64,000 nucleotides of DNA, taken from Polytrichum commune. Lineage: Eukaryota > Streptophyta > Polytrichopsida > Polytrichales > Polytrichaceae. The DNA is taken from positions 38,802,429-38,866,428 of the forward strand of contig OX485804.1 in the NCBI GenBank assembly GCA_950295325.1, read 5' to 3'. The notes under the pieces are model-generated. The model saw only the letters and a program-made list of their open reading frames with translations, ran no database searches and was not told the DNA's origin. This document shows, in pieces, positions 1 to 64,000 of the stretch; position 1 is the stretch's first letter, and each line of letters starts with the position of its first letter. The translations under genes were made by a program, and so were the position numbers.

Positions 1-240
1 TGTCAAAACTTGTCGCTATCTAGGTGGATGACAAACTACACTAAACATATGACTTAAGATGGCTTCAAAAATCAATGTGCCGTGTTGATTAGATTGTCAT
101 GTAACATCAAGCGTCTTTATAGTTGCAAGGCAATCAATGTGGATCAATGGTAGATAGTGTGGACCACACTAAATAAGATGTTTAGTGTAGCTTGCTAATA
201 ATTTGTATTCCTTTCAAACATCATTCCTATCCTTCTATTA

Positions 241-736
241 CGGCCACTTCACACACGAGACTGAGAGCCCGTGACCATTTCACTTCAAGCACTCTCATTA
301 GAAACGGCGGAGCTGGTCCAAGTTCGCTTCACACTACGCTTGAGGGACCAACGGAGTATGTGAATGCAAGATGGATGTAAAGTCTACATCGATTCCTACA
401 TGGTATCGAATGGATCATGTTTCGTGGTCACTTGGACTATCTTCAAAAACCACCTCTTGGAGGCAGGCCTAACACAAAACCAGGAGACCGTGGCACTCCA
501 AACACTCACAACCATTGATTTATTCTATATTAACATGCGTGAGGACCCGCATGGATAGAAATTCATTGAAATAGCATCTGGTTGACGGCCCGGGCACATA
601 TGATTTCACACTACACTTAAGAGTCCATGACCACACTAGATGATTTTGGAGGTGTATTGAGACGGCCGTTGGACACTTTCTTTTGGGCCCTCACAATTTC
701 ACGGTCACGGCTCTTGGCTCATGTGTGAAGTGGCCC
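241..736 (+). mobile_element. Tourist-like (PIF/Harbinger-type) MITE, copy 1
   Basis: A 496-bp non-coding element with terminal inverted repeats. The left end reads CGGCCACTTCACACACGAG and the right end is the complement of GGGCCACTTCACACATGAG. It is flanked on both sides by TTA (238-240 and 737-739). A 3-bp TTA/TAA target duplication with a GGGCC-type terminus is the hallmark of PIF/Harbinger-derived Tourist MITEs. At least four well preserved relatives occur in the window (946, 17640, 29001, 31097). Short open frames inside it are shared by several copies only because the copies are homologous. No transposase is present. Confidence 0.85.
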
Positions 737-945
737 TTAGATTTAACATACTTACACATTTCCGGTGACACGGTTGGGTGTTGACTTCACAAGAGGGTTA
801 TCAGAATCACATTGCTCATAAAAAGTCGTAATCTTATACAGATGGACGATTTTGAAGCAACAAATCATGTATGTCTTTTTATGCGTCGATGATGATGATA
901 ATATGATTGCAAAATTTATTATGCACCTTAGCTACGTGGGTGTTA

Positions 946-1694
946 GGGCCACTTCACACACGAGCCAAGAGCCGTGACCATGAAAGTGTGAGAGCCCAAA
1001 AGAAAGTGTCCAATGGCCGTCCCAACACACCTCCAAAATTGTGTCGTGTGGTCACGGACTCTCAAGTGTAGTGTGAAGTCATATGTGATCGGGCCCTCAA
1101 TCAAATGCTATTTAAATGAATTTCTATCCATGCGGGTATTCACGCATGATAAAAGATCACTATATTCATTAATTAGAGACTTTGGAAAGTCTCGAAATAA
1201 ATGCAAATGGTTTAATATCTGATTCAATTTCTTGTTGTGATGACATGTATTTGTGCAAAATTGGTTAGTGCCACCCATGCAAATCACTTTATTAAGTCAC
1301 CTTGAATATATTTTTGTGTTTTTCTTGTTCTTTATTTGAAAAACTACGTCCTTAAATAGTCTCAAAATCATGAAAAAATCTCCGATTACTAACTATAATG
1401 ATAAATAAATAAAATCAACAGTTGTGAGTGTACAGAGTGCCATGGTCTTTGGGTTTTGTGTTAGGCCTACCTCCAAGAGGTGGTTTTTGAAAATAGTCCA
1501 AGCGACCATGAAACATGATCCACTTGATGCCTTGCATGATTCCATGTAGACATTACATCCATCTTGCATTCACATACTCCGTTGGTCCCTCAAGCGTAGT
1601 GTGAAGCAAACTTGGACCAGCTTTGCCTTTTCCACCAACGAGAGTGCTTGAATGTAATGGTTACATGCTCTCGGTCTTGTGTGTAAAGTGGCCC
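946..1694 (-). mobile_element. Tourist-like MITE, copy 2, carrying a nested insertion
   Basis: The same family as 241-736 in the opposite orientation, flanked by TTA at 943-945 and 1695-1697. It is about 250 bp longer than its relatives because a second element interrupts it at 1154-1397. Both termini remain recognisable as GGGCCACTTCACACACGAG and its complement (right end slightly diverged). Confidence 0.85.
1154..1397. mobile_element. hAT-like MITE nested in Tourist-like MITE
   Basis: A 244-bp AT-rich insert flanked by a perfect 8-bp direct repeat ATGATAAA (1146-1153 and 1398-1405). It lies exactly where other copies of the host MITE read through continuously. An 8-bp duplication is typical of hAT elements. 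I do not see strong terminal inverted repeats, so the superfamily call is tentative, but the insertion itself is well supported by comparison with the copy at 31097. Confidence 0.6.
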
Positions 1695-1697
1695 TTA

Positions 1698-3280
1698 GTT
1701 GGTTCGTGTTTCATATTCTCCAACTTCTACCACTTAGGTTTACACAACAAAACATGTGTTGCATTAGCAAATCTACTATGAAGCATCAACGGAATTCAAA
1801 TTGAAAATCAAAATCTCCCTTGCTTTAGTTATGGTTGATGGAAGTTTGTGTTTGTTGATTCCTTAACTAAATGCATAAGTCCTTCTAGTTTTGTCTGCTA
1901 TTGAGTGCGGGGTAGTTAATAAAGTATGAAGACTTAGTCCAATCTCTTTTAGACACATGTCTTAAAGGTGTTTGTTCTTTGATCATCACCTAACCATATA
2001 CCAATCAAATATAGGTGTTTGATTAAAATGTATTATTAAATAACACATGCATATTTTATTGTAGGGGAAGTTCTAACCAATAGTGGACTGGTATCGGTTC
2101 TTTTTTTGGACCATTCATGTATCTATCTATAAGGAGGAGTCCATTTTATTGATACAAGTAGACTATGGGTATATGATGATATTTTTGTTCTCGATATTGT
2201 TCGACTCTATATACCTTCATACCTAGGCAAAATCGCTCTAGTATCAATATTGATGAAATTGGTACCGACCCAAATGAATACTCGTGTTACAATGATTCCC
2301 TCACCTTGAGATACCCACCAAATATGATATATTCAATTGGTATTACAATTTTGATTCCATATTTATGGGTTTTTATTTATTTCATTCATTCATTCACCTA
2401 TATACTACACCAACCATGGTCATAGCTTCTTTCTAGGTTGCATAAGTGTTGACCCACGAGATTAAGGATGGGTTAACACTTAGATTCGAGACACTACAAA
2501 TTAATTGAGCAATCCAAATGATTGATAGTAATTTTTATGGACCTCGGGAATCACATGCGAGGGCCCAAGTACAAACTAGTATGAGAAGATCAAGTGGTGC
2601 TAACATGGCACCAACTCTTGTCAAATCTCATCAGTCTCAAAGCATCCGTCATTCACACCAACACTAGAGATTGGTGTTGTCTCTCTCTTGGTACTTTGGA
2701 CTCGATTTTTATTTGGACCCAGACATGGACCTTAATACAACCCCACCCCAAGTTGAGTACCCAATATGATAACGCGTAAGCTTATGAATTGTGTAACCAT
2801 TAAGAGGAGATTGGATAGCGAACTACATAACCTACTGACAACTGAACATTCAAGTTATTCACGAGCCACAAATAAAATCCTTGTGAACCAAAACCATAGA
2901 GTTATGAATGACATGCTCTATGCTTGAATAGATAAAACATAGGAGAGTCATTGCAAGTGCTCGAATCTACTTGAATGAGCAACCAAATATCATGTAGATT
3001 TGACTTGAACCCAAATGATTTGGGGTTAGTGTGCAATGCTTCAATGACCTTAAAGAAGTTCAACGTATCAAAATTCAAAACCCATCATTGAGTATGCATT
3101 GCTTAAATTACATATTGAGTTATAGTTATACCAACTCAAAGCTTGGGCTTTGTGCTATTTAGGTAAATTCGTCCACCTTGGATGTTGTGACTCTAGTACA
3201 AACAAACCATGTATTCATTCTATCTTTGATCAATCATTTTGGAGCCGAATGAACTAGAATAATATTGAGATTTTGGCTAA
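1698..3280. other. AT-rich intergenic DNA, no gene seen
   Basis: No coding region, RNA gene or element with clear ends is visible here. Open frames are short and have no recognisable protein features. Confidence 0.6.
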
Positions 3281-3723
3281 GGGCCACTTTACATTGGAGC
3301 TTGAGGGCCCTTGATATACACATGATGTGATTGGTCGATAAGCCAAAGAACGTCCAAGTTCATTTTATTAACAAACCTTAAAGACATAAGAGGCCCAAGG
3401 ATTGTGAATGGATGCAAAATCATACATGACAACAAGTAGATATGTTTCAAGGTTTACTTGGTATTGTGTTAGGTCCAACTGTAGCGCAATCAATCATTTA
3501 ATTTGCTATTGGATCCCATAAATATCATTTTGTCATGATGGGGACCCGACTTGAACATATACTACGGTCCCTCAACATTGTATGCCTTTGCATTACGCTA
3601 AGCTTGAAGGCCCATCAATTATAAAATTGGAGTTATGTGTCCCCCGCTACGGTCTTTGGATGATTTTATAAAAACCCTTAGATTTTCACGGTCATGGCTC
3701 TTGGTGTGTGTGTAAAGCATCCC
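3281..3723 (-). mobile_element. Diverged Tourist-like MITE
   Basis: A 443-bp element with ends GGGCCACTTTACA and its degraded complement TGTAAAGCATCCC, flanked by TAA at 3278-3280 and 3724-3726. The inner sequence retains the phrases 'cacggtcatggctcttgg' near the right end and 'gagggccc' near the left, which tie it to the main MITE family. It is older or belongs to a sister subfamily. Confidence 0.65.
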
Positions 3724-3779
3724 TAAGATATCTTCCCAATGAAGAATTTGCATAGGCACCGCAAACCTATAGCCACTGA

Positions 3780-4530
3780 CTCAATACTTAGTATGTAAGA
3801 ACTACACTAAATAATCCTACTATTGTGGGCCACAAGAATTTTCTAGAGCCCAAGCTAACTCCTAATAATGAGAATTAATGTGGGGTACATTAATTTTCAA
3901 CCCATGCTAAGTTCTTACTAAACCACTAGAATGGGCCACATTAATTATTCAATTAGATAAGTAATGTGGATGATTGTTTTATTTCGTGCTACTTATGTCT
4001 TATATTCAATAGTCAATGCGTTGGTCAAAAGTCTTCATGAAGACTCGGGGAAAGACCCGGGGTCTTGGACCCATGTTAATTCCACCTTGACTAGAACACT
4101 AGTATGACCCACACTAATTATTTCAATGCTAATTTTCCACCCGCACTAGTAGGACTAGTTAAGTGTACTTGTGAACAAATGAACTTTTTACACGATTATT
4201 ACAAAGTTGCAGATTGTACTGTAAGTGTTTTATTGCATTCGAAGACTTGCTTTTGGAACTTAGTAGGTGCACATGCACATTTAAATGGGAGTCACTTTTT
4301 CTAAGTTTCTTGACTACCAAACATCCTTGACACTTCTAGACTCGATAGTCAATGGACATGGGCTCCCGAGTTCACTAAATGCTCCTATTACCGTGGGACG
4401 CATTAATTTTCTATAGCCCACGCTAATTTGTATAATGAGATTTTTATGGGTCCCATTAAATTCAAACCCACACTATATTTCTAGTATAAAATTAACATAA
4501 CATGTCCATGATTAGTATAGAAAGATCCAT
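3780..4530. repeat. Dispersed AT-rich repeat (gtgggccacattaatt family), two adjacent copies
   Basis: Two degraded units (about 3815-4180 and 4380-4530) share lines such as 'gggccacattaatt' and 'cccacgctaatt'. The same sequence recurs at 49330-49600 and 50360-50540. The first unit contains a 16-bp perfect palindrome AGTCTTCATGAAGACT at 4030-4045 that is conserved in the 49-kb copy. No coding capacity is visible. Ends and superfamily were not resolved. Confidence 0.6.
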
Positions 4531-4663
4531 GTGAGATGAGTTCACTAAAAATTTATAAGGGTCAAGTTTTCATCAAACTCCCTTTACTTGGGGAATAGTG
4601 GTGCAAGTCCGAACTCAAAGAGGTGGGTCTCTAGCCTTGGCCACGTGTTGTATTTAAGTAGTC

Positions 4664-4809
4664 TAGTATAGTGTGTCACTATAGTGCCCACCCCGAGAGG
4701 GGTTAGTAATCTTGCACCACTGGTATTATGCCCTGAGGGTTTAATGCCAAGGGCGGGTCGAACGGGCATTCCAATCACGCTGATCACATGGTCAGCGCTT
4801 CTTCTTCTT

Positions 4810-4839
<30 letters not shown>
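4664..4839 (+). mobile_element. SINE-A, 5'-truncated copy with (CTT)14 tail
   Basis: The sequence from about 4664 to 4797 matches the 3' half of the complete SINE at 61096-61420 (reverse strand). It ends in a pure (CTT)14 run at 4798-4839. Flanking 'aagtagtctag' (4656-4666) and 'aagtagatctag' (4840-4851) look like a slightly decayed target-site duplication. The simple-repeat 3' tail and 5' truncation are typical of LINE-mobilised SINEs. Confidence 0.75.
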
Positions 4840-4840
<1 letters not shown>

Positions 4841-4851
4841 AGTAGATCTAG

Positions 4852-7800
4852 ACATATTTTCAGAATATGGATTCTTTGGTTGCTTCAACGCTATCTATCT
4901 CAAGATCCTACGATACACTTTCAATGTACCTAAATTCTATGGAAGATGTGTAAATCCTTAGTGATTACTTGAATTTTGTGCTATTAAAATACGATGGAAA
5001 ATAAAATACCTTCTTTTAATGTTGAATAGTGAAAATACAATCAGAACAACTGCTACAGTATAATCATTGTCAACTTTGCATATTCCATCAAAGGACCTTA
5101 CCATACTATCATGTCGTAGGATCCTATGATAGAATTAATATGTTATAATTTTGGACTTGGACTTATTCCAATTTTACTTAAATATGTGATCCGTGAACTT
5201 ACTGTGTAACATTATGACCAAGAAGATTCACAATTTATAACTATTTTGAAGGATGAATGATCATAACATTAATCAATCGCATGGTTGTGTTCCATTCTAT
5301 ATTTAGCATTCAACATGGGCCTCCACTATCTTACCTTCATGGAATAAACTTTAGATAATACGAAGAGATTGACACCGGTATGAATAGTGAATAGTGTCGA
5401 TATTTTCAGTGTCCAAATGAGCAATGCGTCTTGTGAATAATGTCGGGATGAACAATGATTCATGTGAGTAGGCCAAGAGTATAAACTCCACCCAGATTTC
5501 CAACTTTAAGACTAGATGTATGAATAATAATAAAATATTACTACTTTGTGTTGGGAGCCTTGCAATATATAATTGACCCACTACAAGGTTAGTGGAATTG
5601 ACCCATATGGCTGAATAATGTTACGGTCTAACATGAATACATCCATACAAGGAAATCATTACCAAACCGGTGACTAGGTATTCCCATGCATGCAAATGTT
5701 ATGATCCACGCGCTCAAACCTTCAAGAACAATGCAACCCAACGTGGACATCATGAGACTCTTACCCTCAAAGGACCACGGAGTTCAATGTACGGCCTACA
5801 CGCACAATTTCTACAAGTCTTGCCAGGTCTTTGAAATCATGCTTGTTTATTCATTGTTGTATTCTTGTGTTTGAGCATGTATTTGGGTTATCATTTGATC
5901 CAAAGAGTTGGTTGTTTTGCATACAATGTTTTTCATGTTTGGTAAGTTTTGGGTGCTTGATTGGTAGTACTATGGAGGTTTGACCAAATAATATTTTATA
6001 TTGATCATGTCAGTGAGGGTCAAACTACTGTTGGCATGTCAAGATGTACTAAAAGGAGTTTGACCCACAATAACCTAGAATGTTTGGTCTTCATTCAAAT
6101 TCAAACACCGTCTTCAAGCATGCACCACAAGTAGAAAGAATATAGTGATTACGCACTCCAAACATCCCATGCGAGATCATAGGCAATCGACTCATGGTGA
6201 AAACTCTCATTGAATTAATGGGTATTCTATGACGTACATTATCTTACTCAATGAGAAAATGAGTACATGTGCGCTCATGTGACATTGACTATCCAAAGAC
6301 TTTGCATGTATTTGCATCCAAGGGCAATTAAGTTGTATTAGGAACCCAACTATGCGATAACACTAAAGCATTCAACCAATTTGAGGAGTGCACTTGAAGT
6401 ACAAGTGAAATTTAGACAAGGCAAGTTTCTTAGACAATTAGCTAAAAATGAGAGGGTCATAGCTCAAATACATAATTAGTGGACCACTCATTTTAAAGCT
6501 TAAGATCCATGTGTGAACCTTGAGTATCTCAAGAGGGGTTACAAGAACTTGTTATTTTGTTAATCTTTTTTTATCCCTTATATTATCCATGTATCACATG
6601 TTAAATGATATTTTTCTTTTTCAATTTCTTTGGTTTCTATAGGTAAGTATAAATCTCAGTTTTTTTCACCCTTTAATAATAATAACAATAATAATAATAA
6701 TAAATCCATTGTTTTTCTTTTAAGATTGGTGCATAAAAATACTTGATACCAGAAATGGCAATTCCCAGTGCTTACAAAATGCAGTAACAACTAAGATTAT
6801 ACAAAAACAAAAAAAATATTCAAGCGAACCGGTTAAAAAGACGGGACCATAACATTCACTTACAATTCAAACAAGAAAAGTTGGTAGCCTCACACTAGGG
6901 ACTTTATATCACAACCCCAACAAATACAAATCTCACTCAATACAAAACCCACGACTTTACATGGCATGAATCTTTACATGCTTACACACACTAACAATTG
7001 TTAAGCTCTTGTGAGAACAAACTAAGCAACTTGAACCCCACCCAAAAAAAATCGACGGCAGACATGAAGACAAAATTTCATCGGACGGACAGAAATTGAA
7101 AGGTGACGTGGCCTCACGAGAGGGCTGGAATCCATTCCATGGGCTCATATACTTCTTCTCGACAAACTACAAATCATAATCTTTGGTGAGGTGCAAGACA
7201 ATTCCTTACAAACCCTGGGTATACTCAACATGACCAACATCTAATAGCGCATATCAAACCCCAATGAACGAGCATACTAAGCGCGACATTGTTTTTGCTC
7301 AAGTTTCCGTCCACAACTCAAGGTACTACTGTTGTTTTCTAGCAACTTGGGCATAAAATAATTGACTTTGAAGGTGCCTGAATTTATGGGAAATTAATTT
7401 CATTGAGTGTCCCCCCCCCCCCCAACAAAAAGGAAATAATCTTCGAAGAATGCCTAAAATCACAATAAAACAAGTGACATTCACTGGAATCCAACAAAGT
7501 AGCATCAAAGCAAAATTTGTTGCCAAGCAAAACCCTGACATACAAGTAAAATACGAACTTTAGGGTAAGGAATGTTGGTTAAGAGAAGTGTTTAGGTTAA
7601 TCGTAGTTGCCATAGCTGAAATTTAGAAAACCATCCATGAATTATAGAAATGACTTGGATGAATGTCTAACTTGTTTTAAATTACTTCTTGAACCTGCTT
7701 GATTTTAGAATATTATTTTATGGGTTGCCTAACTTACTTCCGCACTTCAATTAATTATTAGACAAAAAGGTGCCCAGGTTGTTAGAGAGTTACAGTATGT

Positions 7801-8463
7801 CTAAAATGTTTCATCCATCCACTTCTGGACGCACTCCAATGCTAACTTTCACTTATAAATGTCCATACCACTTCTTCTTTTCACTCGTCCTATCTCAATC
7901 ATACCTACACACTACACAAGTCATTGTTTCCAAGGAATAAGAATAACCCTACCCTTTTTCTCCACATGGTTTCTAAGATGACCGAAGTTGCACAACCAAG
8001 GCTCCCATTCCGTGTGAAAATTCTCAAATGTTTTCTAGAATAAATAGGTGAGAATTCATTAACATATTGCACCTATAAATACAATCCATAACTCTTTTTT
8101 GAAAGCCAACCGTGATTTAGGTCTCCAAATCATATGTTACAATACATGTTTCATACGATGTCCATGCCCCAAGCTTTTTGGGGCTCAAAAGTTAATTTAA
8201 GGTATGCATGCGTTAAGTAGTCACTCTTCTTTAACACTATACTTGAAGGGTATTTTGCAATGTTATAGTGTGAACAAACACCAACAAAACATGTGATATG
8301 ATGGGATTGGACTATTTGCTCAAAATGTAGACAATATAGGGTCTAAATTATACCCAAAAGACCTATGGGAAAAAGATAGAAAAGAAAAGAACCTCATGTC
8401 GACCTCTTATGATGTTTGCAGCTTAGCTCCAATGTTGGAACTTGAAATGACAAGTCTTTGAGA
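4852..8463. other. AT-rich intergenic DNA, no gene seen
   Basis: About 3.6 kb with no recognisable gene. It holds an (AAT/ATA)n microsatellite around 6675-6702 and a run of 13 C at 7411-7423. Open frames of 60-76 codons carry no domain-like sequence. Confidence 0.55.
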
Positions 8464-9439
8464 CACTACAAGGAAAACACGAAAAAATGACTGGGGTTTA
8501 TGACTAATATAGGTAAGAAAGTGCACTGATGACTAACATCATTTTTAGTCCTCAACATGGTCATGTCGGACCAGTCGCTCCAGACAAAATGACTACTGTC
8601 ATATCGGACAATTTTCGTTCCCCATGGCGAGTTTCCCATGGGGTTTTGGGATCTCATTTTGGGTTGCCCCTCAACCTTTCGTCATTTTCACTATTTTTAG
8701 TCATACCTATGTGACTCTATTTAGTCATGTATAGTTATGTCTTTTGATTAGAATCAGTCATAACTATGTGATTAAACTTAGTCATGTTATGTATTTACAT
8801 GACTACATGATCTTCACTATGTGTGGTCATACGACAAATATGTTTATCCATTAACGACTATTATTAGTCATATTGTGACTAACAATAATCATATGATACA
8901 TGATTGCTTGCTAAAATGAATCATCTTTGGCGCTTTACATTTTGAGGGGTTAATCATTATTTTTGGTCCAGTAATAAGCGTTTCAATTTTGATGACTAAA
9001 TGTAGTCATTTGATATGACTATAAATAATATTATTAAAAAAACATCGAATGTTATATTCATGATAATTACATTATTTGTATGAATAAAATAACTAAACAT
9101 AGTCATCACCTTCAAACATTTTACTCTATGATATGACTAAATTTAGTCATCATATTTAAACAACTTACAGCAAAATATGACTAAGTATAGTTATCATATT
9201 CAAACAGTGGACTGCAATAGATGAATTTGTATAGTCAATATATTGAAATATTTTACTACAATAGATGACAAATCATAGTCAATATCTTCAAATATTTTAC
9301 TATAAGACATTTCACATGCACATATCATTCACTAAGCAAATTCAAACTACTAATTCCAGATGATATACACTACTACCAATCATCTACCCAAAATATGTTT
9401 CCTACATTTATCTATGACTCTACATATGCACAGCGTAAA

Positions 9440-9740
9440 AACTCAGTGGACTACATTATAAAATTGCTTACAATTTCTCCAATCTTCTTGATGGAAAGGT
9501 TATCCAATTCTACATTTTTTAAGAGGTTATACTCATTGTCGTGGCTCCTTTGCACCTCCAGAGACACACAACCTTCATATGCTATAACTTCATGCAATAT
9601 ACCCTCCTTTACATTTGTCGTTTTTCGGTGTGCAACCACATTTTTTTCCTTTCATTTTTCATAATCCATCACTTCCATAACATCCCATGTTGAAAATGTG
9701 AAGGGCGGTGGGACCTCTTTATCCGCTACAACTACCTATA
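9440..9740 (-). pseudogene. Coding-like fragment inside the CACTA element
   Basis: The minus strand reads as a coherent hydrophilic peptide for roughly 90 codons with one internal stop. It contains the runs FTFSTWDVMEVMDYE and KEGILHEVIAYEGCVSLEVQ. The composition looks like real protein, unlike the random frames around it. It could be the remains of the element's accessory ORF or a captured host gene piece. I do not recognise the family. Confidence 0.35.
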
Positions 9741-10211
9741 GTTCCAATGATTACGTATGTCAAAACCTCACGGAAAAGCCATGAAAGTAAACATACAATT
9801 TGATGAAATATTAAATGGTCACACAGTTTGGCATATTTATCTTTACATTTTTTATGGCTTCTTTTTATTGTTTTTTCCCTCCTTTATTTTTCTTACCATT
9901 TTTATCCGTTACATTGTTTGTACTTTATCCTTTATGTTTTGTAATTTTTGTCTTTGGGCTCCTCTGCTCTCATGCAGTTTCCATGTTTATCATTGGTTTT
10001 CTGTGATAATTTATGTTGATTTGGAGTTTCTCCACCTCCGTGACTCATTTTCTCATTTTCCAAATTTTTGGACGGGCCTCATGCTATAATATTAAATCAA
10101 CATTTTTTCCTCCTCGTTGCATTTGTTCGCTTTTTGCTCATTTCTTTTCTTAGGTTTTTTTTTTCCTTTTACAATGATTGTGTAGTGGTAGTTATAATTT
10201 AAAATGGGCAA

Positions 10212-10293
10212 TCGAACAGACACTTCATTCACGTCGGTCTCTTCGGAGACCGAAGTTTTTTTTTTTCTCTCTTTCTTTCTTTCTCTCTCTCTG
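10212..10293 (+). mobile_element. SINE-C, 5'-truncated, inserted in the CACTA element
   Basis: An 82-bp insert flanked by a perfect 10-bp duplication AAATGGGCAA (10202-10211 and 10294-10303). It contains a hairpin with an 8-bp stem (TCGGTCTC) and a TTCG tetraloop at 10234-10253, followed directly by a T-rich and CTTT-rich tail. The same 3' module occurs at about 61810-61858. A short body, hairpin and simple tail with a target duplication fit a truncated SINE. Confidence 0.7.
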
Positions 10294-10749
10294 AAATGGG
10301 CAACCTCATCAATTGTTATAAAAATATTAAATTAATAACTACGTCTAGTACTATTTCAATAAATAATGACTATTGCTAGTCATACATTTCACAAATATGA
10401 CTACTACTAGTTCTGCACTTCAGAAACATTACTATTACTAGTCATATATTACACAAACTTGACTACACATGACATTGCAAGCATAATTGTAAATAATCCT
10501 ACATTTCTCATAGTTTATTCAAACTTTTGGTTTTTCTTCAAATCATTTTTTATGCTCTCATTTTCAAACTCAAGGGGAAAATATTTTTCTTTTGGGTTTT
10601 CTGCCAAACTGCTTATAGCATGTGTTTTAATGTTTTATTTTCCAAAACCTGTGTTTTCTACCCTTACAATGTTGAGAGCATCCAACATCAACTTCATATT
10701 ATTCTCTAATTCTTTTATACATATGTGTAGATCTCGGCCCATATTTGTC

Positions 10750-10905
10750 AAGCAGTTGGACAAAGAGTTGCGTTCAAATTTATTTCTTCTACGGGAAACA
10801 ATAGACATGTGGCTTGTCCTAGCTTTTTGTATTGCATCCCCCTTTGTCTCTGCGACTTTATCTCAATCTCTTCACGTGATGGAGCCCTATCCAACTCAAT
10901 TGCCT
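10750..10905 (-). pseudogene. Second coding-like fragment inside the CACTA element
   Basis: The minus strand is open for about 50 codons with a basic stretch EIKSQRQRGMQYKKLGQ followed by CLLFPVEEINLNATLCPTA, then a stop. It has the same orientation as the fragment at 9440-9740 and may be another exon of the same decayed gene. No family recognised. Confidence 0.3.
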
Positions 10906-11306
10906 ACATTGATATAATCTTCCATTTCGTTGGATTAATACTTGCTGGATAATAATAAAACATGGCCTACAACTACTCACACAAAAATTAAGAGTTTGGA
11001 ACTCACCATGTTTGTTACGATCTCCTCCTCACCACGACAATACATTTTTTCTTGTCGCATTGCTTTTTTTTTGCCCATGGGGTTACGACTATCATGAAAA
11101 TAAAAATTATTGAGAGAACATGTTCCCCCACACGTTCTCTACACAGTTCCCATCTAGGTCATATCTGATACGACTAAAAACCTAGTCATATGATGACTAA
11201 AGTCACTTCTAGTCGTCACTTTGGTTCAACATGACTACCCTAAAACCGATAGTCATATCCGGTCATATGGCCGTAGTCATTTTTTCGTGTTTTCCTTGTA
11301 GTGAGA

Positions 11307-12049
11307 GTAGCAATAGTTCACCTCATAAGACACTTTATAATCCAATCTAGTAGCCAATATTGCATGCAGAATTTGAAAGTGTGCACATGAGGGTCATGTA
11401 CATGATAAGTGATATTTTACAACGTCAATTTACGAATTGTACATTTGGAACTTTTTATTGTCATCCATGGCCTCCATGTAAGCACTTTCAAAGTAAAAAA
11501 AAAAAGCAAATCCTGGAGGCTTAGGAGGTTGGACCTCATGTAAACAACTTATGATATATAATTTGGTGTGAAGACCTAATTTGGAGTCAACTTCCAACAT
11601 AACATTACTCAACTCCTTGTTGTAGTTATTTTCACACCCCCTCTTCCCAAAAAAGGAACAATGTGTAATATTTGTCAACAATCCAACTTAGACTATATTC
11701 AATGTTGAATTTGGAATTCCAACGAATATTCTTAAATATGATAGGCATAATTCTATGGTGATTATGAACCATGAAAGATAATAGGTGGGACCTCTTCCCA
11801 TGCACTAGTGGTAGGGTGAATGTATTTATGGGGCCAACAATGTGCAAGCCCAAACCAACATCCACCACGCCTTCACATGCCACTTGCTGCAATGATACCA
11901 AATGCAAATATATTGTTGATTATAAGTGGCTTGACTTTCTAGCCTTATGCTTTAATTGTGATTATAAGAGGGTTGTATTTGTGTTGGTTTGATTTGAAGT
12001 CTTGGTCCATATATTTGTCATGTGTGAATGTGACTTCTATCAGTTGGAT
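11307..12049. other. No gene seen
   Basis: AT-rich DNA between the CACTA element and the decayed LINE. It may contain the 3' tail of the LINE at 12050-13140 (minus strand), but I could not align it with confidence. Confidence 0.45.
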
Positions 12050-13140
12050 GATCTTAGAGGGTGGTATGAACATGCTGGATTATTCTTGTGTTGCACATTG
12101 TACATATAATATGTTTGGGTGTAATCTTGCTAAGGCAAGTACACCTTGTTGTTTGGCATGAGCAATGTAAGATCCATGATGGGATGATGCTATATTGAGG
12201 AGGTTTCATTTGTTGTTTGCATTTGTGAGTGTGTAATATGTTGCGTATACATGATTTGAGTAGATTGGTGAGTTGTTGAGTGGCGGCATTGTGGCTTGGT
12301 ATATGAGGCTTTGGAGTAACTTGTAATTGCATAGGGATAGTAAATGTGGCCATGTGTCCTTGTCATTAGTTTGGCATAGTGTGATGTTAGGATTTTTAAA
12401 CGTTTGGGGCCAAAATAGATTTTTCATGTAACCACCATGTAATGAGCATACATAAATATATTGTGTGATTGGATGTTGGTAGTTTTTTGTGTTTCTAAAA
12501 CAAGTTGGATAGCTTATGTTGAATTTGACCATTGGAGATCCATATTCTGGCACAATGAAATTATTTGGTTTTTTTGAGCATTGTCCAACCATGTCTTTTT
12601 CTTTATAAATTTTGTAGGTTTCTTGTTATGCATATAAGTTAGTTGACAAGGGCGGTTTAGCTAGTCTATATGGTATGGTGTGGGCTATATGCATATGTAA
12701 TACTGGGATAATAGTGGGTTTGGTTGTGCCGTTGTTCGCTAGTGTGTATGCTTGGTTGTTTGTGGATGCTTGTGTGGGCTCTAACTTTTAAAATTTGAAA
12801 TTGTGTGGGAACCAACGGTGATGAGGTCGATTATTGAGGATATGAAGAGTTTGTTTAGGTGGTTGTGTTGGGAGGATGGGCGTCTTGGTGGTGTTTTTAG
12901 GAGGTAGATATTGTTTAGGTTGTTGTTGAATATGTGAATATTATAGAATCAATTTTATGTGTGGGTGAAGGCTAGCTAGATGACATAGAGTTCCTCATGT
13001 AATGTGTTCTAGAAACATGGCAATATTTCCACTATTTACATGTTATTAACTAGGTTGTATACCTTTGTGACTATTAAGTTTTCATTGCCTCCCTCGTTAG
13101 GTGGTGTAAAGGAGCCCCTTGTGTATGTGCTCTTTTGGGT
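12050..13140 (-). pseudogene. LINE remnant: RNase H and C-terminal Cys/His region (same clade as the 54-61 kb LINE)
   Basis: Read on the minus strand with frameshifts, this stretch parallels the 3' half of the LINE at 54-61 kb. It has an RNase H start (YTRGSFTPP, where the Asp of YTDGS is lost), the RNase H end (KVRAHTS, then an N-x-Q-A-x-T-L-A box), a Cys/His block (DTWPHLLSLC), and a second block (IPSWILHCSCQTTRCTC) matching IPTWLLPCTC-x-x-QRCNC. RNase H degrades the RNA strand of the cDNA hybrid during retrotransposition. The Cys/His region probably binds nucleic acid. Several frameshifts and stops make it non-functional. The reverse transcriptase part is missing. Confidence 0.65.
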
Positions 13141-13277
13141 GTCATATTCAAGTGAGTATGTGATGTAGAATTTTGGTGGTATGGCAAAAATTTGGATGGG
13201 AGGGGGGGGGGGTGGGAGGGTTGTGGGGATAGTATGTTGTTTTGGGTGTGTTTGCCCAATTTTATGATGTATTGACA

Positions 13278-14560
13278 TTATATGGCTTTATGATGGTCGG
13301 AAGGTTGTGTTTGGGAATGTTGAGATTGTGCTTGCCCTTGTTCGGATGGAACTAAATTCAATAAATCTTCCAGGATGTTTGTTACCAAGGTGGTAATTTG
13401 TGGTGCTAAAAGGGTTCCCACATTCCAATCCAAGGGATCATCTCGGAGTTGGAAGATCATGCCCCAATTCCAAGCACGTTTACCCATACAACATTCATGG
13501 AGTATGTGAGTTAGAGATTCCACCTCCTAGTAGTAGCATGGATATGATATATCAATTGCCATAGAGATATGACCTCTGCACTCATTGACCACAATTAGCT
13601 TATGCAAAGAAGACCACACGTACGTTGCTTCTCTCTGATACTTTGCCTTGTCTCACACCAAAGAACATTGTGGCAAGCATCGAGGCAAGTTAGTTGCTCC
13701 CATTTCTTCACAAAAGTCTTTGACAATTTGTGTGTTCCATCATGAAATATTCCCCTATTTTTAAGCCATGTATGAAAGAAAGTTTGCATCAACATGCCAT
13801 TACTAGTCATCCATATCAAAGTAAAGGTCAATCTTAATATGTTGAGCTCTGCACACAATGCTCTTGGTCCTAAGTGGAAAGAAGCCAACCCGTATGATTC
13901 ATATACTCCTATAGGAAGGTCCCCGTAAAATTGGTAAGAGAGAGTGGAAGTTAGAGCCAAGACTAAATCATTGGGCATACTAAATTCTTGGGTGGTGAGA
14001 TGATATAAACCCTTGCTCCCACCAAACTGTCAAGTGCCTTGAAAATTTGAGATAGATCGTTTGTCTTTAGCGGACAAGGAAAAACCTAGCCAATCTTCAT
14101 TCCCAAAATCCACTTGATTTGTTGACATGGACAAATTAATCCCATGTGCTATCATAGTTTTTAGAGCATCCCAAATAAATAACTTGGTAACCAAAATTTC
14201 AAACTTGTCTTTAGCCATAGCTTACTCCATGAAATCATCTGCCCTAGTATCTCATATATCCTTCATTGAGCAGAGGTATTTGTTGGCAAGTCGCCCTACA
14301 AGTTTGATGATGATGCCATTATTATGATCAAATGTGCCATTGCTCCACTACAGGCGGCATTTTAGTGCCGACATATTTTGAGTAGGGTTGATGCTCATGT
14401 AACTTAGGATTTGACCAATTTGTGCAGAGTTGCACATGGAGATTGACTCGTTCAATGAGAAACCCCCTCTCTACCCAAATCCTTGGGCATGAGCCTCCAT
14501 TCTAAAATTATGCATTGAATTCTCCTTGCATGTATTTTTCCTTCATTGTTGTAGCATTTA
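13278..14560 (-). pseudogene. L1-like LINE ORF2 remnant (zf-RVT region)
   Basis: The minus strand carries degraded protein-like segments in the right order for the C-terminus of a plant L1-type ORF2. One is around 14218-14030 (KFEILVTKLFIWDALK). Another is at 13978-13600 (LKNRGIFHDG, then FVKKWEQLTCLDAC). The last is at 13523-13430 (ESLTHILHECCMGKRAWNWG), which fits the Cys/His zf-RVT signature E-S-x-x-H-x-L-x-x-C. Stops and frameshifts separate the pieces. The RT core is not visible. It may belong to the same old LINE as the ORF1-like remnant at 16520-17260. The junction with the other LINE near 13.2 kb suggests nested or end-to-end insertion. Confidence 0.5.
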
Positions 14561-14934
14561 TGGCAAGTATGCTCCTTGTCATCCTTTTGTTATGATGTTT
14601 TGTAACAAATGTCCGCTAAAAGGATAGGTGTCGGTGACTTTGGGTGTAGGGCCCATGAGGTATGCTAGTGCCATCCCATAAACATTCTTGGCCACACATT
14701 CCTATACATGCATCCACAAAACATTTCCCTTGCTCAATGGTGTCAACAAATTGGCTTGATGGCTCCTGATCCCTTGACAAGGGTGTCACAATAATGCCAT
14801 AGGTGCAAGCTTTGATCCATTCGAATCCTTAAGAGTTGGAGCTACAAGATGGGTGATGCTCAAGTCTGAAGAATTATCCCTCTTCCAAAACCATATTCTG
14901 ATTCTTGGTTTGAGACGACCCTAAACTACTGGAT

Positions 14935-15126
14935 GATGGCGGAGAGATACCCAAATCTCAAGGAAGAGGTTGGCGGTTCGATTCCCGATTGTGAAATCTC
15001 CTCTCTACGTGACAGATAACTTGTCAGGTGGTCAATTGCCTCTTGTGCTTTGGCGCTGGCCTATTGACCTTCTATCAAGAAGAATAACAAAAAAAAAACA
15101 AAAACAACAACAACAACAACAACAAC
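14935..15126 (+). mobile_element. SINE-B, tRNA-derived, near full length
   Basis: The element has a Pol III A-box-like TGGCGGAGAGA near 14938 and a B-box GGTTCGATTCC near 14976, about 38 bp apart as in tRNA-derived SINEs. The body then matches the truncated copy at 35401-35520, and it ends in an A-rich/(CAA)n tail to about 15126. A (CAA)n-encoded polyglutamine frame across the tail is an artefact. Its target duplication is not clear. Confidence 0.75.
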
Positions 15127-16080
15127 ATAGTTTGACTCGGTTGAATTTTGGGGATGGAACCCATCTCACAAATAGGGATCTTAGGAGTGTCCATTTGACC
15201 ATATTGTACCTAGAGGAGTTGTGAATCATTGGGAAAGTCCACTAAATCAATTTGGGTGTCAAGCCTATTATGATCCTTCAAACCCAATGCTATGTATGAC
15301 TATTGGACTTATGATGATCCCTAAGTCCTTACAAGGATTGGTATTTTGGTGTCGATTGAGTGATCAGAGCTACAAACACTCCATGTCTTGTCTAGGTGCA
15401 AACACGGAAAAGTGGATAACTCTTGATCCTTGCATAAGTTTAAGTGAAAGTAATTCAAAATAATATATTGACTTTCAATTTTTTGAAAAGAATCATAAAC
15501 ATTTTTGAAACATATCAATCTACAAAACCAAGTAATTTACGTTGAAAAGAAAATCCTCAAAAAAATCTACATATTTCATAAGATGGTGCAAGTGGTGTGC
15601 AAGTGTCGACATTGAATGAGTAACTGTCAAATTTTTGTTTAAAAGATGATAAAAATACAACCAATTGATGATTTTCTACAAAGTTATTCGACAATGATCT
15701 CAAGTGCATAATGAATTCAATAATATATGAAAATAAATGAAGTTCAAAATTATTAAGGTCATGAATTTTTCGTCTAGAACCATATCTAGCCATTTGCTTT
15801 TGAGCATTACTTTTAATAATAAGTTTTGAAGTTCTCATGTTGGTTTCTACATCTGAGTACTTCGCACAACAATAAATGATTCCATGGAGGGGGGGGGGGG
15901 AAATCAATTTAACAACAATTTGTTGTTATTTTAAGGTGTTTGACCATAGAAATACAGTTTTAGGATACTGGAGCATTTTTTTGGTCCACTTTACCATCCT
16001 TGTAGCCATCTATGTTCTTCCTTGTTTTGGATTGTGTTTAACTCATATGAATTGATTGGGGGTTGTTATTTCATGAGTGC
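15127..16080. other. No gene seen
   Basis: AT-rich sequence with a run of 12 G at 15889-15900. No coding region is supported. Confidence 0.5.
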
Positions 16081-16310
16081 CATGACATGAGCATGCTCAT
16101 GTTAAACCCCTCGGTTACAGGGATTATAAGGTTTTGACCCTCGATTATAAGGGCCTAAGGATCCAGGGGCAGAGGTGCCCACCAAAAACAATTTAGCAAC
16201 CTTGAACAAAAAATACTTACACATACAAATTTCGGTGTTCATAATTCATGGGCAGGTTCAAAAAAGTTGGTGACAGGGCTTGCTCATGCTAATGCTCATG
16301 CTCATGTCCT
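16081..16310. mobile_element. Short MITE, GACATGAGCATG family, copy 1
   Basis: About 230 bp beginning CATGACATGAGCATG and ending with the inverted CATGCTCATGTCCTAG. A second copy at 25520-25736 shares the internal lines 'aaacccctcggtta' and 'gttggtgacagggcttgctc'. The right terminus contains extra copies of the GCTCAT word. The target duplication was not resolved. Confidence 0.65.
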
Positions 16311-16519
16311 AGCTTCATTCGGATTGATTAGGCCCTTGGAATTGGATGCCTACCCATGTTGGGATATTCCTAAAGTCACTTGAGGCCAATCATAGTGGCC
16401 AATATCCCCAACAATCCTCTAATGGGGCATAAGTTGAACTTCGAGCTAAGCTTGTTGCTTACAAAGTCTTGAATCTCTCGTAGGGGTGATGTAATGAATC
16501 CTCGTTTTGTCTCCTTTCC

Positions 16520-17260
16520 TTATGAATTTCTTGTTTGAATTCGATCTTGAGGATCCTTCTCAACCGAATTCACACCGTGTTTGCTTTTTCTCTCATAACC
16601 ATGAGGACATGAAATTTGAGGCTCAACATGAGTTGGGTTCCAATCCCCGAAGTTAGGCGCTAGATTTCCTGGATTCCCCTCTACCTCTTCAACTACTAGC
16701 GTTGCATGCCATGCATCCACAATCATAGTGCTAGATGGTTGTCTCCTCCAAGATAGTTCTTTAGGGTGTCAAACGCAATGCGTGGTCTGTAGACATGATT
16801 TGCATGGAATTGGTTTGTGATTGTAGTCTACTACAATTGAGATTTTACGAAGGGGCTCGATAGTTGGGACTATCATTGAATGAATCCATCAATGCGCAAC
16901 AGTGAAAGCTATGCAAAAAGAAGGAAACCTAGCTACCTCGTTTGCTTTGTCTATTCCGAGCAAATTCCCAACTATGCAAGCTATCATATGTGCATAACCC
17001 AAATATTCTTATAGCAATTGTTTCAATGTGACTTCAGTGGGTAATTTGAGTCCCACTAGGTTATAAGGATTGAAGGTAGAGATCCACAACCACACCAATG
17101 TTGTCCCCCCACTCGGATTCATATATGAGGTCAGACTTGACGGTTTGAGGGTTGTTCGCCTTACCATAGAAAAATCCTAGTCCAACTTCATTCTCATAGA
17201 TGATTAGTCTGAGCACCATCGTATTATTCAATGTCGTGAACCAAGGAACAAGGAGTTGAG
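16520..17260 (-). pseudogene. Plant LINE ORF1-like remnant (DUF4283/zinc-knuckle type)
   Basis: The minus strand reads through two stops as one coherent frame containing VGNLLGIDKANEVARFPSFC, then a long segment ending VVDYNHKPIPCKSCLQTTHC. This is the pattern of plant L1 ORF1 / DUF4283 proteins: a 'lgk-l-lD-aT-r-r-sfArv' block followed by a Y-x-x-x-P-x-x-C-x-x-C-x(4)-H knuckle. Such proteins bind the element RNA. The final Cys of the knuckle and two other codons are lost. It may be the 5' partner of the ORF2 remnant at 13278-14560, with much of ORF2 deleted between. Confidence 0.5.
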
Positions 17261-17639
17261 ATTTGAGGTTTTCCCCCAACAAAACTAACGATGAACATGT
17301 GACTCTAAAGGTGAAACACCTCAAGTGATAACATCGTTCAATCAATGTTTGGACCCTCCACTTCTTCACGCACTAGAAAATCTATTGTATGTAGTTGCAT
17401 TTATAGCATGGAAGGTTCGTGGGACGAGCTCTAAAGGAATCCATTGAGACACCTTTGTAGCTAGACCCCGCCGGGTGACATGGTTCCCACATGAAGGAAC
17501 CTTCCCTAAGTTTGTGGCCAAGTTCGGGGGCTTTAATCCTCGATAAACTTGCATCCTAGGCATATGAGGGGGCCGGCAACCCTCATTGTATCCACAAAGG
17601 ATCAAAGTGGTGGCGATAAGTGAAGGACATGTGCCCTTA

Positions 17640-18143
17640 GGGCCACTTCACACACGAGACTGAGAGCCCATGACCATTACACTTCAAGCACTCTCATTGG
17701 TGGAAAAGGTGGAGCCGGTCCAAGTTCGCTACTTCACACTACGCTTGAGGGACCAACGGAGTATGCGAATGCAAGATGGGTGTAAAGTCTACATGGATTC
17801 CTACATGGCATTGAATGGATCATGTTTCATGGTCACTTGAATTATTTTCAAAAACCACCTCTTGGAGGTGGGCCTGACAGAAAACCGGGAGACGTTGGCA
17901 CTCCGAATGCTCACAACCGTTGATTTATTCTATTTTAAATCAAGTGTGAGGACCCGTGCGAATAGATGTTCATTGAAATAGCATTTGGTTGAGGGCCCGG
18001 TCACATAAGACGTCACACTACACTTGAGGGTTCGTGACCACACTACATGATTTTGAAGGTGTCTTGGGAAGGCCTTTGAACACTTTCTTTTGGGCTCTCA
18101 CAATTTCATGGTCACGGCTATTGGCTTGTGTGTGAAGTAGCCC
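17640..18143 (+). mobile_element. Tourist-like MITE, copy 3
   Basis: A 504-bp full-length member of the 241-736 family, with TTA on the left (17637-17639) and TAA on the right (18144-18146). Termini are GGGCCACTTCACACACGAG and its complement. Non-coding. Confidence 0.85.
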
Positions 18144-20579
18144 TAAGTAGTAGCATGCTGCCACCACTCCTGCTTGCCGCCCTTCTTTGGTTGAATCTCA
18201 CCTTAACTATCTCGAATCTACTTAGTTTCTAATGACAAGTGTTTTTTTTTTTGGTCCAAAGCACGAAGGCTTCATGCATACATGTGAGTGAAAATTCACG
18301 ACAAGTATTATTGACTACACCAACATGCATGCAAATAAGAGCTATTAGGCTTGAGTTGGGGTTAGTGGCCCTTTGCGACCTCCGTGCTTGATGTTCACTG
18401 CAACCCAAGTCCAACAATTGAGCACGAGAATTTTGATAAAGAATAAGGTATTCATATGGGCTCTAAAAATTACAAGGAGGGCAACAACTACAACCTCAAT
18501 TTGGATATGCTTACCATCTCATATTAATCACATGGTTCATATCCTATGAGAAGTGGTCTAGTTGGGGAAAAAACAATTACCATTTAAGATCCATATACCT
18601 TAAGGTGTGTGTGGCCCTATTGCAAGCACACTCCACATTCCAACCCTGTTCCGGACCCAACTAAGGTAGATGGGTCTTAAGTGGCTCGTTCTCTCAATCA
18701 GACCCCTATCCTTGATTGGTATGTGGTTCGGTATTGGACTACGTCTTCCAGTACTAATAACTACTCTACACTCAACAGTGGACACGAATGGGGGGGGGGG
18801 GACCTATCTATCCATTTAAGAAATCAACAGACATGCACTTCCAATAACCATAACTTTGTCAGGATAGGTCTGATTTTCAATTCGATTTTTGCACATGTTT
18901 CATCGTAGATTCGCTAACGCAACATGAGTTTTCTTTGTTGTGTAAAATCAATCCGTCGAAGTTGGAGAACATGAAAAAACGACCCAAATAACACCCACGT
19001 ATGTACCTCGATCCCGATTCCAAGGATTGACTTGAATGCCGTGTGGAGCCTGCTTTTCCCGGTCTCCTCCCATAGTTGAGGAGCGACAGGGGGATCCAGC
19101 TCCTTCTATGAAGTAATCACCAGAACTCGGGCAGCCACCCAGCTCCCCAAGGAACAAATATAGTAATGTGGTGGTAAGCATTTTTGGATGGCACACTCAC
19201 ATGGTCAGCATTAAAAAATTTAATTGCCTCTTGGCATCTAAGGGGCCACTTCACACACGAGACTGAAGGCCCGTGACCATTGCATTCTAAAATCTCTCAT
19301 TGGTCGAAAAGGCTCTAGATCATCGAAGTTCACGTCATACTAGAAGATGAAGGTCTAAGGGTTCAAAGAAGGGTCCAAAGAAGTTATCATGAATGAGGAG
19401 GGAAGGTAAGACATGAGCAAATGTGCAGTGAGCGGTATCTTATGAGCGGTAAGCGGTAACATGTGCGTAGTGAGCTCAAAATAAAGGAATCCCCATGGTT
19501 ATAGGCTTTCTAATGTAAAGTGTACACTTGTTTTGAAGATTGTGTTATAAGATGTGGATGTATATGCAACCTATAGATTATGTAAAAGTTGATTTGACTC
19601 TGCAATTAACCTTACAAGTCCCGCATTAGTCTAGCCCCATTCACATGAGGAGAATTGGCCAATAAGCAACGTGTTTGTGCCCCCGATTAGGATGTCAAGT
19701 GTTTTTGTTGTGTGTGTGGATGAGAGGTACGCTCACATGTGATAAGATAGAGAGTGCTAAACCGTACTTCAAGCACCAAGTATAATTCCCATGATTAAAA
19801 TGTGCATGATTTGAAAAAATACTTGTTAGAATATGGAAGGCATTTCAACACACAAAAGTATGTCTTATTTGGACTCCATATGCAAAAAATACAAAAGCTC
19901 AAAGTTTTATTGGTAGATTATCCAAAACCGTTGCCGGGGGGGGGGGTGCCACTATGGCTAAAATGACAAAAATAAATAGATATTCACTGCTGTGTTGAGG
20001 GGCTAGGGATTTGTGGTGTCTATGTGAACACATCAACTATGAAGGTGGAAACACAATGAATTTTATTAAAACATGTAACTCATTATTTTTAGATTACATG
20101 ATTATGGAAGTAGCATTAAAGACCATAATTAGTACAATGAAGTCAAACTGGAATGAATTGGCCATCAATATTATAATGGACTTGTTTTTACTAGAGCCCC
20201 TTCACCCACAATGGATGAGTTTACACAGACGCCACGACTCACAAGCCGTGTTGAGGTACAATGTTTATTGTATTTAGTGTCACATGCACTATGTGCAAAA
20301 GGCCTAACCTAGATATCTACACGTCTCAAATTGTTACATCCACTAATTGTCAATATGATATTGTTTGTCAACACAAGTAACTTCTAAAAGAGAAAACATT
20401 ATTCACATCATGACATTTAATGTAACACATTGTAATACTCGAGACAATAATTTTGTGTTCTAAAATGCAAGGGGTGATATTATTGAGTGTACTACTAATG
20501 GCAAGTGTCATGTGTGTACATTGTAGTCAATTTGTAGATCAGTGTATTACAAAGGCATACACTTCATAACACTATCGAA
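18144..20579. other. Repeat fragments, no gene seen
   Basis: It contains a degraded piece of the dispersed family described at 26190 (around 18510-18740), a run of 12 G at 18790-18801, a truncated left end of the Tourist-like MITE (19242 to about 19360, preceded by TAA), and a run of 11 G at 19936-19946. No coding region is supported. Confidence 0.55.
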
Positions 20580-20879
20580 CATAGGTTGCATTTGAACGCC
20601 AAGTGTCATGAGGTGACACTACTGATGAAATTGTTGATCATTAGTGTAACCTGGCATATGCCTCAAAATCAAAATAGGGTAAGTGACACTATTACGCATG
20701 TGACACTAAATGCCATACAGATATTAGCAACTCCCTTTTACTGGTGCTTCTAACTAAATATATATATGTATAGATATAGCCTTGCTAAATGGCATGTGAT
20801 CACACGGTTCCAAAGACCTAACTTACTTTTTAGAGCCAATTCTCAAGTTGCTGCCATCGCTTCTATTTTCGAGGAGTTT

Positions 20880-22480
20880 AAGGTCATGGAATCCTGGGTT
20901 CGGTGCTTGTAGTTCTATGGTAATTTCGCACTAAGTTAAGTCTAATTACTACTCCGACTCTTTTTGCATCTCCTTCCTCAAGTTGCTTGAAGAAGGATTC
21001 GTTGTGCACCTCAATGAAGCCAAAATATGTAACATTTGCCATTTTTGACAATTTATCAAATTTTGTCATCATTAGAAAGTAGTTATCAAAAAGTGCTTTC
21101 TCCCCATATTGGTTTTTGGGTTGTCTTAATTTGAGATGCCGGTATTGACATATAATCACATATTCTATAATAATCAATGGCTATGCGGTGCGGTGTTACA
21201 TGCTATTGTTGACGAATATTAGGTAATTCTATTATATATGGCATATTTACAAGTGGTGATGGCAAGAGTTGTTGGGAATGATTGCTTGTGTTGAAAGTTG
21301 ATGACTATGCAATACCGCATGTAATACCGCAAATTGGGAAGTCTACCATGAACTTCTTTGTGCTTACAAGCACTCCACGTGTTCACAACATTGAGCCACA
21401 ACATTCCCAGTATGATGTCGTATTGACTTCCTGTCCAAACTTCATAATCTTCAATGGTATGTGTTCTTGGCGACATCACATGGACTTTGAATATTCAACA
21501 TTCATTTGGGCTCGACTCATCATTGGGTAAGAAAATATTGCAAGGTTCGATCTTGGTGACAAGCAATCTTAACTTTGATGCAAACTTTGACAACATCAAG
21601 CTGTGGGTTAACCCCAAATCAATCAACATAGAAGTTGATCAATTACCGATGATACCTTAAACCTGAAGCACTGTAACCCACTCCTCACAAATTGCAGCAA
21701 ACACATGAACCGCCACGTTGCCCTTGAACATGATTGGTGTTTTTGCCTCCATTGTCAATGTTGCCGATTGTTTAGGACGTTTACTAGTTAGTTACAAACA
21801 ATCTTTAGCAAGATGCCTTGTCTCGTGACAATTGTAACACAAACATTTCTTTCAATGTTCTGCTTGGTCTTTGTAGTTGAGTTTCCTACGTGGTTGGCTA
21901 TTTTGTCCTTCTGGACGTGGAAATATTTGGGACCTCTTCCAATTCTGAGTTTTTTTCCCATTGTTATGATCTCTACAAGAGAAATCATATATATATGAAG
22001 TCAATAGTCTTAGCTTCAAATGTCAAGGTTGTGCTATAGGCTTTCGGAGGGTGTAATTATTCTCATATTCAAAGCCTTGACATCATATTTGTTTAAACCT
22101 TGGAGACCCATATAAAGAAGATTTGTTTGTGTTTGTCAGACAAATCTAGAAGATATTCAACCGACTCATTAAACCTATCTTTATACTCTTGAATTGACAA
22201 TGCACCATATGTGAAGTATGTTAGGCATTCTTTCATGTTTTGAATGTGGTCATGTGATTAGAAAAAAAGTCTAAGAACAACCCTTTGAACTTAGACAACG
22301 TTTCCACTAGACCTTTGCTAGTCTTAACCCGAGTCCACAAAAAATGGGCTCAGTCGTTCAACAAGAAAAAACCAACTTCTTTTTGAAAGCTCTATATATC
22401 AAACAACTTGTCTTAGGCTCGAGGTTAATTCCACCAGAGAAAGTCAGTGGTTGCATGCTCTTACACATGTCGTGCAAGAA
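20880..22480 (-). pseudogene. Ty3/gypsy-like gag-protease remnant
   Basis: On the minus strand, in order: a gag-like segment SIQEYKDRFNESVEYLLDL (near 22200-22140); a CCHC zinc knuckle CYNCHETRHLAKDC at 21839-21798, matching C-x2-C-x4-H-x4-C exactly; and an aspartic-protease fold with LIDLGLTHS in place of the usual LIDSGATHS (near 21620), followed by QYDIILGMLWLN (near 21430). These belong to LTR-retrotransposon polyproteins, where the knuckle binds genomic RNA and the protease cuts the polyprotein. The protease active site is broken (DSGA to DLGL) and stops are frequent. No RT, integrase or LTRs are recognised, so the element is a fragment. Confidence 0.75.
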
Positions 22481-22859
22481 ATTTTTCTTATCCTTATTCT
22501 CCTTCCTCTCTTTGGAGGAGGGTATGTGATTTTTAGTGTTGGATGCACACAAATCGACATAACGAAGGGTAGAGTGGTAAGATGCGGATTAATTGTGCAA
22601 TATGTAGGAAATCAAAGTCTCGAGTTTTTTTGCAACAAGTTTCACACTATGCATGATTCATCGATGACAATGAATTTTCTTTTTTCATTTTCTTTGATAG
22701 ACATGTTATAAATTATGTCAAACATCGTCACATTATTGGTGTTGACATAATAACAAAAACTTTCAAAACTATGCTATGCGAACACTCGTCAATTTACAAA
22801 CATCCAAACATACTTGTACATACCTTTTTTTCTTATACTATACACACATACATACACAC

Positions 22860-22863
22860 AAAA

Positions 22864-22898
<35 letters not shown>

Positions 22899-22910
22899 GA
22901 GAGAGATTTT
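22860..22910. repeat. (CA)n(TA)n(GA)n compound microsatellite
   Basis: Consecutive CA, TA and GA dinucleotide runs. Confidence 0.9.
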
Positions 22911-22914
22911 TAAC

Positions 22915-23110
22915 ATACCATTGCTTATGATGAGAAACCTTTTCCATATATCGCATACCATGACCCTTTTGGTATCACCTAAAGGCCCACAACACCGAGA
23001 GAGAGAGAGAGAGCGATTTATTTAGTATACCCCATTGCTTATGATGAGAAACTTTTTCCAAATATCGCATACCATGACCCTTTTGGTATGGCCTAAAGGC
23101 CCATGATCCC
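22915..23110. repeat. Tandem duplication, period about 118 bp
   Basis: The line 'cattgcttatgatgagaaac' and the following 60 bp ('cgcataccatgacccttttg' and so on) occur at about 22920 and again at about 23035, separated by a (GA)n run. The two copies differ at only a few positions. Confidence 0.85.
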
Positions 23111-23810
23111 GAAGCCGTGGTCGGTGTAATATAAGTACATCAAGAAGGGAATGAGTTTGAGCCTCACATGCAATGGCCATGTGTGGAACCAACATCCAAC
23201 ACCCTGGACATGCTTGATTTTTGGGCTCACGTAGAGAGTCCAATTCCAAAATGGCTAAGCTATGCATGTATAAGTATATGTATGCCCCACATTTGCCCAT
23301 TGAAAACTCATTTGTGAGCTCTAGAAAGGCCTCCTTTTGGCCTTGATGTTTCACAAAAGGGAGCCTATGATAGTACCATCATAAAGGCACGCGGTAGTAC
23401 AAGCAATCTCAAGACTTTCCTCGCTCTAGTTTCTACTTCCAAGAAGGTGGAGACAAAATGGGAGGCGCGTTCCTTGGTCCAAGGCCAACTAAGAAAGTGG
23501 AAGTTTCCCTATAGAACTCCAAAGACCCCGAGATCCGAGTATGGTTGTTGATGGGACTATATAGTGTGGACACTTCCAACTCCACGAGCATTTATGGCCA
23601 TTTGGATTTTTGACCAAGCTTTGTCTCGTCCAATTGCAATTGCGGATCATGAAGATCGTCATCTTGAGTTTTTAGAATCGAAGTTCATATGCAAAAGTTG
23701 CAAGAGGTCGGGGCAACGACTCTCTGCTTTGTCCTTCAATGGTCACATGGGTCCTCCCAATCATGTTTATTGTTAAACCCATAATGGTGCGTATATTTCG
23801 AGCATGTTGT

Positions 23811-24205
23811 CATGGGGAGGTCACTTCATTGTCAAGTTGACACCACGTGCGGACAAAGTTTGCTACCCCTATATTACATGCCATATATAATTTTAAAATT
23901 TATGATATTTTTTCTACATATACATAACCATTGATAGTATCTTTCGTATATTTTTTTGAAAATTTTAGTCATCTTTTTTTTAGTAATTATTTTAGTTCAG
24001 TTCTGTTATAAACGGTATGTTTTATGAAAAAAACAAATCATCAAATTTAGTTACCGCTTTTAACTATGTCATAGGTACTGTGTATATCTACTCATGAAAA
24101 AAATTTGATAAAAATTTGACCCATTTTGGTGGTGCAACTTACCAAAAGAAGATTTTTTTTGGTCGCACGTGGTGTTCAACTTGACAATGGAGTGACCCCC
24201 CCCGT
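23811..24205. mobile_element. Mutator-like MITE with 9-bp target duplication
   Basis: A 395-bp AT-rich element with ends GGGGAGGTCACTTCATTGTC and the complement of GGGGGGGTCACTCCATTGTC. The inverted repeats extend about 40 bp, to a subterminal CACGTGCG motif. It is flanked by a perfect 9-bp direct repeat GCATGTTGT (23802-23810 and 24206-24214). A 9-bp duplication is the Mutator signature. Non-coding. Confidence 0.85.
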
Positions 24206-24214
24206 GCATGTTGT

Positions 24215-25519
24215 CCAATCTCATCTAAATATGTGTCGTTTGGGTGTCCATTTGTAACTACAAGCAAGTCATAAACCACACAAATACATGTGTCCAATTC
24301 AACAGGATGTCCAAATTAGTCTTGTTTAGTGTGGCACAATATTAACACACATGTGGATGCCATACAACATTAAGTGATTTGGTCAATGCTTAAGTGGTTG
24401 CAAACCACATGGTGCCACAACCAATATAACTTTGTTTTGATAGATCCAAGGGGAGTAGTTGCATTTCAATAGAAACCTAGAGTGATAAAAGTTAGGATCT
24501 TCTTTAAAGTTTCAATGTAAAAACCACAATTCAATTTATATGTAGTACATATTTAGGAATTCAATTTGAATATATATATATATATGTATATTAAAAAATT
24601 ATTCATTAATTATGTGAATATTCCAAGTATACGAGCATTGCTTCGTAGCCCTCCTAGAAATACCCCTTCATTGTAGGTGGTTCATATCTCTACAAGAGAG
24701 TCCTCCCTGCGCAAGAAGTTCAATTGCAAGGTGGCTTCAAAAGCAAGAGGTAGCTTTCAAGAAACACTCCAACTATTAGAGGTATTTAAACTTAATGTGC
24801 CCTACATATTCTCATTTTGAATCCACTCCAACTCTCCCCATATCATGCTTTGTTTTGGACATGTCAACATGGTCCGGGTGATTTTTAAATCATGACTCAA
24901 CACATGCTATTCGTGTGCCTTATACCTTGAGGCCTTTTCATCATTGTGTATATTTACATTGGAGTAGTTGTTGCTAGCATGTTTTATACTCATGAAGTGG
25001 AGAGTGGATTCTAGTGTACAAGAACTAGACATCATTTGTAAGTAGGGGGGCTTTTGGAAATATGTTAGGCGGTGGGGTGATTCATCTCAACTAAGTCTTC
25101 TAAACCAATTTGAAGTCTACGGTGTTAATTACATGAAAATATTTGCTTAAAAAAATGACGTTCGAATTATAAGAGGCTCCCAAGATTTTCACCTTCACCC
25201 TATTGGTAGCTGCCTTGGATGAGTAAAAATGCACATTGTTGCATTTGAATGTACTTCTCATCCATCTATGTCAAAATCATCCCCCATTATGTGTGTGATT
25301 GCTTCATCTTAGATGTGCTTCACCGGCCTTTCACTACAACAATAAAAATCTTTGAAGATAATTTACCCTTAAAATGTAACCTCCATATTACATATTATTT
25401 GGGCCAATGTCCGTGTTGGATGGATAAGAGACATGCTAGTATGCAACATATTTGACGAGAAGAAATTATTGGCTACAAATTAGTACCTCTCGTTCAGGGC
25501 ATTGCTATTACATGAGTGT
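24215..25519. other. No gene seen
   Basis: AT-rich DNA with a short TA microsatellite near 24570. No coding region is supported. Confidence 0.5.
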
Positions 25520-25736
25520 CTTGACATGAGCATGCTTGTGTCAAACCCCTCGGTTATAGGGGTTATATGGTGTTGACCCTCGATTGTAGGGGCCTAAGGA
25601 TCCATGAGCAGAGGTTCCCACTAAAAGAAATTTAACAACCTTGAACAAAAAAAATTATACATGCAAATGTTGGTGTTTAGAAATCATGAGCACGTCTGAA
25701 AAAGTTGGTGACAGGGCTTGCTCATGCTCATGTCCT
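25520..25736. mobile_element. Short MITE, GACATGAGCATG family, copy 2
   Basis: Homologous over its full length to 16081-16310, with the same termini and internal sequence. It is shorter at the right end, where fewer GCTCAT words are present. Confidence 0.65.
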
Positions 25737-26189
25737 AGCTTCACTCCTCTCGTTCATTCATCCAACATAAAAACCCTTTGATATTACGTAGTATAGCGGT
25801 ATACCGTTTTGTATACCATACCCAAATTAATCTAATCTCGTCCAAGTTGAGTCAACCACAAACCCATACGGGGTCCAAGTTTTTTATGTTGGATGGATGA
25901 TAAGAAGAAGTTTGGAGAACTCTCGAATGCAACCATTCCCTTTTGGTAGCAAATCTCTTCTTGCCTTTGTATTCTCCTATCAAAGAAACTACACCACAAG
26001 CACTACCGGCATACGAGTACAAGGCGATCTTCATACGTTGGTGAAAGAAATATGTAAATTTATCATTATGGTAGATTTGCATATTTTTCCAATGATGCAA
26101 GACAATTGCCCAAGAGTCATATGCTTCTAGTGAAGGTTACAATATGCATCACAATACTTTGCTTCTTATAAAGCCTCAAGTAACCCGCT

Positions 26190-26990
26190 TTTATAAGGTA
26201 GACGTGCCTCAATCCAATGTTGCAATTATTTGGACACCTCAATTTGAGTGGTATGTTTTTGTGGAGTGGATCTAAGAGCATAAACCAAAAACACATGTGT
26301 TCAAAAGAGTGGACAGTGAAAAAGATATTCATGTGAGATGTGAAGATTGTGAGGCACATGGCTACGGTCACAATTTGGATTTCCTAATCATCTCGCACTA
26401 GTCACATGTTCCATATCCTATGAGAAGTGGGGTGTAAAGAGAAAAGTATCCGAATAACACACATGTGCCTTAGACTTAGTTCTTGTAGAGTCAGTGTTTG
26501 GGGAAATTTTTAGCCATAATTGGTCATTATCATAGTACATGTTGACATCCTCTAGTTTTTCTTTATTAAACTGAGATATATTCCATAGATTCCTCTAAAA
26601 TGATGGGTTCTTTCTAGCTCAAACTCAACCGGTTCATATGTAATTAGCGGTCGGTTCTCCCCATTCATTGTGTATAGCGAAGGTGCCGATAACCAATCAC
26701 TTAAGAGACTTTGTGCCAAATTTGGAGAAGTATAAGGCGGTGCAATTTTTTCCCATGTATGAAGATAGAAATCAGGATGACTGTAATTTTTTCCAATAAT
26801 TGTATTCCTTAAGTTGTGGATTTTCGAAGCCAAAAGTTGACCCGACCACATTACGAATGTCTAGAGTTTGCCATAGCTGCTCATTTCAACCGCTCATTCC
26901 TCCTAACTTTAATACTCAAAACCAGGACTATGTGGCCGACGCATTCACCAACATTCAACATTCAACATTCAACATTGGAGTGGCTGAAGA
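26190..26990 (+). repeat. Dispersed repeat of unknown class with protein-like segments, copy 1
   Basis: This stretch and 32100-32700 are direct copies. Both begin with a plus-strand reading KVD-x-P (then W-T-P-x-x-E-W-Y-V) and, 300-400 bp on, contain a minus-strand reading with a shared EKIAPP and LLSD/MLSD phrase, followed downstream by a shared GQLLAS. Partial copies occur at 18510-18740, 28660-28830, 38950-39050 (minus), 50750-50920 and 62480-62560 (minus). Amino-acid identity in both readings could reflect either former coding or simple DNA homology. No known domain is recognised. A short (ACATTCA)n tandem lies at 26943-26970. Confidence 0.5.
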
Positions 26991-27230
26991 ATAAGAAGGT
27001 GACACTCCACATGTTGACACATGGCGCAATGTGAGGGTGCGGGTTGACTCCTTTGGTGGTTTGCATCAATCACAAATTTTGTGATACAAGGGGGAGAAAT
27101 GTGACAATAAGGAGTGAGATTCGAACTACGAAGATCCGTTCCCTAGGGTTTTGAAATAGTAGAGAGTGTGTGACATTATGGAGGTTCATATTACGGGGTT
27201 TAGGGCGTACCCTATAGGTTATCGATGGGG

Positions 27231-27244
27231 TTCCCGATCGGGAA
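27231..27244. repeat. 14-bp perfect palindrome in a duplicated segment
   Basis: TTCCCGATCGGGAA. The homologous copy at 32724-32735 reads TCCTGATCAGGA, also a perfect palindrome, so both strands changed in step. Confidence 0.7.
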
Positions 27245-27639
27245 TAGACGCCTCTACTATAAGAGTAAAGTTTTGAGTGAGAAACTCCATCTCCACATTG
27301 GACCGGCTTCACGTGCAAAGACGATCAAATGAACTGCATGGCTCCAGGAGTTTGTTCAAAGGACATGACAAAAAGGACATGATTGGAGCCCCCACTCAAC
27401 CTCAACACTTCACATGAAACTCGAGAAAGAGGCGAGAGTAGTACTTGAAAGGAGCAAAGAAGAATTGGAGTGTTTGATTTTCGGCCCAGGCAGGCATGCA
27501 GCGGTGCCTCGATTGAAACGGAGATTTTTTTTTTTTTTAATTTTTTTTCTTTGATAAAAGAAGAAGAAGTAGGTATACATCTCACAACATTATTGAACAT
27601 ACTCATGCCAAGATATCAGTAAGCGCACTTGAACATCAA

Positions 27640-28320
27640 GTACCTTGAGGTGGCACTGATGTTGAAGTTGTTGACCGTTAGTGTAACCTAACATACACCT
27701 CGAAATAGGGTAAGTGACACTGTTACACACGTGGCAGTGAACATCATGATTGGTGTTAGCAGGATTGTGGGGCCTAGAACACACTTGTTATTTGACACGG
27801 GTGGTCATTGCGACATGACCCCATTCACATGTGTCAAGTTGAATCTATGACGATTGTAGATTGGACTTGACACATGTAAATGGGGCCGTGTCGCATTGAC
27901 GACTTGTGTCAGATGGCAAGTGTGTTCCATGACCACGTTTATTATGAGTAGTCAACTCTAACGTGCAAGCGTCTATACGATTGGAATTTTCAAAAATACA
28001 TTAGTTGACCATTAGTGTAACCTAGGATACACCTCAAAATAGGTCAAGTGACACTATTACACATGCGGCACTAAATACCATAATTGATTGTGGGGCCTAG
28101 AACACACTTGCCATTTGACACGGGCGGTCATTGCGACATGACCCCATTTACATGTGTCAAGTTGAATCTATGACGATTATAGATTGGACCCGACACATGT
28201 ACATGGAGTCATGTCGCATCGACTGCCCATGTCAAATAGCAAGTGTGTTCCATGACCATGTTTATTATGAGTAGTCACCTCTAACCTGCAAACATCTATA
28301 CGATTGGATTTGTCGAAAAA
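27640..28320. repeat. Direct pair of foldback elements, each with a ~150-nt hairpin
   Basis: Two direct copies about 322 bp apart. Each contains a long near-perfect inverted repeat with almost no loop (27777-27928 and 28099-28251). The outer arms read GAACACACTTG and CAAGTGTGTTCC, and the centre lies near TCTATGACGAT. Each arm is about 70 nt. Both copies share an upstream segment (gttgaccgttagtgtaacct, later 'gtgacactgttacac') which is also found at 20620-20710. The structure is that of a foldback MITE or small-RNA-producing hairpin. Non-coding. Confidence 0.8.
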
Positions 28321-29000
28321 ACTCCCAGATCTTCAACTATGGTGGATGAAATTCAGGTCACATTTTTTGGGCAAATTTGAGGGAGATTAGACACGGAAAG
28401 TTAGGGGTTAAGAGCCATATTTAAGATTCTTTGTAGCTCTTGCCCTTCACAATTGCCTACAACCACTAGCCAAGATTGCCATATGAAGAGGGCTCAAAAC
28501 CGGTTTAGCTCAAAATCATGAGCTCTTTCATCTCGCTTGGTCACACGTGCTTATATTGGATGGGTGTGTGCATAATGTGCAGTGTATTTTTGGGCAAAAT
28601 CGGTCGTGAATTTTAACGCTTCCCAAGTCCAAGCGGTTACATGGTGGCATCTTTTGGTTTTTTTCCTTCTTCTTCTTTATTAATTTGAGGCACGTTCTCT
28701 ATAAGCACCTCTAAAACGATTGGTGGGTTTCCCAAAGTCTTGACCTTCAAACCGCTTATTTAACAAACTCAATAAGGTTTATGTGTAACTAAAAGCTGGT
28801 TCTCTCCATTCATTGATAATGTGGTGCCTCCAAAGTTCGGTGTTTCATTAAACTCCTCCACCCACCTCCGATCAAGCATAGAGTGAGAGAGGGAATTATT
28901 GTGTATGTATGACCGTGCCTCTCATTTATCCCACATAATTCTCTTGAAATAGTGTGCATCTCAGAGGTTACCATTTGTAGTTGACTTGACACCTGAATTG
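28321..29000. other. Repeat fragment, no gene seen
   Basis: It includes a partial copy (28660-28830) of the dispersed family at 26190. No coding region is supported. Confidence 0.45.
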
Positions 29001-29506
29001 GGGCCACTTCACACGCGAGACTGAGAGCCCGTGACCATTACACTTCAAGCACTCTCATTGGTGGAAAAGGCGGAGCCGGTCCAAGTTCGCTACTTCACAC
29101 TACGCTTGAGCGACCAACGGAGTGAGTATGTGAATGCAAGATGGATGTGAAGTCTACATGGATTCTTATATGGCATCGAATGGATCATGTTTCATGGTCA
29201 CTTGGACTATTTTCAAAAACCACCTCTTGGAGGTAGGCCTAACACATAACCGGGAGACCATGGCACTCCGAACGCTCACAACCGTTGGTTTATTTTATTT
29301 TATCGCGTGTGAGGACCCACATGAAAAGAAATTCATTGAAATAGCATTTGGTTGAGGGCCTGGTCACATAAGACTTCACACTACACTTGAGGGTTTGTGA
29401 CCACACTACATGATTTTGGAGGTGTGTTGGGACGGCCTTTGGACACTTTCGTTTGGGCTCTCATAATTTCATGGTCACGGCTCTTGGCTTATGTGTGAAG
29501 TGGCCC
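29001..29506 (+). mobile_element. Tourist-like MITE, copy 4
   Basis: A 506-bp full-length copy with termini GGGCCACTTCACACGCGAG and its complement. The right flank is TTA (29507-29509) and the left flank TTG (28998-29000), a one-base decay of the expected TTA. Confidence 0.85.
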
Positions 29507-29509
29507 TTA

Positions 29510-30737
29510 GATTAGCATAACGCCTCACCATATCACTCCATGTTGACCAATCCACAACTATTTGTAGCAATTGTCGGTTTAATGCCCCAACATAGGTGTC
29601 CAAAAAAAAGTAGAGTGTTGGATTTTATCAACACTCGTCTACCCTATAAGTCCTTCGCTCACTCTAATTTTCTTGACACTACTCATCCACTAGAACAAAT
29701 TTGGAATTTGGTATAGTGGAACATGCTTCACAATGCCGTGGTTTACGGGACCAACTGCACTTGTTAGATGGAATCATTGTATTTAGTATCACTTACTATT
29801 TGGAATTACACAATGCCATCACCATTTCATTGCAAATCTCCCCCACACTTGCAACTCTAGAATATTGTGAAGATTTTTTTACTATTGGATGTGGTAGATG
29901 GAGAGAACGTTACCGGGACGTTCTCTTTAGAAGCTCAAGTCCAAATTTCTAGTAATGGATGATACATGTATGTCTTTCTTTAAAATATGCATATGTTTCT
30001 AAAAATAGATTTAGAAACAACAAAATGGTATGGAACTTATAACGTGTTTGGTGTGAAGATCTAATTCGTCTATCTTCAACAATATAATTGAAGTGGTCCC
30101 GTACCCGTATGTTGCATCAACGTTGCGTTTTCCAACTTAGCCTATAAATGTCCAAGTCTTCTTCACATAGAAGCACACATTGTTCATGTGCTATAAAGTG
30201 CAAGTTGTAAGGCTAGAAAGCAAAAACAATGTGAAGCAAACTTGTTGATATTGATTCAAAGTCCACACTCCTATGATTGATGTCTTGAAATAACTCGGTG
30301 AATTCCATGTGGTCAAATTATAGCTTCAAAGTGAATAACTTCCTTGTAATTTGAGATAACATAGCTCTTGGTTAAACTCTAAAGGTACTATGAGTACATG
30401 TAGTCTTTTTCCCCCCCCCCCTCTATGATGTAACAAGAGACTGATAATGACTATATATGGATAATACAAATGAATATTAGTTTGGATGAGAAGTGATACT
30501 AAGAGTTTCATATGTGGTTTATTTTGACGGTGTATTTAATCATGATTGATGCATAAGTGTCAAAATTCTTTCAAGTTTGATTTGAACGTGCATTTCTTAT
30601 GATTTATGAAAAACTAGAATAGTTTAAAGCAAGATTCAAGAAACTATAGGGTCCAAGTCATGTAAGACATCTTGAAGGTGTTCTAAAAAAGCTTGCCTAC
30701 AAAATAAGTAAATCGAGGAGTGGAATTTGGACATAGA
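29510..30737. other. No gene seen
   Basis: AT-rich DNA with a run of 11 C at 30411-30421. An 83-codon open frame at 29701-29952 has no recognisable features. Confidence 0.5.
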
Positions 30738-31024
30738 CTCGGGGGGTTCACTCCCTCTTATATTTTGCATACACATGTGTTCGGGACCTATTTATGGGGG
30801 GGGGTTATTTACCTTGCAGAAAAGATTATAAGGTGATGGTATTTTTACATGTTAAAAGCTTGATTATTTTATATGTGATGGTATTTTACATGTAAACATG
30901 TTTCACTATTTTAAAATCCCCTATTTTACATGTACATTTTTTAGAAAATTTATCTCTAATGAATATATTGGACCTTATTTTTTATCGCACGTTGTTCTAC
31001 GATTTTCTCCAGTGAACCCCCTGA
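30738..31024. mobile_element. Mutator-like MITE with 9-bp target duplication, second family member
   Basis: A 287-bp element with ends CTCGGGGGGTTCACTCC and the complement of TCAGGGGGTTCACTGG. It is flanked by a perfect 9-bp direct repeat GGACATAGA (30729-30737 and 31025-31033). The right subterminal region has the GCACGTTGTT motif seen in the element at 63098, and the terminus resembles that at 23811. Confidence 0.85.
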
Positions 31025-31096
31025 GGACATAGAAACCTCTTGTCAACGAGGCACTTGTGATTCTATTGCATTCAACTGACAAAAAATGTTCACTAA

Positions 31097-31578
31097 GGGC
31101 CACTTCACACATGAGCCAAGAGCCGTGACCATGAAATTATGAGAGCCCCAAAGAAAGTGTCCAAAGGCCGTCCCAAGACACTTCCAAAACCATGTAGTGT
31201 GGTCTCAGATCCTCAAGTGTAGTGCGAACCCATATGTGATTGGGCCCTCAATCAAATGCTATTTTCAATGAATTTCTATTCATGTGGGTCCTCACACATG
31301 ATAAAATAGAATAAACCAACGGTTGTGAACGTTTGGAGTGCCATGGTCTCCCGGTTTTGTGGTAGGCCTACCTCCAAGAGATGGTTTTTTAAAAATAGTC
31401 CAACTAACCATGAAACATTATCCATTTATGCCTTGTAAGAATCCATGTAGATTTTTCATCCATCTTGCACTTACTTACTCAATTGGTCCCTCAAGCGTAG
31501 CGTGAAGTGAACTTGGACCGGCTCCACCTTTCCACCAATGAGAGTGCTTGAAGTGCAATGGTCACGGGCACTCAGTCA
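31097..31578 (-). mobile_element. Tourist-like MITE, copy 5, truncated at its right end
   Basis: Opposite orientation to 241-736, preceded by TAA (31094-31096). The homology stops near 31578, inside the far terminal repeat, so about 25 bp of that end are missing. Confidence 0.75.
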
Positions 31579-32099
31579 ATTTATGGTCATAAGCTTGTAT
31601 AAATGCCGGTTATTGCCACAAAACATTTTGAGTGAAAACAATACAAGCTATATCTCCATCCGCCCTTCCAAAATTCTCATTCTCTTTTGAACTAAAATAT
31701 TTTTGTAGGACATTAGGGTGCTAAGTAGGAGGCCACCATTTGGAACATCTTGCGTCTACCAAAATGTGAATGGGAAGAAGAAAGAAAACAATGCCAAGAA
31801 CTTGAAGAAAAAAGTTTAGCTATTAGGTCAATTATGTAAGAGCTCAAGTGTGGACCCAACCACGACAATGCTAAATATCACACTAGTTAGACTAACTAAG
31901 ATGAATTGCACAATGTTTGATCCTCTTAGTGGGGGCTACCATTTGGAATGGCACAATATTATTGTGCACCAAGTAAGTTATTTCATGTTCCTTGACAAGT
32001 GTTGGTTTTTTAAATTATATAAGTAAAAAATAATAGTCTCGATGAACATTTATAGCAACATGTAGCTCCTAGCAATAACTTATAGTGATAGGATTGCTT

Positions 32100-32765
32100 A
32101 TTGCAACTAGGCAAGGTAGACGGGCCTAACTCAATTACTTATCTTTGGACACCCATATACGAGTGGTATGTGGTTACTTGTTGCTCCAAACACAAAGTTC
32201 AAAAATATGTGATTAGAAGAGACTGGAATACATCCTCAATATACATTAACCATTTCGGATTCAATAGGTCAACATCATTAGGGGTTTAGGATTACATGTT
32301 TCATATATGGGAGAACTTGGGTTAGTGGGGGATTTTATTTTATTTTTAAAATGACCATTTAAGACCCATCTACCTTACTTCTTGTGCTTGGTAGAGTAGA
32401 GGCACCCATAACCGATCACTTAACATATTTTGCGCCAAATCTAGAGAAGCACAAGGTGGTGCAATTTTTTCTCGTGTAGGAAGATGGAAATCGTGAGGAT
32501 TGCCAAAAAAATTTGGTAATTTTAGTCCTTAGATTAAAATTACTATGAATTGCTGAAGCCAAAAGTTGGCCCAAACGTATTACCAATGTCCGGAGTTTGC
32601 CATAACCACTCATTTTAACCGATCATTCCCCCTCACTTTAGCACTCGAAACTAGGACATGTGTCATGACACTATTGGTTATGACATAACTAAAAATTTGG
32701 TACCCTATAGATTGCTGATGGGGTCCTGATCAGGAATAGGTGCCTCTACTATAGCGAGTTTCTTT
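32100..32765 (+). repeat. Dispersed repeat of unknown class with protein-like segments, copy 2
   Basis: Direct copy of the 26190-26990 repeat, followed by a segment (32695-32765) that matches 27205-27280. The plus strand reads GKVDGPNSITYLWTPIYEWY near 32110-32170. The minus strand near 32460-32410 reads DFHLPTREKIAPPCAS. No known domain is recognised. Confidence 0.5.
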
Positions 32766-32829
32766 GAGCCTAGTTGCATGCCTATATAAAGTGACGTAGA
32801 TGTCCTTCCAGCCTTTCCAAGTACTAAGG

Positions 32830-33235
32830 TCGACGAATCTATAGTCAACCATATCCATTTAACCACTCTCTAGGGTCATGTAATGTTGACATGGATGAGA
32901 TCTATATTTTTTAGGTGAACGAGGTCAAGGTTTATGTGGTGGCAGCATGTGATTGATTTTCCTCATAAGAGTTTTGACAACTCTTGTAGCCAAGCATTAT
33001 CATTTAGATAAGCGGTATGGGTTAACCTATAGATCGACTATGTGATACCCTAACTCTACTGCTTCAAAGTTTGTAGCACTTTCCATATTCACGAATATAT
33101 GGAAATATGAAATAGATTGCATTCTCCTTGTAATTTGTTTCATTTTGCAAGGAAAATAACTCCTTGGTATTACTCCTCCCAAACATATGCAAACTCTCTT
33201 ATTTAATTGGTTATAGAGGCCCCAACCTTATCTAG
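32830..33235. repeat. Solo copy of the long-TIR element arm
   Basis: About 400 bp homologous to the right arm (38090-38450) and, inverted, to the left arm (36975-37366) of the element at 36970-38450. Shared lines include 'cctcataagagttttgaca' and 'tttatgtggtggc'. Confidence 0.7.
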
Positions 33236-35389
33236 GCCGGTATAACTTATAAGGGACGATATATGGAGTAAAATATAAAATTATTTATGTGCCATCAGCC
33301 ATCCCATTCTAATAATATCACTACATTGCTTCACCCAAGATTTTTAGCACAAATCTACCAGTGTATTGTTGCTCTACTATGAGAATAAACAAAGCAAAAT
33401 ATTGAATAGAATCTAACTTTTTATAAACGTAGCTGAATAATGTTGTGAGTGATGCGCCTTGGAAAACTACTTCTACTATTACTTGTTGGCATTGATGGAA
33501 AAGTAACAATGGATGCTTGGCACGTGGTGGGTGGCCAACCAATACATGCCCACACACGAATGTGTTGCCGATCAATGATCTTTCTTATGTATTTCATACC
33601 AAATTTTAAGTACATGTTGCACACTCATATTAGAGCATATGTACTTAAATATACACACATACATACATACATACATATAATGCAACTTCGGTTCAAGTTC
33701 ACTTTACACTAGACTTTGAGGGCCTAAGGGACCAAAGGAATTGAAATGGATGACAAATCTATATGGTGTCGTATAGGCATCAAGTGCATGGTCTATTGCA
33801 TTAGCCCATCAAAAGGGGGTGGGTCTTGCATAGATTCTAGGGGCCACACAAGCAATTAAATTCTCACTCGCTTCTATAAATTTTATATTATCATGATTGG
33901 GTCCTATAAAACTTACTATTTTTTATTGTTTGCATATACATAAGTGGTGAGTGCCAATGTGTGGATCTAAGAACGGACACCAAAAAGTCGCATGTCTAAA
34001 AGAGATTGGACTACTTTCTCAAAATAATAGTGACTATTGGCCCTAGAATGGTTGACTTTTCTTACATGGTCTACTTATGGCTTAGACAATTTTGAGTTTT
34101 AAAAATCACTATAGCAACATGGGAGATTTGAAAATTCCATAGATTGTTGCTAAATTTTCACATCACATTTTTGGATTCAAGAAAATTCTTTACTCTAAAA
34201 TCCAAGTTTTTTTCTCATTTTTTTAATAAACAGAAGGCCAAAAGCCAATGTCAAATGTATTAAGAACCAAAGGAAAACGCGCCCACAACAAGGGGAGGCG
34301 GGGGCCGCCATGTAAAAGTAACACCACCACAGACAACCCCCAGACCCATCAAACCAAGGACAACCCCCATCTCACCAGCCAAGGACAACTTCCAAGCCAC
34401 CAAATTGGCCTACCAAAAGTAGAGCTACTTAATTGTGTTGTTGTTTCCAATTCCAAGCGATTTTCATATTGTCCATTCTACAAAGGACATCCCTAGCACC
34501 CCACATTTGGTCGAAGCCTTAGAGCATAGCCCCATCAGGGAAGATGCTAATCTTGACTTACTTGACCACCCATTCCCAAGCTGGCTTGGCATACATGATG
34601 AGGTCATCCCAAATGAGATGTTTAACCTTAGACTCTGAAATCCAAGTTGAGAGTTATGGGAAACAACAAAAACTAACGGTTAAAGAGACGATGTTTGTCT
34701 TATGCCCCCATCCCACCTGACTTTAGCTAAGCCCCTCTAAGGACACAACCACCTTCACACCATCGACATTATCTAGTGCCGAGCCTAGTTGGCAAATGAT
34801 GTGGCATGGCTTAAAAGTGGAGGTCTTACTATCCCCGCGCTGTAATTGCCGAAAGGCGGGGCGGGCTCGGAGAATAAAATCTCTGACCCAGAGAACCAAA
34901 AGTTGCGAGCCTCAAGCACCGACCCTCCCATCGGTGCCTAGACATGAGGCAAGAATATAGGACCTTTAAAAGTGTCGCCTCCCGCCCTTGTGATTGGTTG
35001 CTTTTTAGTCTTAGCTATGAGGGCACGAGGAGCTCCATTAACAAAAACTGATGGTAAGATAAATGAGTAGTAAGGCATTTGGGGATGGGACAAAAACTAT
35101 CCAACATGTCATTGCTTGATAGATAAAACCATAAACATGTGTGAAAACTACTCAACTAAAACCTACTCAAAAATATCCAGAGCAAGTTCTTGTAGGTACA
35201 CTGGAATAGCTGGATGCCTCCCTTATAACCGAGGGAGCTTTACCCGGGTTTTTAGGAAAGACTTTGGTTATTTGGTAAAGTCAGGTGGGGAGGGGGCATT
35301 AAAGTAGTGCAAGATTTTAGGGTGTTAGTTTTTGTGGGTGAGGCGTTGGTTTTAGCACCACCCGAAATGCGGTTTACGGAATGGGAAGA
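33236..35389. other. Intergenic DNA with small repeat fragments, no gene seen
   Basis: It contains a (CATA)n microsatellite near 33658-33680, a partial MITE-like segment near 33690-33850, and a segment at about 34205-34260 resembling the SINE-B 3' end (complement of TTGGCTTTTGGCCTTCT followed by an A-rich tail). The 82-codon frame at 34248-34496 is proline- and threonine-rich low-complexity sequence and is not supported as a gene. Confidence 0.5.
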
Positions 35390-35397
35390 AAGTAGCG

Positions 35398-35400
<3 letters not shown>

Positions 35401-35428
<28 letters not shown>

Positions 35429-35520
35429 GTTTTGAGATAGAAGGCCGACAAGCCAACGCCAAAGCACAGGAGGCAGTTGACCACCTAGCAAGATTTCCAT
35501 CAAGTAGAGAGGAGATTTCA
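35401..35520 (-). mobile_element. SINE-B, 5'-truncated copy with A28 tail
   Basis: A 120-bp insert flanked by a perfect 11-bp duplication AAGTAGCGAGG (35390-35400 and 35521-35531). It starts on the plus strand with 28 T, the complement of a poly(A) tail. The body matches the 3' part of the SINE at 14935-15126 (GAAATCTCCTCTCTAC through CTTTGGCG to GCCTTCTATC). The uninterrupted tail and perfect duplication suggest a young insertion. Confidence 0.9.
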
Positions 35521-35531
35521 AGTAGCGAGGG

Positions 35532-36969
35532 TTTTGGCGGGGCATGCATGATCCATCTGTTGGAGACTTTACTTACTTTAGTCAACACCTGTGGTTTCGT
35601 GTGTCAGATTGGAAGGAAAACTTTTGGGGCCAATTTTGTAAGTTACGATGGATTCAAATTAATAATGTTTGCGTAGTAGTAGTAGTAGTGGTGGTGGCGG
35701 TGGTGTTGCACAGCCACAACAACACAATGTGGGCCCATGGAAGGACCCTCGCAAAAAATCTAAACTTAGTTGGGCTTCTCACCGGTGTGTGTGTGTGTGT
35801 GTTAGTTCAATTTTTATAGTTGTAGTTAAAGTGGCGTTCACCGTCATAGGAATATCCCTATTCTATGGCATTATTTTGGATAGAATGTGGCATTCATTTA
35901 CTAAATGCTAAAAAACTAGTGATTTGAGATCATATTATCAAATTTTAGAATTTAAAAATGGGAAAACTAAGGGAAAAAGGTTAACTTTTGTCGGAATAGT
36001 CTGTTTTTGAAATTTTAGGTCAGATAATTTGCGATAATTTGCCAAATTAGGTACACTACTTCACATTATTGCTTGCTTGTTGTTAGTGTTGCGAGGTAAC
36101 CAAGCTGAAAATTCAAAATGTATTGAAGTGAGAGTGGGTGTGCATTAGGGTCCGGGTCCAAGAAACTTGGGGTCTAAAACACCCCTTAATGAACCTTGCT
36201 TTTAGATTCAAGATTGGACGCAAGCTCAAAGATTGGTTTCTTAAGTTAGGAGGAGTGGTTTGTGGAGTAGGGCCGCCAACACATGGTGGGAAAGTGATGC
36301 CACATTAGTGCCACTTCATTATTGGACCCAAACTCGGATGTAAACTCCTTGGGCCCGGAATTTCGCTCTCAATCAACATGGTTGCTCGTTTATGGAGTTT
36401 CATTTGGTCTCGGACCTCAGTGTAAACCCACTTTAACTATTGTCACCGAGAAGAAAGAAGAAGAAACATTGGTGTTCATGCACCAGCATGAATGTGAGCA
36501 TGTTCTCCTTATATTGATCATGCTACTATTGTCACAATTATTTGTGTAGAATTTACAAATGCTAAACTTTCATCCCAAGTACTTCTCTTTGTGTCGAATG
36601 TTTGAGTGACATCATCTTAGAACGTAAAGACAAATCGGTGAGGAATACACAAAAAATGAAGGGAAATATTGATAGAGAAATATTGATTTAGGAATTGACC
36701 AAGTTTTGCTAAATCTATTCACATTGTTTCTCACCATTCAGCGGTGTCATTCCATGGGTAGATGACAATGTTAGATTTGGTGGGCTAAAATTGATACACT
36801 AAATACATGATTTTGTGTGGTATTATAATCGGTGTGCCATGTTAATGAAAGTGATCTTCATGATTTGTCATGTAGCACCAAGTGTCATGTGACACCTTTC
36901 TATGCTTGCCACTTAGTGATTGTAAGACGAATAATGTGGATCAATGATGAACAAACGTGCACCACACTA
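35532..36969. other. No gene seen; GTA/GTG microsatellite
   Basis: A (GTA)n(GTG)n tract lies near 35673-35703 and (GT)n near 35785-35800. Open frames across these tracts are artefacts. Confidence 0.5.
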
Positions 36970-38450
36970 AATTAAATGCATCTATAACTGAAACAATAAG
37001 AGAGTTTGCATATATTTTTAAGAGGAGTAATAACGGGGAAGTATATTCTGGCAAAGAGAAATATATTCTAAGGAGAATGCAATTATATTTTAGATCAAAT
37101 CACAAATATGGAAATTGTTACAAAATTTTGAAGCGTAAATTTTAGGGTTACACATAGTCGATCTATATGTCAACCCAAAACTGCCCATCTCAATGCTACT
37201 CCTTGGCTACAACAATTGTCAAAACTCTTATGGGGGTAATCGATCACAAGCTGTCACACCACAAGACCTTAACTTTGTTCGCCTAAAAAACATAGATCTC
37301 ATTTATGTCAACATTACATGACCCTAGTAAGCGGTTAAATGGACTTGTTCGACTATGGATGCCTCAACCTTAGCTAGTGAATGTCTCTCTAACAATGTCT
37401 CTCTAACAATTTGTTTATGAATGAAGGGTCTAATATGTTGTTATACCTTATAGAGTAGACAAAGCTAACTTTGTTAACCTAATCAATTTCACATAAGTGT
37501 AGTACATGTGTGATATTGGGGTTATTTTTCACAAGTTTAGAAATTGCTATAACAACATTCAACAAAAAAATCACAATTCATTTCTAAGCTTTGAAATTTT
37601 TGTAAATTCTCAATGGCAAGATTCTCTCCCAACCCATGTTCACAACATAGGTCAATTTATTTCCAATAACTCAAAGATGAAAACTTGAGTACAATTAGTT
37701 CCCTTTCAAGGAACCAAAATCCGTGCCCTTTTAACTTACTTTTCCATCACGCCAAATGTGATGGTGACATATCTGATTCTTCACAACATTTTCCATCACG
37801 TTAGAAAATGATGGCTACATGTGTGAATTTTCGCAACTTTAGGGGACTATGTATTAAGATTGGGGGAAGGGGAACGGAAATGGGTCAATCTAACCTAAAA
37901 CCTAAAAAACTGATGGTAGCAAGAAATTTGCTAGCCTTCTTTGGCATTTTATTAAATGTATCACACATATGAGGTTGAGGCATCCATAGTTTGAGAATGA
38001 GTTGCTTTGAAGCCATCTTGATGTACTTTTAGTCCCATTAGCCTTTTCAGATTCCCGGACTTTAAAATTAATTTCATTTCGTTTGGTTTCACAGTCAATC
38101 AAGTTAATTTAACCGCTCACTAGAGTCATGTAATGGCAACATGGATGAAATCTTATACTTTTAAGACGAATGCAATTAAAGTTTATGTGGTGGCGGCTTG
38201 TGATTGATTACCCTCATAAGAGTTTTGACATTTGTCATAGCGAAGCATTCGGATTTAGATGAGCAGTTATGGGTTCAGTTGTTAAGTGACTACTGGCCGG
38301 TTTTGAAATTTGCAACAATTTCCATATTCATTTTGCATTCTCCTTAGAATGTGTTTCTCCTCGCAAGAAAAACAATTCCCCGCTATTTCTCCTCCTAAAC
38401 AGATGCAAACTCTTTTATTTTATCAGTTATAGATGCCTCAACCTCATGGC
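36970..38450. mobile_element. Element with long terminal inverted repeats (~400-475 bp arms)
   Basis: The left arm (36970-37366) begins GCATCTATAACTGAAA. The right arm (37973-38447) ends with the complement, CAGTTATAGATGC. The inner ends of the arms carry an 18-bp exact inverted match, ACTATGGATGCCTCAACC at about 37349-37366 and its complement at 37973-37990. The centre (37367-37972) shows no gene. Long terminal inverted repeats are common in Mutator-like elements and foldback elements. I could not fix the target duplication. Confidence 0.6.
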
Positions 38451-39951
38451 ATGCTGAAATCAAGACATATGTAGCTAATTCTCATCCATTCCACAGGTGA
38501 CATGAGAACATACACAACCTCCAAATCCTCACATTTTATGATATACAATAAGTTCCAGTATTCATACAAGAAGCTACCAGGCAGTTACAGATCTCAACAG
38601 TATACAGAAGGTTTATGATAACAAGTACACCTACTATTTACCAAATAAATTTTCAGACAATTTTGTGGGCACTTAAAACTCCACAGACAATTCAAGCCTT
38701 TGAATCAGATTGGGGAATTATCTCATCCAGTTAGCCATTGCAAATCATGCAGACTGTCATTTTAAGTTCCAGAATTGGAGTTGAGATGCAAAAGTCATAA
38801 GAGGTTAGTTAAAGTAAAGATTCACTTTCTCTTTTAAGTGATCAAATAAGCCCTCCCAATCCTGTCACCTATTGATACTAGATTGGATAATCTATTTTTA
38901 ACACACAATCTGATATCTTTGCAACACATCTCATGTTGTCTTCATTTTTAACTACAGGCCTTGGCATATACCACTCAAACAAATGTGTCTGATTGAGAAG
39001 AGTGATTGTGTTAGGCCCATATACCTTCATGACCTTGGCAACATAACAAGGAGAAAATGTAGAAATATACATATACAGTAGTTGCATAGTGCTGCTGGTA
39101 TCAAATATTACATCACATACTGTGAAGCGTTGATTCTTGCTGCTGGAAAATGAGGTACTACCACACAAAAGGAATAACTATAGTTGAATTAAAAGACAAC
39201 TTATAAGAGGACAAAATGAATACACCTCTTGATAATGAACAAAGCTGATAACATTTGAGCAATTTATATCTTCGGGAGAAAAGATAGCGAGTCCTACAAA
39301 AACTACCTTCTAGCGAATTAAATGCTGTCACCTCCCCTTGATCTGTTCCCTGGACCAAGACAAGCGGGTGCCAAGAGTAACTTTGCGTTCTGTGTCTGTT
39401 TAACTGGACACATAACCAGAATACATAAAATTGCAGGTGAAAATTTTCAACGACTATTAATTCTTGGCCTGCTCACAGAACAGAATCTAACCTCCAAAAA
39501 CAGAGTCTATAAACACAAAAAAATACTTCTGTAAGAACAATCTGCTACTGTGGAAGACAGCTCTCTCTCTCTCTCTCTCTTCTCTACATCTATATTTACC
39601 TTCACATCACACGGATGGGATCAATGCGCCTTCATACCTGACCAAATTTGTCCATTTACAAGCGTTGAACAATACAGAAGCTTGGCAGCTCACCAACATG
39701 CGCACATAAGAGGAGTAAGGTGTCTCTACCTCGATGCGCAGGGAATAAGTTAAAGGTTTGTTGTTGAGGTTTAGTTCACATCCTGCTCTGAAGGAGAACA
39801 AAGTCACTTGCTCGGCTTCACCCTGCTCCTCGAAGGTCAGATGATGAACAAATGTAGCTTCTACTCACTGAGGTGAAAAGAATGGTGTGCAATTGAAGCA
39901 GAGCCTAACCCAGCACCCAGCAACCCATCAGAAAAGTGGCGTTTAACCATT
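38451..39951 (-). other. 3' flank / possible 3' UTR of the NHX gene
   Basis: Downstream of the NHX stop codon. The near part is expected to hold the 3' UTR, but no convincing poly(A) signal close to the stop was identified. A 96-codon minus-strand frame at 38878-39168 contains YVAKVMKVYG and EWYMPRP. This resembles a BAH domain superficially but matches the dispersed repeat at 26190 and is not called as a gene. A (CT)n run lies near 39561-39578. Confidence 0.4.
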
Positions 39952-42900
39952 TTAGAAGTGAGTTGGATAAGCGTCGTCGTCGTCTTCCGCAATTGTCAAG
40001 GAGCTTGCAACATATGGGACAAAACCTCGGCCACCAAACACGGGTCGCATGTATGCATCATCAAATGTCCTCCATGCATCATGGATGAAGGAAGTCGGGG
40101 CGGCAAGGAGCATCGCCAAAGAGCTACGACGTGGACCTGGATGAGGGTTTGGGGTTTGTTGATCGGGTCCCAAGAGAAGAGGGACATGGTAGTCAGAACT
40201 AAGGGGATTGTCCTTGGGAGTGGTAGGCTCTGAACTGTCCGAATGCACGTACCGTGAGCTTGTGGGGAGTAGCCAGCGGATCAATGGCTTTGTTGCCATT
40301 CCAAAGACCTGAGGAAAAACATGAGATCATTAATCTTGCTACTTCACTTGCCCATCTCCATGATTTCAGATGTGATAAAAAGAACAGTATAGAAAAAGAC
40401 TCTGGTGTTGCCACCAGTGTGATTTATAATTTTGCTTCATCGTAAGTTGCTCTAACTCTATATGTAATCCCGAAACCAACATCACAAGAATTAGAGGGCC
40501 TCCTTTCAAAGGTGAAACACCTTGAAAGAGCACGGACAAGCTAGCATGCACCTATCTCCCCCAGGGGCAAGCCCTCAGGTTCCACATGGTTAGTTGAATA
40601 CTCGGTTCACCTAGGTACCCCAACATGATTAGGTGGGCCATATTGGATGGGTGCACCAGAAAATCAAGAGTAGCACTATTCCAGCCTTAGATGATGAATT
40701 ATGGGGTTGCTTCATCTTCAAGTTGGTCTAACTCTGTATAATCCCGAACTAGGCATCACGGAAATTAGAGGGCCTTTCCAAGACTACTGCCTCCCTTTCA
40801 AAAGTGAACACCTTGAACAGGTGCAGCCAAGCTGGCATGTACCTGTCTCCCCCAAGGGGGAGTTGGTTCACTTGGATACCCCCCATGGTTGGGCCGTAGT
40901 GGTAAGGTGCACCGGAAAATCAAGTGTTAGAAAGGTAACCCATCGTAGCACTGTTTCAGCCTTAGGTGAATTATGGTGTTGCTTCATCCCCAAGTTGGCC
41001 CGACTCTCTATGTAATCCCAAAACGGGCATGACAAAAATAAGAGGGCCTGTGAACACTACTACCTCCCTTTCAAAGGCAAAGACCTTGACTGAGGCGCGG
41101 ACAAGTTGGGCTGCGCCTATCTCCCCAAAGGGAAGCCCTTAGGTTGGTTGAAAATATCCAATTCACTCAGATGAACCCCACTATAATTGGGTGGGCCATT
41201 GTGGTAGGGTGCACCAGAAAATACAGTGTTAGGAAGGTTATCCCCATCATAGCACTATTCTGGCCTTATGCAATTTGACCTTGGAGTTCCAATGGGAACC
41301 GGGTTAAGGCCTTGGGTTTAAGCCAACTTGTGATCTGATAAACATACAATTTGTCCATGTTGCATAACTCTTCTTATTGAGTAAAATACAGCCTCTCTCT
41401 TTCACAAGCTGCAGACTCATCCTTTCACTGACTCCTCTCCAGCTAGAACATCTTGATTTGAAGTTTTGTTAGGGGGTGTATCTAAAGTTCAAGATCTGTA
41501 CAGTGACCCCAACATGGACAGATGTTCCTTCATCCGTTGGCTTTAAAGACAAACGAAATGACCATTACAGTGGAAAATTAAACTCAATCAAACCCATGGA
41601 GACAGGGCTACAGCATACGTAGAGCCATATCGAATGAAAACATTATAATACAAGTGAATGGAAGTGCTTGGGAAACATGTACACCGGTAGGAATCTTACA
41701 ATTGTACTAAACAGAACAATGCCGATGGTGGTTGTGATAGCTGTGGCATACTCTGGACTCGTAGCATCTCCAGTACCAGACTTTGTGAACTGCACAAAAT
41801 GAAATTAATTAGATGGAGACAAAAATATTTAGCTTACTTTCTGACCAAAATGTAAATGAATATCCTTGTATCATGTTGTGGACTATAACACTTACAGATA
41901 GATATCGGTAAACAGGGAGCCAACCTAAATCTAGAATTAGAGGAATCCATTATATGCAAGAAAATAATCAATAATGCACCTGATTGAACGCCAAGGCTAT
42001 GGAGACTGCTCCTCTGATCAAACCAGCCCACCAAATTATAATCTGCAAGAATTCAAAAAATCTTAGCTTGGCAAGTCTCAAAGGATACTCACCACTTAAT
42101 CAGCCTGGGCAGTCTTGGGGTAATTCTGCCCTAGACCTGGAGGGCCCATGACCATTAAAAGCTGATATCTCTTATTGGTGGAAAAAACCAAGACCATCCC
42201 ACTTCACTTTACACTAGAGTTTGAGGGCCTAAGGAAGTTTGAATGAATGGAAAAACCTACATGGTGTCCTACATACAATGCAATGAATAATGTTTCATGT
42301 CCTACCGGATTTGGCATCAAGCCCACCTCAAAGAGGTGGATCCAACACAAAACCGGGAGACCATGACACTTCAAAATCTTACAAAATCTTGATTTAATAT
42401 AACTGATTAGGCAGAAGAGCCCACATAGATAGGATGGTAATTGAATTTCAGTTTTCTATGGTATGGCTTTCAGATGAGTTTCAAGAGCCCTCACAATTTC
42501 ATGGTCACATCCCTTGGCCATAGTGTAAAGTGGCTCTTAGGTCAGAGTCTGCCTCACCTTGATATAAAGGACCTCAAATGTGTTTTCACTTTTGGAGGAA
42601 ATGACCTCATACATGGTACTGACATAAGACCCAATACCGACTACCATGTTCTTAATACCTTGACACAAGACTTAGCTTCAATGAGAAAAAGATACCTGCT
42701 GACGGAAGCCAATCTTTGTGTTGCTGCTCTTGCGCATGTAGTTAGACAGAACTGATAGTGGAAACACGAATGCTGCTCGCCCAATCAGGATCAAAACTAT
42801 AAGTGTCATGAACAGCCCGAAAGATTCCCCAGCACTGTACACCCAAAACATGGTAGACAAAAATGACTGAGAACCTCTTCCAGAAAAATACAGAATTAAG

Positions 42901-45900
42901 TACAGTAGGGGGCTATCTAGTTCTCCAATTCAAATGTCAAAATATAACTTCCCATATGGGATTTTCTACAGTCCCAACTAATGCAATGATGACATATGGC
43001 AAATTTCTTCCAACAAATATTTATTTTACGTTGAAACAAATAAAGGAATGGAGAGGATAGTAAGTAGGGAAGGATGCAATTGACACTTACTTTACTTGTA
43101 CCATCCTCCATTTGTCTACATCCAATGCATCCATACCCACATATAAAAAGATGAAGGTCTCTGCAATAAATGACATAGTTGCAAATCCATGCCTGCCACA
43201 CCACAACCAAGAATCAACCTATGAATTTCATGATAAAACTTGAGATCATGACAATTGACCACCTTTCAAAAATTTCTCAGCTGTTCAAACTAGCTAGAAT
43301 ACGCTCATTCCTCCAACTGCTTAATCTGGAAACTTCAAATCCAGGATATTGTAGCTATTATGTACAATAAGGAAGAGTTCATAAATGTCAATAATAGTAG
43401 ATTCCCATGCAGAAAATTGAGTACTTATACATACTTGGTGGTGACACGTGAGCTTTCTGAGATATTGTGCCATGTGTAGTGAGACATGACAATGCCACAG
43501 AAGAAGACAGTGAGAATCCCACTCAAATAACAGAGCTGCATACAATGGAGAACTTGATATCAGTACAAATCATTCAAGATATGGTAATGCCAAGGTAGAC
43601 AGAAAAATTGTGCAAAAGAAAACTTTTCATGTGAGACATTTCAGATGTTCAGACTGCTCTTAACGCATTCCAAAGCAACAAAAACACACGGAGACAATTT
43701 GTACCTCTGCCAAGATATATGAAAGGTACGCCATCAAGGTCATGATTGCAATTTCACGGTCTGTAGAATGCCTGGATTTAATAATTGTCAAAATCAGCAT
43801 CATGTAAAATCAAGTCAATTTTTCTGACATAGCCAAGCTTCGTAGATAGATATTCAATACTTGACAGACAAAGGTAGATGCATATATAGTGTAACCCAAT
43901 GACAAACAATCAATTAGAACATCACCTCGCGAAGTAGAGTGTCTTGATGATATACGCACTCAGCAAACCTATCTGCAAATTGAGAAGAGATATACAAACA
44001 CGTATTCAAATTTAGGGTCTTGGACACTGAAACTAGAAAAAACTTCACTTTGATGGTGCTTTTGGTCAATCATCCAACTTAGTCTAAGAAAATGAAATTA
44101 AAATCTTAGTCTCCAAACAATGCAAATACTATGCTTGAAGAAATATGCTATGCTTTATGCCACATAAAAATCTCCCTGCAGAGTCTCTATGATTTCAAAA
44201 CATTATGAATAGTTAACCTTGGCACAGCAGATAATCTGGTAGAATATAACAAGATCAGTAACAGAATCAGAAATCATAAGCACTAACAAAATTCATTACA
44301 GCATCAGAATAGAGACAGATGTGGAAAGGAGGACAAGGAAGACTTACAGCAATACCCAAAATGGTACTAGAGAAAAATAGTTCCAGAAAGCTGCCACCAA
44401 TTTTCATAACCTCGGCACCAGTAAAATTATCAAAGGTCAATTTTTGTACAGCTCGGAACAAGACAACTGAGGTGGCATCATTTACTACCCCTTCTCCAAA
44501 CACAAGACTGTAGAGCAAAGGTGTATCATCCTGACTGAGAACCTGCATTGCAAACAATGAAGAAAGTAATCACTAATTCATGTCTCAATTACAATAGATT
44601 CCTAAGCATTTGCTAAGAATATATGAAGAATAGTGGTTTCTTTCCTAAGGATATACAATGAATACTGGCCCCTTGCTCTTAATTCTAACATCAACTTCTT
44701 AGGTGAAATTCTTCAAAAGGATTTATTATGCTCTTGCACAATCATCAATTTGATGTTAACTACAAAATATTATTATTATTATAATAACAATAATTAATAA
44801 ACTCTCAATGGTCCAATCAATTTGTTAAGACCCTCCAATACTTTTATAAGGAACCACCAACCCACCTGCAGGGTGCACACCGAATCAGTGGCAGAAAAGA
44901 TGGCTCCAATAGCTGCAATGACGTCATAAGTGGTGGTTGTTAGGTAGGTGATGTGTCTTGAAGTACATAAAGCATTGCTGTCGTGATGCTACTTGAAAAC
45001 ACATGAAATATTCCAGTGATAATGACTCAAAAGTCTCCACAAATATTTCAGAACATCTTGTGACAAAATGGTAAAAAGGAAGGTCGCAATAGAAGCTTGT
45101 GACTCTAATAAAATATTGCAACCATGACAATGCAGAGTGACATGCTGCATCTTTCTGAACTTTAAGGACTTACCAAGGTAATCCATTAAGTGCAAATTTC
45201 CCAGTCCAAATTTGGGAAACATGAATCTGGCACCTGCATATCACATTTTGAAATGAGACAAAATGTTCAAATTACTGTTCTAGTACCCATGAACTATGCA
45301 TCTATTGATAGTCTCTGGACATGCTCAAGTCTTGGAGCTCAAATTAATAACAAGGCAGTAGGCTCTATGTTGGAAACATGATAATTCAGCGAAAAGTCAA
45401 TAGTAAGCAATTTCTATAGTCGTCATGTCACCACCGCTACACACGCTAAAAAGAGAGCAAACCGGTTGCTTCATGGACTACCTCAAAAAATCTCATAGTG
45501 CAAGAGTTGTTGAGAGATGAAGACCTGCTGAGATGATAGCGAAGGAGATGAAGACCCCAACCACTCCAAAGAGCATGATAGCAACAAAGTTTCGAAAAAA
45601 CTGTTTTTTCTTGACCTGGAACCTGTTAAATGCCCGCTCAAATGTGAGAATCAATGTTCAATCGTTGGGAGGTTCTTAGGCCAGATTTTTATTCCTGACC
45701 AGGCCTACTGCAAATTTCAAGAACATACTGGATCCATCCTACTTTAGTTGAAGTTAAGCTAAACTTGTATCATCCTGTAAATTGGGTTGATAAGAGCTTA
45801 ATGCCTTCAAACATGCCATTTTGAGGCAAGTCAACAACAGTTAAAAGCCCTGGGAATTGCAGTGTCAAAATTTAGTGACAACAGTAACTAACAACATGTA

Positions 45901-48010
45901 TCATGCATTTCCTTTGAGGCTTACCCAGCATTGAATATGATAGGAGGCAGTAGATATATAAAGAAAAGCTCTTCGTTGAATTGGAGAACATGTGAGCTTG
46001 CTCCCTTGCTAGTGACCAACACCACAATCCCTGTACAAAAGCCCTGCACAATTGATCAAGAATCGTGCACATCAGTACATTTTAAACCTCTAAATTCACA
46101 CATTATGTCACATTGATTCAACTGCAACAAACTAAACAGAGAATCCATGCTTACTGAACATAGAGTTGCAATATTAATCTTTTAGTTCCGTCTAGAGTTA
46201 GATGCAAGACCTAAAAGGTTGAGTTGCAAACTGAGTCACTGTTGAATGAATCGCTTAGCTAAATTTTGAGTTAGCACTGTAAAGATGTAAATCCCGAAGG
46301 GTATGTATCAACACTAACTCAACATTAAACGTTGGTCACTTGCTTTTTGACTCGTACTACTTTTAGGTTCCCATTACTAGCCCAAAAGACAAGGCAACCT
46401 TCCCGCTGCAGATCCCAGATTGAAGCCGGAATCACTAACCCAAACTGCCAGACCTCATGGAAAGGAAACAGGACAGCCTCAAGAGGTAGAAATGGGCAGC
46501 CAAAGTTCTCAGGAATCTGCTGATGGGCGCTTTATGTTGAACACACTACTTTAGGTTCCCATCACTAGCGCAAAAGACAGGTCAGTCTTCCTGTTTCAGA
46601 ATCCCAGATTGAAGCCCAATTTCGTTCCCAAAATTATAACCCAAAATGCCAAGACCTCATGGACATGAAAGAGGAGAGCTTCAAAAGATAGAAATGGGCG
46701 CTAAATCTCTCAGGAATCTGCTGATGGAAGCCTTATGTTGAACACACTACTTTTAGGTTCCCATTACTAACCCAAAAGACAGGGCAGTCTCCCTGCTTCA
46801 AAACTCCAGATAAAAGACTTCAGCTTCCTATAATCACTACCCAATATGCCAAAATACCGTGGGTAGGAAATAGGACAGCCTCAAAAGTTAGAAATGGGCA
46901 GACATATTTTCCAGGAATCAGCTGTTGGGCGTGATATGTTAAACATACTACTATAGGCTCCCATTACTGGAATTTCTGTGACATCGGCTGTTAGAAGTGC
47001 TTTGTTGAACATATTACTCTTTAGGTTCCCATTACTAGCCCAAAAGAAAGGGCAGTCTACCTGCTTCAGAGTTCCAGATTGACGCACACTTTAGCTCCAC
47101 GGAATCGCTATCTCAAAATGCCAAGACCTCATGGACAGGAAACAGGACAGCCTCAAAAGGTAGAGATGGGCAGCCAAATTTCTCCGGAATCTCACTAACC
47201 ATAATGCTAAGACCTCATGGATAGGAAACAGGATAGCCTCAAAAGTAGAAATGAGCACCGAGTTTCTCAGGAATCTGCTGACGGGTGCCTAATGTTGAAT
47301 AAACTGCTGTTAAGTTCCCATTACCAAGCCCAAAAACTTCCTCATTCAGAGTCCCAAATTGAGGCACACTTGAGCTTCCAAGAATCACTACATACCCAAA
47401 ATGCCAAGACCTCATGGATGTCATAGGAAACTTACACTGTAAACTTACTGCAATGTCTGGGTTGTGATTAATTCATTCACCCATATTTATCCCCAAATGC
47501 CAAGACCTCATGTACAGGAAACAGAATAGCCTCAAAAAGCAGAATGAGCGCCAAATTTCTCAGTAATCTGCTAATGGGCGCCTTATGATGAACACACTGC
47601 TTCTTAGTTTCCTATTCCTAGCCCAAAAGACAGGGCAGTGTTCCTGCTTCAGAATCTCAGACTGAAGCATACTTTGGCTGCCCGGAATCACTAACCCAAA
47701 ATGCCAAGACCTCATGGACCCCATAGAAAACTTATACTGTAAGCTAAATGCAATTTCTGGGTTGTAATTAATTCCCTGTCTCATATTGTTCCCCAATATG
47801 CCAGAATTAATAACTTACGAGGATGATTGCCGTGATGGACTCGCTGAGCCAGCGATTCTCTTCGAGCATGTGGCCCAGCACAATGCAGGCGCAGAGCAAG
47901 GTGACGAACAAGGAGATGGCCACCACCACCATGTGGTCACTTGTGCCGCCCAGCCCTACTTTCACCATGACGGTGTGCAGTGTGCCCACCGGCAGGCCTT
48001 TCATCACCAT
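39952..48010 (-). CDS. NHX: Vacuolar Na+(K+)/H+ antiporter, NHX class I, 14 coding exons
   Basis: The product exchanges cytosolic Na+ or K+ for vacuolar H+ across the tonoplast (CPA1 family), supporting salt tolerance, K+ storage and vacuolar pH. Coding exons, 5' to 3': 48010-47819, 46043-45925, 45622-45525, 45233-45174, 44912-44866, 44542-44348, 43972-43926, 43771-43705, 43535-43435, 43192-43091, 42834-42696, 42042-41980, 41789-41700, 40308-39952. All introns are GT-AG, phases join, and the sum is 1677 nt or 558 residues (family usually 535-550). Landmarks are LLCACIVLGHMLEENRW, the amiloride-binding LFFIYLLPP, FGEGVVNDATS with the transport Asn-Asp pair, FFCGIVMSHYTWHN, GRAAFVFPLS, and the C-terminal FDDAYMRPVFGGRGFVPYV. 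Exon 1 is GC-rich. The start at 48010 is chosen because it follows a possible acceptor; ATG 48004 is possible. LCYLSGIL replaces the usual LFDLSGIL. The reading frame is intact. Confidence 0.95.
40435..41275. repeat. Tandem repeat, three units of ~272-290 bp, in NHX intron 13
   Basis: Units start at 40435, 40710 and 40982, each beginning CTTCATC and continuing through 'tgtaatccc', 'gagggcc' and 'acctcccttt' to 'gtgcaccrgaaaat' and 'agcacta/gtt'. The units differ by many substitutions, so the array is old. Non-coding. Confidence 0.85.
42130..42536 (+). mobile_element. Diverged Tourist-like MITE in NHX intron 11
   Basis: It shares with the main family the order 'cccatgaccatt', 'ttggtggaaaa', 'cacaaaaccgggagaccatg', 'ctcacaatttcatggtcac' and a right terminus GTGTAAAGTGGCTC followed by TTA. 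The left terminus is degraded. It lies wholly within the intron and does not affect the splice sites. Confidence 0.7.
46340..47800. repeat. Irregular tandem array filling NHX intron 1
   Basis: At least six units of about 190-300 bp. Landmarks recur in order: 'taggttcccattactagccc' (46363, 46552, 46753, 47020, with variants near 47310 and 47604), 'atgccaagacctcatgga', 'aggacagcctcaaaa', 'aaatttctcaggaatctgct'. A higher-order duplication of about 300 bp links 47393-47465 with 47695-47775. Units carry internal deletions and partial duplications. Non-coding; splice sites lie outside the array. Confidence 0.85.
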
Positions 48011-48189
48011 CTTGCACCGGAAACCCCAACGTTGCAAATCTTATTTCAACGCCCAAATATTCAAAGCCTAAAATCCTCTCGACACCGACAAACTCCTTCT
48101 TCACATCTGCAGATCCCTACATCAAGTATTTATTAGAACTTCGACATAAAATTTATGTGCCAATGCAACCCACCCGGTTTTGGGCAATA

Positions 48190-48599
48190 TGGATTCCTTT
48201 CCTTTCAACCTGATATGCCTCAAGTCATGCCACAGAAATCCAAGGTTGCGTCAAAAAATAACCCACAGTCAAATCCACCATCAATCTACCATCAACCCAC
48301 ATCAAAACAAAGTTTCCGCATACCTCCTGCTCCAACAATTATGGTGCGTTATCCAAAACCCCCAAACCTTCGAGTACAGCTAACTTGGACTCAATTGGAC
48401 TTCCACTTGAGTTCCTTCCCTTTCAACCTAAAATGCTTCAATCAGCCCAGAAACCCCTCTCCTGAATCCCCCAGAAACTCAAAAAAAGAAAACCAAAGTT
48501 ACAATCTACCATCAACCCACATCAAACAAAGATTGCAACACTTGCTGCACCAACAATTCTACTTACCCAAGCAAAACCCACACAACTTTGAATACAGGT

Positions 48600-48600
<1 letters not shown>
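48190..48600. repeat. Tandem duplication, period ~220 bp, in the NHX leader intron
   Basis: 'ctaccatcaacccacatcaa' and the flanking sequence occur at about 48287 and 48508, with matching upstream 'ccctttcaacct' and downstream 'ccaacaatt'. Two diverged units. Confidence 0.75.

Positions 48601-48601
<1 letters not shown>

Positions 48602-48648
<47 letters not shown>
48602..48648. repeat. (CT)n microsatellite in the NHX leader intron
   Basis: A 47-nt perfect CT run, which reads as (GA)n on the transcribed strand. GA/CT runs near plant 5' UTRs can bind BBR/BPC GAGA factors, but no such role is shown here. Confidence 0.9.
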
Positions 48649-48650
<2 letters not shown>

Positions 48651-48725
48651 GTTCTTGTCAAAAGCTTTTCGAGCACACAAGCAGAGGAAGAAGAAGCGTA
48701 AAGAGAAACCCACATGCTAACTTAC

Positions 48726-49050
48726 CAGATTTGAAGCCCGGAACTCGAACTGCAGCTTCCACTTAGTAGTTCCGATCTCAACAGAAAAGTACCAAAAAAA
48801 TCAAAAACCCATCCCCGGCTCGCCAAACTTCACCCACACAAACTCACAGACACCGATCTCGGCCCCCAGTCCGAGTTCCCGGTCCTCCTGGACTAAATTT
48901 ACCGCGTCATGCGCCCATAGCTGAGTGAAGTTAAGAGGGAGGAAGACTTGCTTTGCTTTGTTTTCATTCCTTGATATTCTCTAACAAGAATCTGTCCTTC
49001 AAGTGTGCAGGGGAAAAGCTAATCCAATAACAAGCGAAAGCAGTGGCCTA
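48726..49050 (-). promoter_or_regulatory. NHX untranslated leader exon and proximal promoter
   Basis: On the minus strand the sequence ends at 48726 with ...AATCTG followed by a consensus donor GTAAGTTAGC (48725 downward). An intron would then run to an acceptor just upstream of the ATG at 48010. NHX genes commonly have a 5' UTR intron in this position. The stretch 48726-48950 is GC-richer than its surroundings and pyrimidine-rich in places, as leaders often are. A CCAAT-type ATTGG lies near 49030. No clear TATA box was found and the transcription start is inferred only. Confidence 0.5.
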
Positions 49051-49329
49051 GATCATTTTCCTGTGTGGGAATGCATGAAACTTATTTCACCGTCATCAAG
49101 GGGGAGTCTTGTTCCACCATTCAACAGCAGCCTTTGTACAGAGTGCCTTGCAAGTTCTACTTTACCAGGTGCCACGTCTTCCCACCACCTCGGAGGTTAT
49201 GGGTGTGACGTGTCCTCTCTTATTGGCTGTGACCCTTACTTTTGTCCTTCTCATAACCCCTGCCTCTGAGTCCTGACCAACCAACCCACCTGCGCAGCTT
49301 CCTACTTCCTGGCTATCAGGTACACTATA

Positions 49330-49600
49330 TGGACCTATTACTGTGGGCCACACTAATTCCCTATAACCCACACTAATGCCCATAATGGGAATTAATGTGG
49401 ATGACTATTTCACTTTGTGCTACTTATGTCATGTAAGCAATATTCATTGTGTTGGTCGGAAGTCTTCATGAAGACTTATTGAAAGACCGGCGTCTTGGCC
49501 CCACATTAATTCATCTTGACTAGAAAATCAGTGTGTCCCCATGTTAATTAATTCCACAATTATTTCCACCCACACTAATAAAGACAACTTCATGTAGCTT
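49330..49600. repeat. Dispersed AT-rich repeat, further copy
   Basis: Homologous to 3815-4180, including the palindrome, here AAGTCTTCATGAAGACTT (18 bp, 49460-49477). It lies upstream of the NHX promoter. Confidence 0.7.
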
Positions 49601-50008
49601 TTGACTTGTTACTCCCACATGCCGAGAGAGCCCCAACATGGCTGCAGAGACTAGAAAGAAGGTTTTTTTCGTTGCTGATAACTTCATCTTCAATTGTTTC
49701 TTAAAGAAATAGTGACCCTTGCTAAAAATATATTTATTCTTCTAACTTAGATATTTCTTGGGGCATAAAGAATAATTGAACACATGAGTGTTCAAGTCAC
49801 ACAAATCCAGGCTCCTTTAGATAAATAAGTTGGGTGCTCAATGTGGACCCAAAAAACTTCAATTTATGTAAAGAACATGTTGTGAGCAATATAGATATTG
49901 ACGCACCCAACAACATTCAAATCGTGACTCCTATGTTTTGAAAATAGTGTACTTACATCAGCATACTTGGGTATAAATGTAATGATTGTAAAAGAACCGC
50001 AAAGGGGA

Positions 50009-50271
50009 GGCCCAGGGCTAGACACCCATCTCTTTGAGTTGGACTCTCATGATTATTGTCAAGGTAAAGGGTTTCAGTTAAAACATGGCCCCAAAAAATT
50101 GCGGTCATTTCATCTCAAGTAGGTCCCTTTGAACTAAAATTGGGCATGTCATCTTAATTCCATAGTCAAATAATTATATTCATATTTATAGTTGCTATAA
50201 TTAATCGTGTTTTCACCTTGGGTGGTAGTGGCAGGGGCCTAGTTTAAAGAGGTGGGCGTCTAGCCCTGGCC
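50009..50271. mobile_element. MITE with ~27-bp imperfect TIRs
   Basis: The left end reads GGCCCAGGGCTAGACACCCA and the right end is the complement of GGCCAGGGCTAGACGCCCAC, with the inverted match continuing to CTCTTT. Length about 263 bp. A related line 'aaagaggtgggtctctagcc' precedes the SINE at 4664. The target duplication is unclear. Confidence 0.6.
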
Positions 50272-53200
50272 CAAAGGCACAGTCAACGAGAGATGAACCC
50301 ATGACGATAAGTTCCTAAGCATTTAAAATTTAAAATTGAGGGCCCCTTAAGGTACATTGAACAATCTTATATTGTGGGCCACAATAAGTTCTAGACCCCA
50401 TACTAATTTTTATAGTGAGAACTAATGTGAGCCACATTAATTTTCAACCCACGCTAACATTTTAGCACAAGACTAGCACGTGCCACGTTAAATATATTTC
50501 TAGAAAATTGATGTGGGTAATTTTTATTTATTATTCTATGTGTGTGATACTTTCTATTAGTATGTCATTAGCTCATGGTACATGGGAGCCTTGCCTGAAA
50601 GTTGGGTGAAAAGTTTGGGACCTCCTCTTCCCACCTCTCAAACTTTGAGAGAATCTAAAACGGGGTATGTGCATGGGACCCATTGTCCTAAACAGTGCTC
50701 GGGAAGTTTTTGGGCATAGTCAGTCAAGATCCTAATGATTCTAAATCTAGCTAGTTACATGTTGACATCTTCCGGTTTTGCTTTATTCATTTGAGGTATA
50801 TTCTATAGACTTCTTTAGGACAATCAGTAATTCTCCTGAAGTCTCAAACTTCAACCAGTTATTTCTCAAACTCAACTGGTTCATTTGTAACTAACCACCG
50901 GTTCTCCCCAGACATAGGTCCTAAATCCCAGATTGGCCTATGCAAGGCTAGCTTGGCTCACTCAGCCATCCCAGTGAGACAAGTTAGAAAGTTGGTTTTT
51001 AATAGCCCGACATCACTCATCGTGTATGGTATTAAAGCATTAAGAAAACTTGGGTGATTTTGTGTTAATTCTCATACAATAGACTCAAGGTGTGGGACTA
51101 AACCCATGGTTTCCTCTGCTTTACCTAACAAATAGTTCTATTGGTGTCATGTATTGTAATACATAATTTGGTAGGTGTGAGAGAGACAACACCAACCTCT
51201 AGTGTTTGGCATGAACGAAAAACGTTGCACCTTAATCATAGCCATGAGCTCATATATGGACCCGAATCTTGTAGATATGGCATTAAGTGAATAACTTTTA
51301 TATATATATATATATATATTCAAATAGGACTTGATACTTGTTTATAAGTATATACAAAGTAATCAATTTATAGTTTTCATAATGAACTCTTTAAAAAAAA
51401 TCAATTTATTGTTGACTCCGCTAAAGTAGTGCAATAATCGCAACATGTAGTGGGCTTCGACCCTATTATTGTATCCTTCAGTCCAATTATCCACTCTAAA
51501 CCAATGGTACTATGGCAATTCCGACAATAATTATATGATTTGGGGATACGCAAAAAAGTTTAAATTTTTTACTACGGAAAAAAAAAACATAATTTTTGCA
51601 AAGGAAAGTGAGATTCTACGTAAAACCTTGTCGAAATGGAATCTTACAAAGAAATAGAATATTCTATAAGAAAACCACTATGGGACTATGATAAGAAAAT
51701 CCCATTTATCAATTTATCAAGGACGTTTGACCTTGGAATCTCATGAATCTTAAACTCGTGAAGAGACATGGGGTCATGAAGATGTATGCCAACTTTATGT
51801 GCCATGTTGAGGGGTCGCAATATATGTTTGAGTTTGGGTCCCCACCACAACAATACATTACTTATGGAACCAGTGGCAATTTGTTTGATTTGTCACGACC
51901 CTTGGGTTTCTTGACATCAAACCCACTTCTTTGGATGGGCCTCATGCAAAACCCAATGAAAACACTCAATCCAGAGAGGATGCCATGTAAATACTACATC
52001 TAATCAAATTCATATGGTCCCCAAGGCCTTCAAAGTCTAGTGTAAAGTGGAGTCAGACCGTCCCCGACTTCTCAACCAATCGCATAATTTGTAAAACACA
52101 TGTCAAGGGCCCTTGAGCTCAAGTGTAAAGTGGCCCTAAGTCCACTTACACTATGTCCCATGACCAAAGTTGTTAGAATATATTTATTTACGATTCCTTG
52201 TGGTCATGGCTTCAAACTATCACCATGAGCACACAAAGATTTGATCACTATTCTCATGTGTAAAATGGTCGTTATAATACCAAAACCCTCTACATAGTGT
52301 GTTCCCATATTCAACCTTGGAATTGAGGGTAGTGTCGATGTGGTGCAATGATGAGAGAGTGTGTGTCCGACCCATAATTTTGATTGGTCGACGGAGGAGT
52401 AATAAGGGCCACACAAAAACATGGCACAAGTGACCCCATTTCAATGTGGTACGGGGCTCTCTTACCGGTCATGTTTCAAGGACAAGAGCTTTATGTGTGT
52501 GTATATATATATATATATTCTCAACGTCAATACCTAGGATGATGCTAGGCCACATTGTCATTGTACGAGCACAATGTAATAAGTGTGTGCAACTAGAACC
52601 CACGCCACGTATTTGGGAGTCCCATGAGGTCATTGTTTTGGGTGTAGTAGGTTCTAGTGAGAGCTATCACACTACTACCATTCCCAAAGTCATCCTCCTA
52701 TTGTTTTCATACAAGTACCTAGTACTCCTCTTTATTGTTATTATGTACACATAACATTGCACCTTTTTGAGAGGTGTTCCAAGCATGGTTGCCGTATAGG
52801 TCGATCATTGAGGTTGAGATGGCCTCATCCTTAGGAATCAATCACATTGTGAGAGCATGGCCACGTGTTTTATAAGTTTTGAAAGCTTATTATCCCATGG
52901 CACTAGACATGAACTGATGTTTTATTTGGTAAAGATTGTCAGAGTACCCTTTTTTGTTTCATTTTGCAAATATCACATTAATGTAAAGATAAAATCTTAA
53001 AAAATTGGAAAGTCGTGAAATTGTCAAATTTGAGATAAACGTACAAATATTTGGGTAAATACCTACATTTCCACCCAGATTTTGGGTTCATCGCTCCACT
53101 AGATGCCAATTAGCTATCTATTTTGTCTTAAAACAAAAAAAAACAAGCAAAATCGTATGTTGGAACACCCCACTTAGAAATAGGAAAATAAACACTTCAC

Positions 53201-53914
53201 AAGATGCACATGGCTACTCTAGTTACACATATTGATTTGACAATTGCTTAGTTTTTAGTGGGATGTGCTTAAATATGGATCTAAGAACAAACATAAGATT
53301 GACATGTGTGTTAGAAAAATTGAACTTCATGCTCCAAATGTGTTAACCATTCTATGTGGAGCTATCAACATAAAAAGGGGGGGGGGGATGAGGACCTCAA
53401 TGATCATTTAAGGAAGAAGAAAACCTTCTCTTTAACAATGGATAAGAGTTTCATAAGTGCTCTAAAATTCATGAGAAAATTGTTAATCATCTTGTTCTAA
53501 TTGTGTGTGTTGAATCCTTGGGGAAGTGGGCTACTCATAATAAAACAAAAGGTCCGTTTTAGGCCCATTGACCTTGGAAAGTCATAATTTAAGCTTGCAA
53601 TTCAAATCTCATAGTGTTTGTGTAAAATTTCCATTTACTTTGAAAGGCAATGATTCCACTTGAGTTTTCATCATATTGTCTACCTAATACATCTTCGATA
53701 AGATGTCAACTCCCATGCGTTTAGGACTTTTCGTTTTACTTCAAGTTTGCCTACTTGGCGGCCACGGACTAAGATAGGAAGCTCAAAAATCGGGTCGAAA
53801 TGGATGTCGAGCTCGCAACTTCCACTCTACAAGCTATTTGGCCCTATTGTGAGCACTTCCACCTTCATAAACAATTTCTATCATTGAATTCAATCACGAA
53901 TTGCCTCATCTTGT
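50272..53914. other. Repeat-rich intergenic DNA, no gene seen
   Basis: It includes another copy of the gtgggccacattaatt repeat (50360-50540), a fragment of the 26190 family (50750-50920), TA microsatellites near 51300 and 52502, the right end of a diverged Tourist-like MITE ending GTGTAAAGTGGCCC at 52136 and followed by TAA, and a run of 11 G near 53377. Frames of up to 102 codons have no recognisable features. Confidence 0.5.
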
Positions 53915-54281
53915 TACCGTAACACCATAGCAGGTTCGTTCATAAATAATTCCCCCAAAAAAAAACGTAAAAAAACAGAAATTACAGGCAAAGAGAAACG
54001 AATAACTCTCAAATTATACTGTGATAAAAACGAAAAGACAGAAAATCATGATTAGGGTAATGACTTAGGTTTGAACAAGTTGGGCCGCCATAAATGGATG
54101 AAAAACGCAATTAGGATGGAATTTCTGCACATCTTTCCCACCCTAAACACGAATGATTTTTAATCCAATCAATGAGAAGACGAATTTCAAAAAAAATCTA
54201 TTTTTGGAACGCGAACTTTATTTTTTCAAAAAAATTAAATATTCGTGCGGCAGGTGGCGAACCTGCTATGGTGTTACGGTA
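53915..54281. mobile_element. Short TIR element, possibly TA-flanked (mariner-like)
   Basis: A perfect 24-bp inverted repeat (53915-53938, starting TACCGTAACACCATAG, and 54258-54281) bounds 367 bp of AT-rich DNA. If the outermost TA on each side is the target duplication, the termini are CCGTAACACC, which would fit a Tc1/mariner-type MITE. It abuts the 5' end of the LINE. Confidence 0.65.
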
Positions 54282-54699
54282 GCAATTGTAAATCATGCAT
54301 TTGGAGGAACGGAATGAGGGATGTTGTGGCGGAGCTCCCAAGGAGGCAAGAGGGGGAAACTCAGAAGGTTGCTGGAGGTAGGAAGAGGAAGGAAAGGGTC
54401 GAAACACCACACGTGTTACTCCCCATACCGCTCCCCTTCCAATCCACCCACCTCTCTGAGACCCAAAGGGCCACTTTCGAAACTCATCCATGCCACCAAC
54501 GCAACATAAATACAGCAACAACACCACCACTACGCACCTCTCGAAGCCCACACACTTATCCATCACGGCGACTGATCTCACACACAACAACTAGCATCCA
54601 CACAGACCATCAAGCACATCCCCATAGACATCAACCCAAAGAGCGACAAGTGCACCAAACCACCAGGAAGCTGCAACAACGGAGCTAGGGAGTTGTTTC

Positions 54700-54890
54700 A
54701 AAATTAGAAGAGCTACTACAAATGGATCAAAAGGAGCTGAGGGAAGAAACTGCCGAAAAGGAGCTACTTCAAACGGATCTAAAGGAGATGCTTTAAACGG
54801 ATCGAAAGGAACTGAGGGAAGAAACTGCCGAAAAGGATATGCTTCAAACAGATTGAAAGGAGTTGAGGGAAGATCATATTTTCTGTAGAT
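54700..54890 (+). pseudogene. LINE ORF1-like coiled-coil segment with 17-residue repeats
   Basis: The plus frame reads repeated units of the form E-L-L-Q-T-D-x-K-E-L-R-E-E-T-A-E-K (51 nt), with one unit containing an internal 24-nt duplication and two stops. The pattern of Leu and charged residues predicts a coiled coil, as found in ORF1 proteins that trimerise and coat the RNA of LINEs. Assignment to ORF1 is inferred from position only. Confidence 0.55.
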
Positions 54891-55589
54891 CTAATCAAAT
54901 TATTTTTTAAATCTGTACAAACATGTGTTTTTGAACGATTGACCCATAGTTCGTGAAGCAAATCCTAGATCTAGGAAACATAATTTGTGAAAGAACAACC
55001 ACATTGGAAGTTATGTGTTGCCGAAACTACCTCATCAAAAATTGTGAACCTTATCCGAAAGACAATATTCGTCATAAAAATTAATCCAAATTGGCACAAC
55101 CACCCCAATACAAACATATCCACACCACCAGACCCCTCTATCTCGTACGATCCATGGATAGAGGACCTAGCTTGGAAAGCAAAAACAACTAAAAATGAAG
55201 CCCGGAAAATTACAACAGAATATTTCATTAAACAAATTAAAAAAACCATATCAAAGTACCAACAATTTTATGACAAAAGTCCCAAGAAAATCAATAGGAG
55301 AGTCTTCAAAAGCAATGATATCCCCCTCGACTATCTCATAGATAGATTTGACAACATTCTTACAAACCCAGAAGACATCGCACAAAAAACTTATGCCCAA
55401 CAATCAATCAACAATAGACCAACTGTCCCAACATGCTACTACCAACCTGATCACCTACAACATTGCACACGTGGAGTCAAACAATACCCATAACACGATC
55501 TGGACGGATACACTCTTGAAAGAGAGGCAAACCACTAACCCCCCTTTATACCCACCTCTATCAAGAAACATACAACATATGCCTTAAAC

Positions 55590-57108
55590 ACTTCGTCAAT
55601 GGGAAAACCCCTAGACCAAACAAAATCCCCAACGCCATACTAAAAAATATGCCGCCATGATTTCACATACTCTCCTTACTATTCTTCAGGCAATGTTATA
55701 AACAAAAATAAATTCTTGATTCCTGGAAAATAAGCCTTATAATACTACTATACAAAAAATGAACCCATATCACCTTACCAACCATAGACTAATAGCACTC
55801 GCTAACACAATATACAAATTATTAACAAACACACTTACAAGTATACTCTCTACATATGGAGAAAGACACCAAATCCTACATGACATTTAAGAGGGCTTTT
55901 GAGTTGAGAAATGCACCTCCCAACAACTACAAATCCTCATCTCGGCATTAGAAGATGCTAGGCTCACAAACCAAGATATCTATGTACTATATATCAACTT
56001 CAAAAATGCCTTCAGTTCAATAAACCATGCCAGAATCCTTGCCATTATGAAAAACCTTGGTTATCCACAAAATGTTGTAGCATTGGTAGGCAATATTTAC
56101 TCACAATCCACCACCACATTTATTGGCGAACACTTTGACAAAACGCAACCACTCCCTACACAAAGATGAACTATACATGAAGATGCACTAAGCCCATATC
56201 TCTTTATTATTTTTCATGAACCACTTCTCAGATGGCTACAACAAGGAAACAACGGATACTCCTTCAAACCCTTTAATACAAAATTAAACTTTGTAGCCTA
56301 CGTAGATGACCTAGTAGCCATAGCCAACATGACATCCCTTCAATTCCATCCCAACAAACTCAACAAATATTGTGCATGAGTAGGAATGGACCTTGGCATC
56401 CCAAAATGTGCAATCACGGGTTGCTCAAACAAATCGAAACTAAACTCACAAGCCTTTAAAACACAGTTAAAGAACATAAATGTAAATTTTAGAAATCAAT
56501 TTATACTTATACTAAGCCAACACGAACCATATGTCTACTTTAGAATCAACATAGTCCCGTCATTACAATGGAAAACACAAACATACGGAGCAATGACCAA
56601 ATTAATAAAACAATGCAAACTACTAGTCACATACCCAACCACCACGGAGCAAAAAATACAAATGGTGGACACAGTCATACGAGTTGGCATCACCTATAGT
56701 TTCTATGATGTCCCATACTCACTCCTTGCCATCAAGAAGCTTGATAGAAAAGTAATTGCCCTACACAAAACTATATGTGGTCTCATGAAGTATGTGTCAA
56801 ATGCGGTTACACAATTATCACACGACATGTTCGGCACAAAAGTTTTTTCACTAAAAAACTCATACATCACATGTATTGGCAAACAACTCATTAACGCCCT
56901 CAATGACAAAGGTAAACTCGGAAGAATATACAACAGATCGATAAGACACATACTCGTTAAACATGAAGGGACACAAAACCTAACACGCATATCACACCAT
57001 GATTGCATAAGGTCACCAATCACACGAACTCTATTTTTACTTAAAACAACTAGTGGTACACACCTCATAAGCACAGTCGAAGAATTTCCCCTCTTCCCAC
57101 ACCATTAG
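55590..57108 (+). pseudogene. LINE reverse transcriptase domain, inactivated
   Basis: The reverse transcriptase copies element RNA into DNA at the target site. Visible motifs in one frame are NGKTPRPNKIPNAIL (fingers), WKISLIILLYKK (after a stop), YINFKNAFSSIN (motif A, where the catalytic Asp is Asn, codon 55996-55998), ALSPYLFIIF-x-EPLLRWL (motif B), FVAYVDDLVAIA (motif C; YVDD at 56299-56310 is intact), then CAITGCSNKSKL (thumb). Stops lie at 55888, 55900, 56167 and 56377. The tail from 56386 stays open for 240 codons to 57108. Neither RT catalysis nor a full protein is possible from this copy. Confidence 0.88.
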
Positions 57109-58765
57109 AAACACAGTGGATGCGTCAAGCAAATAATATACCAACACTAACCCCCACTATATCCCTAAAATATCTACATAAATTAATGCTACATAATATA
57201 ACCAAACTCAAACACATAACACACCCCAATGACACACATCTAATGACTAATGATGAATTCAAACATTACTATGATACACCCACTAAAATATTTAAAACCG
57301 CTTTAGATCACGCCAAAACATTCTTTTGTGAAACCTCATGCCACAACCAATGCCCAGACATATGCTTAACATGCTGCATCAAACACCTTAAAAAATGAAA
57401 ATAAAACACAAAACCATAACATACCTACGAGAGCACGAGAGCATGCGAACACAACGCACATCCCCCCCCCCACCACCACCACCACTAGAATACCCAAAAC
57501 CACCCCTACACATCCTTAAAAGCCACACACAATTCCCAATACATTTCATAATAAACGACCGCCCTGGCACATACAAAGATAAAAACAAATCACAAAAGCA
57601 TATACGGCCTACATATGTCAATGGACACTACCAAACGAAATACTTTATAACAAATGGCTCCCCCAAAAAGAATCGTTCCCATGGAACAACCAAAACTCCA
57701 TAAATCACAACGTTATATTCTTAACGCAATACTATACTCGCAAACAACACCAACACTTCACTAGCATCCTACAATCAAACTTCAACCAAGAACGAATGAG
57801 ACACTCCCGATACATCCCCCCGCCACAAACCATACCCTTATGTCATATCAATATTAATGAATGTAACCCAAAGAACAACATCGCCCACACACAAAGCACC
57901 ATTCAAAGCCAACATGGTATATCACACATCTACGACAACAGTGGCTGCCACTTAATCATCATCTTTGAACAAATATTACAATGGCTATGGGAACGATACC
58001 AAGTAGCATTAAACAAACCACAAGATCTAGAACCCCCCATGCAAACATTTGAAACAGAAGTCGCATGGTTATACCAAAGATACAAATACAAAATACCCAA
58101 AAATGACCCCCTTAAACTTTCACAATACACACTCCCAACAACATCCTTGAGCACCTCATTGATTCCTTCCACATCACGCACTCATACTTTTCGTCGCGAG
58201 TATCATGCCCTACCACACTCCGACAATTTTCCTCCTCATTTCCCCGGGATAGAGTATTCGGATCAATAGGAATAACATTCCAATACAAATGGAAAGGAAA
58301 CGGATATGCCCACCCACATACAGAAAACGAAGCCCAACAAACCCTCCATTGGGCAAGACTTGCAACCAAAAATAACCCAGACATAGCTACAATACTCGTA
58401 ACAATAGACCCAAACCGGTACCACAACCTTAACCCCCACGATGCCCCTTCCCAAATTCACACGTCATCACACACTTCAAGGTTGATACCATTATATACGA
58501 CGAGCCAACAATACCACCAGAATTAAGAATTGAACCAAGAATAGAAAGCCGTGCTATCCATATATTATGCATACACCACAATACCACACCCATTGGATCT
58601 AGGGAATATACCCACCAAATGGACGTCATTGGGAACATCCTAGAAATACATGCAATGTTTACCAAAATTACACCACTTACATCAATACACACCCCAATGA
58701 ATTGTAGTACAAAATGATCTCAACTTACATACCCTCCCCACCCACCTATCACCCAAACCAATGGT

Positions 58766-59738
58766 GTCGCGCACCTCTCCATGAGGAGTGCCCGAAACAC
58801 CATGGGCACAAGGGGGACCCCGGAGTGACACCCGGGACTTGTGGCGCCGTTGGTGAGAGGGCCCAAGTGATCCTAGTGTGGGTGAGGGCCCCGGGCGTTG
58901 GGAACGCCTCCCACCCACGGAGACTAGGAGGCATGAGGGTAAGGCCATGAGCTATGCGTAGCTCATGGCGTGGTGATTCTAGAATGCTCAAGACCACCTC
59001 AAGCGGAGGTGTGAGCTAGAAGTTATGGCCATTTGAGTGGGGCGTTGTCCCGGGACAGCGCCCTGGTACAGCAGTGCCTGGGAGTGATTCCCGGGACTGC
59101 CAAGGTTCAAACAGGCATAACTTCCTCAAGACTTGCCCGAATGGGGCAAGTGAGGAGTCCATCGGCATCTACGTGAAGTGTAGATGAAGATGGAGTGGTT
59201 GGTTGTTGGAATCAGACATCATAAAAGGAAGTTATGATGGTCTGAAGCTGGTGGGGGGGTTCTAGGCCCAGCAGCTAAGGGAAAATGTCTACTTGGCCCC
59301 AACTCTTGGTAGAGAGACAAGAGGTCTCTTGACGGTGGGGTAGGGGCACCGCGTAGAGTCCTAGAGGCTTATATGGGTGAGGTGGTGTGGCCTCACCCAC
59401 CCGAGGCCGAACGGCACGGCCTCCATGGGCTTTGGCCCATTGTGAGGCCATAGTTGCCTAGTATGGTTCGGGTTGTTGTAGTGTTGCTCCGGCAACGCGA
59501 TGATCAACATGGGATTGGACTTCCATGGATGGAAGTCCACATCCAAGAAATGGGTTACCGATTAAGGGGTGAGTCCCGAAAGTAAAGTAGGAGGGTTGGT
59601 TCCCTCCTATGAACTATTTGGTCCGGGGTAAGAGGAGCTAACCATTAGCATGGCAGAATGCGAAGGGTTAGCGCTCGTAACCTTTGCTAGAAAATGAAAA
59701 TTGGCAAGATTGCTAAGGGAGCTAGCAAGGGTTGCGAC
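58766..59738. mobile_element. Hairpin-array insert of unknown class inside the LINE
   Basis: A 973-bp GC-rich block interrupts the LINE between the middle region and RNase H. It is bounded by 'caatggt' (58759-58765) and 'aaatggt' (59739-59745), probably a 7-bp target duplication with one change, and its ends share a short inverted GTCGC. Its body is a chain of at least 13 non-overlapping hairpins with 5-13-bp stems and short loops. Examples: 58872-58928, 58944-58969 (stem GCCATGAGCTA, loop TGCG), 58986-59016, 59041-59062 (contains palindrome TGTCCCGGGACA), 59123-59156, 59166-59186, 59212-59245, 59374-59399, 59418-59449, 59483-59496, 59516-59539, 59588-59609, 59710-59728. No protein-like frame is seen. 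I know of no element class with this architecture. Confidence 0.8.
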
Positions 59739-59796
59739 AAATGGTATCCCACTAATCACCAACCTAGACAGATGTTTACCCCTCAATTACCAACCG

Positions 59797-60430
59797 CAAT
59801 TTTGTTATTACACAAATGGGTCGTTCATACCACCTAAAGAAACAACTCATGGACACTGGAAACAAGAAAAGGCATGATATGGCATATACAACCCTTTTGA
59901 AAATCTCAAGATTGCAGAAAGGCTACCAAGGCTTCAAAACATACTACGTGCAAAAATGATGGCTATACACCACACCCTCCATCTCCTCACTACCACATAT
60001 CGTGATGAACCAACACATATCTTCACAAACTGCCTCAATGTCCTATACCTACTAAATACACAAATCAAACACCCAACCCTGCATAACAACCACCCATATA
60101 AGAATATACTCGAATCTACAATTAAAATGCTACAATCATGCACACAAACCACCACACTTCATAAAGTCAAAGCCCACACGAACACAAATGGAAATGAACA
60201 AGCAGACACACTAGCCAAATTGGGTTGCGAACTAGATCATAGAGATGCCGTAGCAACATATGAACATGCACACCGTACACCATACTACCTCCAAAAAGAC
60301 TGGTGGCACTCAATGCAAGAAACACCAGACAAAGGCCCCATTCGGCACCTTGAAAAATACGTCCCTAAAGATGATAAAAGGCATAACCTAGAAATTATAG
60401 CAAATCAAGCACATCAATTACATAAATGAC
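59797..60430 (+). pseudogene. LINE RNase H domain, catalytic residues lost
   Basis: RNase H removes template RNA during element replication. The fold is clear: YYTNGSF, LRAKMMAIHHTL, HIFTNCLNVLYLL, then KVKAHTNTNGNEQADTLAKLG. Of the usual D-E-D-D set, the first Asp is Asn (59815-59817), the Glu is Lys (59953-59955), the second Asp is Asn (60028-60030), and only the last Asp (60205-60207) remains. The sequence beyond continues as QKDWWHSMQETPDKGPIRHL, the linker to the Cys/His region. Catalytically dead. Confidence 0.88.
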
Positions 60431-60539
60431 TCAACAACAAAGATATCGACAAAGTATTATCAAATGACTTTTGGAAAAACCCTACCAATATTGATAAAGA
60501 AAAAGAATGTGCCTAATAAAATTCCAAACTAGACAGTAA

Positions 60540-60930
60540 ATGGGACATGCTCGGAAACAACTCTTCTTTGGTAGAGAAGCATACCCATCAAATACATGCC
60601 CTATTTGTAACTCATCATATGCAGATACATGGTTACATATACTCCTTAAATGCAAACAACAACACATCCATGCGCTGCTAACAAAAAGGCATAACAAAGC
60701 GGTATGGGAAATACGTAAACTTATAATTTCAAATAAAATATCAAGACATTACACACTTATAAGCGCAGGGACATATAATGGATTCCCCCAAGAAAACACA
60801 ATACCAACATGGCTACTGCCGTGCACGTGCTATGCCCAAAGGTGTAATTGCAACGCTAGGTTTAAACCTGACAAATTATGCATCATAGGTCACCCATATG
60901 ATGATCCACCACCAGAAGCCCCTACACCAT
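60540..60930 (+). pseudogene. LINE C-terminal Cys/His region
   Basis: A 130-codon open frame with GHARKQLFFGRE, then CPICNSSYADTWLHILLKC (C-x2-C-x9-H-x4-C) and WLLPCTCYAQRCNCNARFKP (a second Cys cluster). The first cluster fits the zf-RVT type of nucleic-acid-binding knuckle found at the C-terminus of many LINE ORF2 proteins. The second cluster is also present in the minus-strand copy at 12.1 kb, so it is a conserved feature of this LINE lineage. Confidence 0.8.
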
Positions 60931-61095
60931 AAATCACCATACAATTTATAGAATTTACATATTGTAACGACGTATAAACTGCAAAAACTCGAGAGAGAAA
61001 AACCACAAAATATCAACCGCTCATCAACAATGTCATAGCGAGAGGATGGAATGTAACACCACTTATGGTATTAGCCGCAGGTGCAAGAGCCACAA

Positions 61096-61420
61096 GAAGA
61101 AGAAACGTTGACCATGTGATCAGCGTGATTGGAATGCCCGTTCGACCCACCCTTGGCATTAAACCCTCATGGCATAATACCAGTGGTGTAGGACTACTAA
61201 CCCCTCTCGGGGTGGGCACTATAATGACACACTATACTAGTTCCTAACTAGCCACTAGTGCCTTGAGGATACCGGACATGAAATCCCCCCAAAGGGCTTT
61301 GAGGTACCCATACAACAAGGTCCAAGGACCCCCCACCATAGTTGGGTGGACTAAGGTGGTGAGCACCCACAACCTCCTCATTGGGAGCCATGAGCCCTAA
61401 CCACCAAGCCAAGCCCGTGA
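61096..61420 (-). mobile_element. SINE-A, full-length, nested in the LINE
   Basis: A 325-bp insert flanked by a perfect 14-bp target duplication TGCAAGAGCCACAA (61082-61095 and 61421-61434). On the minus strand it begins TCACGGGCTTGGCTTGGTGG, with an A-box-like TGGCTTGGTGG and a B-box-like GGTTGTGGGTGCTC about 40 nt downstream, and ends in TTCTTCTTC, the short form of the (CTT)n tail seen at 4798-4839. tRNA-type Pol III boxes, long duplication and simple tail identify a SINE. Joining the flanks restores the LINE reading GARAT-T-x-IP. The 5' half is rich in short palindromes such as GGTCCAAGGACC. Confidence 0.9.
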
Positions 61421-61649
61421 TGCAAGAGCCACAACTTGCATCCCATTGATGAAAGAACTAGAAACAAAACATAAACTCCCTACCACGAAAATAAAATATA
61501 CATTTTAAAAAATCAACATAATTGCCATACAATTTATGCACACTCAATATTAACTCATAAAAGACGACTAGAAAATAAACAATCTATCACAAACCTACAT
61601 GACCTAGCATAACTAAAACACTCACAAACCCGATATACCCCCCCCCCAT

Positions 61650-61858
61650 AGTAGTGCCACGATAACTACCACTATTTGAAGGCACATGTTACTGGCTACC
61701 GGTAAAGACTATTAGTCACTAATGTAGTGTCTACTCCTTGCATAGGGTGAAGTAGTTTTACATCTAATGTCATTGCCCTAGGGTGTGGCCAAGGATGTTT
61801 TACAAACATACACTCTATTCACTCCGGCCTCTTTTGAGACTGGAGTTCTTCTTCTTCT
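61650..61858 (+). mobile_element. Probable SINE-C copy with hairpin and (CTT)n tail
   Basis: The right end 'cactctattcactccggcct', followed by a hairpin-forming segment (ACTCCGGCCTC ... GAGACTGGAGT) and CTTCTTCTTCTT, matches the 3' module of the insert at 10212-10293. The left boundary and target duplication were not identified. Confidence 0.5.
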
Positions 61859-63089
61859 TGTAAATCATGCAATAACGTCATTTTAAAGTTGAGAATTGGA
61901 TTGCAGTTGCAAGTGCGATAACAGATGAAGGTGAAGACTTTCATTTTCTTTAGGTGTTCCTATTTATCCTCCCATTTGAGTTGACTACAATAGATATTGT
62001 ATTTAGTGTCACCAATTCTAATTGTCTTACTCAATACTAATTGTAAACGGCATGTGTAGTGTCACCAACACTAAATGTAAACCTAACATTATTTGTCAGT
62101 CCTTGTAGGAAAATCAGGACATTATAGATTAAAAAATGGTGTAATTGTTGTCGCTTACTAAGTGACTTTTCATCCAAATTGCAATCATTCATGACAATAT
62201 AACATCACATAAATGCAAGGATGCAAAACATACAAAATTTTGTTTCAACAATTAACATTTGGATGAATTGAAAGTACGTGGGGATGACAATATTTGTATA
62301 CTTATTCATAGAAATGTCACTAACAAAGTCACCCCGGTGACATAAAATAACACATGACACTAAATACAATATTTAGTGAAGTGAGCTTATAGTGGGTCCT
62401 ACATTTTGAGCACATAATAGTAAACTCTCATTATAAACACATGTCTTTATGATGTTCATCCTTAACTTTAAACCTTGTGATATAGGTACCACTCAAATAT
62501 GAGGTGTCCAATTAAGAAGAATGATCACGTAAAACCCACATACCTTATACAAATTCAAAAATGTTGGGTGATAGAACAATAGCCAACATTTATTGGAATT
62601 ACTGATAATCTATGGAGAAATATCGTATAAAAGATAATACAATGACAATCAATGACACTAATTCTTGTTCCAACCATACATATCTTATCTACACTTCATC
62701 TTTTGGAAATCTATATTGGAAGGCAATACGGTCCTCAAACCATATTTTTAAGAAATTTTGATATGCAATGAACCCCCTAAGGATTAAATGGTTAAATATT
62801 CTTACAAAACTTTGAAAATGCCTACATGGAGGCCATGGCTAGAATAGAAAGTTTGAGATCCATCGAATTGATGCCCATAGTCAACAAGAGATCAAGGGTT
62901 AATTCCAAGAGCATGAAGCCCTACTCGAAGGCTTGTACTCGAAGGCAATTGGAGCATTATTTATTTAGTTTTTTCTTTTTCTTTTTTCCTATTTTTTGGC
63001 ACAAGCAATTGGAGCATTTCAAAACATCAAGTTGTACCAAGTGGCGATGGATAATTGCATGAGGCATTCTTTGTGGCAAGTAACATCTA
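61859..63089. other. No gene seen; traces of the gtgacact repeat
   Basis: AT-rich DNA with phrases 'tttagtgtcacc' and 'gtagtgtcaccaacac' related to the repeat around 20280-20710 and 27640, and a fragment of the 26190 family on the minus strand (62480-62560). No coding region is supported. Confidence 0.5.
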
Positions 63090-63097
63090 GGTGCATG

Positions 63098-63595
63098 CAC
63101 GGGTAGATCACTCTAAGGCATTTTTGTGCATCACGTGCGGCTGGGGTTCTTTTTTGTTTTAGGGCTATTTACCTTCAAGGTTTGAATCAAAGCCTCCCTA
63201 TAATTACTTAAATTTCAAAAATGACCCATTTGTTTGCACCCTTCCATTACTTATATTGTCCAAGTCACTGCAATTTTTTTAACTCTATATTCCTTTTAAG
63301 TAATTTTGGACAGACGGAAATCCCAATTATCATCCATCCCCGTGAGTCCTAAACCCATTTACATACCATACTAAACATACCTTCTAGGATCCTTATCTTC
63401 AGCCCTTATATTAATTTTACAAAAAATAAGGGCCCACGTTTTATGTCCATCTAACTTACCTATAATGGGATTATCTACATTTAATGGCCCCTTCATTATT
63501 TGGAATTCCTTTATAATTTTTATTTCAAATGATTTTAATCCTCTCTATATTATGCCGCACGTTGTTTTTAAAATGCACTAAGTGATCTACCCATG
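63098..63595. mobile_element. Mutator-like MITE, third family member
   Basis: A 498-bp element with ends CACGGGTAGATCACTC and the complement of CATGGGTAGATCACTT. It has subterminal CACGTGCGGC on the left and GCCGCACGTTGTT on the right. It is flanked by GGTGCATG (63090-63097 and 63596-63603), an 8-bp and possibly longer direct repeat. The ACGTGCG subterminal motif links it with 23811-24205 and 30738-31024. Confidence 0.75.
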
Positions 63596-63603
63596 GGTGC
63601 ATG

Positions 63604-64000
63604 ATATAGACCGATATTGATTGTTCCAACTATGCGGATGTTGTCCTAAATTCATCCTCCATGATTCATATTGAAAAGCCGACTCCAAATAAGCCCCTCA
63701 AATCACATTTTCTGATACATCTTTCATACGAAGTTTTCCTCTTTGGGTTGATATCTTAAAATTGCTTTGGAAAAGCTTGCATGGAGATCATGATGGATTA
63801 CACCAAAAAATTAAGATATGTCGAAAATGATGCCCTTGAACAAGAGGGTTACTAGGGCTTGCCAAGAGTCTAAAACCCCAAACCTTGCACCCAAAGGCAC
63901 TTGGGATGTTTGCACCAAATATTGAGAGCAAATTTGCATGCAACATTAATTTGTAGCAAACAACACTATGATCACTAGTTCCCACTTCATGGATATAGTC
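63604..64000. other. No gene seen
   Basis: End of the window, AT-rich, no supported feature. Confidence 0.5.

What the first reader, a model, noticed from the sequence alone, without database searches (positions are those of the whole stretch)
58766..59738. A 973-bp insert built almost entirely of consecutive hairpins
The block sits cleanly inside a LINE, between near-identical 7-bp flanks, and at least 13 short inverted repeats follow one another with little spacer. Stems reach 11-13 bp and several have 2-5-nt loops. Base composition is far more GC-rich than the surroundings. Ordinary MITEs fold as one hairpin, SINEs have a single tRNA or 5S head, and Helitrons have one 3' hairpin. A head-to-tail chain of hairpins suggests either a structured RNA element or a DNA element that amplifies by hairpin processing. 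The class is unknown to me.
Basis: partly seen in the sequence, partly recalled or inferred. Interest (0 to 1): 0.88.

Follow-up and report, generated by a model that had tools for sequence, protein, structure and literature searches.

The report
Solo retrotransposon LTR made of hairpins
The insert is the leftover end repeat (solo LTR) of a very abundant, recently active Ty3-type retrotransposon family; its unusually dense chain of hairpins is real and partly preserved in evolution, but the element class itself is a known one.

Summary
The block is a solo LTR, 58765-59739 (975 bp), with TGTCGC...GCGACA ends and a 5-bp target duplication (AATGG), in a LINE whose empty sites exist elsewhere. The genome holds 2,801 exact 24-nt LTR starts. 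Ten same-strand pairs, 5.8-7.1 kb start to start, have a primer-site motif after the 5' LTR and a purine-rich tract before the 3' LTR; 6 of the 10 pairs are identical. The interior read is a broken Ty3-type pol, so the family looks non-autonomous.

The hairpins are real: 14 perfect stems of at least 6 bp against 2.35 in shuffles (0 of 300 reach it). Stem positions change more slowly than unpaired ones, and some changes are compensatory, though modestly and not in every control. That sense RNA is what is selected is only suggested. Two other Ty3-type families here also have hairpin-dense LTRs.

Palindrome-rich LTRs are known from Copia Sireviruses; a Ty3 hairpin-chain LTR is a variant, not a new class.

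The parts
58765..59739 (+). Solo LTR, 975 bp, TGTCGC...GCGACA; sense strand of the element is the window + strand
   Evidence: same-ended copies occur as LTR pairs with primer-site motif and purine-rich tract
58760..58764 (.). Target-site duplication AATGG, left
   Evidence: at two empty LINE loci (L044/L053 and L046/L055) the flanks meet as one 5-bp copy would predict
59740..59744 (.). Target-site duplication AATGG, right
54984..60932 (+). Decayed LINE that hosts the insertion (approximate extent; RT piece 55903-56166, RNase H piece 59878-60426)
59369..59374 (+). TTATAT, TATA-like motif, same in the four copies (A and B); the start of the R region was not determined
   Evidence: reading it as a promoter motif is inference
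58788..58809 (.). Hairpin GTGCCC/GGGCAC
   Evidence: fully paired (G-U allowed) in 41 of 53 A rows, arms identical in B
58894..58908 (.). Hairpin GGCGTT/AACGCC; loop GGG in A, TAG in B
   Evidence: 50 of 53 A rows
58944..58969 (.). Hairpin GCCATGAGCTA/TAGCTCATGGC, 11 bp; one pair G-C in A, A-T in B, G.T in some other copies
   Evidence: 47 of 53 A rows
58995..59011 (.). Hairpin CACCTC/GAGGTG
   Evidence: 52 of 53 A rows
59131..59151 (.). Hairpin ACTTGCCC/GGGCAAGT, 8 bp
   Evidence: 38 of 53 A rows; inner pairs C-G to T-A in some copies
59166..59186 (.). Hairpin CATCTAC/GTAGATG
   Evidence: 50 of 53 A rows
59217..59239 (.). Hairpin CATCATAA/TTATGATG
   Evidence: full 8 bp in only 5 of 53 A rows
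59313..59329 (.). Hairpin AGAGAC/GTCTCT, nearly private to this copy
   Evidence: 2 of 53 A rows
59374..59399 (.). Hairpin TGGGTGAGG/CCTCACCCA, subfamily A only
   Evidence: 53 of 53 A rows; 3' arm gapped in B
59403..59423 (.). Hairpin GAGGCCG/CGGCCTC, subfamily A only
   Evidence: 30 of 53 A rows; gapped in B
59425..59440 (.). Hairpin ATGGGC/GCCCAT, subfamily A only
   Evidence: 49 of 53 A rows; gapped in B
59516..59539 (.). Hairpin TGGACTTCCA/TGGAAGTCCA, 10 bp, arms identical in A majority and B
   Evidence: 47 of 53 A rows
59588..59609 (.). Hairpin TAGGAGGG/CCCTCCTA, broken in B
   Evidence: 46 of 53 A rows
59710..59728 (.). Hairpin TTGCTA/TAGCAA
   Evidence: 27 of 53 A rows

Best explanation
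Shown: the block is a solo LTR of a large, recently mobile Ty3/gypsy-type family whose interior, where read, is broken. Inferred: a full element was reverse-transcribed with proteins supplied in trans, its cDNA was integrated into a LINE with a 5-bp stagger, and recombination between its two LTRs later removed the interior and left one LTR. Shown: the LTR is a chain of short inverted repeats far denser than chance, and with folds taken from A copies stem positions differ less between subfamilies A and B than unpaired positions do. Inferred, about 50%: the hairpins matter in the element's sense RNA (5' R-U5 and 3' U3-R), for instance for packaging, dimerisation or strand transfer, so the replicating lineages keep them while dead copies decay. 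The confidence given is for the solo-LTR identity, not for the RNA role.
For: Solo LTR: TG...CA ends and TSD. In one search ten same-strand pairs have outer flanks that repeat 5 bp (two of the ten share the same flank letters, so they may be one insertion duplicated), and nine other single LTRs have a perfect 5-bp repeat, as here; a tenth single (L006) repeats 4 of 5. GGTGAG precedes 3' LTRs and a TGGT motif follows 5' LTRs two bases on, read further as GGTGGGGGTGAG and TGGTATCAGAGC in the loci and counted. Internal RT_RNaseH_2 and Integrase_H2C2 pieces lie in Ty3 order. Empty LINE sites. Six of 10 LTR pairs have no difference over 973-975 bases, the others 1, 3, 3 and 10. Structure: 14 hairpins against 2.35. 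A/B differences 14.6% paired against 24.7% unpaired with the fold of this copy, p 2e-4. Within A, singletons are about equal in stems and outside, but variants shared by 3 or more copies are fewer in stems: odds ratios below 1 in 15 of 15 single-copy-fold tests, p<0.05 in 7 (the tests share data). Double changes that keep pairing: 87 cells against 39 in column shuffles, 0 of 500. Clade-level G.T against A.C in stems 20:14 (p 0.39), 37:17 (p 0.009) and 25:8 (p 0.005) with three reference folds; rare variants even.
Against: The folding excess is as strong with G-U pairs forbidden and on the antisense strand, as palindromic DNA would give. The strand test against unpaired columns was significant (p<0.05) in 5 of 18 runs and flat for one reference row. 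With the fold of B the A/B contrast was weaker (16.5% against 21.3%, p 0.08), and a circular-shift control with that fold was not significant (199 of 933 shifts as low). Only 5 of 301 pairs show a pairing double change between A and B (null mean 1.7, 49 of 2000 as high). The number of further pair types did not exceed shuffles (153 against 152.7, 252 of 500; 172 against 171.3), and shuffles do not remove relatedness. The consensus fold over A, B and C copies is much weaker than single folds (-194 kcal/mol, covariation term -6.6; single A copy -467). Three hairpins at 59374-59440 exist only in A. No RNA was measured.
Confidence: 0.96

Rival explanations
1. The hairpins are made and kept perfect by a copying mechanism (template switching of reverse transcriptase, or repair, at quasi-palindromes), without selection for structure. 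One arm is used as template for the other.
For: Strand-symmetric folding excess. The loop of the 10-bp hairpin at LTR 752-775 appears inverted (TGGA to TCCA) in three copies, L065, L072 and L121 (alignment; L065 and L121 also by script), and CC stands for GG in 2 of the first 100 listed of 2,546 genome matches, one of the two being L065 itself. Hairpins are gained or lost whole between A and B.
Against: The script found an inverted loop in 2 of 82 rows and at one hairpin only; for the other 17 hairpins none, but one has a self-complementary loop and several have loops private to the window copy, so the test was weak there. Two of the 100 listed matches carry CG, a possible single-step intermediate. 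In family D arms change together while at least one loop stays. Copying alone does not predict slower change in stems.
Confidence: 0.25
2. The palindromes act as DNA: dimeric protein-binding boxes or CpG-rich promoter boxes, as proposed for the palindromic repeated motifs of Sirevirus LTRs.
For: Inverted repeats without strand bias in folding. GC-rich block. PMC2829016 (passages read) describes palindromic boxes upstream of the TATA box in Sireviruses.
Against: The hairpins lie on both sides of the TATA-like motif and do not show one repeated core. Clade-level changes lean to G.T.
Confidence: 0.15
3. The hairpins are mainly a substrate for host silencing (miRNA-like processing to small RNAs) and carry no benefit to the element.
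For: PMC10760457 (passages read) links such structures in maize genes and transposable elements to small RNAs and methylation.
Against: A pure liability should be lost by active lineages; A has identical LTR pairs and B many near-identical copies, and both keep the hairpins. No small-RNA data here.
Confidence: 0.1
4. A DNA element or structured-RNA element of unknown class that amplifies by hairpin processing.
For: Density of hairpins.
Against: LTR ends, 5-bp TSD, LTR pairs, primer-site motif, purine-rich tract and Ty3-type pol pieces between pairs.
Confidence: 0.02

Closest known systems
Ty3/gypsy (Metaviridae) LTR retrotransposons
   Same: 5-bp TSD, TG...CA LTRs, primer-site motif, purine-rich tract, RNase H before integrase; internal integrase pieces 33-42% identical to those of families D and E, the latter with a chromodomain match below its curated cut-off
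   Different: Reading frames broken in the copies read; LTR packed with hairpins
Sirevirus (Ty1/copia) palindrome-rich LTRs
   Same: LTR carries many palindromes (PMC2829016, PMC10760457, PMC5311732: passages read)
   Different: This family is Ty3-type; its hairpins differ from each other and do not repeat one core; [quoted passage not shown]
LARD-type non-autonomous LTR elements (recalled)
   Same: Large, abundant, no working pol
   Different: LARDs, as recalled, have LTRs of several kb and a non-coding interior; here the LTR is about 1 kb and the interior is a decayed pol
MITEs, foldback elements, Helitrons, SINEs (recalled)
   Same: Short mobile insert
   Different: None has LTR pairs with primer site and purine tract between them

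Membership tests
LTR retrotransposon, Ty3/gypsy type | Direct LTR pairs flanking an interior, TG...CA ends | tested here: met
   ten same-strand pairs, 5.8-7.1 kb start to start
LTR retrotransposon, Ty3/gypsy type | Short target duplication of constant length | tested here: met
   5 bp at ten pairs and nine singles; one single 4 of 5
LTR retrotransposon, Ty3/gypsy type | tRNA primer binding site after 5' LTR and purine tract before 3' LTR | tested here: met
   for the motifs; complementarity to initiator Met tRNA is recalled, not tested
LTR retrotransposon, Ty3/gypsy type | Domain order RNase H then integrase | tested here: met
   RNase H piece at L041 151-474, integrase zinc-binding piece at 1554-1820
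Solo LTR | One LTR, no interior, own target duplication | tested here: met
   middle interior pieces L041 and L042 have no match in the window
Sirevirus | Copia-type pol order | tested here: not met
   Ty3-type
Sirevirus | CGG-CCG palindromic repeated motif | not tested
   feature taken from PMC2829016 (passages)
Autonomous element | Long intact gag-pol frame | tested here: not met
   the 150 scored integrase-piece matches (of 2,252 first-look candidates) have open frames of 120-258 aa, 3 with a stop inside; frames short in L005, L008, L041, L042. Unscored copies were not seen
MITE or foldback DNA transposon | Terminal inverted repeats and no LTR pairs | tested here: not met
   copies occur as direct LTR pairs; perfect inverted ends only 6 bp

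The most novel reading that the evidence does not exclude
In this genome several Ty3-type retrotransposon lineages, A/B/C and the D and E families whose LTRs show no similarity to it, have by convergence or old inheritance LTRs that are chains of short hairpins kept by compensatory change as folded sense RNA. That would make a structured-LTR strategy parallel to the palindromic LTRs of Copia Sireviruses.
Probability: 0.35. Interest if true: 0.6.

Novelty: new variant of a known kind. Interest (0 to 1): 0.35.

Why it matters
It turns a claimed unknown class into a solo LTR, and gives a large natural set (thousands of copies, several families) in which the role of LTR hairpins can be tested by comparing replicating lineages with dead copies. 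If the sense-RNA reading holds, hairpin-rich LTRs are not special to Copia Sireviruses.

Tried and rejected
Rfam search of 57000-62000 at E up to 1 gave no match. The first alignment (A1) mixed strands and was set aside. A strand-symmetric count of G.T against A.C inside single copies had too few cases. The RNAalifold-based stem/loop test (OR 0.38, p 3e-4) is circular because the structure was derived from the same rows; the single-copy-fold version is the one used. In one search, copies not covering nearly the whole LTR were dropped and identical rows merged (70 to 61: 53 A with the window copy, and 8 B). Alignment A3 holds 32 chosen rows: 13 of the A rows, 2 of the B copies and 17 of the 21 C-type copies fetched; L108, L111, L113 and L125, which matched B over only part of its length, were left out. 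C-type copies are a mixed set, 77-88% identical to B.

Other LTRs as a control: 20 regions of about 600 nt upstream of the same primer-site motif (the ones after TACA) showed that hairpin density is not unique to this family: 14 of 20 had z of -3 or less. They are not independent: 18 fall into three similarity groups of 3, 3 and 12; L089 and L094 include some A-type flank; L098 is a relative of A and B. Of 35 window tiles of 600 nt in the same script, two had z of -3 or less, one of them over the LTR.

Papers: passages only of PMC10760457, PMC3601003, PMC2829016, PMC5311732, PMC5445492 and PMC11381356; search listings otherwise. Bousios et al. 2016 on Sirevirus palindromes is not held and is known here only from how other papers cite it. 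That I found no paper describing hairpin-chain Ty3 LTRs rests only on the searches.

Full report
WHAT IT IS. The block at 58765-59739 starts TGTCGC and ends GCGACA and is flanked by AATGG on both sides. A search of the window's own genome (407.8 Mb, 64 contigs, unnamed) listed 44 matches after scoring 40 of 4,597 first-look candidates; apart from the window itself, the full-length ones lie at 94-96% identity. Many come as two copies on the same strand about 6 kb apart. The flanks show why: the 5' copy is followed, two bases on, by TGGT, the 3' copy is preceded by GGTGAG, seen at greater length as TGGTATCAGAGC and GGTGGGGGTGAG in the loci, and the outer flanks repeat 5 bp. I count ten such pairs, 5.8-7.1 kb start to start; two of them (L028/L040 and L013/L019) show the same flank letters and may be one insertion duplicated. 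Nine further single copies have a perfect 5-bp repeat on both sides and a tenth (L006) repeats 4 of 5: the situation in the window. Exact genome counts are 2,801 for the first 24 bases of the LTR, 841 for the purine-tract junction and 862 for the primer-site junction. By difference roughly 1,100 LTR starts belong to neither junction, so solo LTRs are probably common; this is rough, since only exact matches count and subfamilies A and B share the start.

THE SITE. The LINE flanks match other LINE copies without the insert. At two loci (L044/L053 on contig C5, L046/L055 on C3) the alignment coordinates of the two flanks meet exactly as one copy of the 5-bp target predicts. The LINE itself is decayed; its RNase H piece passes the Pfam cut-off, its RT piece does not.

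THE FAMILY. Between LTR pairs lie pieces matching RT_RNaseH_2 and, after it, Integrase_H2C2, the Ty3 order. Integrase pieces are 33-42% identical to those of two other families, D and E, in the same genome (the 93-99% hits in L130 are to an A-type element nested there). D carries zinc knuckle, protease, RT, RNase H and integrase matches and E gag, protease, RT and integrase matches; E also has a sub-threshold chromodomain match. The 150 scored relatives of a 95-aa integrase piece, of 2,252 candidates, have open frames of 120-258 aa, so the family looks non-autonomous, though unscored copies were not seen. Of 10 LTR pairs compared, six have no difference and the others 1, 3, 3 and 10: mobilisation was recent and presumably in trans (inference). 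The window copy is older: its nearest relative among the 45 other rows is 96.4% identical.

ARE THE HAIRPINS REAL? Yes. Stems of at least 6 bp: 14 against 2.35 in shuffles; at least 8 bp: 6 against 0.16; 0 of 300 shuffles reached either. A second subfamily, B (about 81% identical), has 10 against 2.04. The excess is the same on both strands and without G-U pairs.

ARE THEY KEPT? Evidence for: A/B differences are 14.6% at paired and 24.7% at unpaired positions with the fold of the window copy (p 2e-4), 14.9% and 23.9% with another A copy (p 8e-4), and 16.5% and 21.3% with the fold of B (p 0.08), spans of 60 bases. Among 53 distinct A copies, singletons, which are mostly changes after insertion (inference), are equally frequent in stems and outside (0.158 per column both, window fold, span 60), while variants shared by three or more copies are rarer in stems (0.073 against 0.140, p 0.017); 15 of 15 combinations of reference copy and folding span gave odds ratios below 1, seven with p below 0.05. 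On 32 chosen copies of the A, B and C lineages, the window's fold has 87 cells with pair-keeping double changes against 39 in column shuffles (0 of 500) and 18-42 in slid versions; 27 pairs have such changes against 19.6 (6 of 500) and 12-21 slid. The fold of B gives 92 cells against 41 and 29 pairs against 21.5. Evidence against, or limits: further pair types do not exceed shuffles (153 against 152.7; 172 against 171.3); a circular-shift control with the B fold was not significant; 5 of 301 pairs show pairing double changes between A and B (null mean 1.7, 49 of 2000 as high); the consensus fold of the 32 copies has only 204 pairs, -194 kcal/mol and a covariation term of -6.6, with 23 pairs showing double changes; shuffles do not remove relatedness.

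WHICH MOLECULE? If the sense RNA is what folds, lineage changes should leave G.U more than A.C in stems. Clade-level states lean that way (20:14, 37:17, 25:8; p 0.39, 0.009, 0.005) while rare ones are even (82:81, 70:74, 86:94). With unpaired columns as control, the contrast is significant in 5 of 18 runs and absent for one reference. I take this as suggestive only.

IS THE FAMILY SPECIAL? Not entirely. Of 20 stretches upstream of the same primer-site motif in other elements, 14 fold with z of -3 or less, and three (L093, L095, L102) show nothing; the 20 are not independent. Groups D and E match this LTR nowhere except in stretches of A-type flank. Family D (nine copies aligned) keeps hairpins while their arms change: with four reference rows, pair-keeping double changes were 53, 57, 59 and 82 against shuffle means of 37, 39, 43 and 61, above every one of 500 shuffles each time; relatedness is again not removed. 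In family E the LTR repeats a hairpin with loops agac, agtc or tagacc and arms of 5 to 13 bp; 6, 6 and 1 perfect units were found in its three copies. One element of D (L129) and two of E (L131, L132) gave Ty3-type matches; L129 and L131 hold nested A-type LTRs.

COMPARISON. Palindrome-rich LTRs are known from Copia Sireviruses (PMC2829016, PMC5311732 and PMC10760457, passages; Bousios 2016 not held). [quoted passage not shown] PMC3601003 (passages) links conservation in long retroviral R regions to stem-loops. PMC11381356 (passages) reports short palindromes near the 5' end of yeast Ty3 RNA and one that drives dimerisation. So the ingredients are known; a Ty3 LTR that is one long chain of hairpins is a variant.

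VERDICT. Solo LTR of a probably non-autonomous Ty3-type family: near certain. Hairpins real: certain. Hairpins selected in the sense RNA: about even odds.

Noticed in passing
L041:316-1217: The broken pol of family A contains a tandem array of about 3.9 copies of a 229-bp unit from the RT/RNase H region.
   Followed up: partly
L030 (C3:50817254-50819184): An A-type LTR inserted into another A-type LTR, with a 5-bp TTAGC duplication.
   Followed up: partly
L129:2255-3226 and L131:3925-4896: A-type LTRs nested inside elements of families D and E.
   Followed up: no
L065, L072, L121 at the hairpin matching window 59516-59539: The 4-nt loop is inverted (TGGA to TCCA) in three copies of two subfamilies, a possible trace of hairpin-mediated copying.
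   Followed up: partly
window 59374-59440: Three hairpins just downstream of the TATA-like motif exist only in subfamily A; B has another hairpin there.
   Followed up: partly
window 46430-47803: Two long tandem arrays with periods of 202 and 293 bp and units that look related.
   Followed up: no
window 8776-9750: Of 65 window tiles, the only other one with 6 perfect stems of at least 7 bp besides the tile over the LTR; it overlaps 44-bp tandem repeats at 9092-9268.
   Followed up: no
L088, L090, L099: Family E LTR: AT-rich array of hairpins with mostly agac loops and arms that differ together between units.
   Followed up: partly
L058, L077 (LTR positions near 790): Two A copies carry a short extra stretch that looks like a tandem duplication of the neighbouring GGTTACCGATT...AAGGGG sequence.
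   Followed up: no
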